From Desulfobulbaceae bacterium (GTDB taxonomy: Bacteria > Desulfobacterota > Desulfobulbia > Desulfobulbales > Desulfocapsaceae), in assembly GCA_004796425.1 (NCBI GenBank), contig QZLB01000302.1, positions 1 to 44,853 of the forward strand: 44,853 bases of DNA. The letters run 5' to 3'. The translations under genes and the position numbers were made by a program. Within the stretch, counting starts at the first letter, position 1; each line of letters begins with the position of its first letter. The notes beneath the pieces are model-generated. The model did not search any database. It was given only the letters and a program-made list of their open reading frames with translations, and had not been told where the DNA came from. Shown here piece after piece: positions 1 to 44,853 of the stretch.

Positions 1-30
1 GGCCCCTGATAATAGACAAAAGGAGAAATC

Positions 31-717
31 ATGATTTTTCTCAATGAGCATGCGCGCTCAATTCCTGCGAAAATCTTAATGGCTCTGGGTGTCTTGACTG
101 GTATTATCACCGCAATACTTTTAGTAAGCGATTATTCAGAATGGCTGATGAATGCGACAGGACCTGTTTCATCCGAGGGTGATCGGTTACGTATTTTGAT
201 CATGCTAATCTGTTGTCTGATTTACTTTTTTCGGTTCAGTTTCAGTCTCCTTGTTTTTGTGCAACGAAAGATTGCCTGGCTCGAGGCAATAGTGGTGAGC
301 ATCCTGTTCTATATGATGTTTTACTATTTCTGCTTCTCGGCAGGAAGCTATGGTGGTAGCGTTGGTGTTCTTGATTTCATAGGGGTTGCACTCTTTCTAT
401 CTGGCTCTGCGATCAATGTCGTGGCAGACTATCAGAAATTTGCGTGGAAAAAGGAGTCGAAAAACAGGGGGAAGCTCTACACGTCCGGTCTGTTCCGATA
501 TTCCATGCACATAAACTATTTTGGTGATGCACTTGGCTATTTCGGACTGGCTTTGATTACGCATAATGCGGTGTGCGTGTCCATTTCGCTCGGTATGATG
601 GTCTATTTTATCGGTTTTGAAATACCGTTGCTCGACCGACACCTGAAACAGAAGTATACGAAGGAGTTTGAAGCATATGCGCGCAGAACAAAGAAATTTG
701 TTCCGTGTATTTATTAA
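31..717 (+). CDS. DUF1295 / isoprenylcysteine-methyltransferase-like membrane protein
   Basis: A 228-residue integral membrane protein. Five or six hydrophobic segments are visible, roughly at residues 17-34, 53-77, 85-104, 112-132 and 166-195. Residues 153-165 read GLFRYSMHINYFG. This resembles the GL[WF]xxSRHPNYFG signature of the DUF1295 / steroid 5-alpha-reductase / isoprenylcysteine carboxyl methyltransferase fold, where it contributes to the cofactor site. The Arg and Pro of that signature are replaced by Met and Ile here. The start has an AAGGAG ribosome site 8 bases upstream. The substrate is unknown. It is the first gene of a closely spaced run with the EFR1 ferredoxin and the GNAT gene. 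Family call is fairly sure; activity is not. Confidence 0.75.
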   Translation: MIFLNEHARSIPAKILMALGVLTGIITAILLVSDYSEWLMNATGPVSSEGDRLRILIMLICCLIYFFRFSFSLLVFVQRKIAWLEAIVVSILFYMMFYYFCFSAGSYGGSVGVLDFIGVALFLSGSAINVVADYQKFAWKKESKNRGKLYTSGLFRYSMHINYFGDALGYFGLALITHNAVCVSISLGMMVYFIGFEIPLLDRHLKQKYTKEFEAYARRTKKFVPCIY

Positions 718-737
718 CCAACCAGTGAATAGGTGAT

Positions 738-1553
738 ATGCAGGCAGATCTCAGGTATTTTTCGGGCACCGGTAATTCCTATAAAATTATCTCAACGTGC
801 AACGATATTTTCCAACAGAATGGCTGGACGACAACCCTCGCTTCGGTGACTGATGATGCGGAATTAAGGGGTGAAGCGGATTTGATAGGGTTTTGCTTTC
901 CCGTTTACGCCTTTGGTATCCCGCGGATTTGCCGTAAATACCTTGAAGCCTTGCCTCATTTCAAGACCCGTATTAAAACCTTTGTTCTGATCACTGCCGG
1001 GGATCCTGATGAGTCCGGTTTTTGCGTTAAAGAAAGTCGTTCTATACTGCAACGCAAAGGTTTGAACCTCACCTTTAGTGAAGTGATTCATATGCCGTCA
1101 AACTGGACGGTGGCGATGGATCCCCCTGCAAAAGAAGCATCGCAATTGATTATCGAGCACGGGGTTAGTAAGGCGGTTGGGGTCGCCAACGATCTGATCA
1201 GAGGGGTCTCTCGTCATCATCGATTTAATTACCCTCCACGCTATAACAAATTCACCTTTTATAAAGATTACTATCTTTTCAAATGGCTGGGGGTGACCTA
1301 TTTATGGAACAGTTTCCGGGTTGATGAAACATGCGATTCATGCACGCTTTGTGCCCAGCTTTGCCCGACCGGAAGTATCGTCATGGAAGATGATAAACCG
1401 CGATGGTCCCATAGCTGTGAACAGTGTATGCGTTGCGTCAATTATTGTCCGAAACAGGCGATTTACCAGAAGGAAGGAGGCAGTATCAAAGGAAGAAACA
1501 GTTATCACGAACCTTCATTCAAACCACTGAAGCATATGAAGCAGCGGACCTGA
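738..1553 (+). CDS. EFR1-type ferredoxin (flavodoxin domain + two 4Fe-4S clusters)
   Basis: A 271-residue cytoplasmic electron-transfer protein. The N-terminal half is flavodoxin-like, with the FMN phosphate loop SGTGNS at residues 9-14. The C-terminal half carries two CxxCxxCxxxC motifs, at Cys199/202/205/209 and Cys227/230/233/237, which should bind two [4Fe-4S] clusters. This is the EFR1 family layout, thought to shuttle electrons between flavin and low-potential ferredoxin partners. It starts 21 bases after the membrane protein and ends 4 bases before the GNAT gene, so the three are probably cotranscribed. The physiological partner cannot be read from the sequence. Confidence 0.88.
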   Translation: MQADLRYFSGTGNSYKIISTCNDIFQQNGWTTTLASVTDDAELRGEADLIGFCFPVYAFGIPRICRKYLEALPHFKTRIKTFVLITAGDPDESGFCVKESRSILQRKGLNLTFSEVIHMPSNWTVAMDPPAKEASQLIIEHGVSKAVGVANDLIRGVSRHHRFNYPPRYNKFTFYKDYYLFKWLGVTYLWNSFRVDETCDSCTLCAQLCPTGSIVMEDDKPRWSHSCEQCMRCVNYCPKQAIYQKEGGSIKGRNSYHEPSFKPLKHMKQRT

Positions 1554-1557
1554 AGCG

Positions 1558-2004
1558 ATGAGATTTCGAGAAATCACCAAAGCAGATATCGAACCAATCC
1601 TGCGTGTCAGAACATCGACAATAGAAAACTCCTTCAGTCGTGCTGAGCTCGCAGAAATCGGTATCACCAAAGATTCGCTAGCGGATTGGCTCGATGGGAC
1701 GGTCAGGGGGTGGGTTTGTGAAATTTCAGGCCGGATCGAGGGTTTTATTATGGCAGATGGACAGTCTGCAGAGATTCTGGTTATCGCCCTTTCTCCTGGA
1801 TATGAGGGCAAAGGTATCGGTAGAAGACTGATGGAAAAAGCCCAAAGCTGGCTCTATTCATTGGGCCATCAATGGTTGTGGCTATGGTCCAATCCCGATC
1901 AGGCGGTTCGAGCCCATGGTTTTTATAGAAAACTTGGCTGGAAACCGACAGGAGAAATAAACGGCAACAATGAAAAGCTTGTTTTGGAAAACCATAGTCA
2001 ATGA
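1558..2004 (+). CDS. GNAT family N-acetyltransferase
   Basis: A 148-residue protein with the GNAT fold. The acetyl-CoA pyrophosphate-binding motif A is visible at about residues 80-98 (the core reads GYEGKGIGRRLM). A C-terminal HGFYRKLGW segment is typical of the family. It should transfer an acetyl group from acetyl-CoA to an amine, but the acceptor is unknown. It begins 4 bases after the EFR1 stop codon, so translational coupling is likely. A hairpin follows the stop. Confidence 0.88.
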   Translation: MRFREITKADIEPILRVRTSTIENSFSRAELAEIGITKDSLADWLDGTVRGWVCEISGRIEGFIMADGQSAEILVIALSPGYEGKGIGRRLMEKAQSWLYSLGHQWLWLWSNPDQAVRAHGFYRKLGWKPTGEINGNNEKLVLENHSQ

Positions 2005-2011
2005 TTTCAAA

Positions 2012-2046
2012 GAACCTGATTTCGAGCAAAAACCAGGTTCCTTTTG
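2012..2046 (+). terminator. Probable intrinsic terminator after the GNAT gene
   Basis: GAACCTG (2012-2018) is perfectly complementary to CAGGTTC (2034-2040) across a 15-base loop, and is followed by CTTTTG. The T tract is short, so termination strength is uncertain. It lies 8 bases past the GNAT stop and before a separate ribosome site for the next gene. Confidence 0.55.
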
Positions 2047-2104
2047 CGTAATCAGTCACCGGTGCAGGTAAACCAAGCTGTCCGAAATGTGGAGGGAAAA
2101 GCTG

Positions 2105-2899
2105 ATGCAAGTAACGTTATGCGAGGACCGTCCGATACTTACACCCTGCAGCCTGGAAGGGATTAATTATCAGGTTGATACCTACGTGGGATGTGAGCAT
2201 TATTGTTACTATTGTTATGTACTTCCGCAGGCGGAAACTGACTGGTCCAAAGAGGTGCAGATGCATGCAGACATTATTGAGCGGTTGGGCCGACAACTTG
2301 AATCGATACCTCCACAAACCATTTATTTGGGGTATCACTCTGACCCGTACCAACCCTGCGAGGCATACTGTCTGCAAACCCGTAAGGTCTTGGAACTGCT
2401 TCAGCAAAGAGGCTTTTCTGCTACCATTCTGACCAAGTCTGATCTGGTTGTTCGGGATCTGGATATTCTTCAAGCAATGGAACGTGCGGCGGTCAGTGTA
2501 TCCGTGGCTTTCAATGATGATCATACCTATCGATTGTTTGAAGCGAAGACGATAGAAACCAGCAGAAGAATTGAAGGACTGCGTCAAGTTAAAGCGGCCG
2601 GTGTGAAGACGGGCTCGCTGCTCTGCCCGATCATACCGGGTGTGACCGATGCACCGGCGTTATTGGAGCGACTCATACCGGTCGCTGACGAGATATGGGT
2701 ATACGGACTGAGTTTTTCTGCTCAATCAGACCAAAGCTGGCAAAACACCAGGGATATTATCAGACGCCACTTCCCCGAGTTGCTTGAACAAGTCGAGCAG
2801 GTGGTCTTCACAAAAGGACACAGCTATTGGAGTGATCTTGCAAAAAATCTTGAAATAATAAAAGAAAAACAAAATATGAATGTGCATGTTTATGTATAA
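2105..2899 (+). CDS. Spore-photolyase-like (SPL family) radical SAM protein
   Basis: A 264-residue radical SAM protein. The cluster-binding motif is CEHYCYYCYV with Cys30, Cys34 and Cys37 (CxxxCxxC), preceded by the NYQVDTYVGC context seen in the SPL_rad_SAM / Rv2578c-like family. These are repair-like or RNA/protein-modifying proteins of mostly unknown substrate. I place the start at 2105 and not at the upstream ATG at 2087, because GGAGGG at 2091-2096 sits 8 bases before 2105 and would lie inside the longer form. No SASP or sporulation genes are nearby, so a true spore photoproduct lyase role is unlikely. A perfect 8-bp hairpin overlaps its stop codon. Confidence 0.8.
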   Translation: MQVTLCEDRPILTPCSLEGINYQVDTYVGCEHYCYYCYVLPQAETDWSKEVQMHADIIERLGRQLESIPPQTIYLGYHSDPYQPCEAYCLQTRKVLELLQQRGFSATILTKSDLVVRDLDILQAMERAAVSVSVAFNDDHTYRLFEAKTIETSRRIEGLRQVKAAGVKTGSLLCPIIPGVTDAPALLERLIPVADEIWVYGLSFSAQSDQSWQNTRDIIRRHFPELLEQVEQVVFTKGHSYWSDLAKNLEIIKEKQNMNVHVYV

Positions 2900-2905
2900 C
2901 ATGCA
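2883..2905 (+). repeat. Hairpin overlapping the stop of the SPL-like gene
   Basis: TGCATGTT (2883-2890) pairs perfectly with AACATGCA (2898-2905) around a 7-base loop and contains the TAA stop at 2897-2899. It could stabilise the 3' end or act as a weak terminator. No T tract follows. Confidence 0.4.
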
Positions 2906-3015
2906 GCTATAAAAACAGGCAGAACGGAACGTAGCCACAGCCAATCAAATCTGTTGAATCGTCTACTAAAGAGGCGTGGCTATCAGATCATAATCAGCTT
3001 CGAGGAGTAATGAGT

Positions 3016-3417
3016 ATGCATCCATATGACCAGGAATCAGAGAAAAAAAGCTCGATTGGTGTGGCAATTGTGGTCTTTAAGATCGGGATATGCATTGGTC
3101 TGCTGTTTCTCGGTGTTCATATTACACTCTGGACCATCGATACCGTAACGCAACTCTTGAATCACCCCGAGAATATTGGCTTGATCAATCGTTTTTTTGA
3201 CCTGAATACATCGCAATTACTGATCGATATTACCATCAACAATGAAAAAATTGTGATCAGGGATCCGACATTTTTCCGATGGGTAGTTTTAATATTGATA
3301 TTAATCGTATTGTTTAATGTGATCGGGCGGATTATCGGGGGGATCTTCAGTTGCGTCGCAGCGATACTTGGTAATCTCAATTTTGATTCACTGAAATCGG
3401 AACGCAACAACCAGTAA
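3016..3417 (+). CDS. Hypothetical small membrane protein, two TM segments
   Basis: A 133-residue protein that I do not recognise. Two strongly hydrophobic stretches are visible, about residues 16-42 (rich in Val, Ile, Gly) and 94-123 (an LILILIVLF core). Between them lies a soluble loop of about 50 residues with an NTSQLLIDITINNEK segment. The start is set at 3016 because GAGGAG at 3002-3007 is 8 bases upstream; the ATG at 3010 would be only 2 bases from it. The HAD gene follows after 62 bases on the same strand. No function can be assigned. Confidence 0.6.
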   Translation: MHPYDQESEKKSSIGVAIVVFKIGICIGLLFLGVHITLWTIDTVTQLLNHPENIGLINRFFDLNTSQLLIDITINNEKIVIRDPTFFRWVVLILILIVLFNVIGRIIGGIFSCVAAILGNLNFDSLKSERNNQ

Positions 3418-3479
3418 CAACAGGTGAAGTTGGAGATTATCACGAGATTGTCATTCAAGAACCAGGTGGGCTGCTGAGG

Positions 3480-4130
3480 ATGAAAACATTGCTGTTTGAT
3501 CTTGATGGAACGTTGACTGACCCAAGCAGGGGTATTCTGAACTGTATTGAGTATAGCCTGGAAAAGTTGGCGGTTCAGCCGGTCAGCAGAGAGGTCTTGT
3601 ATGGTTGCATAGGGCCGCCTTTGCGGAGAGTGTTCGCTGAACTGCTCACCACTGGGGACCAGAGCCTGATTGAGGAGGGGGTTCGATTATACCGGGAGCG
3701 ATTCTCTGAGAGCGGTCTGTTTGAAAATGAGCTTTACCCAGGTATTGAGAACCTGCTGGAGAATTTTAACACCCATGGGTACACACTTTTTGTCGCCACC
3801 TCAAAACCAGAAGTTTATGCCCGCAGAATCTTGGATCATTTTGAGATTATGCACTATTTCGAAGCACTGTATGGACCTGATCTGAAAGGTAGGCTTGAAG
3901 ATAAAAGACTCTTGGTCAAGAAACTTCTTGCTGACCATAACTGCAGAATCGATCGGACCTGTATGATTGGTGATCGGAAATATGATATTGAAGCGGGTCG
4001 TTTCAACAACATTAAAACATGTGGCGTAACGTATGGCTTTGGCTCACTGGCAGAGCTTGAAGATTGTGGTAGTGATTTGATCTGTCATGGTGTCGATCAA
4101 CTATTTGAGGTGATAGGTAAACTATTTTAA
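3480..4130 (+). CDS. HAD-superfamily hydrolase, phosphoglycolate-phosphatase-like
   Basis: A 216-residue haloacid-dehalogenase-fold phosphatase. Motif I is FDLDGTLTD, with the nucleophile Asp7 and acid Asp9. Motif II is the Thr/Ser of VATSKPE, near residue 105. Motif III/IV is MIGDRKYDIEAG, near residue 165. Length and cap layout fit the Gph / PgmB-like class I subfamily. It probably removes phosphate from a small phosphorylated metabolite such as 2-phosphoglycolate, but HAD substrates cannot be told from sequence alone. It is followed by the iron-sulfur flavoprotein after about 70 bases. Confidence 0.85.
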   Translation: MKTLLFDLDGTLTDPSRGILNCIEYSLEKLAVQPVSREVLYGCIGPPLRRVFAELLTTGDQSLIEEGVRLYRERFSESGLFENELYPGIENLLENFNTHGYTLFVATSKPEVYARRILDHFEIMHYFEALYGPDLKGRLEDKRLLVKKLLADHNCRIDRTCMIGDRKYDIEAGRFNNIKTCGVTYGFGSLAELEDCGSDLICHGVDQLFEVIGKLF

Positions 4131-4199
4131 GCAGTTGGTCGGAAACCAGTTGATGTGCTCTGCCGAGTAAAAACCAGAATTAAAAATCAGGTGAACATC

Positions 4200-4829
4200 A
4201 TGTCAATTGTAACAGAGAACATGCGTACGATTGTTCCGCAAAACCGAGTGATTGGGTTCAGCGGCAGCCCACGGAAAAATGGCAATTCAGACCTGTTGCT
4301 GCAAATGATATTGTCTGGGGTTTCTCAGGAACAGGTCTCCACAGAATCCTGGAATCTTACTGATATTCAGTTTTCAGGTTGTATCGGCTGTGAAAAATGC
4401 CGCAGAACAAAAGTGTGCACCGGCCTCCTTGACGGTATGTCACCGCTCTACCCACCAGTGTACCGGGCGAAAGGACTGGTGTTGGTTTCGCCCACCCATA
4501 ATTATAATGTTACAGCCTGGATGAAGAGTTTCATTGATCGGTTATATTGCTTTTATAACTTTGACAACAGTCGACCGCGGCAATGGTCAAGTCAACTTGG
4601 CAACCAGGGACGAAAAGCTATCGTTGCGGCAATATGCGAGCAGGAATCCCCTGATGATATGGGTTTCACACTGGACGCCATGAGAAGGCCACTTCAGGCA
4701 CTTGGCTATGAGGTGATCGGGGAAGTAACGGTTTTTCGCATTTTTGACAAAGGTCGAGTCAAAAATGATGAACAGGCAATGACTCAGGCGTTTGAGTACG
4801 GCCAACGTCTTGCCAGATCACTGGGGTAA
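4200..4829 (+). CDS. Iron-sulfur flavoprotein (Isf-like NADPH-dependent FMN reductase family)
   Basis: A 209-residue flavodoxin-fold protein. The FMN-binding loop reads GFSGSPRKNGNSD (19-31). A compact cysteine motif, Cys61-x2-Cys64-x2-Cys67-x5-Cys73, matches the [4Fe-4S] site of archaeal/anaerobe iron-sulfur flavoproteins. Such proteins accept electrons from ferredoxin and have been linked to oxygen and peroxide detoxification in anaerobes. The start at 4200 is preferred over an ATG at 4155 because the conserved fold begins soon after it and GGTGAA lies just upstream. The cluster motif is read directly; the detoxification role is family knowledge. Confidence 0.82.
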   Translation: MSIVTENMRTIVPQNRVIGFSGSPRKNGNSDLLLQMILSGVSQEQVSTESWNLTDIQFSGCIGCEKCRRTKVCTGLLDGMSPLYPPVYRAKGLVLVSPTHNYNVTAWMKSFIDRLYCFYNFDNSRPRQWSSQLGNQGRKAIVAAICEQESPDDMGFTLDAMRRPLQALGYEVIGEVTVFRIFDKGRVKNDEQAMTQAFEYGQRLARSLG

Positions 4830-4946
4830 GCGGTATTGCCTGTTTTGTAGCGTTAGGTTCATAGAGTTAACCAGTATTGCTATTTTTAAGAGCCTGCTTT
4901 TATTTCGATTCCGTTATTTCGTTCGATAAAGAGTGGTTCGGGATGA

Positions 4947-4952
4947 TATAAT
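4947..4952 (+). promoter_or_regulatory. Possible -10 box ahead of the binding-protein gene
   Basis: A perfect TATAAT lies at 4947-4952 in the 154-base gap between two + strand genes. I do not see a good -35 hexamer 16-18 bases upstream, so this is only a candidate. Confidence 0.35.
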
Positions 4953-4983
4953 AGAAGCGTGGTGATGGATTGGCAGTGCAGCA

Positions 4984-5826
4984 TTGGCCTTTCAAACCTC
5001 AAAGCTATCTCGTTTTGCAGCCTCCTTTGCCGCTGGATTGTCAATCGTGGAAAACGTGTTGAAAAAACAAGCCGTCATAGCAATATTGAGTTTTTTCCTC
5101 GGAACCGGTATCGGGCTTGCCCAGGGTAAAATCATCACTATTTCAACCGGTGAATATGCCCCGTATTCATCGGAGTCTTTACCTCACGGAGGGTTTGTTA
5201 CCCACGTTATAAGCGAAGCCTTCGGACTGGAAGGCTACCAGGCCGAATTTCATTTTCTGCCCTGGAAACGAGCGCTTGAAACTGCAAAATCAGGGCAGTA
5301 CCAGGCAACTTCATTCTGGGCTCACACTTCTGAGACCGAGGAGGAATATCGTACCTATTTTTATCGGAGCGACCCGGTTTTCCAGGCCACCGTTGTCTTC
5401 TTTCATCTCCGCTCCAACCCGATGCGCGATTGGGAAACAACCACTGACCTGACGGATTATCGGATCGGTACCATGATTGGCGAAACCTCCACGAAGATAT
5501 TGATACAGGATGGACTCACCGTTGAAAATGTTGGAAGTGCCGCGCAGAATATGAAAAAAATACTGCTCGGCAGAATTGACATCTTCCCGCTTGAGGTGAT
5601 GACGGGTCTTGATCTTTTGCAGGCTCAATTCAGCCCCGAGGATGGTGCGAAAATTTCCTATGATCCGAAACCCTTTTTTAAAACACCCGCCTCATTACTG
5701 TTTTCAAAACAAAGAGAAGGTAGCATCGAATATCTCAAGATCTTTAATCGTGGCTTGGCAAAAATGGTGGAGCAGGGGCGGTATGATCAACTCTATCAGG
5801 ATTTGTTGTCAGGCAAATACAAATAG
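4984..5826 (+). CDS. Periplasmic substrate-binding protein (transporter family 3 type)
   Basis: A 280-residue ORF. After an uncertain N-terminus comes a clear export signal (a KK pair, then AVIAILSFFLGTGIGLAQG), followed by a family 3 solute-binding domain that begins ITISTGEYAPYSS. This class binds amino acids or other small polar ligands in the periplasm. The start is doubtful: TTG 4984 opens the frame, but GTG 5047, GTG 5056 or TTG 5059 would place the KK-hydrophobic signal at the N-terminus as expected. None has a good ribosome site. No ABC permease or ATPase is near, so it may serve a distant transporter or act as a sensor. Confidence 0.75.
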   Translation: MAFQTSKLSRFAASFAAGLSIVENVLKKQAVIAILSFFLGTGIGLAQGKIITISTGEYAPYSSESLPHGGFVTHVISEAFGLEGYQAEFHFLPWKRALETAKSGQYQATSFWAHTSETEEEYRTYFYRSDPVFQATVVFFHLRSNPMRDWETTTDLTDYRIGTMIGETSTKILIQDGLTVENVGSAAQNMKKILLGRIDIFPLEVMTGLDLLQAQFSPEDGAKISYDPKPFFKTPASLLFSKQREGSIEYLKIFNRGLAKMVEQGRYDQLYQDLLSGKYK

Positions 5827-5878
5827 TAGACAATCCTGCGACATCCAGTCACTTTAGTCTCACACCAGTGCACCCTGG

Positions 5879-5905
5879 CCGATCGGTTTGATCGTTGACG
5901 ATCGG
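5879..5905 (+). repeat. Inverted repeat after the binding-protein gene
   Basis: CCGATCG (5879-5885) is perfectly complementary to CGATCGG (5899-5905) across a 13-base loop, 53 bases past the stop. It could be a terminator stem, but no T tract follows. Confidence 0.3.
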
Positions 5906-6035
5906 GGTGTAAGAAACCTGGGCATGATTCAACGTAACCGCTACCAGACAGCGAAAAAATGCATATGGTTAAACCAGTTGAGATCCTGTATTCGGCAGTA
6001 TGGAAGCGATATTTACCAGACCAGGGAGTTTTATT

Positions 6036-6575
6036 ATGGCAGATACGGCGCTTAATATTACAAAACTTGGTGACCTGACACTGTACAATGAATCAGGTGC
6101 TTCAATCAGGTTATCGAGCTTATGGGAAAAGACAACGGCAGTGCTGGTCTTTATTCGGCATTTTGGCTGAATCCTTTGCCGTCAGCAGGTTGCTGAATTA
6201 GCAGAATATTCTGATTCTTTTAAGGAAAAAAACAGCGATTTGATCATTGTCGGTTCGGGTGATCATTCACATATCAAAAGTTTTCGAGAAACAACCGGTT
6301 TTAGTGGCAAGATCCTTACCGACCCAAGCCGGAATTCTTTTCAGATGCTTGGTTTGTCGAGCGGGATCGGCGGCCTGTTTGGCCTGACCACCTTGGCAAA
6401 AGGTTTTAGCGCCCTGCGCAAAGGAATAAAACCGGGTTCGATTCAGGGGAGTGCTCTGCAGTTGGGAGGTGCGCTGGTCGTCGATCAACAGGGCAGTATA
6501 CGATACCATCATCAGTCCAAAGAAGCGGGTGATGATCCACCGGTTGAAGAGATGTTGATGGTGGCTGGCGAGTAA
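6036..6575 (+). CDS. Peroxiredoxin-like selenoprotein (AhpC-TSA_2 / SelU-PRXL2 type), UGA read as Sec
   Basis: A 179-residue thioredoxin-fold protein read from ATG 6036 (AGGGAG site 7 bases upstream) through one in-frame TGA at 6168-6170 to a TAA/TAG-type stop ending at 6575. The TGA is codon 45 and sits exactly at the first position of the redox motif: RHFG-U-ILC-RQQVAEL, giving Sec45-x-x-Cys48. PRXL2/AhpC-TSA_2 relatives have FGCxxCRE at this place, and eukaryotic SelU has Sec there. The downstream part matches the family well, with QGSALQLGGALVVD and AGDDPPVEEML. Both halves are in the same frame with no other stop. A bacterial SECIS-like hairpin follows the TGA. Standard gene callers would report only a fragment starting near 6240 or a pseudogene. 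It probably reduces peroxides or disulfides in the cytoplasm. Confidence 0.88.
6175..6205 (+). promoter_or_regulatory. Putative bacterial SECIS element
   Basis: Directly after the recoded TGA (6168-6170), TCAGCA (6182-6187) pairs perfectly with TGCTGA (6191-6196) around a three-base loop, GGT (6188-6190). Below a small internal loop, TTTGC (6175-6179) pairs with GCAGA (6201-6205), including one G-T wobble. The loop begins 17 bases after the UGA and opens with GG. Both features fit the known SelB-recognised bacterial SECIS rules (short apical loop with G, roughly 16-37 bases from UGA). Confidence 0.8.
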
Positions 6576-6659
6576 TAGAAACAGATGGGAGTGCTCCCTG
6601 CAATATGTTGTGTGACTCCCTTTTAATCTGTAACTATGGAGTAGAGGATATCGTAATCA

Positions 6660-7130
6660 TTGAAAGATATAGAAATTCGCAAAAAGATTGAAAGCCTGCT
6701 TGCAACTCAGATGCTCGCAGTATTATCAACCCAGAAAAATGGTCAACCCTACGTGAACCTGATCGCTTTTGCCATGGCTGATGGGTTGGAAACACTCATA
6801 TTTGCAACGCCGCGGGCAACCAGAAAATATACCAATCTGCAGGAGGAATCACGGGTATCATTACTGGTGGACTGCCGATCAAATCAGCAGAGTGATTTTC
6901 ATAAAGCATCTGCTTTGACCATTATCGGTCAGGCAAAAGAGGCCGATCAGGCAACATTTGAAAGCTATCACCCCATTTTTATTTCCCACCACCCTTATCT
7001 TCGGGATTTCGTTCTCTCACCGACGACCTCACTGTTTATCGTCTCCGTCAAGCATTACATCATGGTTTCTCACTTCCAACGGGTATTGGAGCTGCATTTG
7101 ACCGATGAAACCGATCTTTTTGCTCGATAG
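6660..7130 (+). CDS. Pyridoxamine-5'-phosphate-oxidase-like (PPOX) flavin-binding protein
   Basis: A 156-residue split-barrel protein. The N-terminus MLAVLSTQKNGQPYVNLIAF (residues 18-37) and the later FATPRATRKYTNLQEESRVS segment are typical of PPOX-superfamily proteins that bind FMN, F420 or haem. The substrate is unknown. It begins with TTG at 6660, with AGAGGA about 12 bases upstream and no better in-frame start. Its 3' end overlaps the next gene by 26 bases in another frame, which suggests cotranscription. Confidence 0.78.
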   Translation: MKDIEIRKKIESLLATQMLAVLSTQKNGQPYVNLIAFAMADGLETLIFATPRATRKYTNLQEESRVSLLVDCRSNQQSDFHKASALTIIGQAKEADQATFESYHPIFISHHPYLRDFVLSPTTSLFIVSVKHYIMVSHFQRVLELHLTDETDLFAR

Positions 7131-9318
7131 CCACCTGGGTAGTGGAGGAAAAGAACAGCTCGGCGGCAAGGCCGATGGGCTGCAAAAACTTCTTGAAAAT
7201 GGCTACACTATTCCCATAACTGCCTGTATTCCCTGCGAGGTGTACGACGCATTTATTGACACCAATGATCTCAGAGAGTGGATCCAGTTGGAATTGAATA
7301 GAAAAGACCTTGCCCATTCGCGCTGGGAGGAGTTGTGGGATATTTCTCTGCGAATCCGGAACCGTTTTTTACGAGCACGGTTGCCCGAATCTGTTGAATC
7401 TGAGCTGGCAAATTTCATTACCCAACATTTTTTAGGAAAACGTTTGGTTGTCCGTTCCTCATCACCGGAGGAAGATAATCAAAAAAGTTCTTATGCCGGC
7501 CTGCATCGTTCATACCTGAACATCAGCGGGATCGATGAGCTGATCACTCAGATCAAGAAGGTCTGGGCCTCACTTTTCTCTGACAAAGCGCTGCTATACC
7601 GGCAAGAGCTCAACCTGGAGGCGGAACGAAGCGTGATGGGTGTTGTTGTCCAGGAATTGATTGACAGCGAGATATCAGGAATTGTCTTCAGCCGGAATCC
7701 AACAGATGATTCCCAGATGGTCATTGAATCAGTATATGGGCTTAACCAGGGGTTAGTTGACGGGCAGATTGAACCTGATCGCTGGATCATCTCAAAAGAC
7801 AACGGTAGCCTCATTGAGTATCAGGAGGCCGCAGAAAGAACACTTATGGCGGTACCGGTCGACCGGGGTGTTAGCCTGGTTGAGATCGGCGGAAGTGGTG
7901 GCGCGGAACCCCCATTGGCTCAAGAAAGACTTAAGATCATCACGACGGTTGCCCAAGACCTGGAGCGGACTTTTGGTTGTCCCCAGGATATCGAATGGAC
8001 CTGGGCTGATGGTCAGCTCTATCTCCTGCAGAGCAGGCCAATTACCGGACTGCACGGTGGCGATGCAAACGACAAGCGTGCCTGGTACCTCAGTTTGACC
8101 CGGAGTTATGCCAATCTGCAAAAACTCGCCGAACAAATTCAGAACCAGTTTATTCCCGAGATGGAAAAAGAGGCCGACAGACTTGCGACCAGAGTTCTTG
8201 GTGTCCTTTCTGATCAAGCCTTGGCAGATGAACTAAAATATCGTCAGAAACGTTATGAGCACTGGGTGAGCGTTTATTGGGATGAATTTATCCCTTTTGC
8301 CCACGGGATCCGGCTGTTCGGAGAGGTTTACAATGACCGGATGATACCCGATGACCCGTATGAATTTGTAAGTTTGCTCGCTGGTAAAAAACTACTGAGT
8401 ACCAGAAGAAACATGTTGATGGGCAGGCTGGCGGCCAGAGTAGAAGCAAAACCTACCATTCGCGATCAGTTGCTCACCGGTCGGGTCGATCTGGTAAAAG
8501 ATCCGGAATTTCTGCCTCTTTTTGACACGCTCATGAGTGAATTTGGTAATCCATTCAATCTCTATAATATTGGTGGGGATACAGAACAGCAGGCGAACCG
8601 GAAACTATTGGGGATTATATTACAATATGCAGAACTTTCGAATTTTCCCCTGTCTGCACCTCAAGAAAGGAGTGAGGTTCTTGAGCGCGAATTTCTTGGG
8701 CGGATGGCTGACTCTGCCTACCCTTTCTCAGGAGCCGAGATACTTGAGCTTGGCAGAGCAAGTTACCGGCTACGCGATGATGACAATATTGTTCTGGGAA
8801 AAATGGAACAGCAGCTTGAGGTGGCTGCCGCAGAAGGACGGAAACGTTTGCTCCAGAATGGTATTTCCTGGGCTCCACAATTGCAGGTGATGGAAATCAT
8901 TGCAGCGCTTGTGGACAAAGAATCCGCTAAGCGACAACCACTGCAGAAATCTCAAAAGGTTTCCGGGCAACAGTCTCCATTGCGAGCCCGGCAATTGATT
9001 GGCCAACCCGCATCACCCGGAATTGCCAAGGGTTCGGTCCGCTGTATTGATAGCCAGCTGAAGTTTGAGGAGTTCCAGGCGGGTGAAATCCTGGTAGTGG
9101 ATGCAATTGATCCCAATATGACCTTTGTCGCTCCGCTCGCCTCAGCCATCGTTGAGCGGCGGGGAGGGATGTTGATCCATGGGGCAATCATTGCCAGGGA
9201 GTATGGGATACCGTGCGTTACGGGGGTTTATGACCTGACTGAGTTGGTCAAAACAGGCGACATCATCACCGTTGATGGGTATCTCGGTTTGGTGACCATA
9301 CAGCAGTCGAACGGTTGA
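7105..9318 (+). CDS. PEP-synthase/rifampin-phosphotransferase-like dikinase
   Basis: A 737-residue protein in two recognised parts. Residues about 15-315 form the PEP/pyruvate-dikinase ATP-grasp domain: GGKADGLQKLL near 20, VVRSSSPEEDNQKSSYAGLH, and DIEWTWADGQLYLLQSRPI at the end. Residues about 640-737 form the phosphohistidine swivelling domain, with the catalytic His692 in GGMLIHGAIIAREYGIP. The roughly 320 residues between are helical and poorly conserved. The PEP/pyruvate TIM-barrel of true PpsA or PpdK is absent. The protein therefore should transfer a phosphoryl group from ATP, via His, to an unknown acceptor, as rifampin phosphotransferases do. It overlaps the PPOX gene by 26 bases. 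Confidence 0.82.
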   Translation: MKPIFLLDSHLGSGGKEQLGGKADGLQKLLENGYTIPITACIPCEVYDAFIDTNDLREWIQLELNRKDLAHSRWEELWDISLRIRNRFLRARLPESVESELANFITQHFLGKRLVVRSSSPEEDNQKSSYAGLHRSYLNISGIDELITQIKKVWASLFSDKALLYRQELNLEAERSVMGVVVQELIDSEISGIVFSRNPTDDSQMVIESVYGLNQGLVDGQIEPDRWIISKDNGSLIEYQEAAERTLMAVPVDRGVSLVEIGGSGGAEPPLAQERLKIITTVAQDLERTFGCPQDIEWTWADGQLYLLQSRPITGLHGGDANDKRAWYLSLTRSYANLQKLAEQIQNQFIPEMEKEADRLATRVLGVLSDQALADELKYRQKRYEHWVSVYWDEFIPFAHGIRLFGEVYNDRMIPDDPYEFVSLLAGKKLLSTRRNMLMGRLAARVEAKPTIRDQLLTGRVDLVKDPEFLPLFDTLMSEFGNPFNLYNIGGDTEQQANRKLLGIILQYAELSNFPLSAPQERSEVLEREFLGRMADSAYPFSGAEILELGRASYRLRDDDNIVLGKMEQQLEVAAAEGRKRLLQNGISWAPQLQVMEIIAALVDKESAKRQPLQKSQKVSGQQSPLRARQLIGQPASPGIAKGSVRCIDSQLKFEEFQAGEILVVDAIDPNMTFVAPLASAIVERRGGMLIHGAIIAREYGIPCVTGVYDLTELVKTGDIITVDGYLGLVTIQQSNG

Positions 9319-9400
9319 CTCGCAATTATTCAAAGAAGAATGGAGCGGTAAACAAAGGTAACCGGGTGTCCATCCAGCTGGATTTTCCCGAAACGCGTGA

Positions 9401-11191
9401 TCAGGATCGATGACGGGAGCGAGGGGAGCCAAGGTTTTGCTTTTTGTTTTTCTTTCTGGTGAGAAACGTGTCCTCGATAATTTTGCGCTGCCGGTTCCGT
9501 TCTGCCTGTTTTTTCGCAACATAGAGTGGTTTGTTGTTCCGGCGATCTCTTTCACTCACATACATGGCGGTAGATATTGTTCCGGGGGACGGAGTGAAAT
9601 CCTGAAACTGGCGGACGCTCAGGCCTGCCCGCTGAAGTTTTTTCACCATGGCTTTGGTGTCGGCCTCTGTGCAGCCAGGATGAGCACTGATAATGTAGGG
9701 TGTTATTTGCCTGTGCGAACCACCTTGCTTACAGATTTTTTTAAAATCACGAGTGAAATCGAGTAGGTCTTGGTGTGGCTCTTTGTGCATGATCTGCAGC
9801 AGGTGATCTTCGGTGTGTTCGGGAGCTATTTTCATTGCTCCTGGGGTATGGTGGAGAACGATCTTTCTAAACAGCTCAGGTGTCTTCCGCAGAAGTTCCA
9901 TCCTCAGCCCGGATGAGATGAATACCTGTTTAATGCCATTAATCTGCAAAGCCTTATCTAACAATTCCAGGGATTTCTTCTCATCGGTCAGCAGGTTTTT
10001 GCAGACGGTCGGGAACAGACAATCGTGACTTGCACAGGAGCCGATCGAACATTCGGTGCCAAACAGGTTTGCCGTCGGACCGCCGAGGTCCGAAATGGTA
10101 CCTGAAAACTCAGGCTGGTCGGCAATCGATTGTAATTCGGTGAGCACAGAGGTGACGGATCGGCTGACAGTGGCTGGCCCCTGATGCCTGCTGATCGCAC
10201 AGAATGAGCAATTTCCAGGACACCCCCTCACCACGGTAACCGAATCACGAATCATTTTTTCTGCTGGTATCTGCTGGTTGGCGGGATGAGCTTTGCGGGA
10301 AAAGCCCAACTGGTAAAGCGCATCAAAAGCCTTGGTGTCCAGTGGCGCACTGGGTGGAAATTGGACAACCCATACTGCCTGTTGTTTCTGCGCCAGAATT
10401 TTACTCGAATACTGACGCGCATGACGATCTATGGCCAGTTCGGCTTTGAGGAATAACTCTGGGTTATCAGTAATTTCGGTAAAAGACGGTAATATTGTCA
10501 ACTTCTGCTCGGCAGGTAATTGTTCGGTAAATGTCTGAAACTGACTGTCTGTCATTCTGATACAGGTACCAGCAAAACCACTCACCGATTTTTCTTCTGC
10601 AAACGCTGCTGCCACACGGCTTATGGCGGTTTCCGCCATGCCGTAGATGAGCAGATCGGCTTTGGCATCACTCAGTTGGGACCCCCTGAGCAGATTCTGC
10701 TGATAATCGAAGTGGACAAAGCGTCGCAGAGATGACTCGATACCTCCGAGCACAAGAGTGGCATCAGGATATGCCTGTCGGGCGAGGTTACTGTAAATCA
10801 GCGCTGCACGATCCGGGCGATAGCGATTTTTTCTACTCTTTTCTCCCGAGCGCCAGGGCGAGCCATGGGGCGAATAGGCATCCCGATCTCGAACTTTGCC
10901 ATTACTGCTGTAATTGGCAACAATAGAGTCCAGGTTTCCAGCTGAGATACCAAAAAATAATCGAGGTTTACCAAATCTTCTGAAATCAGTTGCATCCTGG
11001 TATTCTGGCTGGGCGAGCATTGCCACCCGATATCCCTGACTTTCCAGAAGCCTGCCGATCAAGGCGATACCAAAAGAGGGATGGTCGATGTACGCGTCAC
11101 CGCTGACCAGGACAATATCAACTGCGTCCCAATTCCTTTTTTCGCACTCCTCCCAACTCACGGGTAGCGGCAATAATGGTTTGGATTTCAT
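9401..11191 (-). CDS. YgiQ family radical SAM protein
   Basis: A 596-residue protein. The N-terminal B12-binding-like region (DIVLVSGDAYIDHPSFG at 25-41) is followed by a radical SAM domain with VRGCPGNCSFCAI, where Cys324/328/331 form CxxxCxxC. It has the long C-terminal basic tail (RKNKKQ) usual for YgiQ (UPF0313). The biochemical role of the family is not established. It runs convergently toward the dikinase gene (82 bases apart) and divergently from nth. Confidence 0.92.
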   Translation of the reverse strand: MKSKPLLPLPVSWEECEKRNWDAVDIVLVSGDAYIDHPSFGIALIGRLLESQGYRVAMLAQPEYQDATDFRRFGKPRLFFGISAGNLDSIVANYSSNGKVRDRDAYSPHGSPWRSGEKSRKNRYRPDRAALIYSNLARQAYPDATLVLGGIESSLRRFVHFDYQQNLLRGSQLSDAKADLLIYGMAETAISRVAAAFAEEKSVSGFAGTCIRMTDSQFQTFTEQLPAEQKLTILPSFTEITDNPELFLKAELAIDRHARQYSSKILAQKQQAVWVVQFPPSAPLDTKAFDALYQLGFSRKAHPANQQIPAEKMIRDSVTVVRGCPGNCSFCAISRHQGPATVSRSVTSVLTELQSIADQPEFSGTISDLGGPTANLFGTECSIGSCASHDCLFPTVCKNLLTDEKKSLELLDKALQINGIKQVFISSGLRMELLRKTPELFRKIVLHHTPGAMKIAPEHTEDHLLQIMHKEPHQDLLDFTRDFKKICKQGGSHRQITPYIISAHPGCTEADTKAMVKKLQRAGLSVRQFQDFTPSPGTISTAMYVSERDRRNNKPLYVAKKQAERNRQRKIIEDTFLTRKKNKKQNLGSPRSRHRS

Positions 11192-11280
11192 ACCTGTTAC
11201 ACTCGCAAATAAACGTCATTTCAATATAATGTCTTGAAACAAATCCACCACACATTATCTTAGGACCTGAATGGACGTAT

Positions 11281-11970
11281 GTGAATATTACCCCAAACCA
11301 TCGCTTTTACCGTACCACAGTGGATATTGAAAGGTTTTTGACGACCATTGAAGATGAGGTCGCCCATTATCGGGTACCAGTTGTTGACCTGATTGGTGTG
11401 CAGACTGCTGACCCGTTCCGTGTCCTGATTGCCACGATCCTTTCTTCACGCACCAAGGATGAAGTCACCGCCCAGGCTGCATCTCGTCTGTTTGAGCAAG
11501 CGCCAGATGCGAAAAGTCTTGCGGCGATGAAGGTCGATACTATCAGGGTGCTGGTTTATCCGGTTGGGTTTTATAAAACCAAGGCGCTTCACCTGCAGCA
11601 GACAGGGAGGATGCTGGTTGAGGAATTCGCGGGGACGGTTCCCCAGACCATCGAAGAGTTGGTTAGACTTCCCGGGGTCGGCAGAAAGACGGCAAATTTG
11701 GTGCTTTCGGTGGCCTTTGATATACCTGCCATCTGCGTTGATACCCACGTACACCGGATTATGAACATCTGGGGCTATGTCAACACCGATACACCGCTCA
11801 AAACAGAGATGGCGCTGCGAAAAAAACTACCGGTCAAGTACTGGAAGATGGTAAACAGAATTCTGGTCGCCTTTGGCCAGGGCAAATGTAAGCCGGTGGC
11901 GCCGCATTGTGACGACTGCGTTTTGCATGATGAATGTGCGCAGCTTGGTGTTAGCCCGAGGAAAATTTAA
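11281..11970 (+). CDS. nth: Endonuclease III (DNA glycosylase/AP lyase)
   Basis: A 229-residue base-excision-repair enzyme that removes oxidised pyrimidines and cuts the abasic site. The helix-hairpin-helix is LPGVGRKTANLVL, with catalytic Lys136. The catalytic Asp154 lies in ICVDTHVHRI. The C-terminal [4Fe-4S] loop is Cys203-x6-Cys210-x2-Cys213-x5-Cys219, exactly the Nth pattern. The start is GTG 11281; upstream ATGs at 11271 and 11279 are out of frame. The response-regulator gene follows 13 bases after its stop, so the two may be cotranscribed. Confidence 0.95.
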   Translation: MNITPNHRFYRTTVDIERFLTTIEDEVAHYRVPVVDLIGVQTADPFRVLIATILSSRTKDEVTAQAASRLFEQAPDAKSLAAMKVDTIRVLVYPVGFYKTKALHLQQTGRMLVEEFAGTVPQTIEELVRLPGVGRKTANLVLSVAFDIPAICVDTHVHRIMNIWGYVNTDTPLKTEMALRKKLPVKYWKMVNRILVAFGQGKCKPVAPHCDDCVLHDECAQLGVSPRKI

Positions 11971-11983
11971 GGGAGCCTCTGTA

Positions 11984-12649
11984 ATGAATCAGAACTCGGA
12001 TAGTTATCGAATCGTGCTCGCTGATGATCATGTGCTGATTCGGCATGGCATTAAGAACATCATTATTCAGGATGAATCTCTTGAGATCGTGGGAGAAGTA
12101 GGCGATGGTGATGAACTGCTCCACTGTCTGGAGGAGGGTGAGGCAGATTTGCTGATATTGGATATTTCAATGCCAAAGGTCAGTGGGATCGATCTTGCTG
12201 AAGTGGTGAAGAAGAAATTTCCCCTGATGAAGGTGCTGATGCTGACCATGCATAAAAACAAGCAATTCTTTTACGGAGCGATGTCTGCCGGTGCGGATGG
12301 CTACCTGATCAAGAGTGATTCTGACGAGGAGCTATTGCTGGCCATTAATAAGATTCGGGATGGGAGAACCTATATTTCACCCTATCTGGCAGATGATTTT
12401 ACCGAAGATGTTCTCAATGCGTATCGGAACCAGGAAACCAGTCCTTTCAAGGGGCTGACCAAGCGGGAAAAGCAGATTCTTGGGTTGGTGGTTGATGGGT
12501 ATACCTCCAAGGATATGGCAAAGAAACTGAATTTGAGTCCGCGCACTGTTGACCATCATCGATCAAACCTGCTGAAAAAATTCAAAATGAAAAATAGTGT
12601 TGATCTGGTCAACTACGCGGTCCGAAATGGCTATGTTGCTGTTGAATGA
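11984..12649 (+). CDS. NarL/FixJ-family response regulator
   Basis: A 221-residue two-domain regulator. The receiver domain has the acid pair Asp14-Asp15 (LADDH), the phospho-acceptor Asp60 (LLILDISMP) and the conserved Lys in GYLIKSD near 110. The C-terminal LuxR-type HTH begins LTKREKQILGLVVDGYTSKD and continues to LSPRTVDHHRSNL. A longer frame opens at 11873 inside nth, but GGGAG at 11971-11975 and ATG 11984 give the natural start. No histidine kinase is adjacent, so its partner and targets are unknown. Confidence 0.92.
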   Translation: MNQNSDSYRIVLADDHVLIRHGIKNIIIQDESLEIVGEVGDGDELLHCLEEGEADLLILDISMPKVSGIDLAEVVKKKFPLMKVLMLTMHKNKQFFYGAMSAGADGYLIKSDSDEELLLAINKIRDGRTYISPYLADDFTEDVLNAYRNQETSPFKGLTKREKQILGLVVDGYTSKDMAKKLNLSPRTVDHHRSNLLKKFKMKNSVDLVNYAVRNGYVAVE

Positions 12650-12954
12650 GTTTTGTCTGAATTTTGGGACAGCCTGGCTGATCTGAAGTTATTTCTCTGA
12701 GCGATTTTATCATCATTTGTTCTGCTGTTATCCTTTAATACAATTGAATACAGTTTTTTTGGTGTTTGTGCCCCTTCTGGTACACAAATTTCCCCAAGTA
12801 ATAATTTGAAATAAAACAAAATTATTCGATGGGTGGCAAAACTAGGTAAATATACCTAGTTGATGCCCCGTATTTGTCCCGATTGTTTTGTTTTTTGAAA
12901 ACGGTCATATTGGCCCGGGCTTGCAAGAATAAACGTATTTTAGAAGAGGGAGAA
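12650..12954. other. Gene-free interval between the regulator and the HU gene
   Basis: About 305 bases of AT-rich sequence with no credible ORF. It holds a perfect 9-bp inverted repeat at 12840-12861 and must contain the HU promoter, though I cannot point to a convincing -35/-10 pair. Several T and A runs are present, but no clear terminator for the regulator. Confidence 0.5.
12840..12861. repeat. Perfect inverted repeat upstream of HU
   Basis: AACTAGGTA (12840-12848) and TACCTAGTT (12853-12861) are perfect complements separated by AATA. It lies 94-115 bases before the HU start codon. It could be a protein-binding operator or a small RNA hairpin. CTAG-containing palindromes are rare in many bacterial genomes, which makes a functional role more likely. 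Confidence 0.55.
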
Positions 12955-13230
12955 ATGAATAAAGGTGAATTAGTAGCAACAATTGCAGAATCCGGAGATA
13001 TGACCAAAGTTGCAGCTGGCAAAGCTTTGGACAGTGTTCTTGCTCATATGGCAGAAGCCATGGAACGGGGAGAGCGCGTAACAATAGCCGGATTTGGTTC
13101 TTTCCATGTGGTAGAACGAGCTGAGCAGAAGGGACGTAATCCACAGACCGGTCAGTCGATTATGATACCTGCTCATAATGTCGTGAAGTTCAGGCCGGGT
13201 AAAAAGTTGTGCGAGAAGGTCAAAATCTAG
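12955..13230 (+). CDS. HU-family DNA-binding protein
   Basis: A 91-residue histone-like nucleoid protein that bends and compacts DNA as a dimer. The family signature GFGSFHVVERAEQKGRNPQTG lies at about residues 47-67, with the beta-arm and a basic C-terminus (FRPGKKLCEKVKI). The start at 12955 has a strong GAGGGAG site 3-9 bases upstream; a longer frame from 12874 lacks one. It ends 15 bases from the convergent lgt stop. HU versus IHF cannot be separated firmly, but the length and sequence favour HU. Confidence 0.94.
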   Translation: MNKGELVATIAESGDMTKVAAGKALDSVLAHMAEAMERGERVTIAGFGSFHVVERAEQKGRNPQTGQSIMIPAHNVVKFRPGKKLCEKVKI

Positions 13231-13245
13231 TCGTTATCATCTATG

Positions 13246-14043
13246 TCAGCGTATCTGACGTTTACGATAGAGCATAATTGCAGCGCCGCCTGCAACCATG
13301 GCCAGACAAAGAATTTGGCCCATCGTGAGTACCCCTGAAATGAGCCCGATCTGAGGGTCGGGCTCCCGGAAAAATTCCACCATAAATCGCATCATCCCAT
13401 AACCGATCAAAAAGAGTGCCAGCATCGATCCGTGAGGCCAGGAACTGTCCGATTCCCATGGTTTGTGTTTCAAAGACCAGAGAATCAGGAACAGGACCAG
13501 TCCTTCCAGCAGCGCCTCGTAGAGTTGCGATGGGTGACGGGGGGCGGACCCGCCTCCTGGAAATACCATTCCCCACGGTACCTCGGTGGTTCTGCCGAAG
13601 AGCTCTCCATTGATAAAGTTGCCGATTCTGCCAAAACCGAGGCCAACCGGAATCGTGACGGTATAGATATCGGCACCCTTCCAGAAGTCGATCTTCTTTA
13701 TCCAGGCAAATAAAGCGCCGCCAATAATCAGGGCAAGGGTCGCTCCGTGAAAGGACATGCCACCGCTCCAGGTTGCGGGAATTTCAAGCGGATGTTCAAT
13801 ATAATATGGCAGATTGTAGAACAGAACGTAGCCGAGCCGGCCACCGATGATCAGGGAAATGATCAGGGTGATATTGATATTGTCAAAATGTTCTGCAAGC
13901 TTTTTGTAGCCGAACTTCTGTATTTGATATTTCACCAGAAAATAACTGGCACTGAAACCAATCACATACATTAAACCATACCAGCGGACTTTCAGTGGTC
14001 CAAGGCTGAAAATGACCGGGTCTATTTCGGGAAAAGGGATCAT
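13246..14043 (-). CDS. lgt: Phosphatidylglycerol-prolipoprotein diacylglyceryl transferase
   Basis: A 265-residue inner-membrane enzyme with about seven membrane segments. It attaches diacylglycerol to the lipobox cysteine of prolipoproteins. The Lgt signature GRIGNFINGELFGR is present, as are the N-terminal LKVRWYGLMYVIGF and the later HPSQLYEALLEG. I chose ATG at 14043 because AGGA lies 8 bases upstream and the usual Lgt N-terminus begins there. A GTG at 14061 that overlaps the mnmG stop as GTGA is the alternative. It is the last gene of the methyltransferase-mnmG-lgt run. Confidence 0.95.
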   Translation of the reverse strand: MIPFPEIDPVIFSLGPLKVRWYGLMYVIGFSASYFLVKYQIQKFGYKKLAEHFDNINITLIISLIIGGRLGYVLFYNLPYYIEHPLEIPATWSGGMSFHGATLALIIGGALFAWIKKIDFWKGADIYTVTIPVGLGFGRIGNFINGELFGRTTEVPWGMVFPGGGSAPRHPSQLYEALLEGLVLFLILWSLKHKPWESDSSWPHGSMLALFLIGYGMMRFMVEFFREPDPQIGLISGVLTMGQILCLAMVAGGAAIMLYRKRQIR

Positions 14044-14057
14044 TGCATTTATCCTTG

Positions 14058-15977
14058 TCACTCATTCCTGGGAACAGTGCTGCGTCCAGCCTGGAGCTTT
14101 CTCAGGTGCACCTGGAGGATTGAAATCGCGGCAGGAGTAATCCCTGAAATTCTTGAGGCCTGGCCGAGGGAAAGCGGCCGTATGGTGGAGAGTTTTTCTA
14201 CCACCTCATTGGAGAGCCCGGAAAGACTTCGGTAATCAATATCCTCCGGGAGACTCATCGATTCAAGTTTTTTGAATCGGGCTACCTGTTCATTTTGTCG
14301 TTCGATGTAGCCGCTGAACTTGATACGTAGTTGAACCTCCTCACCATAAGCAAAGTTGGCCAATTTGTTGACCGCCTCAAAGGTATCTTCATTGGCGAGT
14401 TTTGCAACCTGGCCGAGATTGAGTTCGGGACGTCTGAGCACATCAGCCAGTGAGCATTTTTGTTTGAGGGGCGCACTGTCCATGGTGCTGAGCAGTTCAT
14501 TGGTCGGTGCAGAAGGGCTTACGGATGTGGTTGAGAGTAGCTCGATGCCATGCTCGATTTCTGTTTGCTTGATCTGAAACGTTTGATAACGGGATTCCGG
14601 GAGCAGGCCGATCTCATAACCGATGTGGGAGAGCCTGGCATCGGCGTTGTCCTCTCGCAGCAGCAATCGGTATTCAGCCCGGGAGGTGAACAATCGGTAG
14701 GGCTCTTTGGTGCCGAGCGTTACCAGATCATCAATGAGCACGCCGATATACGCTTGAGACCGGTCGAGAACCAGCGGGTCCTTATTCCGTACGCGATGGA
14801 CCGCATTGATGCCAGCCATCAGCCCCTGGGCGGCAGCTTCCTCGTAGCCGGAAGTACCGTTGATCTGGCCGGCCAGGTAAAGGCCGCCTATTTTTTTGGT
14901 TTCCAGCGAGGGTTTTAACTCGAGAGGATCAACATAATCATACTCAATGGCGTATCCCGGCCGGATAATTTCGGCATTTTCTAATCCTTTGATGGACTTG
15001 ATCATGGCAACCTGAGTTGCCAGCGGCAGAGAAGTTGGCAGTCCGTTGGGGTAGACCTCACAGGTATCAAGCCCCTCGGGTTCGAGGAAAATCTGATGCC
15101 TGAGTTTTTCCGGAAAGCGCATGACTTTGTCTTCGATCGAGGGGCAGTATCGTGCACCGATTCCCTCAATAATCCCAGCGTACATCGGTGACTGGTCAAT
15201 AGAACCCCTGATTATTTCATGGGTTTTCTCATTGGTGTAGGTGATGTGGCACGGGCGCTGGTCAAGTCGATAGTCACCACTATGTTGGTATGAGAAAAAC
15301 CCAGCAGGTTCATCGGAATACTGAGGCTCCAACTCATCGTAGTCGATGGTCTGAGCATCGATTCGCGGGACGGTGCCGGTCTTCATTCTTCCTACCGCAA
15401 AACCCTGGTCGGCAAACCACTGAGCAAGACTCAGTGATGGTGAATCGCCCATGCGACCAGCGGGGAAGTTTTTCATCCCGATGTGCACCAGCCCGTTGAG
15501 AAAGGTTCCGGTGGCAACGACCACGCACTTCACCTTCAGCATCTCATCAAGAGAAGTCCTGATGCCGGTAACCACACCATCCTCAACAATGATCGAGTCC
15601 ACCACCGTCTGGCGGATGGTCAGGTTCGGTTGTGACTCCATCACGGATTTCATCTTCAATCGGTATAAAAGACGGTCTGCCTGGGCCCGGGAAGAACGGA
15701 CGGCAGGACCCTTGCTGGTGTTGAGCTTTCTAAACTGGATGGAGGTCAGGTCAATGTTTCTGGCCATTTCACCACCCAAGGCGTCAATCTCCCGGACCAG
15801 ATGCCCTTTGGCGAGACCACCGATGGCAGGGTTACAGGACATCGCACCAATCGTGTCCACATTGATTACGGTCACCAGGGTGCGGCATCCCATGCGTGCT
15901 GCTGCCAGGGCTGCTTCACAGCCTGCATGGCCGGCTCCAATTACTGCAATATCAAAACAATGTGAATCATTCATCAT
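14058..15977 (-). CDS. mnmG: tRNA uridine-5-carboxymethylaminomethyl modification enzyme MnmG (GidA)
   Basis: A 639-residue FAD-dependent enzyme. With MnmE it installs the cmnm5/nm5 group on U34 of several tRNAs. The FAD-binding Rossmann motif is at the N-terminus ([20 protein letters not shown]), followed by the GidA signatures [13 protein letters not shown] and the C-terminal [16 protein letters not shown]. The start ATG 15977 overlaps the upstream methyltransferase stop as ATGA; a frame opening at 16001 is less likely. Its partner mnmE lies in the divergent + strand block about 5 kb away. The usual companion rsmG (gidB) is not seen. Confidence 0.96.
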
Positions 15978-16804
15978 GTTTTCCAGGACATGACTGCCCA
16001 TCGCTGTGGATGGTTTCGTTTGATGGTAACATGATTGTCACTTCTGCTTATTACCCGCTCCTCAATAAACTGTTGGAGTGCGTTCTGTTCCTGATCTGAC
16101 AAATCTTTAAACATCCAGCGATAGGATTCATAGGCTTCTTTGAGATCAGTAAATGTAAGTTCCTGGTCCAATGTGATATGCTCCACCCGTGGATGTATGC
16201 CCATGGTATAGAGGATGTTAAAAGTATAAATATAATCAGGACCGGATTGAAAGGATCTGCCGATTGCCTGAAAGGCGTCAGGGTCAAAGGGTGAGGGGTC
16301 GATTCGGTCCGAGATGATCACCATCTCTGTCGCATGGGCAATGAGCTTTTCGATACCGCGCTCCAGTTGTGCAATGTTCATGGAGCGTGAAGCAATAGCA
16401 ATATCATGCGGGGTGATCCCGTAATCCGGCCAATGATCCTCCCAGGCACAGCAGACACTCTTGATATTGGCAATATTGAGCTGATTACAAACGCTATCCA
16501 GTTCTTCAATCATGCCGGCGGCGTAATCAACGGCAGTGACTGAACCAACTGACTGGGCAAGCGGAATGGAGAGGGTACCTGGTCCGCAACCGACGTCAAG
16601 AACACGGGCATCGTGGTGGGTGCCAAACAGCTGAAGGAATTGATCTACATACGCACTGGTACGATTTCTGCTCGCAAAACCTGGTGCCTTTTTACTCCAG
16701 TCTCCGGCGGTTTTACTTTTCCAGGATTTCTGGGCTCGAGAATTCTGCCAGAGTTGCGGCCAGTCAATGTCCTGATAACTGTTTATCTGCTGTGTAGTGC
16801 TCAT
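15974..16804 (-). CDS. Class I SAM-dependent methyltransferase
   Basis: A 276-residue Rossmann-fold methyltransferase. The SAM-binding motif I is [17 protein letters not shown], followed by [14 protein letters not shown] (motif II acid). The rest fits the Methyltransf_25/11 group and gives no substrate clue. [16 protein letters not shown]-terminus is found in anaerobe proteins of this kind. It is not RsmG, although it takes the place next to mnmG, and it is coupled to mnmG by an ATGA overlap. It is divergent from rpmH across a 301-base gap. Confidence 0.82.
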
Positions 16805-17105
16805 CGAGATCGAGTAATACGATTCTGCAAAGACAGAATCAGTAATAGTTCACGCTTTATGTGTTTGGCTGAACGTATCATAGCTGGAACGCTTCTGCAA
16901 CTGAAGGAGTGGCAGGGATAGTGAAATTGTTTGACAGCAGGTTGTATCCGTGTATATTATAAATCTTTTGTGTTTTGCCCCTATAGGTGGTGCTGTTTGG
17001 GGGACAGCGGGCGCCGTGAAGAAAGAAAAACAACTCCAGGCATCTTCCGGTCCATATAACAGATAAAGTCTGCGTGAATGCGCGGAGCGTAAGAGGGTAT
17101 TTCTC
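16805..17105. other. Divergent intergenic region between the methyltransferase and rpmH
   Basis: About 301 bases with no ORF I believe. It contains a good sigma-70-type promoter for the rpmH block (16931-16960) and a small hairpin GCTGT/ACAGC at 16992-17008 in the rpmH leader. I looked for DnaA boxes because this gene block often lies near oriC, and saw none. Confidence 0.6.
16931..16960 (+). promoter_or_regulatory. Sigma-70-type promoter for rpmH-rnpA-yidD-yidC-jag
   Basis: A perfect -35 TTGACA at 16931-16936 is followed after 16 bases by TATATT (16953-16958) or after 18 by TATTAT (16955-16960). The leader to the rpmH start codon would be about 140 bases. Confidence 0.65.
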
Positions 17106-17243
17106 ATGAGTAAGCGAACATTTCAGCCAAGTAATATTAAAAGAAAAAGAAGCCATGGTTTTCGCGTCCGGATGAGGACCAAAGCTGGGCGTGCTATTAT
17201 TAACGCTCGCAGGGCCAGGGGGCGAAAACGCCTCTCTGCTTAG
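17106..17243 (+). CDS. rpmH: Large ribosomal subunit protein bL34
   Basis: A 45-residue, very basic protein beginning [19 protein letters not shown] and ending RGRKRLSA, which is the bL34 sequence from end to end. It is part of the 50S subunit. GAGGGT lies about 8 bases before the ATG. It heads the classic rpmH-rnpA-yidD-yidC-jag order and is separated from rnpA by only 3 bases. Confidence 0.98.
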
Positions 17244-17246
17244 TCC

Positions 17247-17597
17247 TTGCACCAATTTGGTTTACCCAAGACGTGCCTGCTTAGAAAAAGTGAAGATTTC
17301 GATCTGGTATACAGGCATGGCAAGCGGTTGTATGGACCCGGTTTCAGTTTGATCTATCTCCAGATGGACCGGGACTACAGTCGGATTGGAATCAGTGTCA
17401 GCAGAAAATTAAAAGGAGCGGTCGTCAGGAACCGGATTAAACGGATATTCAAGGAATCATTTCGGTTGAACCGGGATTTATTTCCCGTGCATGCCGATAT
17501 TGTAATAGCTGTTCGACCCGATTTTGCTCTTGATTCACCAAAACGTATTACGCAAGCGGTGTCAAACCTGATGACTGCGGGATCGATTGACAAATGA
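17247..17597 (+). CDS. rnpA: Ribonuclease P protein component
   Basis: A 116-residue basic protein that binds the catalytic RNase P RNA and helps mature tRNA 5' ends. The RNR signature is seen in [15 protein letters not shown] (about residues 55-69), and [16 protein letters not shown] at the N-terminus is typical. It starts with TTG 17247, 3 bases after rpmH. Non-ATG starts are common for rnpA. Its stop overlaps the yidD start as ATGA. The RNA subunit gene rnpB was not recognised in this window. Confidence 0.95.
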
Positions 17598-17830
17598 ACT
17601 TAACCTCAGGTGCATCATTACCTGCACGTTTTTTCATCCAACTGATCAAGGGATATCAGTACCTTATTTCCCCTCTGTTACCTCCCACCTGCCGATTTTC
17701 TCCAACCTGTTCCTCCTATTCGATTGAGGCTGTCAAACGTTATGGTATTCTGCGTGGCGGTCTGAAAAGCATCTGGAGGATTTTGCGATGCCACCCCTTT
17801 GCCAGGGGAGGATATGACCCTTTGGTTTAG
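17594..17830 (+). CDS. yidD: Membrane protein insertion efficiency factor YidD
   Basis: A 78-residue protein of the YidD (haemolysin-like) family that assists YidC-mediated membrane insertion. It has the characteristic [20 protein letters not shown] segment, then [13 protein letters not shown] and the ending [11 protein letters not shown]. It is coupled to rnpA by a 4-base ATGA overlap and precedes yidC by 70 bases. Confidence 0.96.
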
Positions 17831-17900
17831 ATAGCCAACGAGGCAGTCGATTTGAAACAACCTTCAGAAAGCTAATTTTCAGCAAGAAAGAGAACAATTT

Positions 17901-19568
17901 ATGGACATGTATAGAGCCTTTCTGGCGATTATAATTTCCTTCATAATTCTGGTCGGTTACCAGTATCTTTTTGTGGGCCCCGTACAGGAGCAGCCGGTTG
18001 AGAAGCCGGCTGATGAGCAGATTGCGGTTGATGAAGCAACTCCAACGGGTAGTCCTCAAGCAACGGTACCCGTTATTCAAAGTGCGCCAGCCATACCTGC
18101 CGCACCTGTCGTTCCGGCTCGGGCTGCTGAAGAAGTAACCATTGATACCGAGCTTTATACGGCAGTGCTCAGTGAAGCGGGCGGGGTGATCAAAAGCTTT
18201 GTGCTGAAAAATTACCGTGAAGAAAATAATGAAGAAGCCCCCGGTGTGCAGTTGGTAAAAACAGAACCAGCTCAGGGGTATCCGCTTGATTTCTCCTGGG
18301 GTGGAGCTTTTCCTGCCAAGACGTTTTATACGCTTGAACAGAAGAATGTAACCTTTGACTCCCAGTCAAATAGTGCACTGGTCGTGATGAAGGCCCAGAA
18401 TAGTACGGGTATCGAAGTCATACGATCCTATGAGTTCAGTCGGGATAGTTATCTGATAAAGCATACGGTTACCGTCCGCAACAGTGGGGCACAGGCACTC
18501 CAGGGAACCGCAGAGCTGCAACAACTGAATATGCCCTTCTCTAAACTGACCAAAGGCAGCCAGTGGCTGTTCCGTGGTCCTGCATTTTATAACACCAACG
18601 GTCTTGAAGAGTTTAAGCTTAAAGAGTTCAAGGAAGGTAGTAAGACCGTACAGGGATCATTTGACTGGGTTGCCTATGAGGGCACCTATTTTATGACGGC
18701 TATTGTTCCCGATGCTGAGAAGAATACACTGACCATGGATGCGGATGAGGAACTGGTCACCATCGTAGTTGCAAATGAGCTTGATACGCTGGCTCCCGGA
18801 GAAGCAAAAAGTTATGAATATGGGCTGTTTTATGGACCGAAAAAACTGACTCTGCTCAAGCAGACCGGCTTCAACCTTGAGAAGATCGTCAATTTTGGTT
18901 GGTTCGATGTTATTGCGAAACCGACACTGTACCTGCTGAACTGGTTTCACGCCGTGTTTCATAACTACGGTATTGCAATTATCCTGGTAACGGTGATTCT
19001 CAAAGCGATCTTCTGGCCCATCACCCAAAAAGGTTTGAAGTCGATGAAGAATATGCAGAAACTTCAGCCGAAGATGGTCAAATTGAAAGAGAAATACAAG
19101 GATGATCCCACCCGGATGAACCAGGAGGTGATGAATCTTTACCGCACCTACAAGGTGAATCCGCTCGGTGGTTGTTTGCCGATGTTGCTGCAGATTCCGG
19201 TCTTTTTTGCGCTCTATAAGGTTTTGCTGCAGTCTATCGAACTACGACATGCGCCATTCATGCTCTGGATTACCGATCTTTCGGCTCCAGACCGGTTATT
19301 CATTGGCATTGATATTCCGTGGCTTGGCGGGTTGCCCGTGCTGACCCTGTTGATGGGTGCATCAATGTTTCTTCAACAGAAGATGACCCCGACCACCGCC
19401 GATCCGACCCAGGCAAAAATCATGATGTTTCTGCCGGTCATCTTCACCTTTATGTTTTTAAACTTTGCATCTGGCCTCGTACTGTACTGGTTTGTTAACA
19501 ACCTGCTCTCCATTCTGCAGCAGTACCTCATCAATCGGCAGAAGAAAACCCAACCAGAAGCAGGCTGA
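17901..19568 (+). CDS. yidC: Membrane protein insertase YidC
   Basis: A 555-residue Gram-negative type YidC/Oxa1 insertase. An N-terminal membrane anchor (residues 4-24) is followed by a Pro/Ala-rich linker and a large periplasmic domain (about 70-335). Five more membrane segments lie in the conserved core, with YGIAIILVTVILKAIFWPIT, the NPLGGCLPMLLQIPVFFALY signature and a final LVLYWFVNNLLSILQQY. It inserts and folds inner-membrane proteins, alone or with SecYEG. The gene order with yidD and jag is the usual one. Confidence 0.97.
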   Translation: MDMYRAFLAIIISFIILVGYQYLFVGPVQEQPVEKPADEQIAVDEATPTGSPQATVPVIQSAPAIPAAPVVPARAAEEVTIDTELYTAVLSEAGGVIKSFVLKNYREENNEEAPGVQLVKTEPAQGYPLDFSWGGAFPAKTFYTLEQKNVTFDSQSNSALVVMKAQNSTGIEVIRSYEFSRDSYLIKHTVTVRNSGAQALQGTAELQQLNMPFSKLTKGSQWLFRGPAFYNTNGLEEFKLKEFKEGSKTVQGSFDWVAYEGTYFMTAIVPDAEKNTLTMDADEELVTIVVANELDTLAPGEAKSYEYGLFYGPKKLTLLKQTGFNLEKIVNFGWFDVIAKPTLYLLNWFHAVFHNYGIAIILVTVILKAIFWPITQKGLKSMKNMQKLQPKMVKLKEKYKDDPTRMNQEVMNLYRTYKVNPLGGCLPMLLQIPVFFALYKVLLQSIELRHAPFMLWITDLSAPDRLFIGIDIPWLGGLPVLTLLMGASMFLQQKMTPTTADPTQAKIMMFLPVIFTFMFLNFASGLVLYWFVNNLLSILQQYLINRQKKTQPEAG

Positions 19569-19615
19569 ATACATCGCCATACATTGCGAGAAAGAATAGA
19601 AACCAGGAAATTGTA

Positions 19616-20524
19616 ATGTCATCGGATGGTAAAGAATTTTATGGAAAAGATGTCGCTTCTGCCATAAAGGAAGCATGCACGGTACTTGGTACTGCGCAGG
19701 AGAATCTCAATATTGAAGTACTGGAGACGGGTTCGACAGGGATCTTTGGCCTGATTCGGAAAAAGGCCCACATTCGGGTGACGATCCAGCCCCCGGAAGA
19801 GCCTGAAGCTGAAGAGCCGAAAGAAAAAGTACGGCCCAAAAAGCAAGCCTCATCACCTGGCAAAAAGAAACGTGCACCTCAAAATAATCGCAAACCAGCT
19901 ACTCCTGCGGAAACGGAAGAGAAGGATGTGGTTGATATGGTGGATGATCTTGATGATGATGAAAATTCATCTGAGGAGGCCGCCGAGCTCTCTGCAGAGA
20001 GTCTTGAAATCATCAAGACCGAACTGATCAAGCTTCTGGATCTCATGCAGAGTCCCTCTGAGGTTACTGTTACCAATGATGCGGGAACCGCACTTTGTAA
20101 GATAGACAACAGTCATGAAGATTTTCTGACCGGTCAGGAAGGAAGGACACTTGATAGTCTGCAATATATCTTGAGAAAGATTGTCTCGCGCAAAATTAGC
20201 GGACGGGTTCGATTGACCATTGATGTAGGTGATTACCGTGAGCGGCGTCATCAGGAACTGCGTGAAAAAGCAGTTGAATATGCAGCGCTGGTGAAGGAGA
20301 ACGGGAAGACTCAAGTCATACCCTCCCTTAATCCATACGAGCGAAGAGTGGTACATGTCGCCCTGCAGGATGACACTGAAATCAGGAGTCGTAGTGTCGG
20401 TGATGGTCTGTTCAAGAAAGTCCTGATTTATAAACCGGGCAAGGGGCGAAAAAGCAGCGGTCGCAAAAAGTCCCGGGGACGATACCGAAAGAAGAACAAT
20501 CAGGGGCGAAAAACTGAGAAATAG
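19616..20524 (+). CDS. jag: Jag/KhpB RNA-binding protein (Jag_N-KH-R3H)
   Basis: A 302-residue protein. The Jag N-terminal domain covers about residues 1-55. A long acidic linker rich in Asp/Glu follows (about 65-125). Next is a KH domain with its GxxG loop as GQEG before RTLDSLQYILRK, then an R3H domain with NPYERRVVHVAL. The C-terminus is a very basic tail rich in Gly, Arg, Lys and Ser. KhpB proteins bind RNA and affect cell elongation and division in other bacteria. It follows yidC by 47 bases and is ended by an intrinsic terminator. Confidence 0.93.
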   Translation: MSSDGKEFYGKDVASAIKEACTVLGTAQENLNIEVLETGSTGIFGLIRKKAHIRVTIQPPEEPEAEEPKEKVRPKKQASSPGKKKRAPQNNRKPATPAETEEKDVVDMVDDLDDDENSSEEAAELSAESLEIIKTELIKLLDLMQSPSEVTVTNDAGTALCKIDNSHEDFLTGQEGRTLDSLQYILRKIVSRKISGRVRLTIDVGDYRERRHQELREKAVEYAALVKENGKTQVIPSLNPYERRVVHVALQDDTEIRSRSVGDGLFKKVLIYKPGKGRKSSGRKKSRGRYRKKNNQGRKTEK

Positions 20525-20555
20525 GTTGGGATCACAAGATGAGAAGTAGAGAAAA

Positions 20556-20587
20556 GGCCGGACAGAAAATGCCCGGCCATTTTTTTT
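20556..20587 (+). terminator. Rho-independent terminator after jag
   Basis: GGCCGG (20556-20561) pairs perfectly with CCGGCC (20573-20578) over an 11-base loop, followed by A and eight Ts (20580-20587). This is a textbook intrinsic terminator. The mnmE ribosome site begins right at its end. Confidence 0.85.
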
Positions 20588-20599
20588 GGAGTTGAACAG

Positions 20600-21988
20600 G
20601 TGGTAAACGTGACTCCCCAGGAAGTAACCATAGCAGCAATCTCGACTCCTCCGGGAGCCGGTGGTATCGGCATCATTCGAATGTCCGGTGAACGCTCGCT
20701 TGAGATCATAAAAGATATCTTTCAACCGGCTGGTAACATTATTGTTTTTGAATCCCATCGCTTTTATTATGGAACCATTGTTGATCCGGAAAGAGACCAG
20801 ACGCTGGATGAAGTACTGATGGTCTATATGTCTGCTCCGCGGACCTATACCCGCGAGGATGTGGTCGAGATTCACTGCCATGGCAGCTATCTGATATTAC
20901 AATCGGTTCTTGAGCTTCTCATCAACCGTGGGGCGCAGCTTGCAGAGCCAGGTGAATTCACCAAAAGAGCATTCCTCAATGGCAGGATTGACTTGACCAG
21001 GGCCGAGGCGGTTATTGATATTCTTGCTGCCAAGACACGGAAGGGAGTGGATTTGGCACTGGAACAATTATCCGGACGTTTGTATCACCAGGTCGATCAT
21101 ATGCGGCAACGGCTGGTGGAGGTTCGGGCCTATTTTGAAGTGGCCATCGATTTTCCCGATGAAGACGTTGAAATTGTAAATCGGGATGAGGTGCTTGAGC
21201 GTTTGAGGCATGAGCTGCTGCTGCCCTTGGACGAATTGATCAATCAGGCGGAAAGTGGGCGGATAATCAGAGAAGGCATTTCCGTGGTGATTGTCGGGCT
21301 CCCCAATGTTGGTAAATCCAGCCTGTTAAACACCTTATTACAGGAGGAGCGTGCCCTGGTTACTGAAATACCAGGGACAACCAGAGACACAATCGAAGAG
21401 TTCCTCGACATCAACGGCATACCGGTGCGCATTGTAGACACGGCCGGTATTAGAGAAGATGCTGAAAGAGTCGAACAATTGGGCATCGAGCGGGCACGAG
21501 ACCAGGTCAATCGGGCAGATCTGGTCATTTTTCTTGCTGATGGCTCCCGCCCTTTTGAGGCGGCTGATCAGGAATTGTACCAGACCGTGAAGCACAAACC
21601 GCTCATTGTCGTCCTGAACAAGTGTGACCTTCCGCTCCAGATAGATTTGACAGCAGCGCCTGAAGTATTCAGTGAACCGATCAAAATATCGGCCGTAACC
21701 CAGGATGGGATAGATCAGCTCAAAAACGCCATCTTCAGCAGAGTGACGGGAGGGGCAGAACAGTGGGGTGAGGATGGGTGCCGACCCAACATCCGCCAGA
21801 AGGCGGCCCTGGTAAGGGCACGCAACGCTGCAGAGGGTATCTGTGAAGGGCTGGCATTTGGACTGTCTAGTGATCTTGTCACTATCGATATACTCGAATG
21901 TCTCGAACATTTGGGTGAGATCATTGGTGAGACCACGACTGAAGATGTTCTTGACCTGATTTTTGAGCAGTTCTGTCTTGGTAAATAG
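20600..21988 (+). CDS. mnmE: tRNA modification GTPase MnmE (TrmE)
   Basis: A 462-residue GTPase that works with MnmG on tRNA wobble uridines. The N-terminal formyl-THF-binding domain (APRTYTREDVVEIHCHGS) is followed by a helical domain with an inserted G domain: GLPNVGKSSLLN (G1), PGTTRD (G2), DTAG (G3) and NKCD (G4). The protein ends in FCLGK, whose cysteine is the conserved catalytic-tail residue. The start is GTG 20600, with GGAG 8 bases upstream. Because a strong terminator lies just before it, mnmE is transcribed either by read-through or from a promoter hidden in jag. Confidence 0.97.
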   Translation: MVNVTPQEVTIAAISTPPGAGGIGIIRMSGERSLEIIKDIFQPAGNIIVFESHRFYYGTIVDPERDQTLDEVLMVYMSAPRTYTREDVVEIHCHGSYLILQSVLELLINRGAQLAEPGEFTKRAFLNGRIDLTRAEAVIDILAAKTRKGVDLALEQLSGRLYHQVDHMRQRLVEVRAYFEVAIDFPDEDVEIVNRDEVLERLRHELLLPLDELINQAESGRIIREGISVVIVGLPNVGKSSLLNTLLQEERALVTEIPGTTRDTIEEFLDINGIPVRIVDTAGIREDAERVEQLGIERARDQVNRADLVIFLADGSRPFEAADQELYQTVKHKPLIVVLNKCDLPLQIDLTAAPEVFSEPIKISAVTQDGIDQLKNAIFSRVTGGAEQWGEDGCRPNIRQKAALVRARNAAEGICEGLAFGLSSDLVTIDILECLEHLGEIIGETTTEDVLDLIFEQFCLGK

Positions 21989-22089
21989 CTGCTCCTTGTT
22001 GGTCTCGTTAAAAGCCTTGTAAAAATCGGTACGCTAATGATATCTGCCTCAACTTGGGTGGGAAGGTTACAATCGCGAGGAGGATTATT

Positions 22090-23022
22090 TTGAGTTCCCT
22101 GTTTGATGCCGCGTGTGAAAATTGTTCAGACGGTTTAGGAGATATCGAGCTTTCAATCCTGCCTCGTACGGTAGATCTCGGCGGCTTTGAAGTGCATCGG
22201 GCACTTCCTCACAAGACCAGACGTATGGTCGGGCCATTTATATTCTGGGATCAGATGGGACCTGGAGCATTTGCAGCAGGTCAGGGAATTGATGTGCGTC
22301 CCCACCCGCACATCGGTCTTTCAACCGTCACCTATCTTTTTGAAGGAAGCCTGGACCATCGGGATTCACTGGCCAATTCGATGCGTATTGTGCCGGGAGA
22401 TGTCAACCTGATGACTGCAGGCAGGGGCATCGTGCATTCTGAGCGAACCGGCAAAGAGATTCGATCAACCAAACACCAGCTTGCCGGTATCCAGTCCTGG
22501 TTGGCCTTACCACAATCAGCAGAAGGTGCACACCCTGACTTCACCCATTATCCTGCCGACACCTTACCAGCGTTTGATGGAAAAGGTTTGTGGGGAAGGG
22601 TGGTGCTTGGCGTTCTGGATGGTTTGAGTTCCCCCGTGAAAACGCCATGGGATACTCTCTATGTAGATATCAAACTCGAAGCCAATTACCGATTCACTCT
22701 GCCTGAAGAGACAGAGGAACGTGGACTGCAGCTCTATCGCGGCAGTATCGAAATCGAGCATACAATCTTCTCCGCCCCCGAGATGATTGTTTTTCGCCCG
22801 GGCAGTCGGATAACCTGCCAAGCGAAGACAGCTAGTCACCTGCTGTTACTTGGCGGGGCACCCCTTGATGGACCCCGCTATATCTGGTGGAATTTTGTTT
22901 CATCATCAATAGACTCAATCAAACAGGCAGCCCTTGATTGGGAAAATGGCTTGTTTCCAATCGTCCCGGATGATGACCGGGAGTTTATTCCACTGCCTGA
23001 TCTGCCGTTTCCTTCACCCTAA
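22090..23022 (+). CDS. Pirin family protein
   Basis: A 310-residue bicupin. The pirin N-terminal cupin shows GPFIFWDQMGPG, then DVRPHPHIGLSTVTYLFEGS with the metal-binding His residues, and DVNLMTAGRGIVHSER. Bacterial pirins bind a metal ion, and some have quercetinase or regulatory activity; the role here is unknown. The start is set at TTG 22090 because GAGGAGGA at 22077-22084 is 5 bases upstream; an in-frame TTG at 22054 has no such site. Confidence 0.9.
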   Translation: MSSLFDAACENCSDGLGDIELSILPRTVDLGGFEVHRALPHKTRRMVGPFIFWDQMGPGAFAAGQGIDVRPHPHIGLSTVTYLFEGSLDHRDSLANSMRIVPGDVNLMTAGRGIVHSERTGKEIRSTKHQLAGIQSWLALPQSAEGAHPDFTHYPADTLPAFDGKGLWGRVVLGVLDGLSSPVKTPWDTLYVDIKLEANYRFTLPEETEERGLQLYRGSIEIEHTIFSAPEMIVFRPGSRITCQAKTASHLLLLGGAPLDGPRYIWWNFVSSSIDSIKQAALDWENGLFPIVPDDDREFIPLPDLPFPSP

Positions 23023-23189
23023 CCACACTGTCGGATGTGATAGAAAACCTCGCTCAACCCCTTTCGTAAAAAGTAGTGCTGTGATATTTTGTTACCGGAC
23101 TTTTTCATTGGGGCATTCTCATCGACCCATGATTGATTTCATTGACAATACGGACGACCATTTTAATCGTTTTATTGGAGTGTAGCGTT

Positions 23190-24890
23190 ATGAGATTATT
23201 CCTTTTTCAGATGACTTTGCTGAGTGTGCTGTGCTTCGGTATGGGGCTGAATGCCAGTGCTTCTGATATAAAAATGTTCACGGGTGGTACGATCCTGACG
23301 GTTGATGAACAGTTTTCAGAAGCAGAGGCCATTGCAATCGAGGGGACCAGGATCATAGCGGTTGGCTCCCTGGACGAGGTAAAGTCGCGGGTGGGTGATC
23401 AGGCGGAGGTAATCAACCTGAACGGGAGAACTATGCTCCCTGGTTTTGTCGATCCCCACGCCCACGTGGTTACATTTGCACCAGTGACTTACGTTATGGA
23501 AAATATCGGCATGACCAAATTTCGGACGACTGCAGAGGCGTTGGCACACCTGAAGGAAATAGCGGCTCAAAAGAACAAGGGTGAGTGGATTTTGGCCAGC
23601 CAGTGGGACCCTTCCGTACAGGAGGGTGTGTCAGCTCTGACCCTTAAGGAACTTGACGCCATATCAACGGATCACCCGATATTTGTCCTGAATGCTTCTG
23701 GTCATCTTGCCTATGTTAACTCGAAAGCTTATGAGGCGGCGGGTATACCGGCAGATGTGAAGAATCCGGAAGGAGCGGAATACGTCAGAGATGAAGATGG
23801 CAAACTTAACGGTGTTATCCTCAATAACGTCGCCTTTTTACCGGTGGTAAGTGCGAGTCCAGATCTTGCAGAATTAAATATGGAAGATGCGATCATCTCA
23901 TTGCTCCAGGAATTTAACAAATATGGCATAACAACTACCAGTGAACTCAGTTTAGGTGCCTTTTCAGCAAGCGCCACGGAGACTGATTTAATCTTTGGTG
24001 TGTCAAAACGAGAAGATATTACCGCCCGGATACGCGCGTATCTTATGTATACACTCAATGATGATTGGACCCAGGCAGGAACGAAAATGAATGATGGCAA
24101 TTCATTGGTGAAAATTGTCGGTATTAAATTGATCGCTGATGGGTCTAACCAGGGATTTACCGGGTTGCAAAGAGAACCGTACTTCAGCCTCGAACAATCC
24201 ACCAATACGGGTTTGGCATACATGACAGTATTCGAGATGTTCAGGATTTCAGAACAGCGTGCCCAGGAAGGATGGCATCTGGCACTGCACGGAAATGGTG
24301 ATCAAGCCATTGATAATATCCTCACCGTAATGGAGAAACTAAAACGAGATGGTTTTGATATGGCCACGATCAGGCCCCGTATCGAACACTGTTCAATTTT
24401 GCATGATGAGCAGATTGACAAGATGGAAAAACTTGGGGTGTCGGCCAGTTTTCTTATTGCCCATGTGCATTACTGGGGAACATGGATGCGCGACGTTGTC
24501 TTTGGCCCTGAGAAAGTTCAGTTACTTGATCGGTGTAAAACTACAGAGGATCATGGCATCAATTATACCTTGCAATCAGACTTTGCTGTTTCTGAGCCTG
24601 ATATGCTTAAGATGATCGATATTGCGGTTAACAGAGACACCTTTAAAGAACCGGAATATGTTTTAGCACCACAGGAGCGGATTTCAGTAGAGTCTGCAAT
24701 CAGAGCAGTGACAATAAATGCAGCATGGCAATTAATGAGTGAAGATGAGATAGGCAGCCTTGAACCAGGGAAGTTTGCAGATTTTGTTATCCTGGATCAG
24801 GATCCTCGAAAAGTTGATCCTGCAACCATTGAGGACATTGCAGTGATTGAGACCTGGATGAATGGAAAAATGGTTTATCAAGCCCAATAG
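23190..24890 (+). CDS. Exported amidohydrolase, YtcJ/Amidohydro_3 family
   Basis: A 566-residue metal-dependent hydrolase. An N-terminal signal peptide is visible (MRLFLFQMTLLSVLCFGMG, cleavage probably near NASAS), so it should act in the periplasm. The metal motif is MLPGFVDPHAHV, followed by HLALHGNGDQAIDN, RIEHCSIL and the C-terminal GSLEPGKFADFVILDQDP. The YtcJ family hydrolyses amide or related bonds in mostly unknown substrates. The start at 23190 has GGAG 9 bases upstream; an earlier frame opening at 23133 would bury the signal peptide. It is convergent with the NifU-like gene. Confidence 0.88.
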   Translation: MRLFLFQMTLLSVLCFGMGLNASASDIKMFTGGTILTVDEQFSEAEAIAIEGTRIIAVGSLDEVKSRVGDQAEVINLNGRTMLPGFVDPHAHVVTFAPVTYVMENIGMTKFRTTAEALAHLKEIAAQKNKGEWILASQWDPSVQEGVSALTLKELDAISTDHPIFVLNASGHLAYVNSKAYEAAGIPADVKNPEGAEYVRDEDGKLNGVILNNVAFLPVVSASPDLAELNMEDAIISLLQEFNKYGITTTSELSLGAFSASATETDLIFGVSKREDITARIRAYLMYTLNDDWTQAGTKMNDGNSLVKIVGIKLIADGSNQGFTGLQREPYFSLEQSTNTGLAYMTVFEMFRISEQRAQEGWHLALHGNGDQAIDNILTVMEKLKRDGFDMATIRPRIEHCSILHDEQIDKMEKLGVSASFLIAHVHYWGTWMRDVVFGPEKVQLLDRCKTTEDHGINYTLQSDFAVSEPDMLKMIDIAVNRDTFKEPEYVLAPQERISVESAIRAVTINAAWQLMSEDEIGSLEPGKFADFVILDQDPRKVDPATIEDIAVIETWMNGKMVYQAQ

Positions 24891-24914
24891 GTCAAATTTC
24901 AGAAATCTTTGCAG

Positions 24915-24969
24915 CCTCCCTGATTCACAAGTTAATCCTGCTCCTTTTAAGGTTTGCAAATCAGGGAGG
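24915..24969. terminator. Long inverted repeat between convergent genes, possible bidirectional terminator
   Basis: CCTCCCTGATT (24915-24925) is perfectly complementary to AATCAGGGAGG (24959-24969) across a 33-base loop. It occupies most of the 87-base gap between the amidohydrolase stop and the NifU-like stop. T tracts are weak on both sides, so the function is inferred from position. Confidence 0.5.
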
Positions 24970-24977
24970 TGTGGATC

Positions 24978-25430
24978 TTATCTTATACGCTTTGATCGAT
25001 CAATCAGATAGTTATTTACCGCTTCATGCAAGGTCTGGCTGGAGAGATCCGCGCAATGGCGCTCTGCTTCAGGAAAGACACCAATGGTCTCAAGCACGTC
25101 TGCACCGCTTAGCTCAAAACATTGCTCGGCTGTTCTATTAAGGGCAAGCTCGGCCGTGAATGAACCACAGAGTCCACTTGAAGCGCAGCCGTCGGTCACG
25201 TAAGACGCTGCAGATACCCGTTCATTGGTAAACTTCAGGTAGATGGTCATCGTATCACCACAGCCGCCGGTGATGCTGGCACTGCAATCGGCATCTTCAA
25301 GCACTCCGCCATATTTGGGGTTTCTCCAACGTTCAAAGCCTTTTTCTCCATAAGCATTTCGGGCATCATCAAAGGCTTGGTTCTGTATTTGCTGGACGAT
25401 TTTCTCAAAATCATCATCAGACATATTCAT
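24978..25430 (-). CDS. NifU/IscU-like iron-sulfur scaffold protein
   Basis: A 150-residue protein of the NifU N-terminal / IscU-like family. Conserved cysteines appear in EDADCSAS, TDGCASSGLCGSF and ERHCADLS, and GGCGDTMTIYLKF resembles the IscU scaffold core. It may assemble or hold an Fe-S or mixed-metal cluster for its neighbours. AGGAG lies 9 bases before the ATG. It is the last gene of the ORP-type operon, 17 bases after the third NifX-like gene. Variants of this protein are often encoded beside Mrp/NifX genes in anaerobes. Confidence 0.82.
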   Translation of the reverse strand: MNMSDDDFEKIVQQIQNQAFDDARNAYGEKGFERWRNPKYGGVLEDADCSASITGGCGDTMTIYLKFTNERVSAASYVTDGCASSGLCGSFTAELALNRTAEQCFELSGADVLETIGVFPEAERHCADLSSQTLHEAVNNYLIDRSKRIR

Positions 25431-25447
25431 ACTCGCATTCTCCTGAC

Positions 25448-25807
25448 TTACCAGTGTGCTTCAGCATTCGGCCCGTTTTCAAAGGAAACGTAGCCCGCCT
25501 GGAGCTTGGTTATTGCTCGTGAAATGCTGCCGGTAATGTTTCCGGCAACTTTTACCCCTCCTGCCTCTAGCACTTTGAATGCTTTGGGGCCGCAATAGCC
25601 GGTGAGCAGGACATTGACACCTTTATCATTCATCAAGGTTGCCGCCTGGATACCTGCTCCTTTAAACCCGTTTGCATTAACGGAGTTGTTGAGCACCTCA
25701 ACCTCATCATTTTCGGTGTCGAAAATGATGAAATAAGCGGCTCGACCAAAACGCGGGTCGATTTCATCACTCAAGGTCGGCCCTTGGGCACTGACAGCGA
25801 CTTTCAT
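25448..25807 (-). CDS. NifX/NifB-type dinitrogenase Fe-Mo cofactor domain protein (ORP-like) 3
   Basis: A 119-residue single-domain protein of the NifX / NifB C-terminal family, which binds Mo- or Fe-containing clusters. It begins MKVAVSAQGPTLSDEIDPRFGRA, a classic opening, and has LLTGYCGPKAFKVLEAGG. AGGAGG lies 7-12 bases before ATG 25807; a longer frame from 25849 overlaps the upstream gene and lacks support. It is one of three paralogues in this operon. The related Desulfovibrio orange protein holds a Mo-Cu-S cluster, but cluster type here is inference. Confidence 0.85.
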   Translation of the reverse strand: MKVAVSAQGPTLSDEIDPRFGRAAYFIIFDTENDEVEVLNNSVNANGFKGAGIQAATLMNDKGVNVLLTGYCGPKAFKVLEAGGVKVAGNITGSISRAITKLQAGYVSFENGPNAEAHW

Positions 25808-25827
25808 TGCTTTTTCCTCCTGATTAT

Positions 25828-26208
25828 TTAATGTCCGCCACCACCGCATACCTGATCATCGGTTATAAGCGGTAATTTCCCAGCCAGCAAATCTTCAATA
25901 ACCGGCTTTATCTCAAGACGTTCACTGTCATGATACACATCGATGCCAACCTGACGAAAACCCATCAGTGGCCGAAAACCGATCCCACCGACCACCAGTG
26001 AAGTAACGTTGTTCTCAGCGAGCAGATTGACCGGAACCATACAGCCCCCCTGCACGTGCTCCTGGTTTTCAATGGTACTGACCTTGACGATTTTGCCGTC
26101 CTCGGCGTCAATACAGGTGAACACGTCACAATGACCAAAATGACCGGCACGGTGTCCTTCAAGTCCACCTTCACCCATTGAGGGTATGGCAATTCGTTGC
26201 TTTTTCAT
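25828..26208 (-). CDS. NifX/NifB-type dinitrogenase Fe-Mo cofactor domain protein (ORP-like) 2
   Basis: A 126-residue NifX-family protein. It opens RIAIPSMGEGGLEGHRAGHFGHC, with the HFGHCDVF pattern typical of this branch, and has a GGCMVPVNLLAENNV stretch. The C-terminus is CGGGGH, a small Cys/His tail that could help bind metal. It follows the second ATPase gene by only 3 bases, so cotranscription is nearly certain. It is distinct in sequence from the other two NifX-like proteins of the cluster. Confidence 0.85.
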   Translation of the reverse strand: MKKQRIAIPSMGEGGLEGHRAGHFGHCDVFTCIDAEDGKIVKVSTIENQEHVQGGCMVPVNLLAENNVTSLVVGGIGFRPLMGFRQVGIDVYHDSERLEIKPVIEDLLAGKLPLITDDQVCGGGGH

Positions 26209-26211
26209 TCG

Positions 26212-27126
26212 TTACTCCTTGTTTGTTATAAAATTAAGTTGAACTGGTTGCGGTGTGCCCAGCCTATCAAGCACGCGCATCGTGTTGGACCAGCTTGATC
26301 TGATTGCCTTTTCAAGATCAGGGTCGACTGATCGTTCGAGTATGGTTTTGCCTTCCACCATTGCCCGTGTCACATCATGGTGAAAGGGGATCCTGCCGAC
26401 GATTTCAATCGATTTATCTGTGGTGAAAGCTTCAATTGATGAGCGGATCTGCTCATCGACATCACACTTGTTGATGCAAACCATGACGGGAAGTTTGAAA
26501 TGTTCAGCCAGTTCGTTTACCCGTTTCAGGTCATGCAGACTTGCCAAAGATGTCTCGACGATAATCAATACAGCCGTCGCCCCGGTTATGGAGGCAATAA
26601 CCGGACAACCGATTCCGGGAGGACCGTCGGTCAAGATCATGGAAGCGCGCCGTTCTTCTGCGTATTGGCGCGCCTTTTTTCTGATAACAGAGACAAGTTT
26701 GCCAGAATTCTCTTCTGCAATACCCAAACGGGCATGGGACATCGGGCCGAATCGGGTGTCGGAGAAAAAGGTCTCACCACATTTTTGGACCGGAAAGTCA
26801 ATTGCTCCTTCAGGACAAAAATCAACACAGACTCCGCACCCCTCGCAGGCTATGGGGTCTATCACCAACGCTTCGGAAATCGCCTGAAACGTACAGAGTT
26901 CGGCACACGTACCACATTCTATACATTGCTGTTGATTGATCACTGCCAGCGATCCACCGAAAAAGTCCTCATGTTCAAAGGGTTGGGGGGCGAGTAGAAG
27001 GTGAAGATTAGCGGCATCCACATCCGCATCGCAGATCACACTATTTGAGGCGAGGCTGGCAAATGCGGCAGAAATTGAGGTTTTGCCGGTCCCTCCTTTA
27101 CCGCTGATGATGACGAGTTCTTTCAT
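26212..27126 (-). CDS. MinD/Mrp-like P-loop ATPase with ferredoxin insert (ORP complex type) 2
   Basis: A 304-residue ATPase. The deviant Walker A is IISGKGGTGKTSIS (7-20), with DADVDAANLH after it. A ferredoxin module is inserted at about residues 66-115, with CIECGTCAELC and CEGCGVCVDFCP for two [4Fe-4S] clusters. The Walker B / switch region DGPPGIGCPVIASITGA follows. Paralogues in Desulfovibrio form part of the ORP complex, which interacts with cell-division proteins. Its ATG overlaps the stop of the upstream ATPase gene as ATGA. Confidence 0.9.
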   Translation of the reverse strand: MKELVIISGKGGTGKTSISAAFASLASNSVICDADVDAANLHLLLAPQPFEHEDFFGGSLAVINQQQCIECGTCAELCTFQAISEALVIDPIACEGCGVCVDFCPEGAIDFPVQKCGETFFSDTRFGPMSHARLGIAEENSGKLVSVIRKKARQYAEERRASMILTDGPPGIGCPVIASITGATAVLIIVETSLASLHDLKRVNELAEHFKLPVMVCINKCDVDEQIRSSIEAFTTDKSIEIVGRIPFHHDVTRAMVEGKTILERSVDPDLEKAIRSSWSNTMRVLDRLGTPQPVQLNFITNKE

Positions 27127-27977
27127 AGTACACCGACTGATGTTTCAAGTTGCGTTTCGATACGACGCAACAGATTCTGGAAAATGGTGAGATAGTGTTC
27201 ATCCTGTTCGACAAGCAGTAATCCGTTGGCATAGGATCGAGCAATTTCCACGTCATATTGGAGCTTCAGCAAGATTTCAAGATCATTTTCCGCGGCGAAC
27301 CGAATAACTGATTCATCTCCGATATCAGATCTGTTGAGGACGATACCGCAGGGTATTGCAAGGGATTTAACCACTGCTGCAGCGAGTTTCAGATCATGGA
27401 GTCCAAACGGCGTTGGTTCGGTAACCAGCAGGACAAAATCACATGTTTTAATTGTGGTGATGACGGGACATGAAGTACCCGGAGGTGCGTCGATGATGAT
27501 ATGCCCCTTTTGAGGGGCTTCCTGCTTAACCGCGTTGATCAGTGGCGGGGCCATCGCTTCTCCAACCCGCATTCGGCCATGGGTAAACAAGAGGTCATTT
27601 CTTTGCGCCGATTCAATCCAACCAATGGTACGACTCTGGGCAGTCACTGCTTGTTCCGGGCAGACTAACTGGCAGCCTCGACAGCTGTGGCAGAGCTCAG
27701 GAAAGACAAGCACCTGCGAGCCAACCGCTGTAAGTGCATTGAATCTGCAGATATCGACACAGGCCCGACAACCATTGCATTTTTCGGAGTCAATGGCGGG
27801 GACAAATACGTCCACCGGATTACTGCGGATAAATTCAGGCTTGAGGAACAGGTGAGCGTTTGGTTCCTCAACATCACAGTCAAGCAGGGTGGCAGTGCCC
27901 GAAATACTAGCGGCCAAATTGGTGGCGATAGTGGTTTTGCCGGTTCCGCCTTTGCCGCTGGCAACAGCTATTTTCAT
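27123..27977 (-). CDS. MinD/Mrp-like P-loop ATPase with ferredoxin insert (ORP complex type) 1
   Basis: A 284-residue ATPase paralogous to its downstream neighbour. The deviant Walker A is VASGKGGTGKTTIATN (5-20), then LLDCDVEEPNAHLF. A two-cluster ferredoxin insert follows, with CNGCRACVDIC and CHSCRGCQLVCP. The sequence DAPPGTSCPVITTIKTCD follows. Having two such ATPases side by side suggests a heterodimer; this is inference from the pairing. It starts 1 base inside the stop of the receiver-like gene and ends with an ATGA overlap into the second ATPase. Confidence 0.9.
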   Translation of the reverse strand: MKIAVASGKGGTGKTTIATNLAASISGTATLLDCDVEEPNAHLFLKPEFIRSNPVDVFVPAIDSEKCNGCRACVDICRFNALTAVGSQVLVFPELCHSCRGCQLVCPEQAVTAQSRTIGWIESAQRNDLLFTHGRMRVGEAMAPPLINAVKQEAPQKGHIIIDAPPGTSCPVITTIKTCDFVLLVTEPTPFGLHDLKLAAAVVKSLAIPCGIVLNRSDIGDESVIRFAAENDLEILLKLQYDVEIARSYANGLLLVEQDEHYLTIFQNLLRRIETQLETSVGVL

Positions 27978-28393
27978 TATGACTCCCGTTTGGTGATAGT
28001 AATACCAGTGATTTTCGAGATTTTATCGATTATCGTCTGTGTAGTTGAGTGATCCGGGTCCGTTGGAATTTGCATGAAAAGGCCAAATCCCTCGGTCGCA
28101 TCATGAAATTCATCAGGGTAAAGAGGCGAGACGAGAGCACAGTTCACCAATGGATTGACACTCACAATCTGTTTTATGATTTCCATTCCCGTCAGATTAC
28201 CGACGTTCTCAGCGACCAGCGCAATATCGAACTTATTTTCCCGAGCTTGCTGTGCGACCATCTCTTGGTTGCTTATCTGCTGGGCTGCAATAAGATGGTA
28301 GCGTGCAAGTTCTCTTTCGAGTTTTTCGAAATAGTCGTGATCCTGATGAATTACGGCAACGCGAATGGGTTTGTTCTTGTCTCTATGCAACAT
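27977..28393 (-). CDS. Degenerate receiver-domain (pseudo-REC) protein
   Basis: A roughly 138-residue stand-alone protein whose pattern fits a response-regulator receiver fold: RVAVIHQDHDYFEKLEREL, then FDIALVAENVGNLTGMEIIKQI, then GFGLFMQIPTDPD. The phospho-acceptor Asp is replaced by Ala (ALVA instead of LLLD). The conserved Lys of xKP is replaced too (QIP). Phosphorylation is therefore unlikely, and the protein may be a docking or regulatory module. The start is uncertain: ATG 28393 or TTG 28450. It sits inside the ORP operon directly before the ATPase pair. Confidence 0.65.
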   Translation of the reverse strand: MLHRDKNKPIRVAVIHQDHDYFEKLERELARYHLIAAQQISNQEMVAQQARENKFDIALVAENVGNLTGMEIIKQIVSVNPLVNCALVSPLYPDEFHDATEGFGLFMQIPTDPDHSTTQTIIDKISKITGITITKRES

Positions 28394-28454
28394 GATTATG
28401 TACTGATCTCCACTGGTAAAAGAGGGAGTTTGCTTCGTCTCACCCCACAACGAT

Positions 28455-28667
28455 TTACATCTGATCCCGACTTAACAGCAGGTCTATTTTGGCCATGATA
28501 CGATCGAGTGTGCTCTGGTTATCCCTGTTTCCCCGGCACCGGTTAATCGCTCCGTCTTCCGATCTTCGGCAATTCATGTTGGACCGATCTCCCGGCTGTC
28601 TGGTACGGTTCTGTTTTCTTACTTGTCGCTGGCGTTGACCATCATTTCTCATCTGCTGTGGCATCAT
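28455..28667 (-). CDS. Small basic protein of the ORP operon
   Basis: A 70-residue, Arg/Gln/Asn-rich protein that I do not firmly recognise. It has two cysteines (MNCRRSEDGAINRCRGN) and a C-terminal helix, TLDRIMAKIDLLLSRDQM, that could be coiled coil. The helix recalls the end of DUF5320-type proteins found beside NifX genes, but that link is weak. The start ATG 28667 overlaps the upstream NifX-like stop as ATGA, with GGAG 8 bases before it, which supports real translation. A longer frame from 28733 is unlikely. Confidence 0.6.
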   Translation of the reverse strand: MMPQQMRNDGQRQRQVRKQNRTRQPGDRSNMNCRRSEDGAINRCRGNRDNQSTLDRIMAKIDLLLSRDQM

Positions 28668-29050
28668 TTCATTCTCCATTGTGCTCGTGTTTGGAGGCCT
28701 TGCAGCTTGCATGAATAGGGCTGATAACAACAACCTGGCATGGTAAAAGGTTGAAGTGATCTGTTCTGCAGGTATGCCTCGAGGATCTGATCCTGGTTTC
28801 CGGCAATAAAGGCGACGATTTCAATCTCTGCGTTTTCAATTAGGGTGGCTGCCTCCTGTGATATTGCTCCGCATATGAGCAGGTCCACCGAGGAGGTGAG
28901 AAGTTTATGAACCAGGGTACCGCAGGTGGTTACCTCAAAGTTCGTCCGGTTTGCGATGCAGCCGTTCATGATTTCGGCAATCAAAAGACTTCGCGCAGAA
29001 TCAAATACAGGGGAAACTCTATTTTCCCAAACGGTCATCGAAATTTTCAT
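28664..29050 (-). CDS. NifX/NifB-type dinitrogenase Fe-Mo cofactor domain protein (ORP-like) 1
   Basis: A 128-residue NifX-family protein and the first gene after the sigma-54 promoter. It opens MKISMTVWENRVSPVFDSAR, which is the orange-protein type of N-terminus. The C-terminal tail TMPGCCYQPYSC is unusually Cys-rich for this fold and may bind metal. AAGGAGAAGG lies directly before the ATG. By position and sequence it is the best candidate for the ORP metalloprotein itself. It overlaps the next small gene as ATGA. Confidence 0.85.
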   Translation of the reverse strand: MKISMTVWENRVSPVFDSARSLLIAEIMNGCIANRTNFEVTTCGTLVHKLLTSSVDLLICGAISQEAATLIENAEIEIVAFIAGNQDQILEAYLQNRSLQPFTMPGCCYQPYSCKLQGLQTRAQWRMK

Positions 29051-29090
29051 CCTTCTCCTTGAGCGTTATTGTCTGTCTGCCCTTGAGTAC

Positions 29091-29106
29091 GCAAAGACAA
29101 TGCCAA
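29091..29106 (-). promoter_or_regulatory. Sigma-54 (RpoN) -24/-12 promoter of the ORP operon
   Basis: On the minus strand the sequence reads TTGGCATTGTCTTTGC. It has GG at the -24 element, GC at the -12 element and exactly 10 bases between, close to the TGGCAC-N5-TTGC consensus. Transcription would start near 29080, giving a leader of about 30 bases to the first NifX-like gene. A sigma-54 activator is encoded immediately upstream. Confidence 0.8.
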
Positions 29107-29110
29107 TTTC

Positions 29111-29122
29111 GAACATATGTTC
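29111..29122. repeat. 12-bp perfect palindrome next to the sigma-54 promoter
   Basis: GAACATATGTTC is fully self-complementary. It lies 7-18 bases upstream of the -24 GG, a position where a repressor or a second regulator could bind. Confidence 0.5.
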
Positions 29123-29205
29123 AATTCTTTTTCGATTTTTATTGATTTCGGTACGTTATGTTAATGTTTAAAAGGTCCCAAGATGGAAAGGAGGCTGAAA
29201 GGGGT

Positions 29206-29241
29206 CGCGACCATGCGTCGGGTAGGCGACGCATGGTCGCG
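29206..29241. repeat. 15-bp perfect inverted repeat, candidate activator site or hairpin
   Basis: CGCGACCATGCGTCG (29206-29220) is perfectly complementary to CGACGCATGGTCGCG (29227-29241) around the loop GGTAGG. It is about 100-140 bases upstream of the sigma-54 promoter and 30 bases past the activator gene stop. It may be the activator's upstream binding site or a transcript-ending hairpin; no T tract follows on the minus strand. Confidence 0.65.
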
Positions 29242-29271
29242 CAAATAAGACGGTGGGAGTTTGCGATCCCG

Positions 29272-30606
29272 TTAATGGGACGTAATGTTGTGTTTTTTGA
29301 TTTTTCTGAACAGAGTGGATTTATGAATACCCAGCAAGGCGGCTGCTGCCCGTTTATTATTACCGGTCTGCTCCAGGGCTGAAAGGATCATCTCTTTCTC
29401 ACCTGCAGCTTGCGCCGACTGGATAGAGCCTGGTGCTACAACTGGCTGAGGTCTGTTTCTCAGATATGCGGGCAGGTGGTCGAGTGCAATGAGACCGTTG
29501 GTGCAGAGAATAAAACCGTGTTCAATGATGTTTTCCAACTCTCTGATATTTCCTGGAAAGGTATGGGTCAGTAGGCGTTCCATAGAGGAGGGTGCAAGTC
29601 CTGAGATCTGTTTACCGGTAACCCGGTTCATTCGTTCAATGAATCTTTCTGCCAGCAGCGGGATATCTTCAAGTCGTTCACGAAGTGGCGGCAGCTCAAG
29701 ACTGACGACGTTTATCCGGTAAAAAAGATCCTGTCTGAATCGGCTGTGCTCCACCATGTTTGCAAGGTTACGATGGGTTGCTGCAATGATGCGTGCATTT
29801 GAGGTGAGAACCTCAGTAGAACCGAGAGGGGTGTACTCACCAGATTCAAGAAGTCGCAGCAACTTGATCTGAAATGCCTGACTTGTCTCGCCGATTTCAT
29901 CAAGCAGAATGGTGCCATTCTGGGCGGCGGTAAAGAGGCCGGGTTTGCTTTTCCCTGCATCGGTAAATGCCCCTTTTTGGTAACCGAACAGCTCCGATTC
30001 CAGTAGATTGTCCGGTAGAGCTCCACAATTGATCGGTATGAATTTTTCGGCCTGCCGAGAGGAGAGGTGGTGAATTGCCCGGGCCAGCAGTTCTTTTCCG
30101 GTACCCGTTTCCCCTGAGATGAGGACAGTGCTGCCACTGATGGCAACTCGCTCGAGGATTCTGAACAATTCCTGCATCTTTTTGGAACGACTTGCCATAT
30201 TGCAGAATTCGAAGGTGCCGTTAAGCTCCTGTCGCAACTCTTCCACCAGGGTATGATCTCTAAAGGTTTCGACCCCTCCGAGAATAGTTCCGTCATCATC
30301 TCGGAGCAGTGCGGTTGACACGGAAATGGGAATTCGCTCTTTTCTGCTGTTAATGATGGAAGTGGAACTGGAGACGTAGGCTTTGCTCTCTTTCATTGTT
30401 CGTTTCAGGGCGCAGTCTCCTTCGCACATGTTGGACCTGAAAACTTCCCAACAATATCTGCCGATTGCTTCCGTTCGATCAATGCCGGTAATTGTTTCTG
30501 CCGCACGATTAAAGGAGGTAATCCGCCAGGAGTGATCGACCGTGAATACACCATCTGAAATAGACTCCAGAATGGTATGTGTGGTGGAGGGCGTTATAGT
30601 GTTCAT
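29272..30606 (-). CDS. Sigma-54-dependent activator, PAS-AAA+-Fis
   Basis: A 444-residue enhancer-binding protein. An N-terminal PAS domain covers about residues 8-125, with a cysteine group at Cys52, Cys61 and Cys65. The AAA+ domain covers about 138-365, with Walker A GETGTGKE at 165-172, Walker B TILLDEIGE and the sigma-54 contact loop GAFTDA at 212-217 (GAFTGA in most). A Fis-type HTH forms the C-terminus, with NNKRAAAALLGIHKSTLFRKI. It is most like the activator that controls the Desulfovibrio orp operons and sits just upstream of the ORP promoter. ATG 30606 is preferred; GTG 30612 is the alternative. Confidence 0.92.
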   Translation of the reverse strand: MNTITPSTTHTILESISDGVFTVDHSWRITSFNRAAETITGIDRTEAIGRYCWEVFRSNMCEGDCALKRTMKESKAYVSSSTSIINSRKERIPISVSTALLRDDDGTILGGVETFRDHTLVEELRQELNGTFEFCNMASRSKKMQELFRILERVAISGSTVLISGETGTGKELLARAIHHLSSRQAEKFIPINCGALPDNLLESELFGYQKGAFTDAGKSKPGLFTAAQNGTILLDEIGETSQAFQIKLLRLLESGEYTPLGSTEVLTSNARIIAATHRNLANMVEHSRFRQDLFYRINVVSLELPPLRERLEDIPLLAERFIERMNRVTGKQISGLAPSSMERLLTHTFPGNIRELENIIEHGFILCTNGLIALDHLPAYLRNRPQPVVAPGSIQSAQAAGEKEMILSALEQTGNNKRAAAALLGIHKSTLFRKIKKHNITSH

Positions 30607-30665
30607 ATGCACACTATAACCGATTTGATCGACCGTGCCCAGGAAAACGATACCTCTATCAGATT

Positions 30666-31775
30666 TTATCCAAGAATCATCAATTCCCGGGGAAAACTGC
30701 TCAAGGAGTGAGCTCCCGTATCAGTGATAACAACGTCATCTTCGATCCTGACCCCGTTCTCATGTTCAAAGTAGATGCCGGGCTCGATGGTGAAACTCAT
30801 TCCAGTCTCAAGAATATCGGTATTATCCCCTCTGATATATGGCTCTTCATGACATTCCAGACCGAGTCCATGGCCCGTTCGATGGGTGAACTGCGTACCA
30901 TAACCTGCTTTAGTGATTACCGAACGTGCGGCAGAGTCAACCTCACAACAAGGTATCCCGGGGCCGGCTTTTTCACGTGCGGCCTGATTTGCTTCTCGGA
31001 CGATGCGATGGATGTCCTGATATTTCTGGTCAATGGGGCCAATCGCAAATGTTCTGGTGAGATCAGATACATAGCCCTGATATCCGGCGCCCCAGTCAAT
31101 AATCAGTAAATCTCCCTGAGTAAGCTCTCTGTCTGAGGGTGCGGCGTGGGGATTTGCTCCATTGGGCCCGGACGATACAATCGGGGAAAACGGGAGTGCG
31201 GCATCTGAACCACCTTCGAAAAGTTCTGCAACCAGTCGCGCTCCAATCTCTTTCTCTGTAATACCCGGTTTAATCTGTGGCAGGATGTTATAAAGTGCCT
31301 GCTCTGCGATATCAACCGCCTGCTGCTGTAACTCGATCTCCTGGGCTGATTTCACTGCCCGCATAGTCGAAATGAGATGAGAGCCATCATGCAGTGGGCT
31401 CGCAGGGAGCGCCGGAAGGAGCAGATTGTATTCGAGCAGTCTCAGGTATCGTGGTTCCATACCAATTCGGGCCGTTGGTGGAAGATCGCGACTTCCAAGC
31501 GCCTCGTGGAAAAGTTGACTCCAGCGGGAAACTTCCTCTGGGTAGGGATAAACGTCGATAGGAAAATCAACGGAGCTGACTTTGCGCAGTTCAAGTTCTG
31601 GAAGTACCAGAAGAGGAGAGCCTTCCGGGCAGATCACCAGGACAACCGGTCGTTCTGAAAGATGAAAATTAAGACCACTCAGGTAAAAAAGGCTGGGGCT
31701 GGCATTGAATATCATCGCGTCAAATTGATTATTCTTTAAGAGATCCTGGAACCTTGAGATTCGAGCGTTAATCAT
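30666..31775 (-). CDS. M24 family Xaa-Pro aminopeptidase
   Basis: A 369-residue metallopeptidase. The N-terminal creatinase-like domain starts RISRFQDLLKNNQFDAMIF. The catalytic pita-bread domain contains the dimetal ligands: LLIIDWGAGYQGYVSDLTR (two Asp), HRTGHGLGLECHE (His), FTIEPGIYF (Glu) and GVRIEDDVV (Glu). It removes N-terminal residues before proline, in the cytoplasm. It ends 60 bases before the sigma-54 activator on the same strand and is divergent from the SLC13 permease. Confidence 0.93.
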   Translation of the reverse strand: MINARISRFQDLLKNNQFDAMIFNASPSLFYLSGLNFHLSERPVVLVICPEGSPLLVLPELELRKVSSVDFPIDVYPYPEEVSRWSQLFHEALGSRDLPPTARIGMEPRYLRLLEYNLLLPALPASPLHDGSHLISTMRAVKSAQEIELQQQAVDIAEQALYNILPQIKPGITEKEIGARLVAELFEGGSDAALPFSPIVSSGPNGANPHAAPSDRELTQGDLLIIDWGAGYQGYVSDLTRTFAIGPIDQKYQDIHRIVREANQAAREKAGPGIPCCEVDSAARSVITKAGYGTQFTHRTGHGLGLECHEEPYIRGDNTDILETGMSFTIEPGIYFEHENGVRIEDDVVITDTGAHSLSSFPRELMILG

Positions 31776-31894
31776 CGGTACAACTCCTGTGATTGGTTGA
31801 GAACGAGTGTGGTCTTGGGGTGGCTCTTTCGTGTATATAACCGATCAGGAAAAAAAAACAGCGGCTAAATCAGATCTCGCAGTTATTGCACTCG

Positions 31895-31923
31895 TTGACT
31901 TTGTAGCAGATAGAAGCTATGAA
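31895..31923 (+). promoter_or_regulatory. Probable sigma-70-type promoter for the SLC13 permease
   Basis: TTGACT (31895-31900), a 17-base spacer and TATGAA (31918-31923). It lies 48 bases before the ATG in the divergent gap with the M24 peptidase. Confidence 0.5.
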
Positions 31924-31970
31924 AAATAGATACCATTTTCAGACGATCAGGCAGGCAGGGAGGGATAAAT

Positions 31971-33818
31971 ATGAGCACAACCATCGTAACGGTCGACATG
32001 ATGATTGTTTTTGCACTTCTTGGAGGTGCAATCATCTTATTTGTGTTTGATCTGCTGCGTGTCGATCTGGTGGGACTTCTAATGATGGTATTGTTGCCCC
32101 TTACCGGTGTCGTGAGTCCCCAGGAAGCGCTGGCCGGTCTTTCCTCCAATGCTGTTGTGTCGATCATTGCCGTAATGATTTTGGGAGCCGGCCTGAATAA
32201 AACCGGTGTAATGAATATTGTGGCAGCCCAAATTATCCGGATCGCCGGTAAGAGTGAGAAACGGATTACCGTTCTGGTCTCGACGACGGTTGCGGTTATC
32301 TCCAGTTTCATGCAAAATATTGGTGCTGCTGCGTTATTTCTTCCCGCAACAATGCGAATCAGCCGCCAGTTGCATATCTCGGCGAGTAGAATCCTGATGC
32401 CAATGGGCTTTTGTGCCATCACCGGAGGCTGCTTGACGCTGGTCGGTTCATCGCCGCTGATCATGCTTAATGACCTGATGGAAGGGTGGTGGTTGAATAA
32501 CGCTGATATTGTCGGCAGCGCCCCGTTTGAGCCACTGAACCTGTTGGCTGTCACCCCGATCGGGTTGGTATTGCTGGCCGGTGTGCTCATCTATTTTTCA
32601 CTGTTTGCCCGAAAACTGTTACCCAATGATTTGTGTCGCCTTGATGATGAGAGTATGGACCGCAGGCTACAGGAAATATATGGCTCGGAAATCGGTCAGG
32701 GATACGAGCTTGTGATACCTGAAGGTATATTCCCCGCCTCACTTGAGGAACTCGAAATTCGGCCGAAGTACCACGTGACGGTGATTGGAATCTCTAAAGG
32801 GCGCGGCAAAAGCAAAAACCTGGCACCTTTGAAAGAGGAGATGATCGAGTCAGGTGATACGTTGCTGGTTATCGGCGCAGAAGATAAAGTTCGTTCGATG
32901 GCAGCATCCCTGCATTGGGTGCTCAAGGAAGATCTCGAACTCTTTGCTGGTGACCATTCCATTGAGGAATCCGGGATTATTGAAGGAGTGGTAATTCCTC
33001 ATTCGAACCTGACTGGTCATACCATGGAGGAACTGCAGTTCAGGAGTCTCTACAAGGTTAACCCGCTGGCCATAGTCAGGGGCGACAAGATCATCATGGA
33101 GGAGATCAATGCAACAAAGTTATTGCAGGGTGATACGTTACTTCTCCAGGGTAAATGGCAGCAGTTTAGATTATTGTCGGCAAAAATGGACTTAGCGTTT
33201 ATCGAGGAAATCCGCGGCGAGGACTTGAAACCGGAACGAACCCGTTGTGCTCTGTTCTTTCTGTTTATGTCTCTGACGCTGGCACTCGGCTTTCAGGTAA
33301 AACTGTCTATTGCACTGCTGGCAGGAGCACTGGGGATCATAATCACCCGGATCATTCCGGCAGATAGAGCTTATGAGGCCGTCGACTGGCGAACGGTCTT
33401 TTTGCTCTCAGGTCTCATACCACTCGGTACCGCATTTGAGAACACCGGTGCCGCCGCGTTTATCGCCCAATCGGTGCTTTCTGCCCTGGGTCCGTTAACT
33501 CCCATTATTTTGCTTTTCGTCATTTCATTGTTGACGTCGTTTTTTTCTCTTGTTGCCTCAAATGTGGGGGCTGCAGTTCTGATGGTGCCGCTGTCGATGA
33601 ATCTTGCGGCGCAGGTCGGCGCCGATCCGATCATTGCCGGCATGGTTGTAGCGGTTTCCGCTTCCAATACTTTTATCCTTCCGACCCACCAGGTTAACGC
33701 TTTGATCATGCGCCCTGGAGGGTATCGGGCGTGGGATTACATGCGAGTCGGTTCTGGAGTGACCGTATTATACACCGTGCTTTTGATTGGTGTACTGGTC
33801 TTGTTTTATGGGGTGTAG
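31971..33818 (+). CDS. SLC13-family anion permease with two RCK_C (TrkA-C) domains
   Basis: A 615-residue membrane transporter. Hydrophobic segments occupy about residues 5-205 and 420-615. Between them lie two soluble RCK_C/TrkA-C repeats, with the recurring patterns DTLLVIGAEDKVR and DTLLLQGKW. This SLC13/ArsB-like layout is common in bacterial transporters for sulfate and related oxyanions or dicarboxylates; the substrate cannot be read here. AGGGAGG lies 7-13 bases before the ATG. In a sulfate reducer beside Mo-related genes, sulfate or molybdate is tempting but unproven. Confidence 0.85.
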   Translation: MSTTIVTVDMMIVFALLGGAIILFVFDLLRVDLVGLLMMVLLPLTGVVSPQEALAGLSSNAVVSIIAVMILGAGLNKTGVMNIVAAQIIRIAGKSEKRITVLVSTTVAVISSFMQNIGAAALFLPATMRISRQLHISASRILMPMGFCAITGGCLTLVGSSPLIMLNDLMEGWWLNNADIVGSAPFEPLNLLAVTPIGLVLLAGVLIYFSLFARKLLPNDLCRLDDESMDRRLQEIYGSEIGQGYELVIPEGIFPASLEELEIRPKYHVTVIGISKGRGKSKNLAPLKEEMIESGDTLLVIGAEDKVRSMAASLHWVLKEDLELFAGDHSIEESGIIEGVVIPHSNLTGHTMEELQFRSLYKVNPLAIVRGDKIIMEEINATKLLQGDTLLLQGKWQQFRLLSAKMDLAFIEEIRGEDLKPERTRCALFFLFMSLTLALGFQVKLSIALLAGALGIIITRIIPADRAYEAVDWRTVFLLSGLIPLGTAFENTGAAAFIAQSVLSALGPLTPIILLFVISLLTSFFSLVASNVGAAVLMVPLSMNLAAQVGADPIIAGMVVAVSASNTFILPTHQVNALIMRPGGYRAWDYMRVGSGVTVLYTVLLIGVLVLFYGV

Positions 33819-34136
33819 CCAGGGATTAGATAATTATGAAACCTGTAGTTACGGTGAAGCCCGGTATTGATCTCACGGCGACATAACGATATCACTTTGG
33901 TTGTGCAGATAAAATCTGCCAATACTTTGTTATCACTGACAGGGCCGGTGCGAGCGCTGAAGTGGTTTTTGGCATCGAAGGTGCGATACCCAAGGTGCTC
34001 AGTTCCTCAAGAGAAAACTCACTACTTCCGTTCTCTCTTCTTTCATGAAACAGTGAAGCAGGATCAGCGTGCGTCGTTGAAAAAAGTTGCCAACAATTAA
34101 CATTTGGCTATAATGGAAAATGTTAAAGGAGGAAAT
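33819..34136. other. Gene-free interval before the ArsR cassette
   Basis: About 318 bases. The only open frames are short and lack ribosome sites. The last 60 bases carry the promoter and operator of the ArsR gene (34087-34126). I see no terminator after the permease. Confidence 0.5.
34087..34126 (+). promoter_or_regulatory. Promoter with overlapping ArsR-type operator
   Basis: -35 TTGCCA (34087-34092), a 16-base spacer and a perfect -10 TATAAT (34109-34114). A 9-bp inverted repeat, TTAACATTT (34097-34105) and AAATGTTAA (34118-34126), flanks the -10 box with 12 bases between its arms. A repressor bound there would block RNA polymerase, the usual ArsR/SmtB autoregulation. AAAGGAGG for the arsR start begins at the operator's end. 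Confidence 0.75.
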
Positions 34137-34469
34137 ATGGAATCGATCAATCTATCGTTTCTACATGGTAACCACGACCGGCAACATTACGAACTACGAG
34201 CCGCTGTTCTTAAAGCTTTGGCGCATCCGTCCCGGCTTATGATCATCGATGAACTGTCCCGCGGCGAGCGGACGGTGCAAGAGCTTACCGAGTTGGTGGG
34301 GCATGATATATCAACGGTATCCAAGCACCTGCATCTCTTGAAGACCAGTAATATGCTCGAAGCAGATAAACGAGGCAAACAGGTCTATTATCGACTCAGG
34401 ATACCCTGTATTGTGAATTTTTTTCACTGTCTTGAAGCGGTCATCGCTGCCGATCGGAACAGCAGGTAA
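34137..34469 (+). CDS. ArsR/SmtB-family transcriptional repressor
   Basis: A 110-residue winged-helix regulator with LKALAHPSRLMIIDELSRGE, QELTELVGHDISTVSKHLHLL as recognition helix, and a wing of RGKQVYYRLR. It lacks the ELCVC arsenite box. Two cysteines in the last helix (IPCIVNFFHC) could form another sensing site. The start at 34137 has a perfect AAAGGAGG; the frame from 34104 is within the promoter. It should repress itself and the downstream permease and thioredoxin, with the inducer unknown. Confidence 0.9.
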   Translation: MESINLSFLHGNHDRQHYELRAAVLKALAHPSRLMIIDELSRGERTVQELTELVGHDISTVSKHLHLLKTSNMLEADKRGKQVYYRLRIPCIVNFFHCLEAVIAADRNSR

Positions 34470-34531
34470 TGAACGGTCTTAGGATTCAGGTAATAACTAA
34501 TTGTTGGCGTTTTTGCCAAAGGTAATAGTGT

Positions 34532-35608
34532 ATGGCGTATAAAGCCTTAAAAATCGGATGGTGGAAAGAAGCACTGCGATCGCGGCTCTCCCACGTGCCT
34601 GGTGTTCATCTGTTCATTTTGTTGACCGGTCTTGCGTTGTGGTTTCAGATTTATCGGCAGCTTGCGCCTTTTGCTTCCTGGTTTGTAGAATTCTTGCCGG
34701 TAGACAAGTATTCCCATCTTGGCAACGCGATGCAGTTTTTCATCTATGATACGCCCAAAGTTTTAATGCTCCTGGTGCTGATTGTGTTTTTTGTCGGGGT
34801 TCTCCGTTCTTTTGTCACGGTCGATTGGACCAGGAGAACCCTGGCTCGACACAAGGGAATAACGGCTTATGTGCTGGCAGCGCTGCTTGGTGTGATTACC
34901 CCCTTTTGTTCATGTTCGGCGGTTCCCCTTTTCATGGGTTTTGTCACGGCGGGGATACCGCTTGGTATTACATTTGCGTTTCTGGTTTCGGCACCAATGG
35001 TAAACGAAATAGCCCTGGTCATGCTCTTTGGTTTACTTGGCTGGAAGGTGGCTTTGCTGTACTTTGTCACCGGAGTTTCAATTGCCATAGGGGCTGGCGT
35101 GATCCTGGGAAAGATGGAACTTGATCATCTCCTTGAAGAGTGGGTGCTCAACGTACGGGCGGGTCAAAGTGGTCCAAGCTCGATGAAGATGTCCTGGTCT
35201 GATCGAATACGGTTCGGTATTGATGCGGTCAGGGATATTGTTGGCAGAGTCTGGCTGTATGTGGTGATTGGTATTGCAGTGGGGGCAACCATCCATGGCT
35301 ATGTTCCCGAAGGGTATCTTTCAAGCCTGATGGGGCGAGATAACTGGTGGAGTGTGCCGGTATCGATATTGGTAGGCGTGCCGATGTATGCCAATGCGGC
35401 GGGTGTCATACCGGTGGTGGAGGCCCTTCTTGGTAAAGGTGCATCACTGGGAACCGTCATAGCCTTTATGATGAGTGTGATTGCACTTTCCCTTCCTGAA
35501 ATGATTATCTTGAGGAAGGTACTGAAACCAAAGCTTATTATCTTGTTCGCGGCAGTGGTGGCTACCGGCATACTTTGTGTCGGGTATTTATTTAATAGTG
35601 TTATTTGA
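34532..35608 (+). CDS. ArsP-like permease (DUF318 family)
   Basis: A 358-residue inner-membrane permease of the PF03773 type with about eight membrane segments in two halves. The family motif is GVITPFCSCSAVPLFMGF, with Cys126 and Cys128. A matching second-half segment is SVPVSILVGVPMYANAAG. Some members (ArsP) export trivalent organoarsenicals; others move unknown solutes. The gene is 62 bases after arsR and is followed by a CxxC thioredoxin after 7 bases. The three-gene set is common in anaerobes. Confidence 0.88.
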   Translation: MAYKALKIGWWKEALRSRLSHVPGVHLFILLTGLALWFQIYRQLAPFASWFVEFLPVDKYSHLGNAMQFFIYDTPKVLMLLVLIVFFVGVLRSFVTVDWTRRTLARHKGITAYVLAALLGVITPFCSCSAVPLFMGFVTAGIPLGITFAFLVSAPMVNEIALVMLFGLLGWKVALLYFVTGVSIAIGAGVILGKMELDHLLEEWVLNVRAGQSGPSSMKMSWSDRIRFGIDAVRDIVGRVWLYVVIGIAVGATIHGYVPEGYLSSLMGRDNWWSVPVSILVGVPMYANAAGVIPVVEALLGKGASLGTVIAFMMSVIALSLPEMIILRKVLKPKLIILFAAVVATGILCVGYLFNSVI

Positions 35609-35615
35609 GGGTGGT

Positions 35616-35849
35616 ATGCAGGAAATAAAAGTATTGGGGGCCGGGTGTAAACGGTGTGATGAGTTGGAGAAACGTATTAATCGTCTGGTTGATCAAAAAG
35701 GAGCCGAGGTGAGGGTGAGCAAAGTCTCCGATTTTCAAAAGATGGCTGAGCTTGGTGTGTTTTCCACTCCCGGTGTGGTGGTCAACGGGGAGGTCAAAGC
35801 GGTGGGAAGGGTGCCGCGTGATGAAGAAATTCTTGAGTGGATCAGCTGA
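35616..35849 (+). CDS. Small thioredoxin-fold protein (redox-active disulfide protein 2 type)
   Basis: A 77-residue glutaredoxin-like protein. The active site is GAGCKRCDEL, with Cys11 and Cys14, and the cis-proline region is FSTPGVVVNGEV. This TM0996/MTH895-like group is regularly encoded beside DUF318 permeases. It probably reduces or hands over a thiol-bound substrate for the transporter. The start at 35616 follows GAGGGTGGT; the longer frame from 35577 lies within the permease gene. Confidence 0.9.
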   Translation: MQEIKVLGAGCKRCDELEKRINRLVDQKGAEVRVSKVSDFQKMAELGVFSTPGVVVNGEVKAVGRVPRDEEILEWIS

Positions 35850-35914
35850 TTGTGCAATCGGTGGTTCTTCGATTGGAACAACCGTCCATCCTGCGATGAT
35901 AAAATTGTTGAAAG

Positions 35915-35937
35915 TATCCTCCTGAGAGGGAAGGATA
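35915..35937 (+). repeat. Hairpin in the moaA leader / after the thioredoxin gene
   Basis: TATCCT (35915-35920) pairs with AGGATA (35932-35937), extended by CC/GG with one bulged A. It is 66 bases past the thioredoxin stop and could be its terminator, though no T tract follows. I could not match the 208-base moaA leader to a riboswitch class. Confidence 0.4.
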
Positions 35938-36057
35938 GAGAAAAATATCAGTCATCTCTTGAATGTTGATCTGCGGTCCCGAAGGCTCATAAGAACGGCT
36001 TTGGGTCAGCAGGATAACCAGGTTCGAATCGTTCAACTATCGAACAGGAGAACATTT

Positions 36058-37089
36058 ATGTCACAAAGCCGGCGGCCCAGCCCTGTGAACGCTTCCCGTC
36101 ACGGAAAAAACAACACGCTGGTTGATAATCATGGCAGGGCCATTACCTATCTAAGGCTGGCGATCACCGATCGATGTAATCTGAGGTGCCGGTATTGTAT
36201 GCCGGAAACGGGAGTGGAGTCGGTTGATCATAGCGAAACGCTGCGCTACGAAGAGTTGAAACAGCTCGTATCGATTTTGTTGCCAATGGGAATTGAAAAA
36301 ATCCGTATCACCGGCGGTGAGCCATTGGTTCGGCGTGGCTGCGTTGACTTCATGAAGTCTCTTAAAGAAGATCTGGGAGTTGAACAGATTTATCTGACGA
36401 CCAACGGAGTTGAAGTCGGAAGATATCTGCCGCAAATGAAGGCGCTGGGTATCGCTGGTATAAACTTGAGTTTGGATACGCTAAATTCACAGCACTATCT
36501 TGCCATCACCAGGCGCGATTTCTTTAACCGGGTATACCAGGCTCTGCAAGAAATCCTCACCGCGCACATTCCGCTCAAAATAAATTCGGTCGTTGCCCAC
36601 TGGACCACCGATGATGAAATACTACACCTTGCGGCACTTGCGCAAAAAGAGGCTTTAACCCTTCGATTTATTGAACACATGGAGTTCTCGGGCAATCAAG
36701 GTGAATTCACCCACGGTAAAGAAAAATTATTCAACCGTATCGCGAGATTGTTGCCTGATTACCAGGAAATTGATCAGCCCGATTTTTCTACAGCGCGACT
36801 TTTTGAACACCCTGGTTTTGCTGGTAAAATCGGAATTATTGAAGGGCATTCAAGAAGTTTTTGTGGGACCTGCAATAAGATTCGAATTACTCCGCAGGGT
36901 ATGCTCAAAGCCTGTCTTTATGACAATGGTGTACTTGATTTGCGTGAAATGCTTCGGAGTGGGGTCAAAGATCAACTGATTAGTTGCCGAATACAAGAAT
37001 GTCTCGAAGCCCGTTATGCCAACGGTCGGGTTGCACAGGATTCGTGTCAACTGAACAATCATCAATCAATGGCATCAATCGGCGGATGA
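36058..37089 (+). CDS. moaA: GTP 3',8-cyclase MoaA
   Basis: A 343-residue radical SAM enzyme that starts molybdenum cofactor synthesis by rearranging GTP. The N-terminal cluster motif is DRCNLRCRYCMPE, with Cys40/44/47. The C-terminal second cluster is FCGTCNKIRITPQGMLKAC, and the protein ends in the essential Gly-Gly. ITGGEPLVRRG lies after the first motif. ATG 36058 has AGGAGA 7 bases upstream; a frame from 35959 has no support. The moaC partner is not in the window. moeA follows after 18 bases. Confidence 0.95.
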   Translation: MSQSRRPSPVNASRHGKNNTLVDNHGRAITYLRLAITDRCNLRCRYCMPETGVESVDHSETLRYEELKQLVSILLPMGIEKIRITGGEPLVRRGCVDFMKSLKEDLGVEQIYLTTNGVEVGRYLPQMKALGIAGINLSLDTLNSQHYLAITRRDFFNRVYQALQEILTAHIPLKINSVVAHWTTDDEILHLAALAQKEALTLRFIEHMEFSGNQGEFTHGKEKLFNRIARLLPDYQEIDQPDFSTARLFEHPGFAGKIGIIEGHSRSFCGTCNKIRITPQGMLKACLYDNGVLDLREMLRSGVKDQLISCRIQECLEARYANGRVAQDSCQLNNHQSMASIGG

Positions 37090-37107
37090 TCGTTTGCGGG
37101 GTAGGGC

Positions 37108-38313
37108 ATGATTTCCGTTGAAAAAGCGCTTGAAATTCTCGAGGCAAATGTTCCTGAGCCTAAGAGAGTTGAGATCAGACTTGAAGATGCGTTGGGAATG
37201 ATACTATTTTCTGACCTTGTTTCCCCCGAATCAGCTCCTCGATTTACGAACTCTGCGATGGATGGCTACGCGGTGAGATGGAGCGACTGTTGTGGTATTG
37301 CAAGTAATGGGCCGAAGATTCTGCAGGTGCACGGTGAGAGTCAGGCGGGAGTACCGTTTTTCGGGACCGTGCAACCCGGTGAGGCCATACGGATCAGTAC
37401 CGGAGCTATGCTCCCTGAGGGAGCGGATAGTGTTGTCAAAGTCGAAGATACGGAGGAAGCCCCATCGGGGGTGAAGATTCTCGCGACTCCTATTCACGGG
37501 CAAAATGTAAGGGTGGAGGGGGAGGAATTTAAAGCGGGCGCGTTTCTCTTTGCCAAAGGCACCAGGGTTGGCCCGAGAGAGCTGGCGATGTTTGCCGCGG
37601 TAGGGGTGAAGACAATACCGGTATATAGATCGCCGCGCGTATCACTACTGATTACTGGTACGGAATTGGCTGAACCCGATAGTGAACTGATCAAACCGTA
37701 TCAAATCAGAGATTCCAACACCATCATGTTGTCCTCGGCAACCAACGATTCCGGGGCACATCTCAATAAAATTTGCCATGTGGAAGATGACCTGGCTCAG
37801 ACCATCCAGGTGATGGAGGAACTGCTCACTGAAACCGATATCTTGCTCTGTTCAGGGGGTGTTTCAGTCGGCCGGCATGATCATGTGAAGGATGCTGCAG
37901 AGGCGGTTGGGTTTTCAGAGTTATTCTGGAAGATCAGGCAGAAGCCGGGTAAACCACTCTATGTCGGACGTCGGCAGGACACCCTTTTGTTCGGCTTGCC
38001 GGGGAATCCTGTATCCGCATTTATGTGCTTTTATCATTATGTCCGGCCAGTCCTGGCTCGTTTGCAGGGTAGTAGTAATGAGTATCGTTCGATGACCGCT
38101 CGTGTCGGTTTCCAGATTAAAAATCATGGCAATCGTACCAATTTTATCCGGGTCAAAGTCGCAAAGGAGCCAAACGAGTTGGCCTGCATCAAGGAGATTG
38201 CTCAGCAGGGTTCTCACATGTTGAGTTCGATTACTACCGCAGACGGCTACATAATCCTGGAACCGGGAGCACTACTTGAGCCGGGAGAACTGGTGGAGGT
38301 CGCACTGTTCTAG
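37108..38313 (+). CDS. moeA: Molybdopterin molybdenumtransferase MoeA
   Basis: A 401-residue enzyme that inserts molybdate into adenylated molybdopterin. Visible signatures are FTNSAMDGYAVR, RISTGAMLPEGADSVVKVED, the MoCF-binding SGGVSVGRHDHVKD and LFGLPGNPVSAF. Domain order and length match bacterial MoeA (gephyrin E-domain). It lies 18 bases after moaA, so the two form an operon. MogA/MoaB is not seen here. Confidence 0.95.
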   Translation: MISVEKALEILEANVPEPKRVEIRLEDALGMILFSDLVSPESAPRFTNSAMDGYAVRWSDCCGIASNGPKILQVHGESQAGVPFFGTVQPGEAIRISTGAMLPEGADSVVKVEDTEEAPSGVKILATPIHGQNVRVEGEEFKAGAFLFAKGTRVGPRELAMFAAVGVKTIPVYRSPRVSLLITGTELAEPDSELIKPYQIRDSNTIMLSSATNDSGAHLNKICHVEDDLAQTIQVMEELLTETDILLCSGGVSVGRHDHVKDAAEAVGFSELFWKIRQKPGKPLYVGRRQDTLLFGLPGNPVSAFMCFYHYVRPVLARLQGSSNEYRSMTARVGFQIKNHGNRTNFIRVKVAKEPNELACIKEIAQQGSHMLSSITTADGYIILEPGALLEPGELVEVALF

Positions 38314-38715
38314 CCAGTGGTACTATCTTGGCGATGGTTGCTGGCCTTGGGGCATTAAAGCCCTCTGCGATCACCCCATCTTACCATCGCGCCTCGCCTT
38401 ATAGAAGAGAACGTTTAGAGAGGTCCTTATTATCATGCATTTTTGGTTCGGAAGGTTTTTTTGCCTTCATTTGCTCAATGAGATGATCATCACTTAGTGG
38501 CCGCAATGTGTTCTCGAATTTTTCCCTGAGAAAAACGTTTGGCCCGTCGCTTGTACTTCATTCGCTTTTTTGATTCAATTAAATAAAAACGAGAAAGGTG
38601 TTCTGTGTAATACTCGGCAGAACGCTTTGTGTTGGTGTTTTACTATACCGAAATTACGTTGTTTTTCTGTATTTTGGAGGTTCTGTTCCCAGCGTTTGAT
38701 GTTGAGAGGTTTCAT
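38314..38715. other. Gene-free interval between moeA and the SH3-domain gene
   Basis: About 402 bases with no ORF I believe. It holds a structured segment at 38331-38390, an IR GTTCTG/CAGAAC near 38600-38623 and AT-rich sequence that probably contains the promoter of the SH3 operon. A GTG-started extension of the SH3 gene from 38629 has no ribosome site. Confidence 0.5.
38331..38390. repeat. Nested hairpin structure after moeA
   Basis: GCGATGGT (38331-38338) is perfectly complementary to ACCATCGC (38383-38390). Inside lies GGGC/GCCC (38350-38353 with 38360-38363, loop ATTAAA). It may end the moaA-moeA transcript or belong to a small RNA. No T tract follows. Confidence 0.45.
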
Positions 38716-39132
38716 ATGGCACAGATGAATGTACAGGTTAAAGAGTTGTTAATTCGTGATAAACCCTCTTTTCTCGGAAAAGGTGTGAGAAAAGTGTTCT
38801 ATGGGCAACAGTTGGTGGTGACCAGCGAGGCTGAAGACTGGGTAGAGGTTCGAGTGTCTGGCATAAACGGATGGGTACACCGTACTGCTCTGACATCAAA
38901 GAAAATAATTTTGGAATCGGGAGCAAAACGAGCAGAGGTTACGGCTAGCGATGATGAGATAACCATCGCCGGCAAAGGGTTCAACCAACAGATAGAAAAT
39001 GATTTCCGAAAGAAGAATGGCAGCAAGGGCTTTGGTTGGGTCGATCAAGCCGAGAATTACACGGTATCGAGTCGGGAAATTGCACAATTCCTCAGAGATG
39101 GTCAGCTGGCACCTGAGGGAGGTGGTTCATGA
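38716..39132 (+). CDS. Bacterial SH3-domain protein
   Basis: A 138-residue protein. Its first 65 residues form a bacterial SH3 (SH3b) fold: VQVKELLIRDKPSFLGKG, GQQLVVTSEAEDWVEVRV and GINGWVHRTAL. The rest is charged and ends in a segment shared by relatives beside M48 proteases (FGWVDQAENYTVSS). No signal peptide is visible from ATG 38716, which has GAGAGG 6 bases upstream. SH3b domains often bind peptidoglycan peptides, but a cytoplasmic product would argue for another role. It overlaps the M48 gene by 4 bases. Confidence 0.75.
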   Translation: MAQMNVQVKELLIRDKPSFLGKGVRKVFYGQQLVVTSEAEDWVEVRVSGINGWVHRTALTSKKIILESGAKRAEVTASDDEITIAGKGFNQQIENDFRKKNGSKGFGWVDQAENYTVSSREIAQFLRDGQLAPEGGGS

Positions 39133-40067
39133 AAACAATAAATCGTCGCCATTTCCTCTCCACGGCCTCCCGGATGGGAGCGGCAGGAATCGGCTTGAGT
39201 CTGTACGCAGGTTTTCTGCAGGGGTGTGTCAGCCGGTCGGGTAATATTACGAGTATTTCGTTTGATCCCCAGGCGGTCGTCGATATCTTTAAAGCGGGGT
39301 CGAAGGTGATGGAAGATTTTACTCCCGAGCAGGAGTACTATATCGGCAGGACCATTGGTGCTTTGATCTTTACTCAGTACAAAGCCTATCCAGCTGCTAA
39401 TCCGAACCGTTATGTAAACCTGGTTGGCCAAACACTGGCGCAATATTCAGAGTTGCCACTACTGTTTAATGGCTACCATTTTATGATTCTTGATTCTGAA
39501 GAAATTAATGCCTTTGCCACACCAAGCGGCCTGATCCTGATCACCCGGGGAATGGTGCGCTGTTGTCGTGATGAAGATATGCTGGCCGCCATCCTTGCCC
39601 ATGAAATTGCCCATGTCCAGTATCGAGATGGTTTGAACGCTATTCAGAAGAGTAGAGTGACAGAACTTGGCACCTTATTGGCTCGGGAGGGGGCTGAAAA
39701 TTTTGGTCCATCAGTTATGGGGGGGAGGGGGTCTGCCTCTCTTCAGGTTTTTCAGATGTTTGAGGGATCCATCGACGATATTTTCAAAAAGCTGGTTGTC
39801 AATGGTTATTCTCGATCGCAGGAATACCAGGCTGACCAGGGAGCCTTGGAAATACTCAAGAGAACCGGCTATCCGCCCGTTTCTCTCAAAACAGTTCTTA
39901 CCGAAATGGAAAATCGGTTGGTCAAGGGCAAAAAGGATTTTGCGGCGACCCATCCACCTCCTGAGAAGAGGATTGATCAATTGAGCGATTCTCAGTTAGT
40001 GAGTGGTCCTGTTCCGCCGGTCTCAGCAAGAGTAGAGCGCTTTCGCCGAAACCTCCAAGGGGTATGA
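39129..40067 (+). CDS. Tat-exported M48-family metalloprotease, possible lipoprotein
   Basis: A 312-residue zinc protease. The N-terminus has the twin-arginine motif NRRHFLST, a hydrophobic stretch and LQGC at 30-33, which could be a lipobox with Cys33 as lipid site. The catalytic motif is HEIAH at 158-162, and the third zinc ligand Glu is in SRSQEYQAD. The C-terminal HPPPEKRIDQL is typical of BepA/LoiP-like M48 proteases that manage outer-membrane proteins. It overlaps the SH3 gene by 4 bases at its start and the cyclase gene by 4 bases at its end (ATGA), so all three are translationally coupled. Confidence 0.9.
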   Translation: MKTINRRHFLSTASRMGAAGIGLSLYAGFLQGCVSRSGNITSISFDPQAVVDIFKAGSKVMEDFTPEQEYYIGRTIGALIFTQYKAYPAANPNRYVNLVGQTLAQYSELPLLFNGYHFMILDSEEINAFATPSGLILITRGMVRCCRDEDMLAAILAHEIAHVQYRDGLNAIQKSRVTELGTLLAREGAENFGPSVMGGRGSASLQVFQMFEGSIDDIFKKLVVNGYSRSQEYQADQGALEILKRTGYPPVSLKTVLTEMENRLVKGKKDFAATHPPPEKRIDQLSDSQLVSGPVPPVSARVERFRRNLQGV

Positions 40068-42208
40068 TCTCCACATCAGATAATAAGCGATCTCTGTATA
40101 ATCTGCTTTTTTCAGCCACCATTTTTGGTATGGCTTTTGCTGGCTGGTGGGCTGGATTTTTCAGTTCATGGGAGTTGCGAACATCTGATTATGCCGTGCG
40201 TTATTTTGCCAAAGCTTCTTCCCGTTCCCAAGAAATCGTACTGGTTGCACTCGATCAAAAAAGTTTAGCATGGGTTCATGAGAATTTATCAATCACCTGG
40301 CCTTGGCCAAGAGAACTGCATGGGGCGGTCTTGTCACCATTGTCCGAGTTTGGGACCAAGGCGGTCGGAGTCGATGTACTTTTCACAGAACCTTCGGCTT
40401 TTGGCGTCAGTGACGACCAAAAGCTCGCCTCTTCATTGCAGAGCAATCCAACCGCACTCGGTTCAGTTTCATTTGGTAAATCAGGCAATCAGGCGAGCTG
40501 GCCGACTTCGTTTCCGACTTCCAACCTGAAATACATCCAACATTCAGAGCCCGGCAGCTTTCTGCCAGAAGCATCTTACGGGCTGCTGCCAATCGATGTT
40601 TTGGCACAATCTGCGAAACTACTCTGTAATGTCGCACAACGGCCGGACGATGATGGTGCTTATCGGCGATTGCAGCCGTTCACCCTGTTTGACAACCGTC
40701 TGGTGGCAGCGCTCGGTATAGGCATTTTTCTGGCCGACCAACCAAATGAGCTGATATCCTTTCAACGAGCTGAAATTGCCATTGGTGAGAACTTGCGTAT
40801 TCCGTTGGATAAAAGTGGTCGAGCGATGTTGAAATTTTACGGGCCATCCGGAACGGTATTTCCGACAATCAGTGCAGGAGCATTGATTGATTATCATCTG
40901 GCGGTGGGCACTGATAAAATTAAGAAAGGGGAAGAACTTAAAAAAATTATTGCGAGTCGCTATGTGATTTATGGTTTTACGGCGCCAGGCTTGCGTGATT
41001 TGCGGCCCTCACCTGTGGGCAGTACGATGCCCGGTATAGAGCTGCATGCAACGATGCTGAATAATGTGCTTGAAGAAGATTTTCTCAAAGCAGTATCTCC
41101 GTTGACACAGTGGACAGCAATGGGATTGATTCTGATTCTACTTTCTGTGCTGCTGGGTAAAGTGACTTCATTCTGGCAGCAGGCAGGGGTTATTCTGGCT
41201 GCACTCCTGTTCCCCCCAGCTCTCTATATCCTCTTGTACCTCAACGGTTTCATCGCAGAACTGGTAGTGGCAGAAAGTGTCATCATTGCCATGGTTTCAT
41301 GCATGGTGCTCATTAATTATTATACGGTTGGGCGGGAACGGCGGTTTATCAAGCATTCGTTCAGGCATTATTTGAGCCCCGCCGTTGTTGAGGAACTGAT
41401 AAAGGATCCTTCCCGGTTGGCACTGGGGGGGGAACGCCGTGAGCTGACAATTTTATTTTCAGACCTTGAGGATTTCACGAGAATTTCCGAACAGGTATCT
41501 CCGGAGGATCTTGCCCGGTTGCTTAATGAATTTTTAACAGAAATGACCGACATAATTTTGGAGGAAAATGGGACCATTGATAAATATGAGGGTGATGCCA
41601 TCATTGCATTCTGGAATGCGCCTCTACCGGTGGAGCACCATCAGCAGAAGGCGGTCAATTCGGCTCTGCGCTGCCAGCAGAGGCTTGCTCAGATGCGGTC
41701 AGGACTGCGTAGGCAATATGGTTGTGAATTGCACATGCGAATTGGTATTAACAGTGGTCCGGCAGTTATCGGCAACTTTGGTTCCAGTCGTCGCTTCGAC
41801 TATACCATGCTGGGAGATGCCGTAAATCTTGCCGCTCGTCTTGAGGGGATCAACAAACTCTTTGGCACCTACACGATGATCTCGGAGTTCACGAATATCC
41901 ACCTTGATGAAACAATGCATTCCAGAAGACTTGGGGCGGTCCAGGTAATCGGCAGAGATGAACCGGTGATGGTGTATGAGCCGTTGGAGAAAGATCGATG
42001 GTTGGATCATCGTGACCGCTTTGAACGATTTGAGCAAGGGTTGCAGGCTTTTGAAAATGGTGCATATCAGCAGGCCCTTGAGTTTTTCGGACCGCTTTCA
42101 CCCGAGGATCAACCTGCCAAACGATACAGCGAAGTCTGTCTGACGTTGTGTGCGGGGCAAACGGTTGCGTATATGGCCGATACCATTTGGCTGCAGCAAT
42201 CGAAATAG
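40064..42208 (+). CDS. CHASE2-domain class III adenylate/guanylate cyclase
   Basis: A 714-residue membrane signalling enzyme. A first membrane segment (about 15-35) leads to a periplasmic CHASE2 sensor (about 50-345, with VLVALDQKSLAW and WPWPRELHG). Three membrane segments follow (about 347-425), then a class III cyclase domain with the metal Asp residues in LFSDLEDFTR, KYEGDAIIAFW, and DYTMLGDAVNLAARLEG near the end. The Lys and Asp in the substrate positions favour ATP, so cAMP is the likely product. Extracytoplasmic sensing next to an envelope protease suggests envelope surveillance, which is inference. Confidence 0.92.
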   Translation: MISTSDNKRSLYNLLFSATIFGMAFAGWWAGFFSSWELRTSDYAVRYFAKASSRSQEIVLVALDQKSLAWVHENLSITWPWPRELHGAVLSPLSEFGTKAVGVDVLFTEPSAFGVSDDQKLASSLQSNPTALGSVSFGKSGNQASWPTSFPTSNLKYIQHSEPGSFLPEASYGLLPIDVLAQSAKLLCNVAQRPDDDGAYRRLQPFTLFDNRLVAALGIGIFLADQPNELISFQRAEIAIGENLRIPLDKSGRAMLKFYGPSGTVFPTISAGALIDYHLAVGTDKIKKGEELKKIIASRYVIYGFTAPGLRDLRPSPVGSTMPGIELHATMLNNVLEEDFLKAVSPLTQWTAMGLILILLSVLLGKVTSFWQQAGVILAALLFPPALYILLYLNGFIAELVVAESVIIAMVSCMVLINYYTVGRERRFIKHSFRHYLSPAVVEELIKDPSRLALGGERRELTILFSDLEDFTRISEQVSPEDLARLLNEFLTEMTDIILEENGTIDKYEGDAIIAFWNAPLPVEHHQQKAVNSALRCQQRLAQMRSGLRRQYGCELHMRIGINSGPAVIGNFGSSRRFDYTMLGDAVNLAARLEGINKLFGTYTMISEFTNIHLDETMHSRRLGAVQVIGRDEPVMVYEPLEKDRWLDHRDRFERFEQGLQAFENGAYQQALEFFGPLSPEDQPAKRYSEVCLTLCAGQTVAYMADTIWLQQSK

Positions 42209-42287
42209 ATGAGAGACTCCTCTGATTGAATCAGGTGACCTAAATCTCTGCGCACTGAAAACTGGTGGGCCGTTGTCTCGTCAAAGG

Positions 42288-43520
42288 TTAAGGATGAGCG
42301 CCACTATGGGAACCCTGAGTTAGTGATTCCTCGAGTGGGTAAGCAATCGTCTGGTAGACGGGTTTGCCATCTACGAAAGTAGCGAGGATGCGGGGTACCT
42401 GCTGATTTCTGTCTACCAGAATCAGATCAGCGGCTTTGCCTTGTTCAATTGAACCCGTCAAATCACCAATTCCAACGCTCTGGGCAGGATTGAGGCTGAA
42501 AAACCTGCTGATCTCGGAGAGGGATTTTTGGGTAAGTGAAGCTGCTTTGAAAAGTGCAGGGAGCAGGCAGCGGGGTGAGTAATCAAGACAGAGTATGTCG
42601 ACTCTATTGGTAAGGAGCATGTCCGAAACCAAGAGGTTACCGGCATGTGACATACCACGAATGAGATTTGGGGTGCCGAAAACGGTCTGCATACCATGCT
42701 GGCGGGCATAATCAACCGCTTCAATCGAGACGGGAAACTCTGCGATAGTGATTCCTGAGCGGCGCGCCCATTCCAGCTTTTCCGCGGTACGGTCATCATG
42801 AGAAACTACCGAAATCTTCTGGTCGAGTGCTGATTTTATCAGGCTTTGCAGCGACTCTTCATCTACCTTTTTGCGCATTTCGAGCAGGTCATGATATTTT
42901 TCATCGGCCTCTTGTACCGTTTGGCCTGATCGTTTGAAATACGCGCGATACGATTCGATATCTTTGAACACTCCAAAACCAGGTGTGTGATCCATAATCG
43001 ATAGCAGGTCAATCTCCTGGTTCCGAATTAAGTCTTCGATAACTTTTAGGGATTCAGTATCGGTGATCTCATATCGCAGGTGGATATGCGTTTTGAGCAG
43101 CGCTTGTTTTGAAAATGATCTTACCGCTGCAATTATTTCTGAGGCAATCCCTCGTCTGCGCAACGGTTTGGACCGTTCACCAAGATCAGCAAGCCCAATG
43201 CAATGAAATACTGCGGTAATTCCATGTAAGGCTAACTCCGCATCATAAGTCGGTAATATTGTCTGGGGGGAAAATGGTGTCGAGGGTCGCGGTGAAATTG
43301 CCGCCTCGAGTGAGTCGGCATGAATATCTACAAACCCGGGAAGCAGAAGGTTTCCGTGGCCATCAATAGTATGGTGGTCATCCCATTTGGTATTGGCTGG
43401 TGAAATATCGGTAATAAGTCCCAGTTCTACCCGGAGAGAGCTGCGCTCCCTGATACCATCTGGTGTAACAATATCAACGTTAGTGATGGTAAGGGTATCA
43501 CTACTGATTGCTTTATTCAT
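42288..43520 (-). CDS. phnM: PhnM-like alpha-D-ribose 1-methylphosphonate 5-triphosphate diphosphatase
   Basis: A 410-residue amidohydrolase-superfamily enzyme. The PhnM signature LLPGFVDIHADSLEAAISPRP is present, with later VVSHDDRTAEK, GTPNLIRGMSHAGN and SLNPAQSVGIGDLTG. In the C-P lyase pathway PhnM releases pyrophosphate from the ribosyl-phosphonate triphosphate. No other phn gene is visible in the window, so it is an orphan here and may serve a distant C-P lyase or another substrate. It is convergent with the cyclase gene. Confidence 0.88.
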   Translation of the reverse strand: MNKAISSDTLTITNVDIVTPDGIRERSSLRVELGLITDISPANTKWDDHHTIDGHGNLLLPGFVDIHADSLEAAISPRPSTPFSPQTILPTYDAELALHGITAVFHCIGLADLGERSKPLRRRGIASEIIAAVRSFSKQALLKTHIHLRYEITDTESLKVIEDLIRNQEIDLLSIMDHTPGFGVFKDIESYRAYFKRSGQTVQEADEKYHDLLEMRKKVDEESLQSLIKSALDQKISVVSHDDRTAEKLEWARRSGITIAEFPVSIEAVDYARQHGMQTVFGTPNLIRGMSHAGNLLVSDMLLTNRVDILCLDYSPRCLLPALFKAASLTQKSLSEISRFFSLNPAQSVGIGDLTGSIEQGKAADLILVDRNQQVPRILATFVDGKPVYQTIAYPLEESLTQGSHSGAHP

Positions 43521-43740
43521 AATTGACTCGCGCTGATCCTGTGCTGTTTTGCATGTTTTAATCAGATGTCGTCTGTTCTTTATGCAGGGATAGTGGGCGA
43601 TATGAGAAATGCATGAGTAAACCGTTCAACTATTCGGAGCGAGTCTAAAAGGGATAATTTCGGATCTGATCAAATTATGATTATGTGATCATTAATCTGA
43701 TTGGTGCTCAGCAGCTCTGGGAAGTATGAATGGGGGGAGC

Positions 43741-43768
43741 ACCCTCCAGCAGAATACATTGGGAGGGT
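43741..43768 (-). terminator. Hairpin at the end of the asparagine synthetase gene
   Basis: ACCCTCC (43741-43747) pairs perfectly with GGAGGGT (43762-43768), directly after the stop codon. No T tract follows on the minus strand, so termination is only likely. Confidence 0.45.
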
Positions 43769-44853
43769 CAGGCGGGTGGCGATGAGGTGATAGTTTTTAA
43801 ATTTCCGTCAATGAAGAGTTCCAGCCACAGCTCAACGGCAACCAGGTGCCAGACGTGGCTGTAAGAACGCTTGCCTGCTTCAAATTCGTCGAGGTAGGTT
43901 CTAACTCGCGTACCATCGAAAAGGTCTCTTTGGGCAAGGGTGTCAATCTTTTGGTGAAGGATCTCTTTCAGGGGGCCCCTCATCCACGTGCCATAGGGGA
44001 GACGAAAACCTTTCTTGGGCATCTCAAGTGATGATCGATCTATCAGATCGGCAGCCACCTTTCTGAGAATGTATTTTCTGATTTTTTCATTTACCTTGTA
44101 TCTGCTGGGGATCAGTGAGGCGGCTTCGATTAATTCATGATCAAGAAAAGGAAAGCGTCCTTCGATGGAAAAGTGCATGGTGAACTGGTCAACCCGGTAG
44201 GTGTGGTGGTTGCCGAGTACATTCATGAAATCCATGTAGCTGAATGCTTCCAATTCATCAGAAAATTCAATATGTTTGCCGACATAAAGTTGGTGGAGAC
44301 GTTCAATCGAGTTGAACTCTTTGACCAGGGGGCTGCTGAATAGTCGTTGTTTACTCTGCTCAGTCTGTTCAGATCTCAAAACAGTATGAAGTCTGTCAAT
44401 TGTCGGAGTTGTGGCAATTCGATATAATTTTTCCCAGCGCTGGTTGATCGGTTGGAGAATACGCAGGATTGGGGCGATCCGGCGGAATAATCTCCAACGG
44501 CTCCTTTTTACGCTTCGGTAATGATTGTAACCGTAAAAAACCTCATCCCCACCCAATCCGTTTAAAACGACCTTCGTATTATTCTCTGAGACGACTCTTG
44601 ATATCAGGTAGTTTGGGTCCAGAAAACTACATGGCTCTTCAAAGCAAAGGATCATATCCTCGAGGTTCTCTAAAATTGAATCTGCCTGAACCAGGTGAAC
44701 AATGTGCTCCATGTCGTACATCCGGACAGTTTTCTTGGCCTGACTAAGCTCGTCATATTCTTCAGGCTCGTCTTGGTAGGCAAGGGTGAAGGCTTTGATA
44801 CCGGGATGGTTTTGCGCAGCAATCGCCGAAACCGTGGTTGAATCGATGCCACC
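43768..44853 (-). CDS. asnB: Asparagine synthetase (glutamine-hydrolysing), C-terminal part, runs off the window
   Basis: 361 residues are visible; the 5' end lies beyond 44853. The ATP-pyrophosphatase loop appears at the very start as GGIDSTTVSAIAA. Further on are VLNGLGGDEVFYGYNHYR and the YRVDQFTMHFSIEGRFPFLD segment, which are typical of the AsnB synthetase domain. The ORF continues without a stop through the window edge, so an internal ATG at 44721 is not the start. The N-terminal glutaminase domain would be outside. Relatives that modify surface glycans or peptides share this fold, so the exact product is not certain. Confidence 0.88.
   Translation of the reverse strand, partial: GGIDSTTVSAIAAQNHPGIKAFTLAYQDEPEEYDELSQAKKTVRMYDMEHIVHLVQADSILENLEDMILCFEEPCSFLDPNYLISRVVSENNTKVVLNGLGGDEVFYGYNHYRSVKRSRWRLFRRIAPILRILQPINQRWEKLYRIATTPTIDRLHTVLRSEQTEQSKQRLFSSPLVKEFNSIERLHQLYVGKHIEFSDELEAFSYMDFMNVLGNHHTYRVDQFTMHFSIEGRFPFLDHELIEAASLIPSRYKVNEKIRKYILRKVAADLIDRSSLEMPKKGFRLPYGTWMRGPLKEILHQKIDTLAQRDLFDGTRVRTYLDEFEAGKRSYSHVWHLVAVELWLELFIDGNLKTITSSPPA

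Follow-up and report, generated by a model that had tools for sequence, protein, structure and literature searches.

Does the TGA codon at positions 6168-6170, which interrupts an otherwise open reading frame, end a gene, reveal a damaged one, or encode selenocysteine (Sec)? The frame lies in a window, the whole stretch of 44,853 nucleotides that was analyzed, from the genome of a Desulfobulbaceae bacterium of the sulfate-reducer type. It runs from ATG 6036 to the TAA at 6573-6575 and contains this single in-frame TGA. When the TGA is translated as U, the product is 179 residues in length, contains VFIRHFGUILCRQQVAEL and displays the active-site motif RHFG-U45-x-x-C48-R. Very probably, the product is a small peroxiredoxin-like oxidoreductase with a thioredoxin fold and Sec, of the PRXL2/SelU type, in which UGA 45 is read as Sec by means of a bacterial SECIS element (bSECIS) and Sec45 is catalytic. 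The features of the locus are as follows.

6036 to 6575, plus strand: coding sequence of the selenoprotein, PRXL2/SelU-like and SelL-related, 179 residues with Sec at 45.
6023 to 6028, plus strand: likely ribosome-binding site AGGGAG, a consensus match only, 7 nt before ATG 6036.
6168 to 6170, plus strand: TGA codon read as selenocysteine 45, given the same-column TGA in relatives and selABCD in the genome.
6177 to 6179, plus strand: TGC for Cys48, the second residue of UxxC, replaced by Ala or Ser in some relatives.
6182 to 6196, plus strand: bSECIS-type hairpin UCAGCA-GGU-UGCUGA, as judged from frozen synonymous sites, co-variation and folding.

A second in-frame ATG is present upstream at 6000; the start at 6036 is preferred because of the alignment of homologues and the AGGGAG at 6023-6028. 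The ribosome site that a preliminary description of this DNA had assigned to ATG 6036 is retained as a consensus match. The same description had the frame continuing for 135 codons past the TGA; it does continue, but the sense codons between the TGA and the TAA number 134. Standard gene-calling software would probably cut the gene. Inspection by eye of the TGA-open frames of the window yielded no other convincing TGA-recoded gene.

A point error or a recent nonsense mutation would look much like what is seen here, namely a lone TGA in an otherwise intact frame, and the source assembly is in draft state with 330 contigs (4.4 Mb, 96.7% complete, with the window as contig C144). Relatives argue strongly to the contrary. 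A search of the GTDB family, which contigs common to this search and the named collection suggest to be the Desulfocapsaceae, gave matches in 36 of 93 genomes with an in-frame TGA in every match row, and in all of the extracted loci, read on the correct strand, the TGA column is identical. Contigs were also scanned with peptide patterns that flank the TGA codon on either side and leave out the codon itself. This codon-blind scan recovered 59 relatives from the Thermodesulfobacteriota, Myxococcota, SAR324, Binatota, Acidobacteriota and Chloroflexota, 57 of which carry TGA and two a Cys codon at the residue-45 column, the two kinds of homologue that the preliminary description had proposed to look for. 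A phylum-wide profile search of 21 genomes found the TGA form in 14, and in seven a form with Cys whose motif differs (FLRYxGCPxC or one like it). Among members with the HF motif, 65 of 66 have Sec. The same-column TGA thus recurs in dozens of independent genomes, complete ones among them, and this recurrence is far beyond chance. In addition, third-position changes outnumber those at the first or second position on both sides of the TGA, and the synonymous sites of the hairpin described below are frozen. A sequencing error at the TGA, which had been named among the findings that would overturn the selenoprotein, or a recently inactivated gene is consequently very hard to credit.

The machinery for Sec insertion is encoded in the same genome. 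A tRNA-Sec gene (selC) is present at 73.8 bits with the anticodon UCA, together with SelA, SelB and SelD, the last of which has an in-frame TGA of its own. All four genes had been listed for checking, since their absence would have counted against a selenoprotein. Among the genomes of 30 relatives, SelA was found in 27 and a strong tRNA-Sec in the remaining three. One of these three, the complete genome of Desulfosediminicola flagellatus (L068), has a strong tRNA-Sec and a TGA-containing homologue without a SelA match. Genetic codes in which TGA means Trp are found in other lineages, so that UGA could be read here as Trp, or as Cys, through a changed code or near-cognate suppression; we consider this highly improbable in view of the Sec machinery just described, the use of TGA as an ordinary terminal stop in several of the relatives' frames, and the Cys found at the site in non-Sec relatives.

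Evidence for recoding also lies immediately downstream of the UGA. In bSECIS elements, the loop stands about 16-37 nt from the UGA and has a G within its first two positions. The GGU loop of the hairpin at 6182-6196 begins 17 nt downstream with G first. Across 30 relatives whose proteins have diverged, hardly any change is seen in the codons from which the stem and the loop G are built (Ala GCT in 30 of 30, Gln CAG in 30 of 30 at two places, Arg CGT in 29 of 30), while the wobble position of a Val at the loop edge and those of the neighboring Leu and Cys vary. Where the stem does change, UA pairs are exchanged for GC or CG, AU for GC and CG for GC. Cells are paired at 96.4% compared with 87.1% in shuffles, with 14 changes on both sides of the stem, and slid structures fail the same analysis. 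HLGULPC members, as well as many myxobacterial and other members, have a different hairpin 21-38 nt after the UGA, and co-variation in this sister subfamily is stronger still (91.3% paired, 61 both-side changes). In both analyses, all 500 shuffles scored below the observed value, a result that is taken as support and not as a probability because the counted sequences are related and the shuffle results thereby inflated. Folding energy by itself is only moderately unusual (z of -2.0), and at the TGA site nothing in Rfam passed the threshold, the one hit being a sub-threshold RAGATH-35. A co-varying bSECIS-type hairpin whose loop opens with GG is present just downstream of the codon, and the evidence of this kind for a selenoprotein gene is unusually strong.

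The hairpin also bears on whether the UGA might be a genuine stop, leaving a peptide of 44 residues, with translation of the rest initiated separately. The list of open reading frames does include one of 111 amino acids beginning at TTG 6240. Initiation there, however, would delete the active-site helix, and relatives have a continuous product with CRQQVAEL directly after the UGA, in addition to the SECIS-like hairpin. Rare relatives, moreover, show Cys at the TGA site instead of a stop. Termination at this codon is accordingly very unlikely, and we continue with the reading of UGA 45 as Sec.

The joined product matches the Pfam domain AhpC-TSA_2 (PF13911) at 8.6e-18 and 65.2 bits, compared with a curated cut-off of 27, and also matches PF00578 (AhpC-TSA) and PF08534 (Redoxin). 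The top NCBIfam model is NF040769, SelL-related redox protein, which all 29 aligned members match and which has the same domain and U/C-x-x-C site, but the window protein scores 116.3 bits, just short of the curated 120-bit cut-off. Members tested with HFGUxxC or HFGCxxC fall on both sides of that cut-off (96 to 137, plus 76 for a partial one), and a score of 191 was obtained for one UxxU representative of the HLGULPC subfamily. The AlphaFold2 model (mean pLDDT 90.4) places Sec45 at the N-terminus of a helix spanning residues 46-56, and with high confidence predicts a PRXL2 fold in which C/U-x-x-C opens the active-site helix. By every method, the top solved structure is human prostamide/PGF synthase PRXL2B (Z of 22.9, 1.9 Å over 159 residues), in which the counterparts of Sec45 and Cys48 are Cys44 and Cys47. 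The kinship with PRXL2 and AhpC-TSA_2 and the position of the TGA at the superfamily's first redox Cys, both recognized in the preliminary description, are in agreement with these matches. Together with the same-column TGA in independent genomes and selABCD, the alignment of U45/C48 with the two PRXL2B cysteines sustains its central claim of a selenoprotein with a UxxC site.

How the protein may work can be outlined. The bSECIS hairpin behind the UGA would recruit SelB bearing Sec-tRNA(Sec), and the conserved hairpin and machinery suggest that codon 45 is decoded as Sec in this way. Sec45 would then be the attacking nucleophile, most likely reducing a peroxide or disulfide substrate, after which Cys48 could resolve it by way of a selenenylsulfide. 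Where a relative has no Cys48, resolution may fall to an outside thiol. The peroxide- or disulfide-reducing role is suggested by the fold and the motif.

The second redox position of the motif varies. Among 86 Sec rows, UxxC accounts for 76, UxxA for seven, UxxS for two and UxxU for one. The UxxA or UxxS loci (L048-L053, L101, L103 and L077) have lost the second Cys and retained Sec on more than one branch; the survival of Sec after this loss points to Sec as the probable nucleophile. A tree built for 95 relatives after masking of the Sec column, by a quick method with uneven support and its root not inferred, needs at least three changes between Sec and Cys. The UxxU case (L038, minus strand, match at 1501-1926) comes from a bacterium of the same family and has two in-frame TGAs three codons apart, giving a SelL-like HLGULPU. 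In another locus (L036, minus strand, match at 140-586), a second TGA stands 96 alignment columns past the first, at a position that is Gly in most relatives; an error or decay of the gene may be the cause. The source genome itself holds a second, distant Prx-like gene on contig C74 (L011, about 8521-9006, minus strand). Its in-frame TGA, in FYRGVWUPYC, is followed by a stable hairpin, and this is likely another selenoprotein.

Gene neighborhoods provide little guidance to the substrate. Of 87 homologous loci, few share the neighbors seen in the window, and a conserved operon is thus absent. In 11 of 59 loci the homologue has an SDR gene close by, in some cases with overlap. In six flanks from Desulfobacter-type genomes (L070, L076, L077, L080, L081 and L125) an SRPBCC-SDR fusion gene is found near the selenoprotein gene, and in most of these a cyclopropane-fatty-acid synthase-like gene as well. 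Such neighbors are no more than a weak lead towards lipids, since SDR genes abound in general and are not always on the same side here. A wider proposal would make the HFGUxxC clade an unnamed bacterial branch of SelU/PRXL2 in which Sec is ancestral and nearly obligatory, with UxxA and UxxS members as one-Sec enzymes, acting on lipid peroxides or endoperoxides as PRXL2B does; we regard it as speculative and rather unlikely.

Among known systems, eukaryotic SelU/PRXL2, represented by human PRXL2B (9us9, 9usa), is the top match by both sequence profile and structure, with Cys44-x-x-Cys47 on Sec45-x-x-Cys48; identity in the structure matches is nevertheless about 23-29%, and the window protein is bacterial with its bSECIS inside the coding region. 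By their listed descriptions, two bacterial groups share a related domain and a Sec-x-x-C/S motif, these being the Prx-like thiol:disulfide oxidoreductases (PF00578, UxxC/UxxU) and the AhpC/TSA family protein (PF13911/cd02970, UxxS). The UxxS form reportedly came from an Olavius symbiont. SelL, also likened by description, is Prx-like as is the window protein, and its UxxU is shared by the relative L038; the window protein itself is UxxC and so would form no diselenide, which sets it apart from SelL in the strict sense. SelL with its diselenide has been described from fish, invertebrates and marine bacteria (PMC2397514), and animal SelU comprises three branches, with SelU3 as the prostamide/PGF synthase subfamily (PMC3473315). 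The preliminary description overstated the rarity of a prokaryotic UxxC form: reviews list bacterial Prx-like UxxC/UxxU selenoproteins and the UxxS form of AhpC-TSA_2 (PMC9312934, PMC13188914), and NCBI maintains its model for SelL-related redox proteins. A Prx-like thiol:disulfide oxidoreductase selenoprotein of Desulfotalea psychrophila has likewise been listed (PMC1794560). Taken together, these show that the kind of protein is already known. What is possibly new is the predominance of Sec in the family and its retention despite loss of the second Cys. Sec is usual in the family and Cys exceptional, and its UxxA and UxxS lineages constitute a natural test of the need for the second Cys in catalysis.
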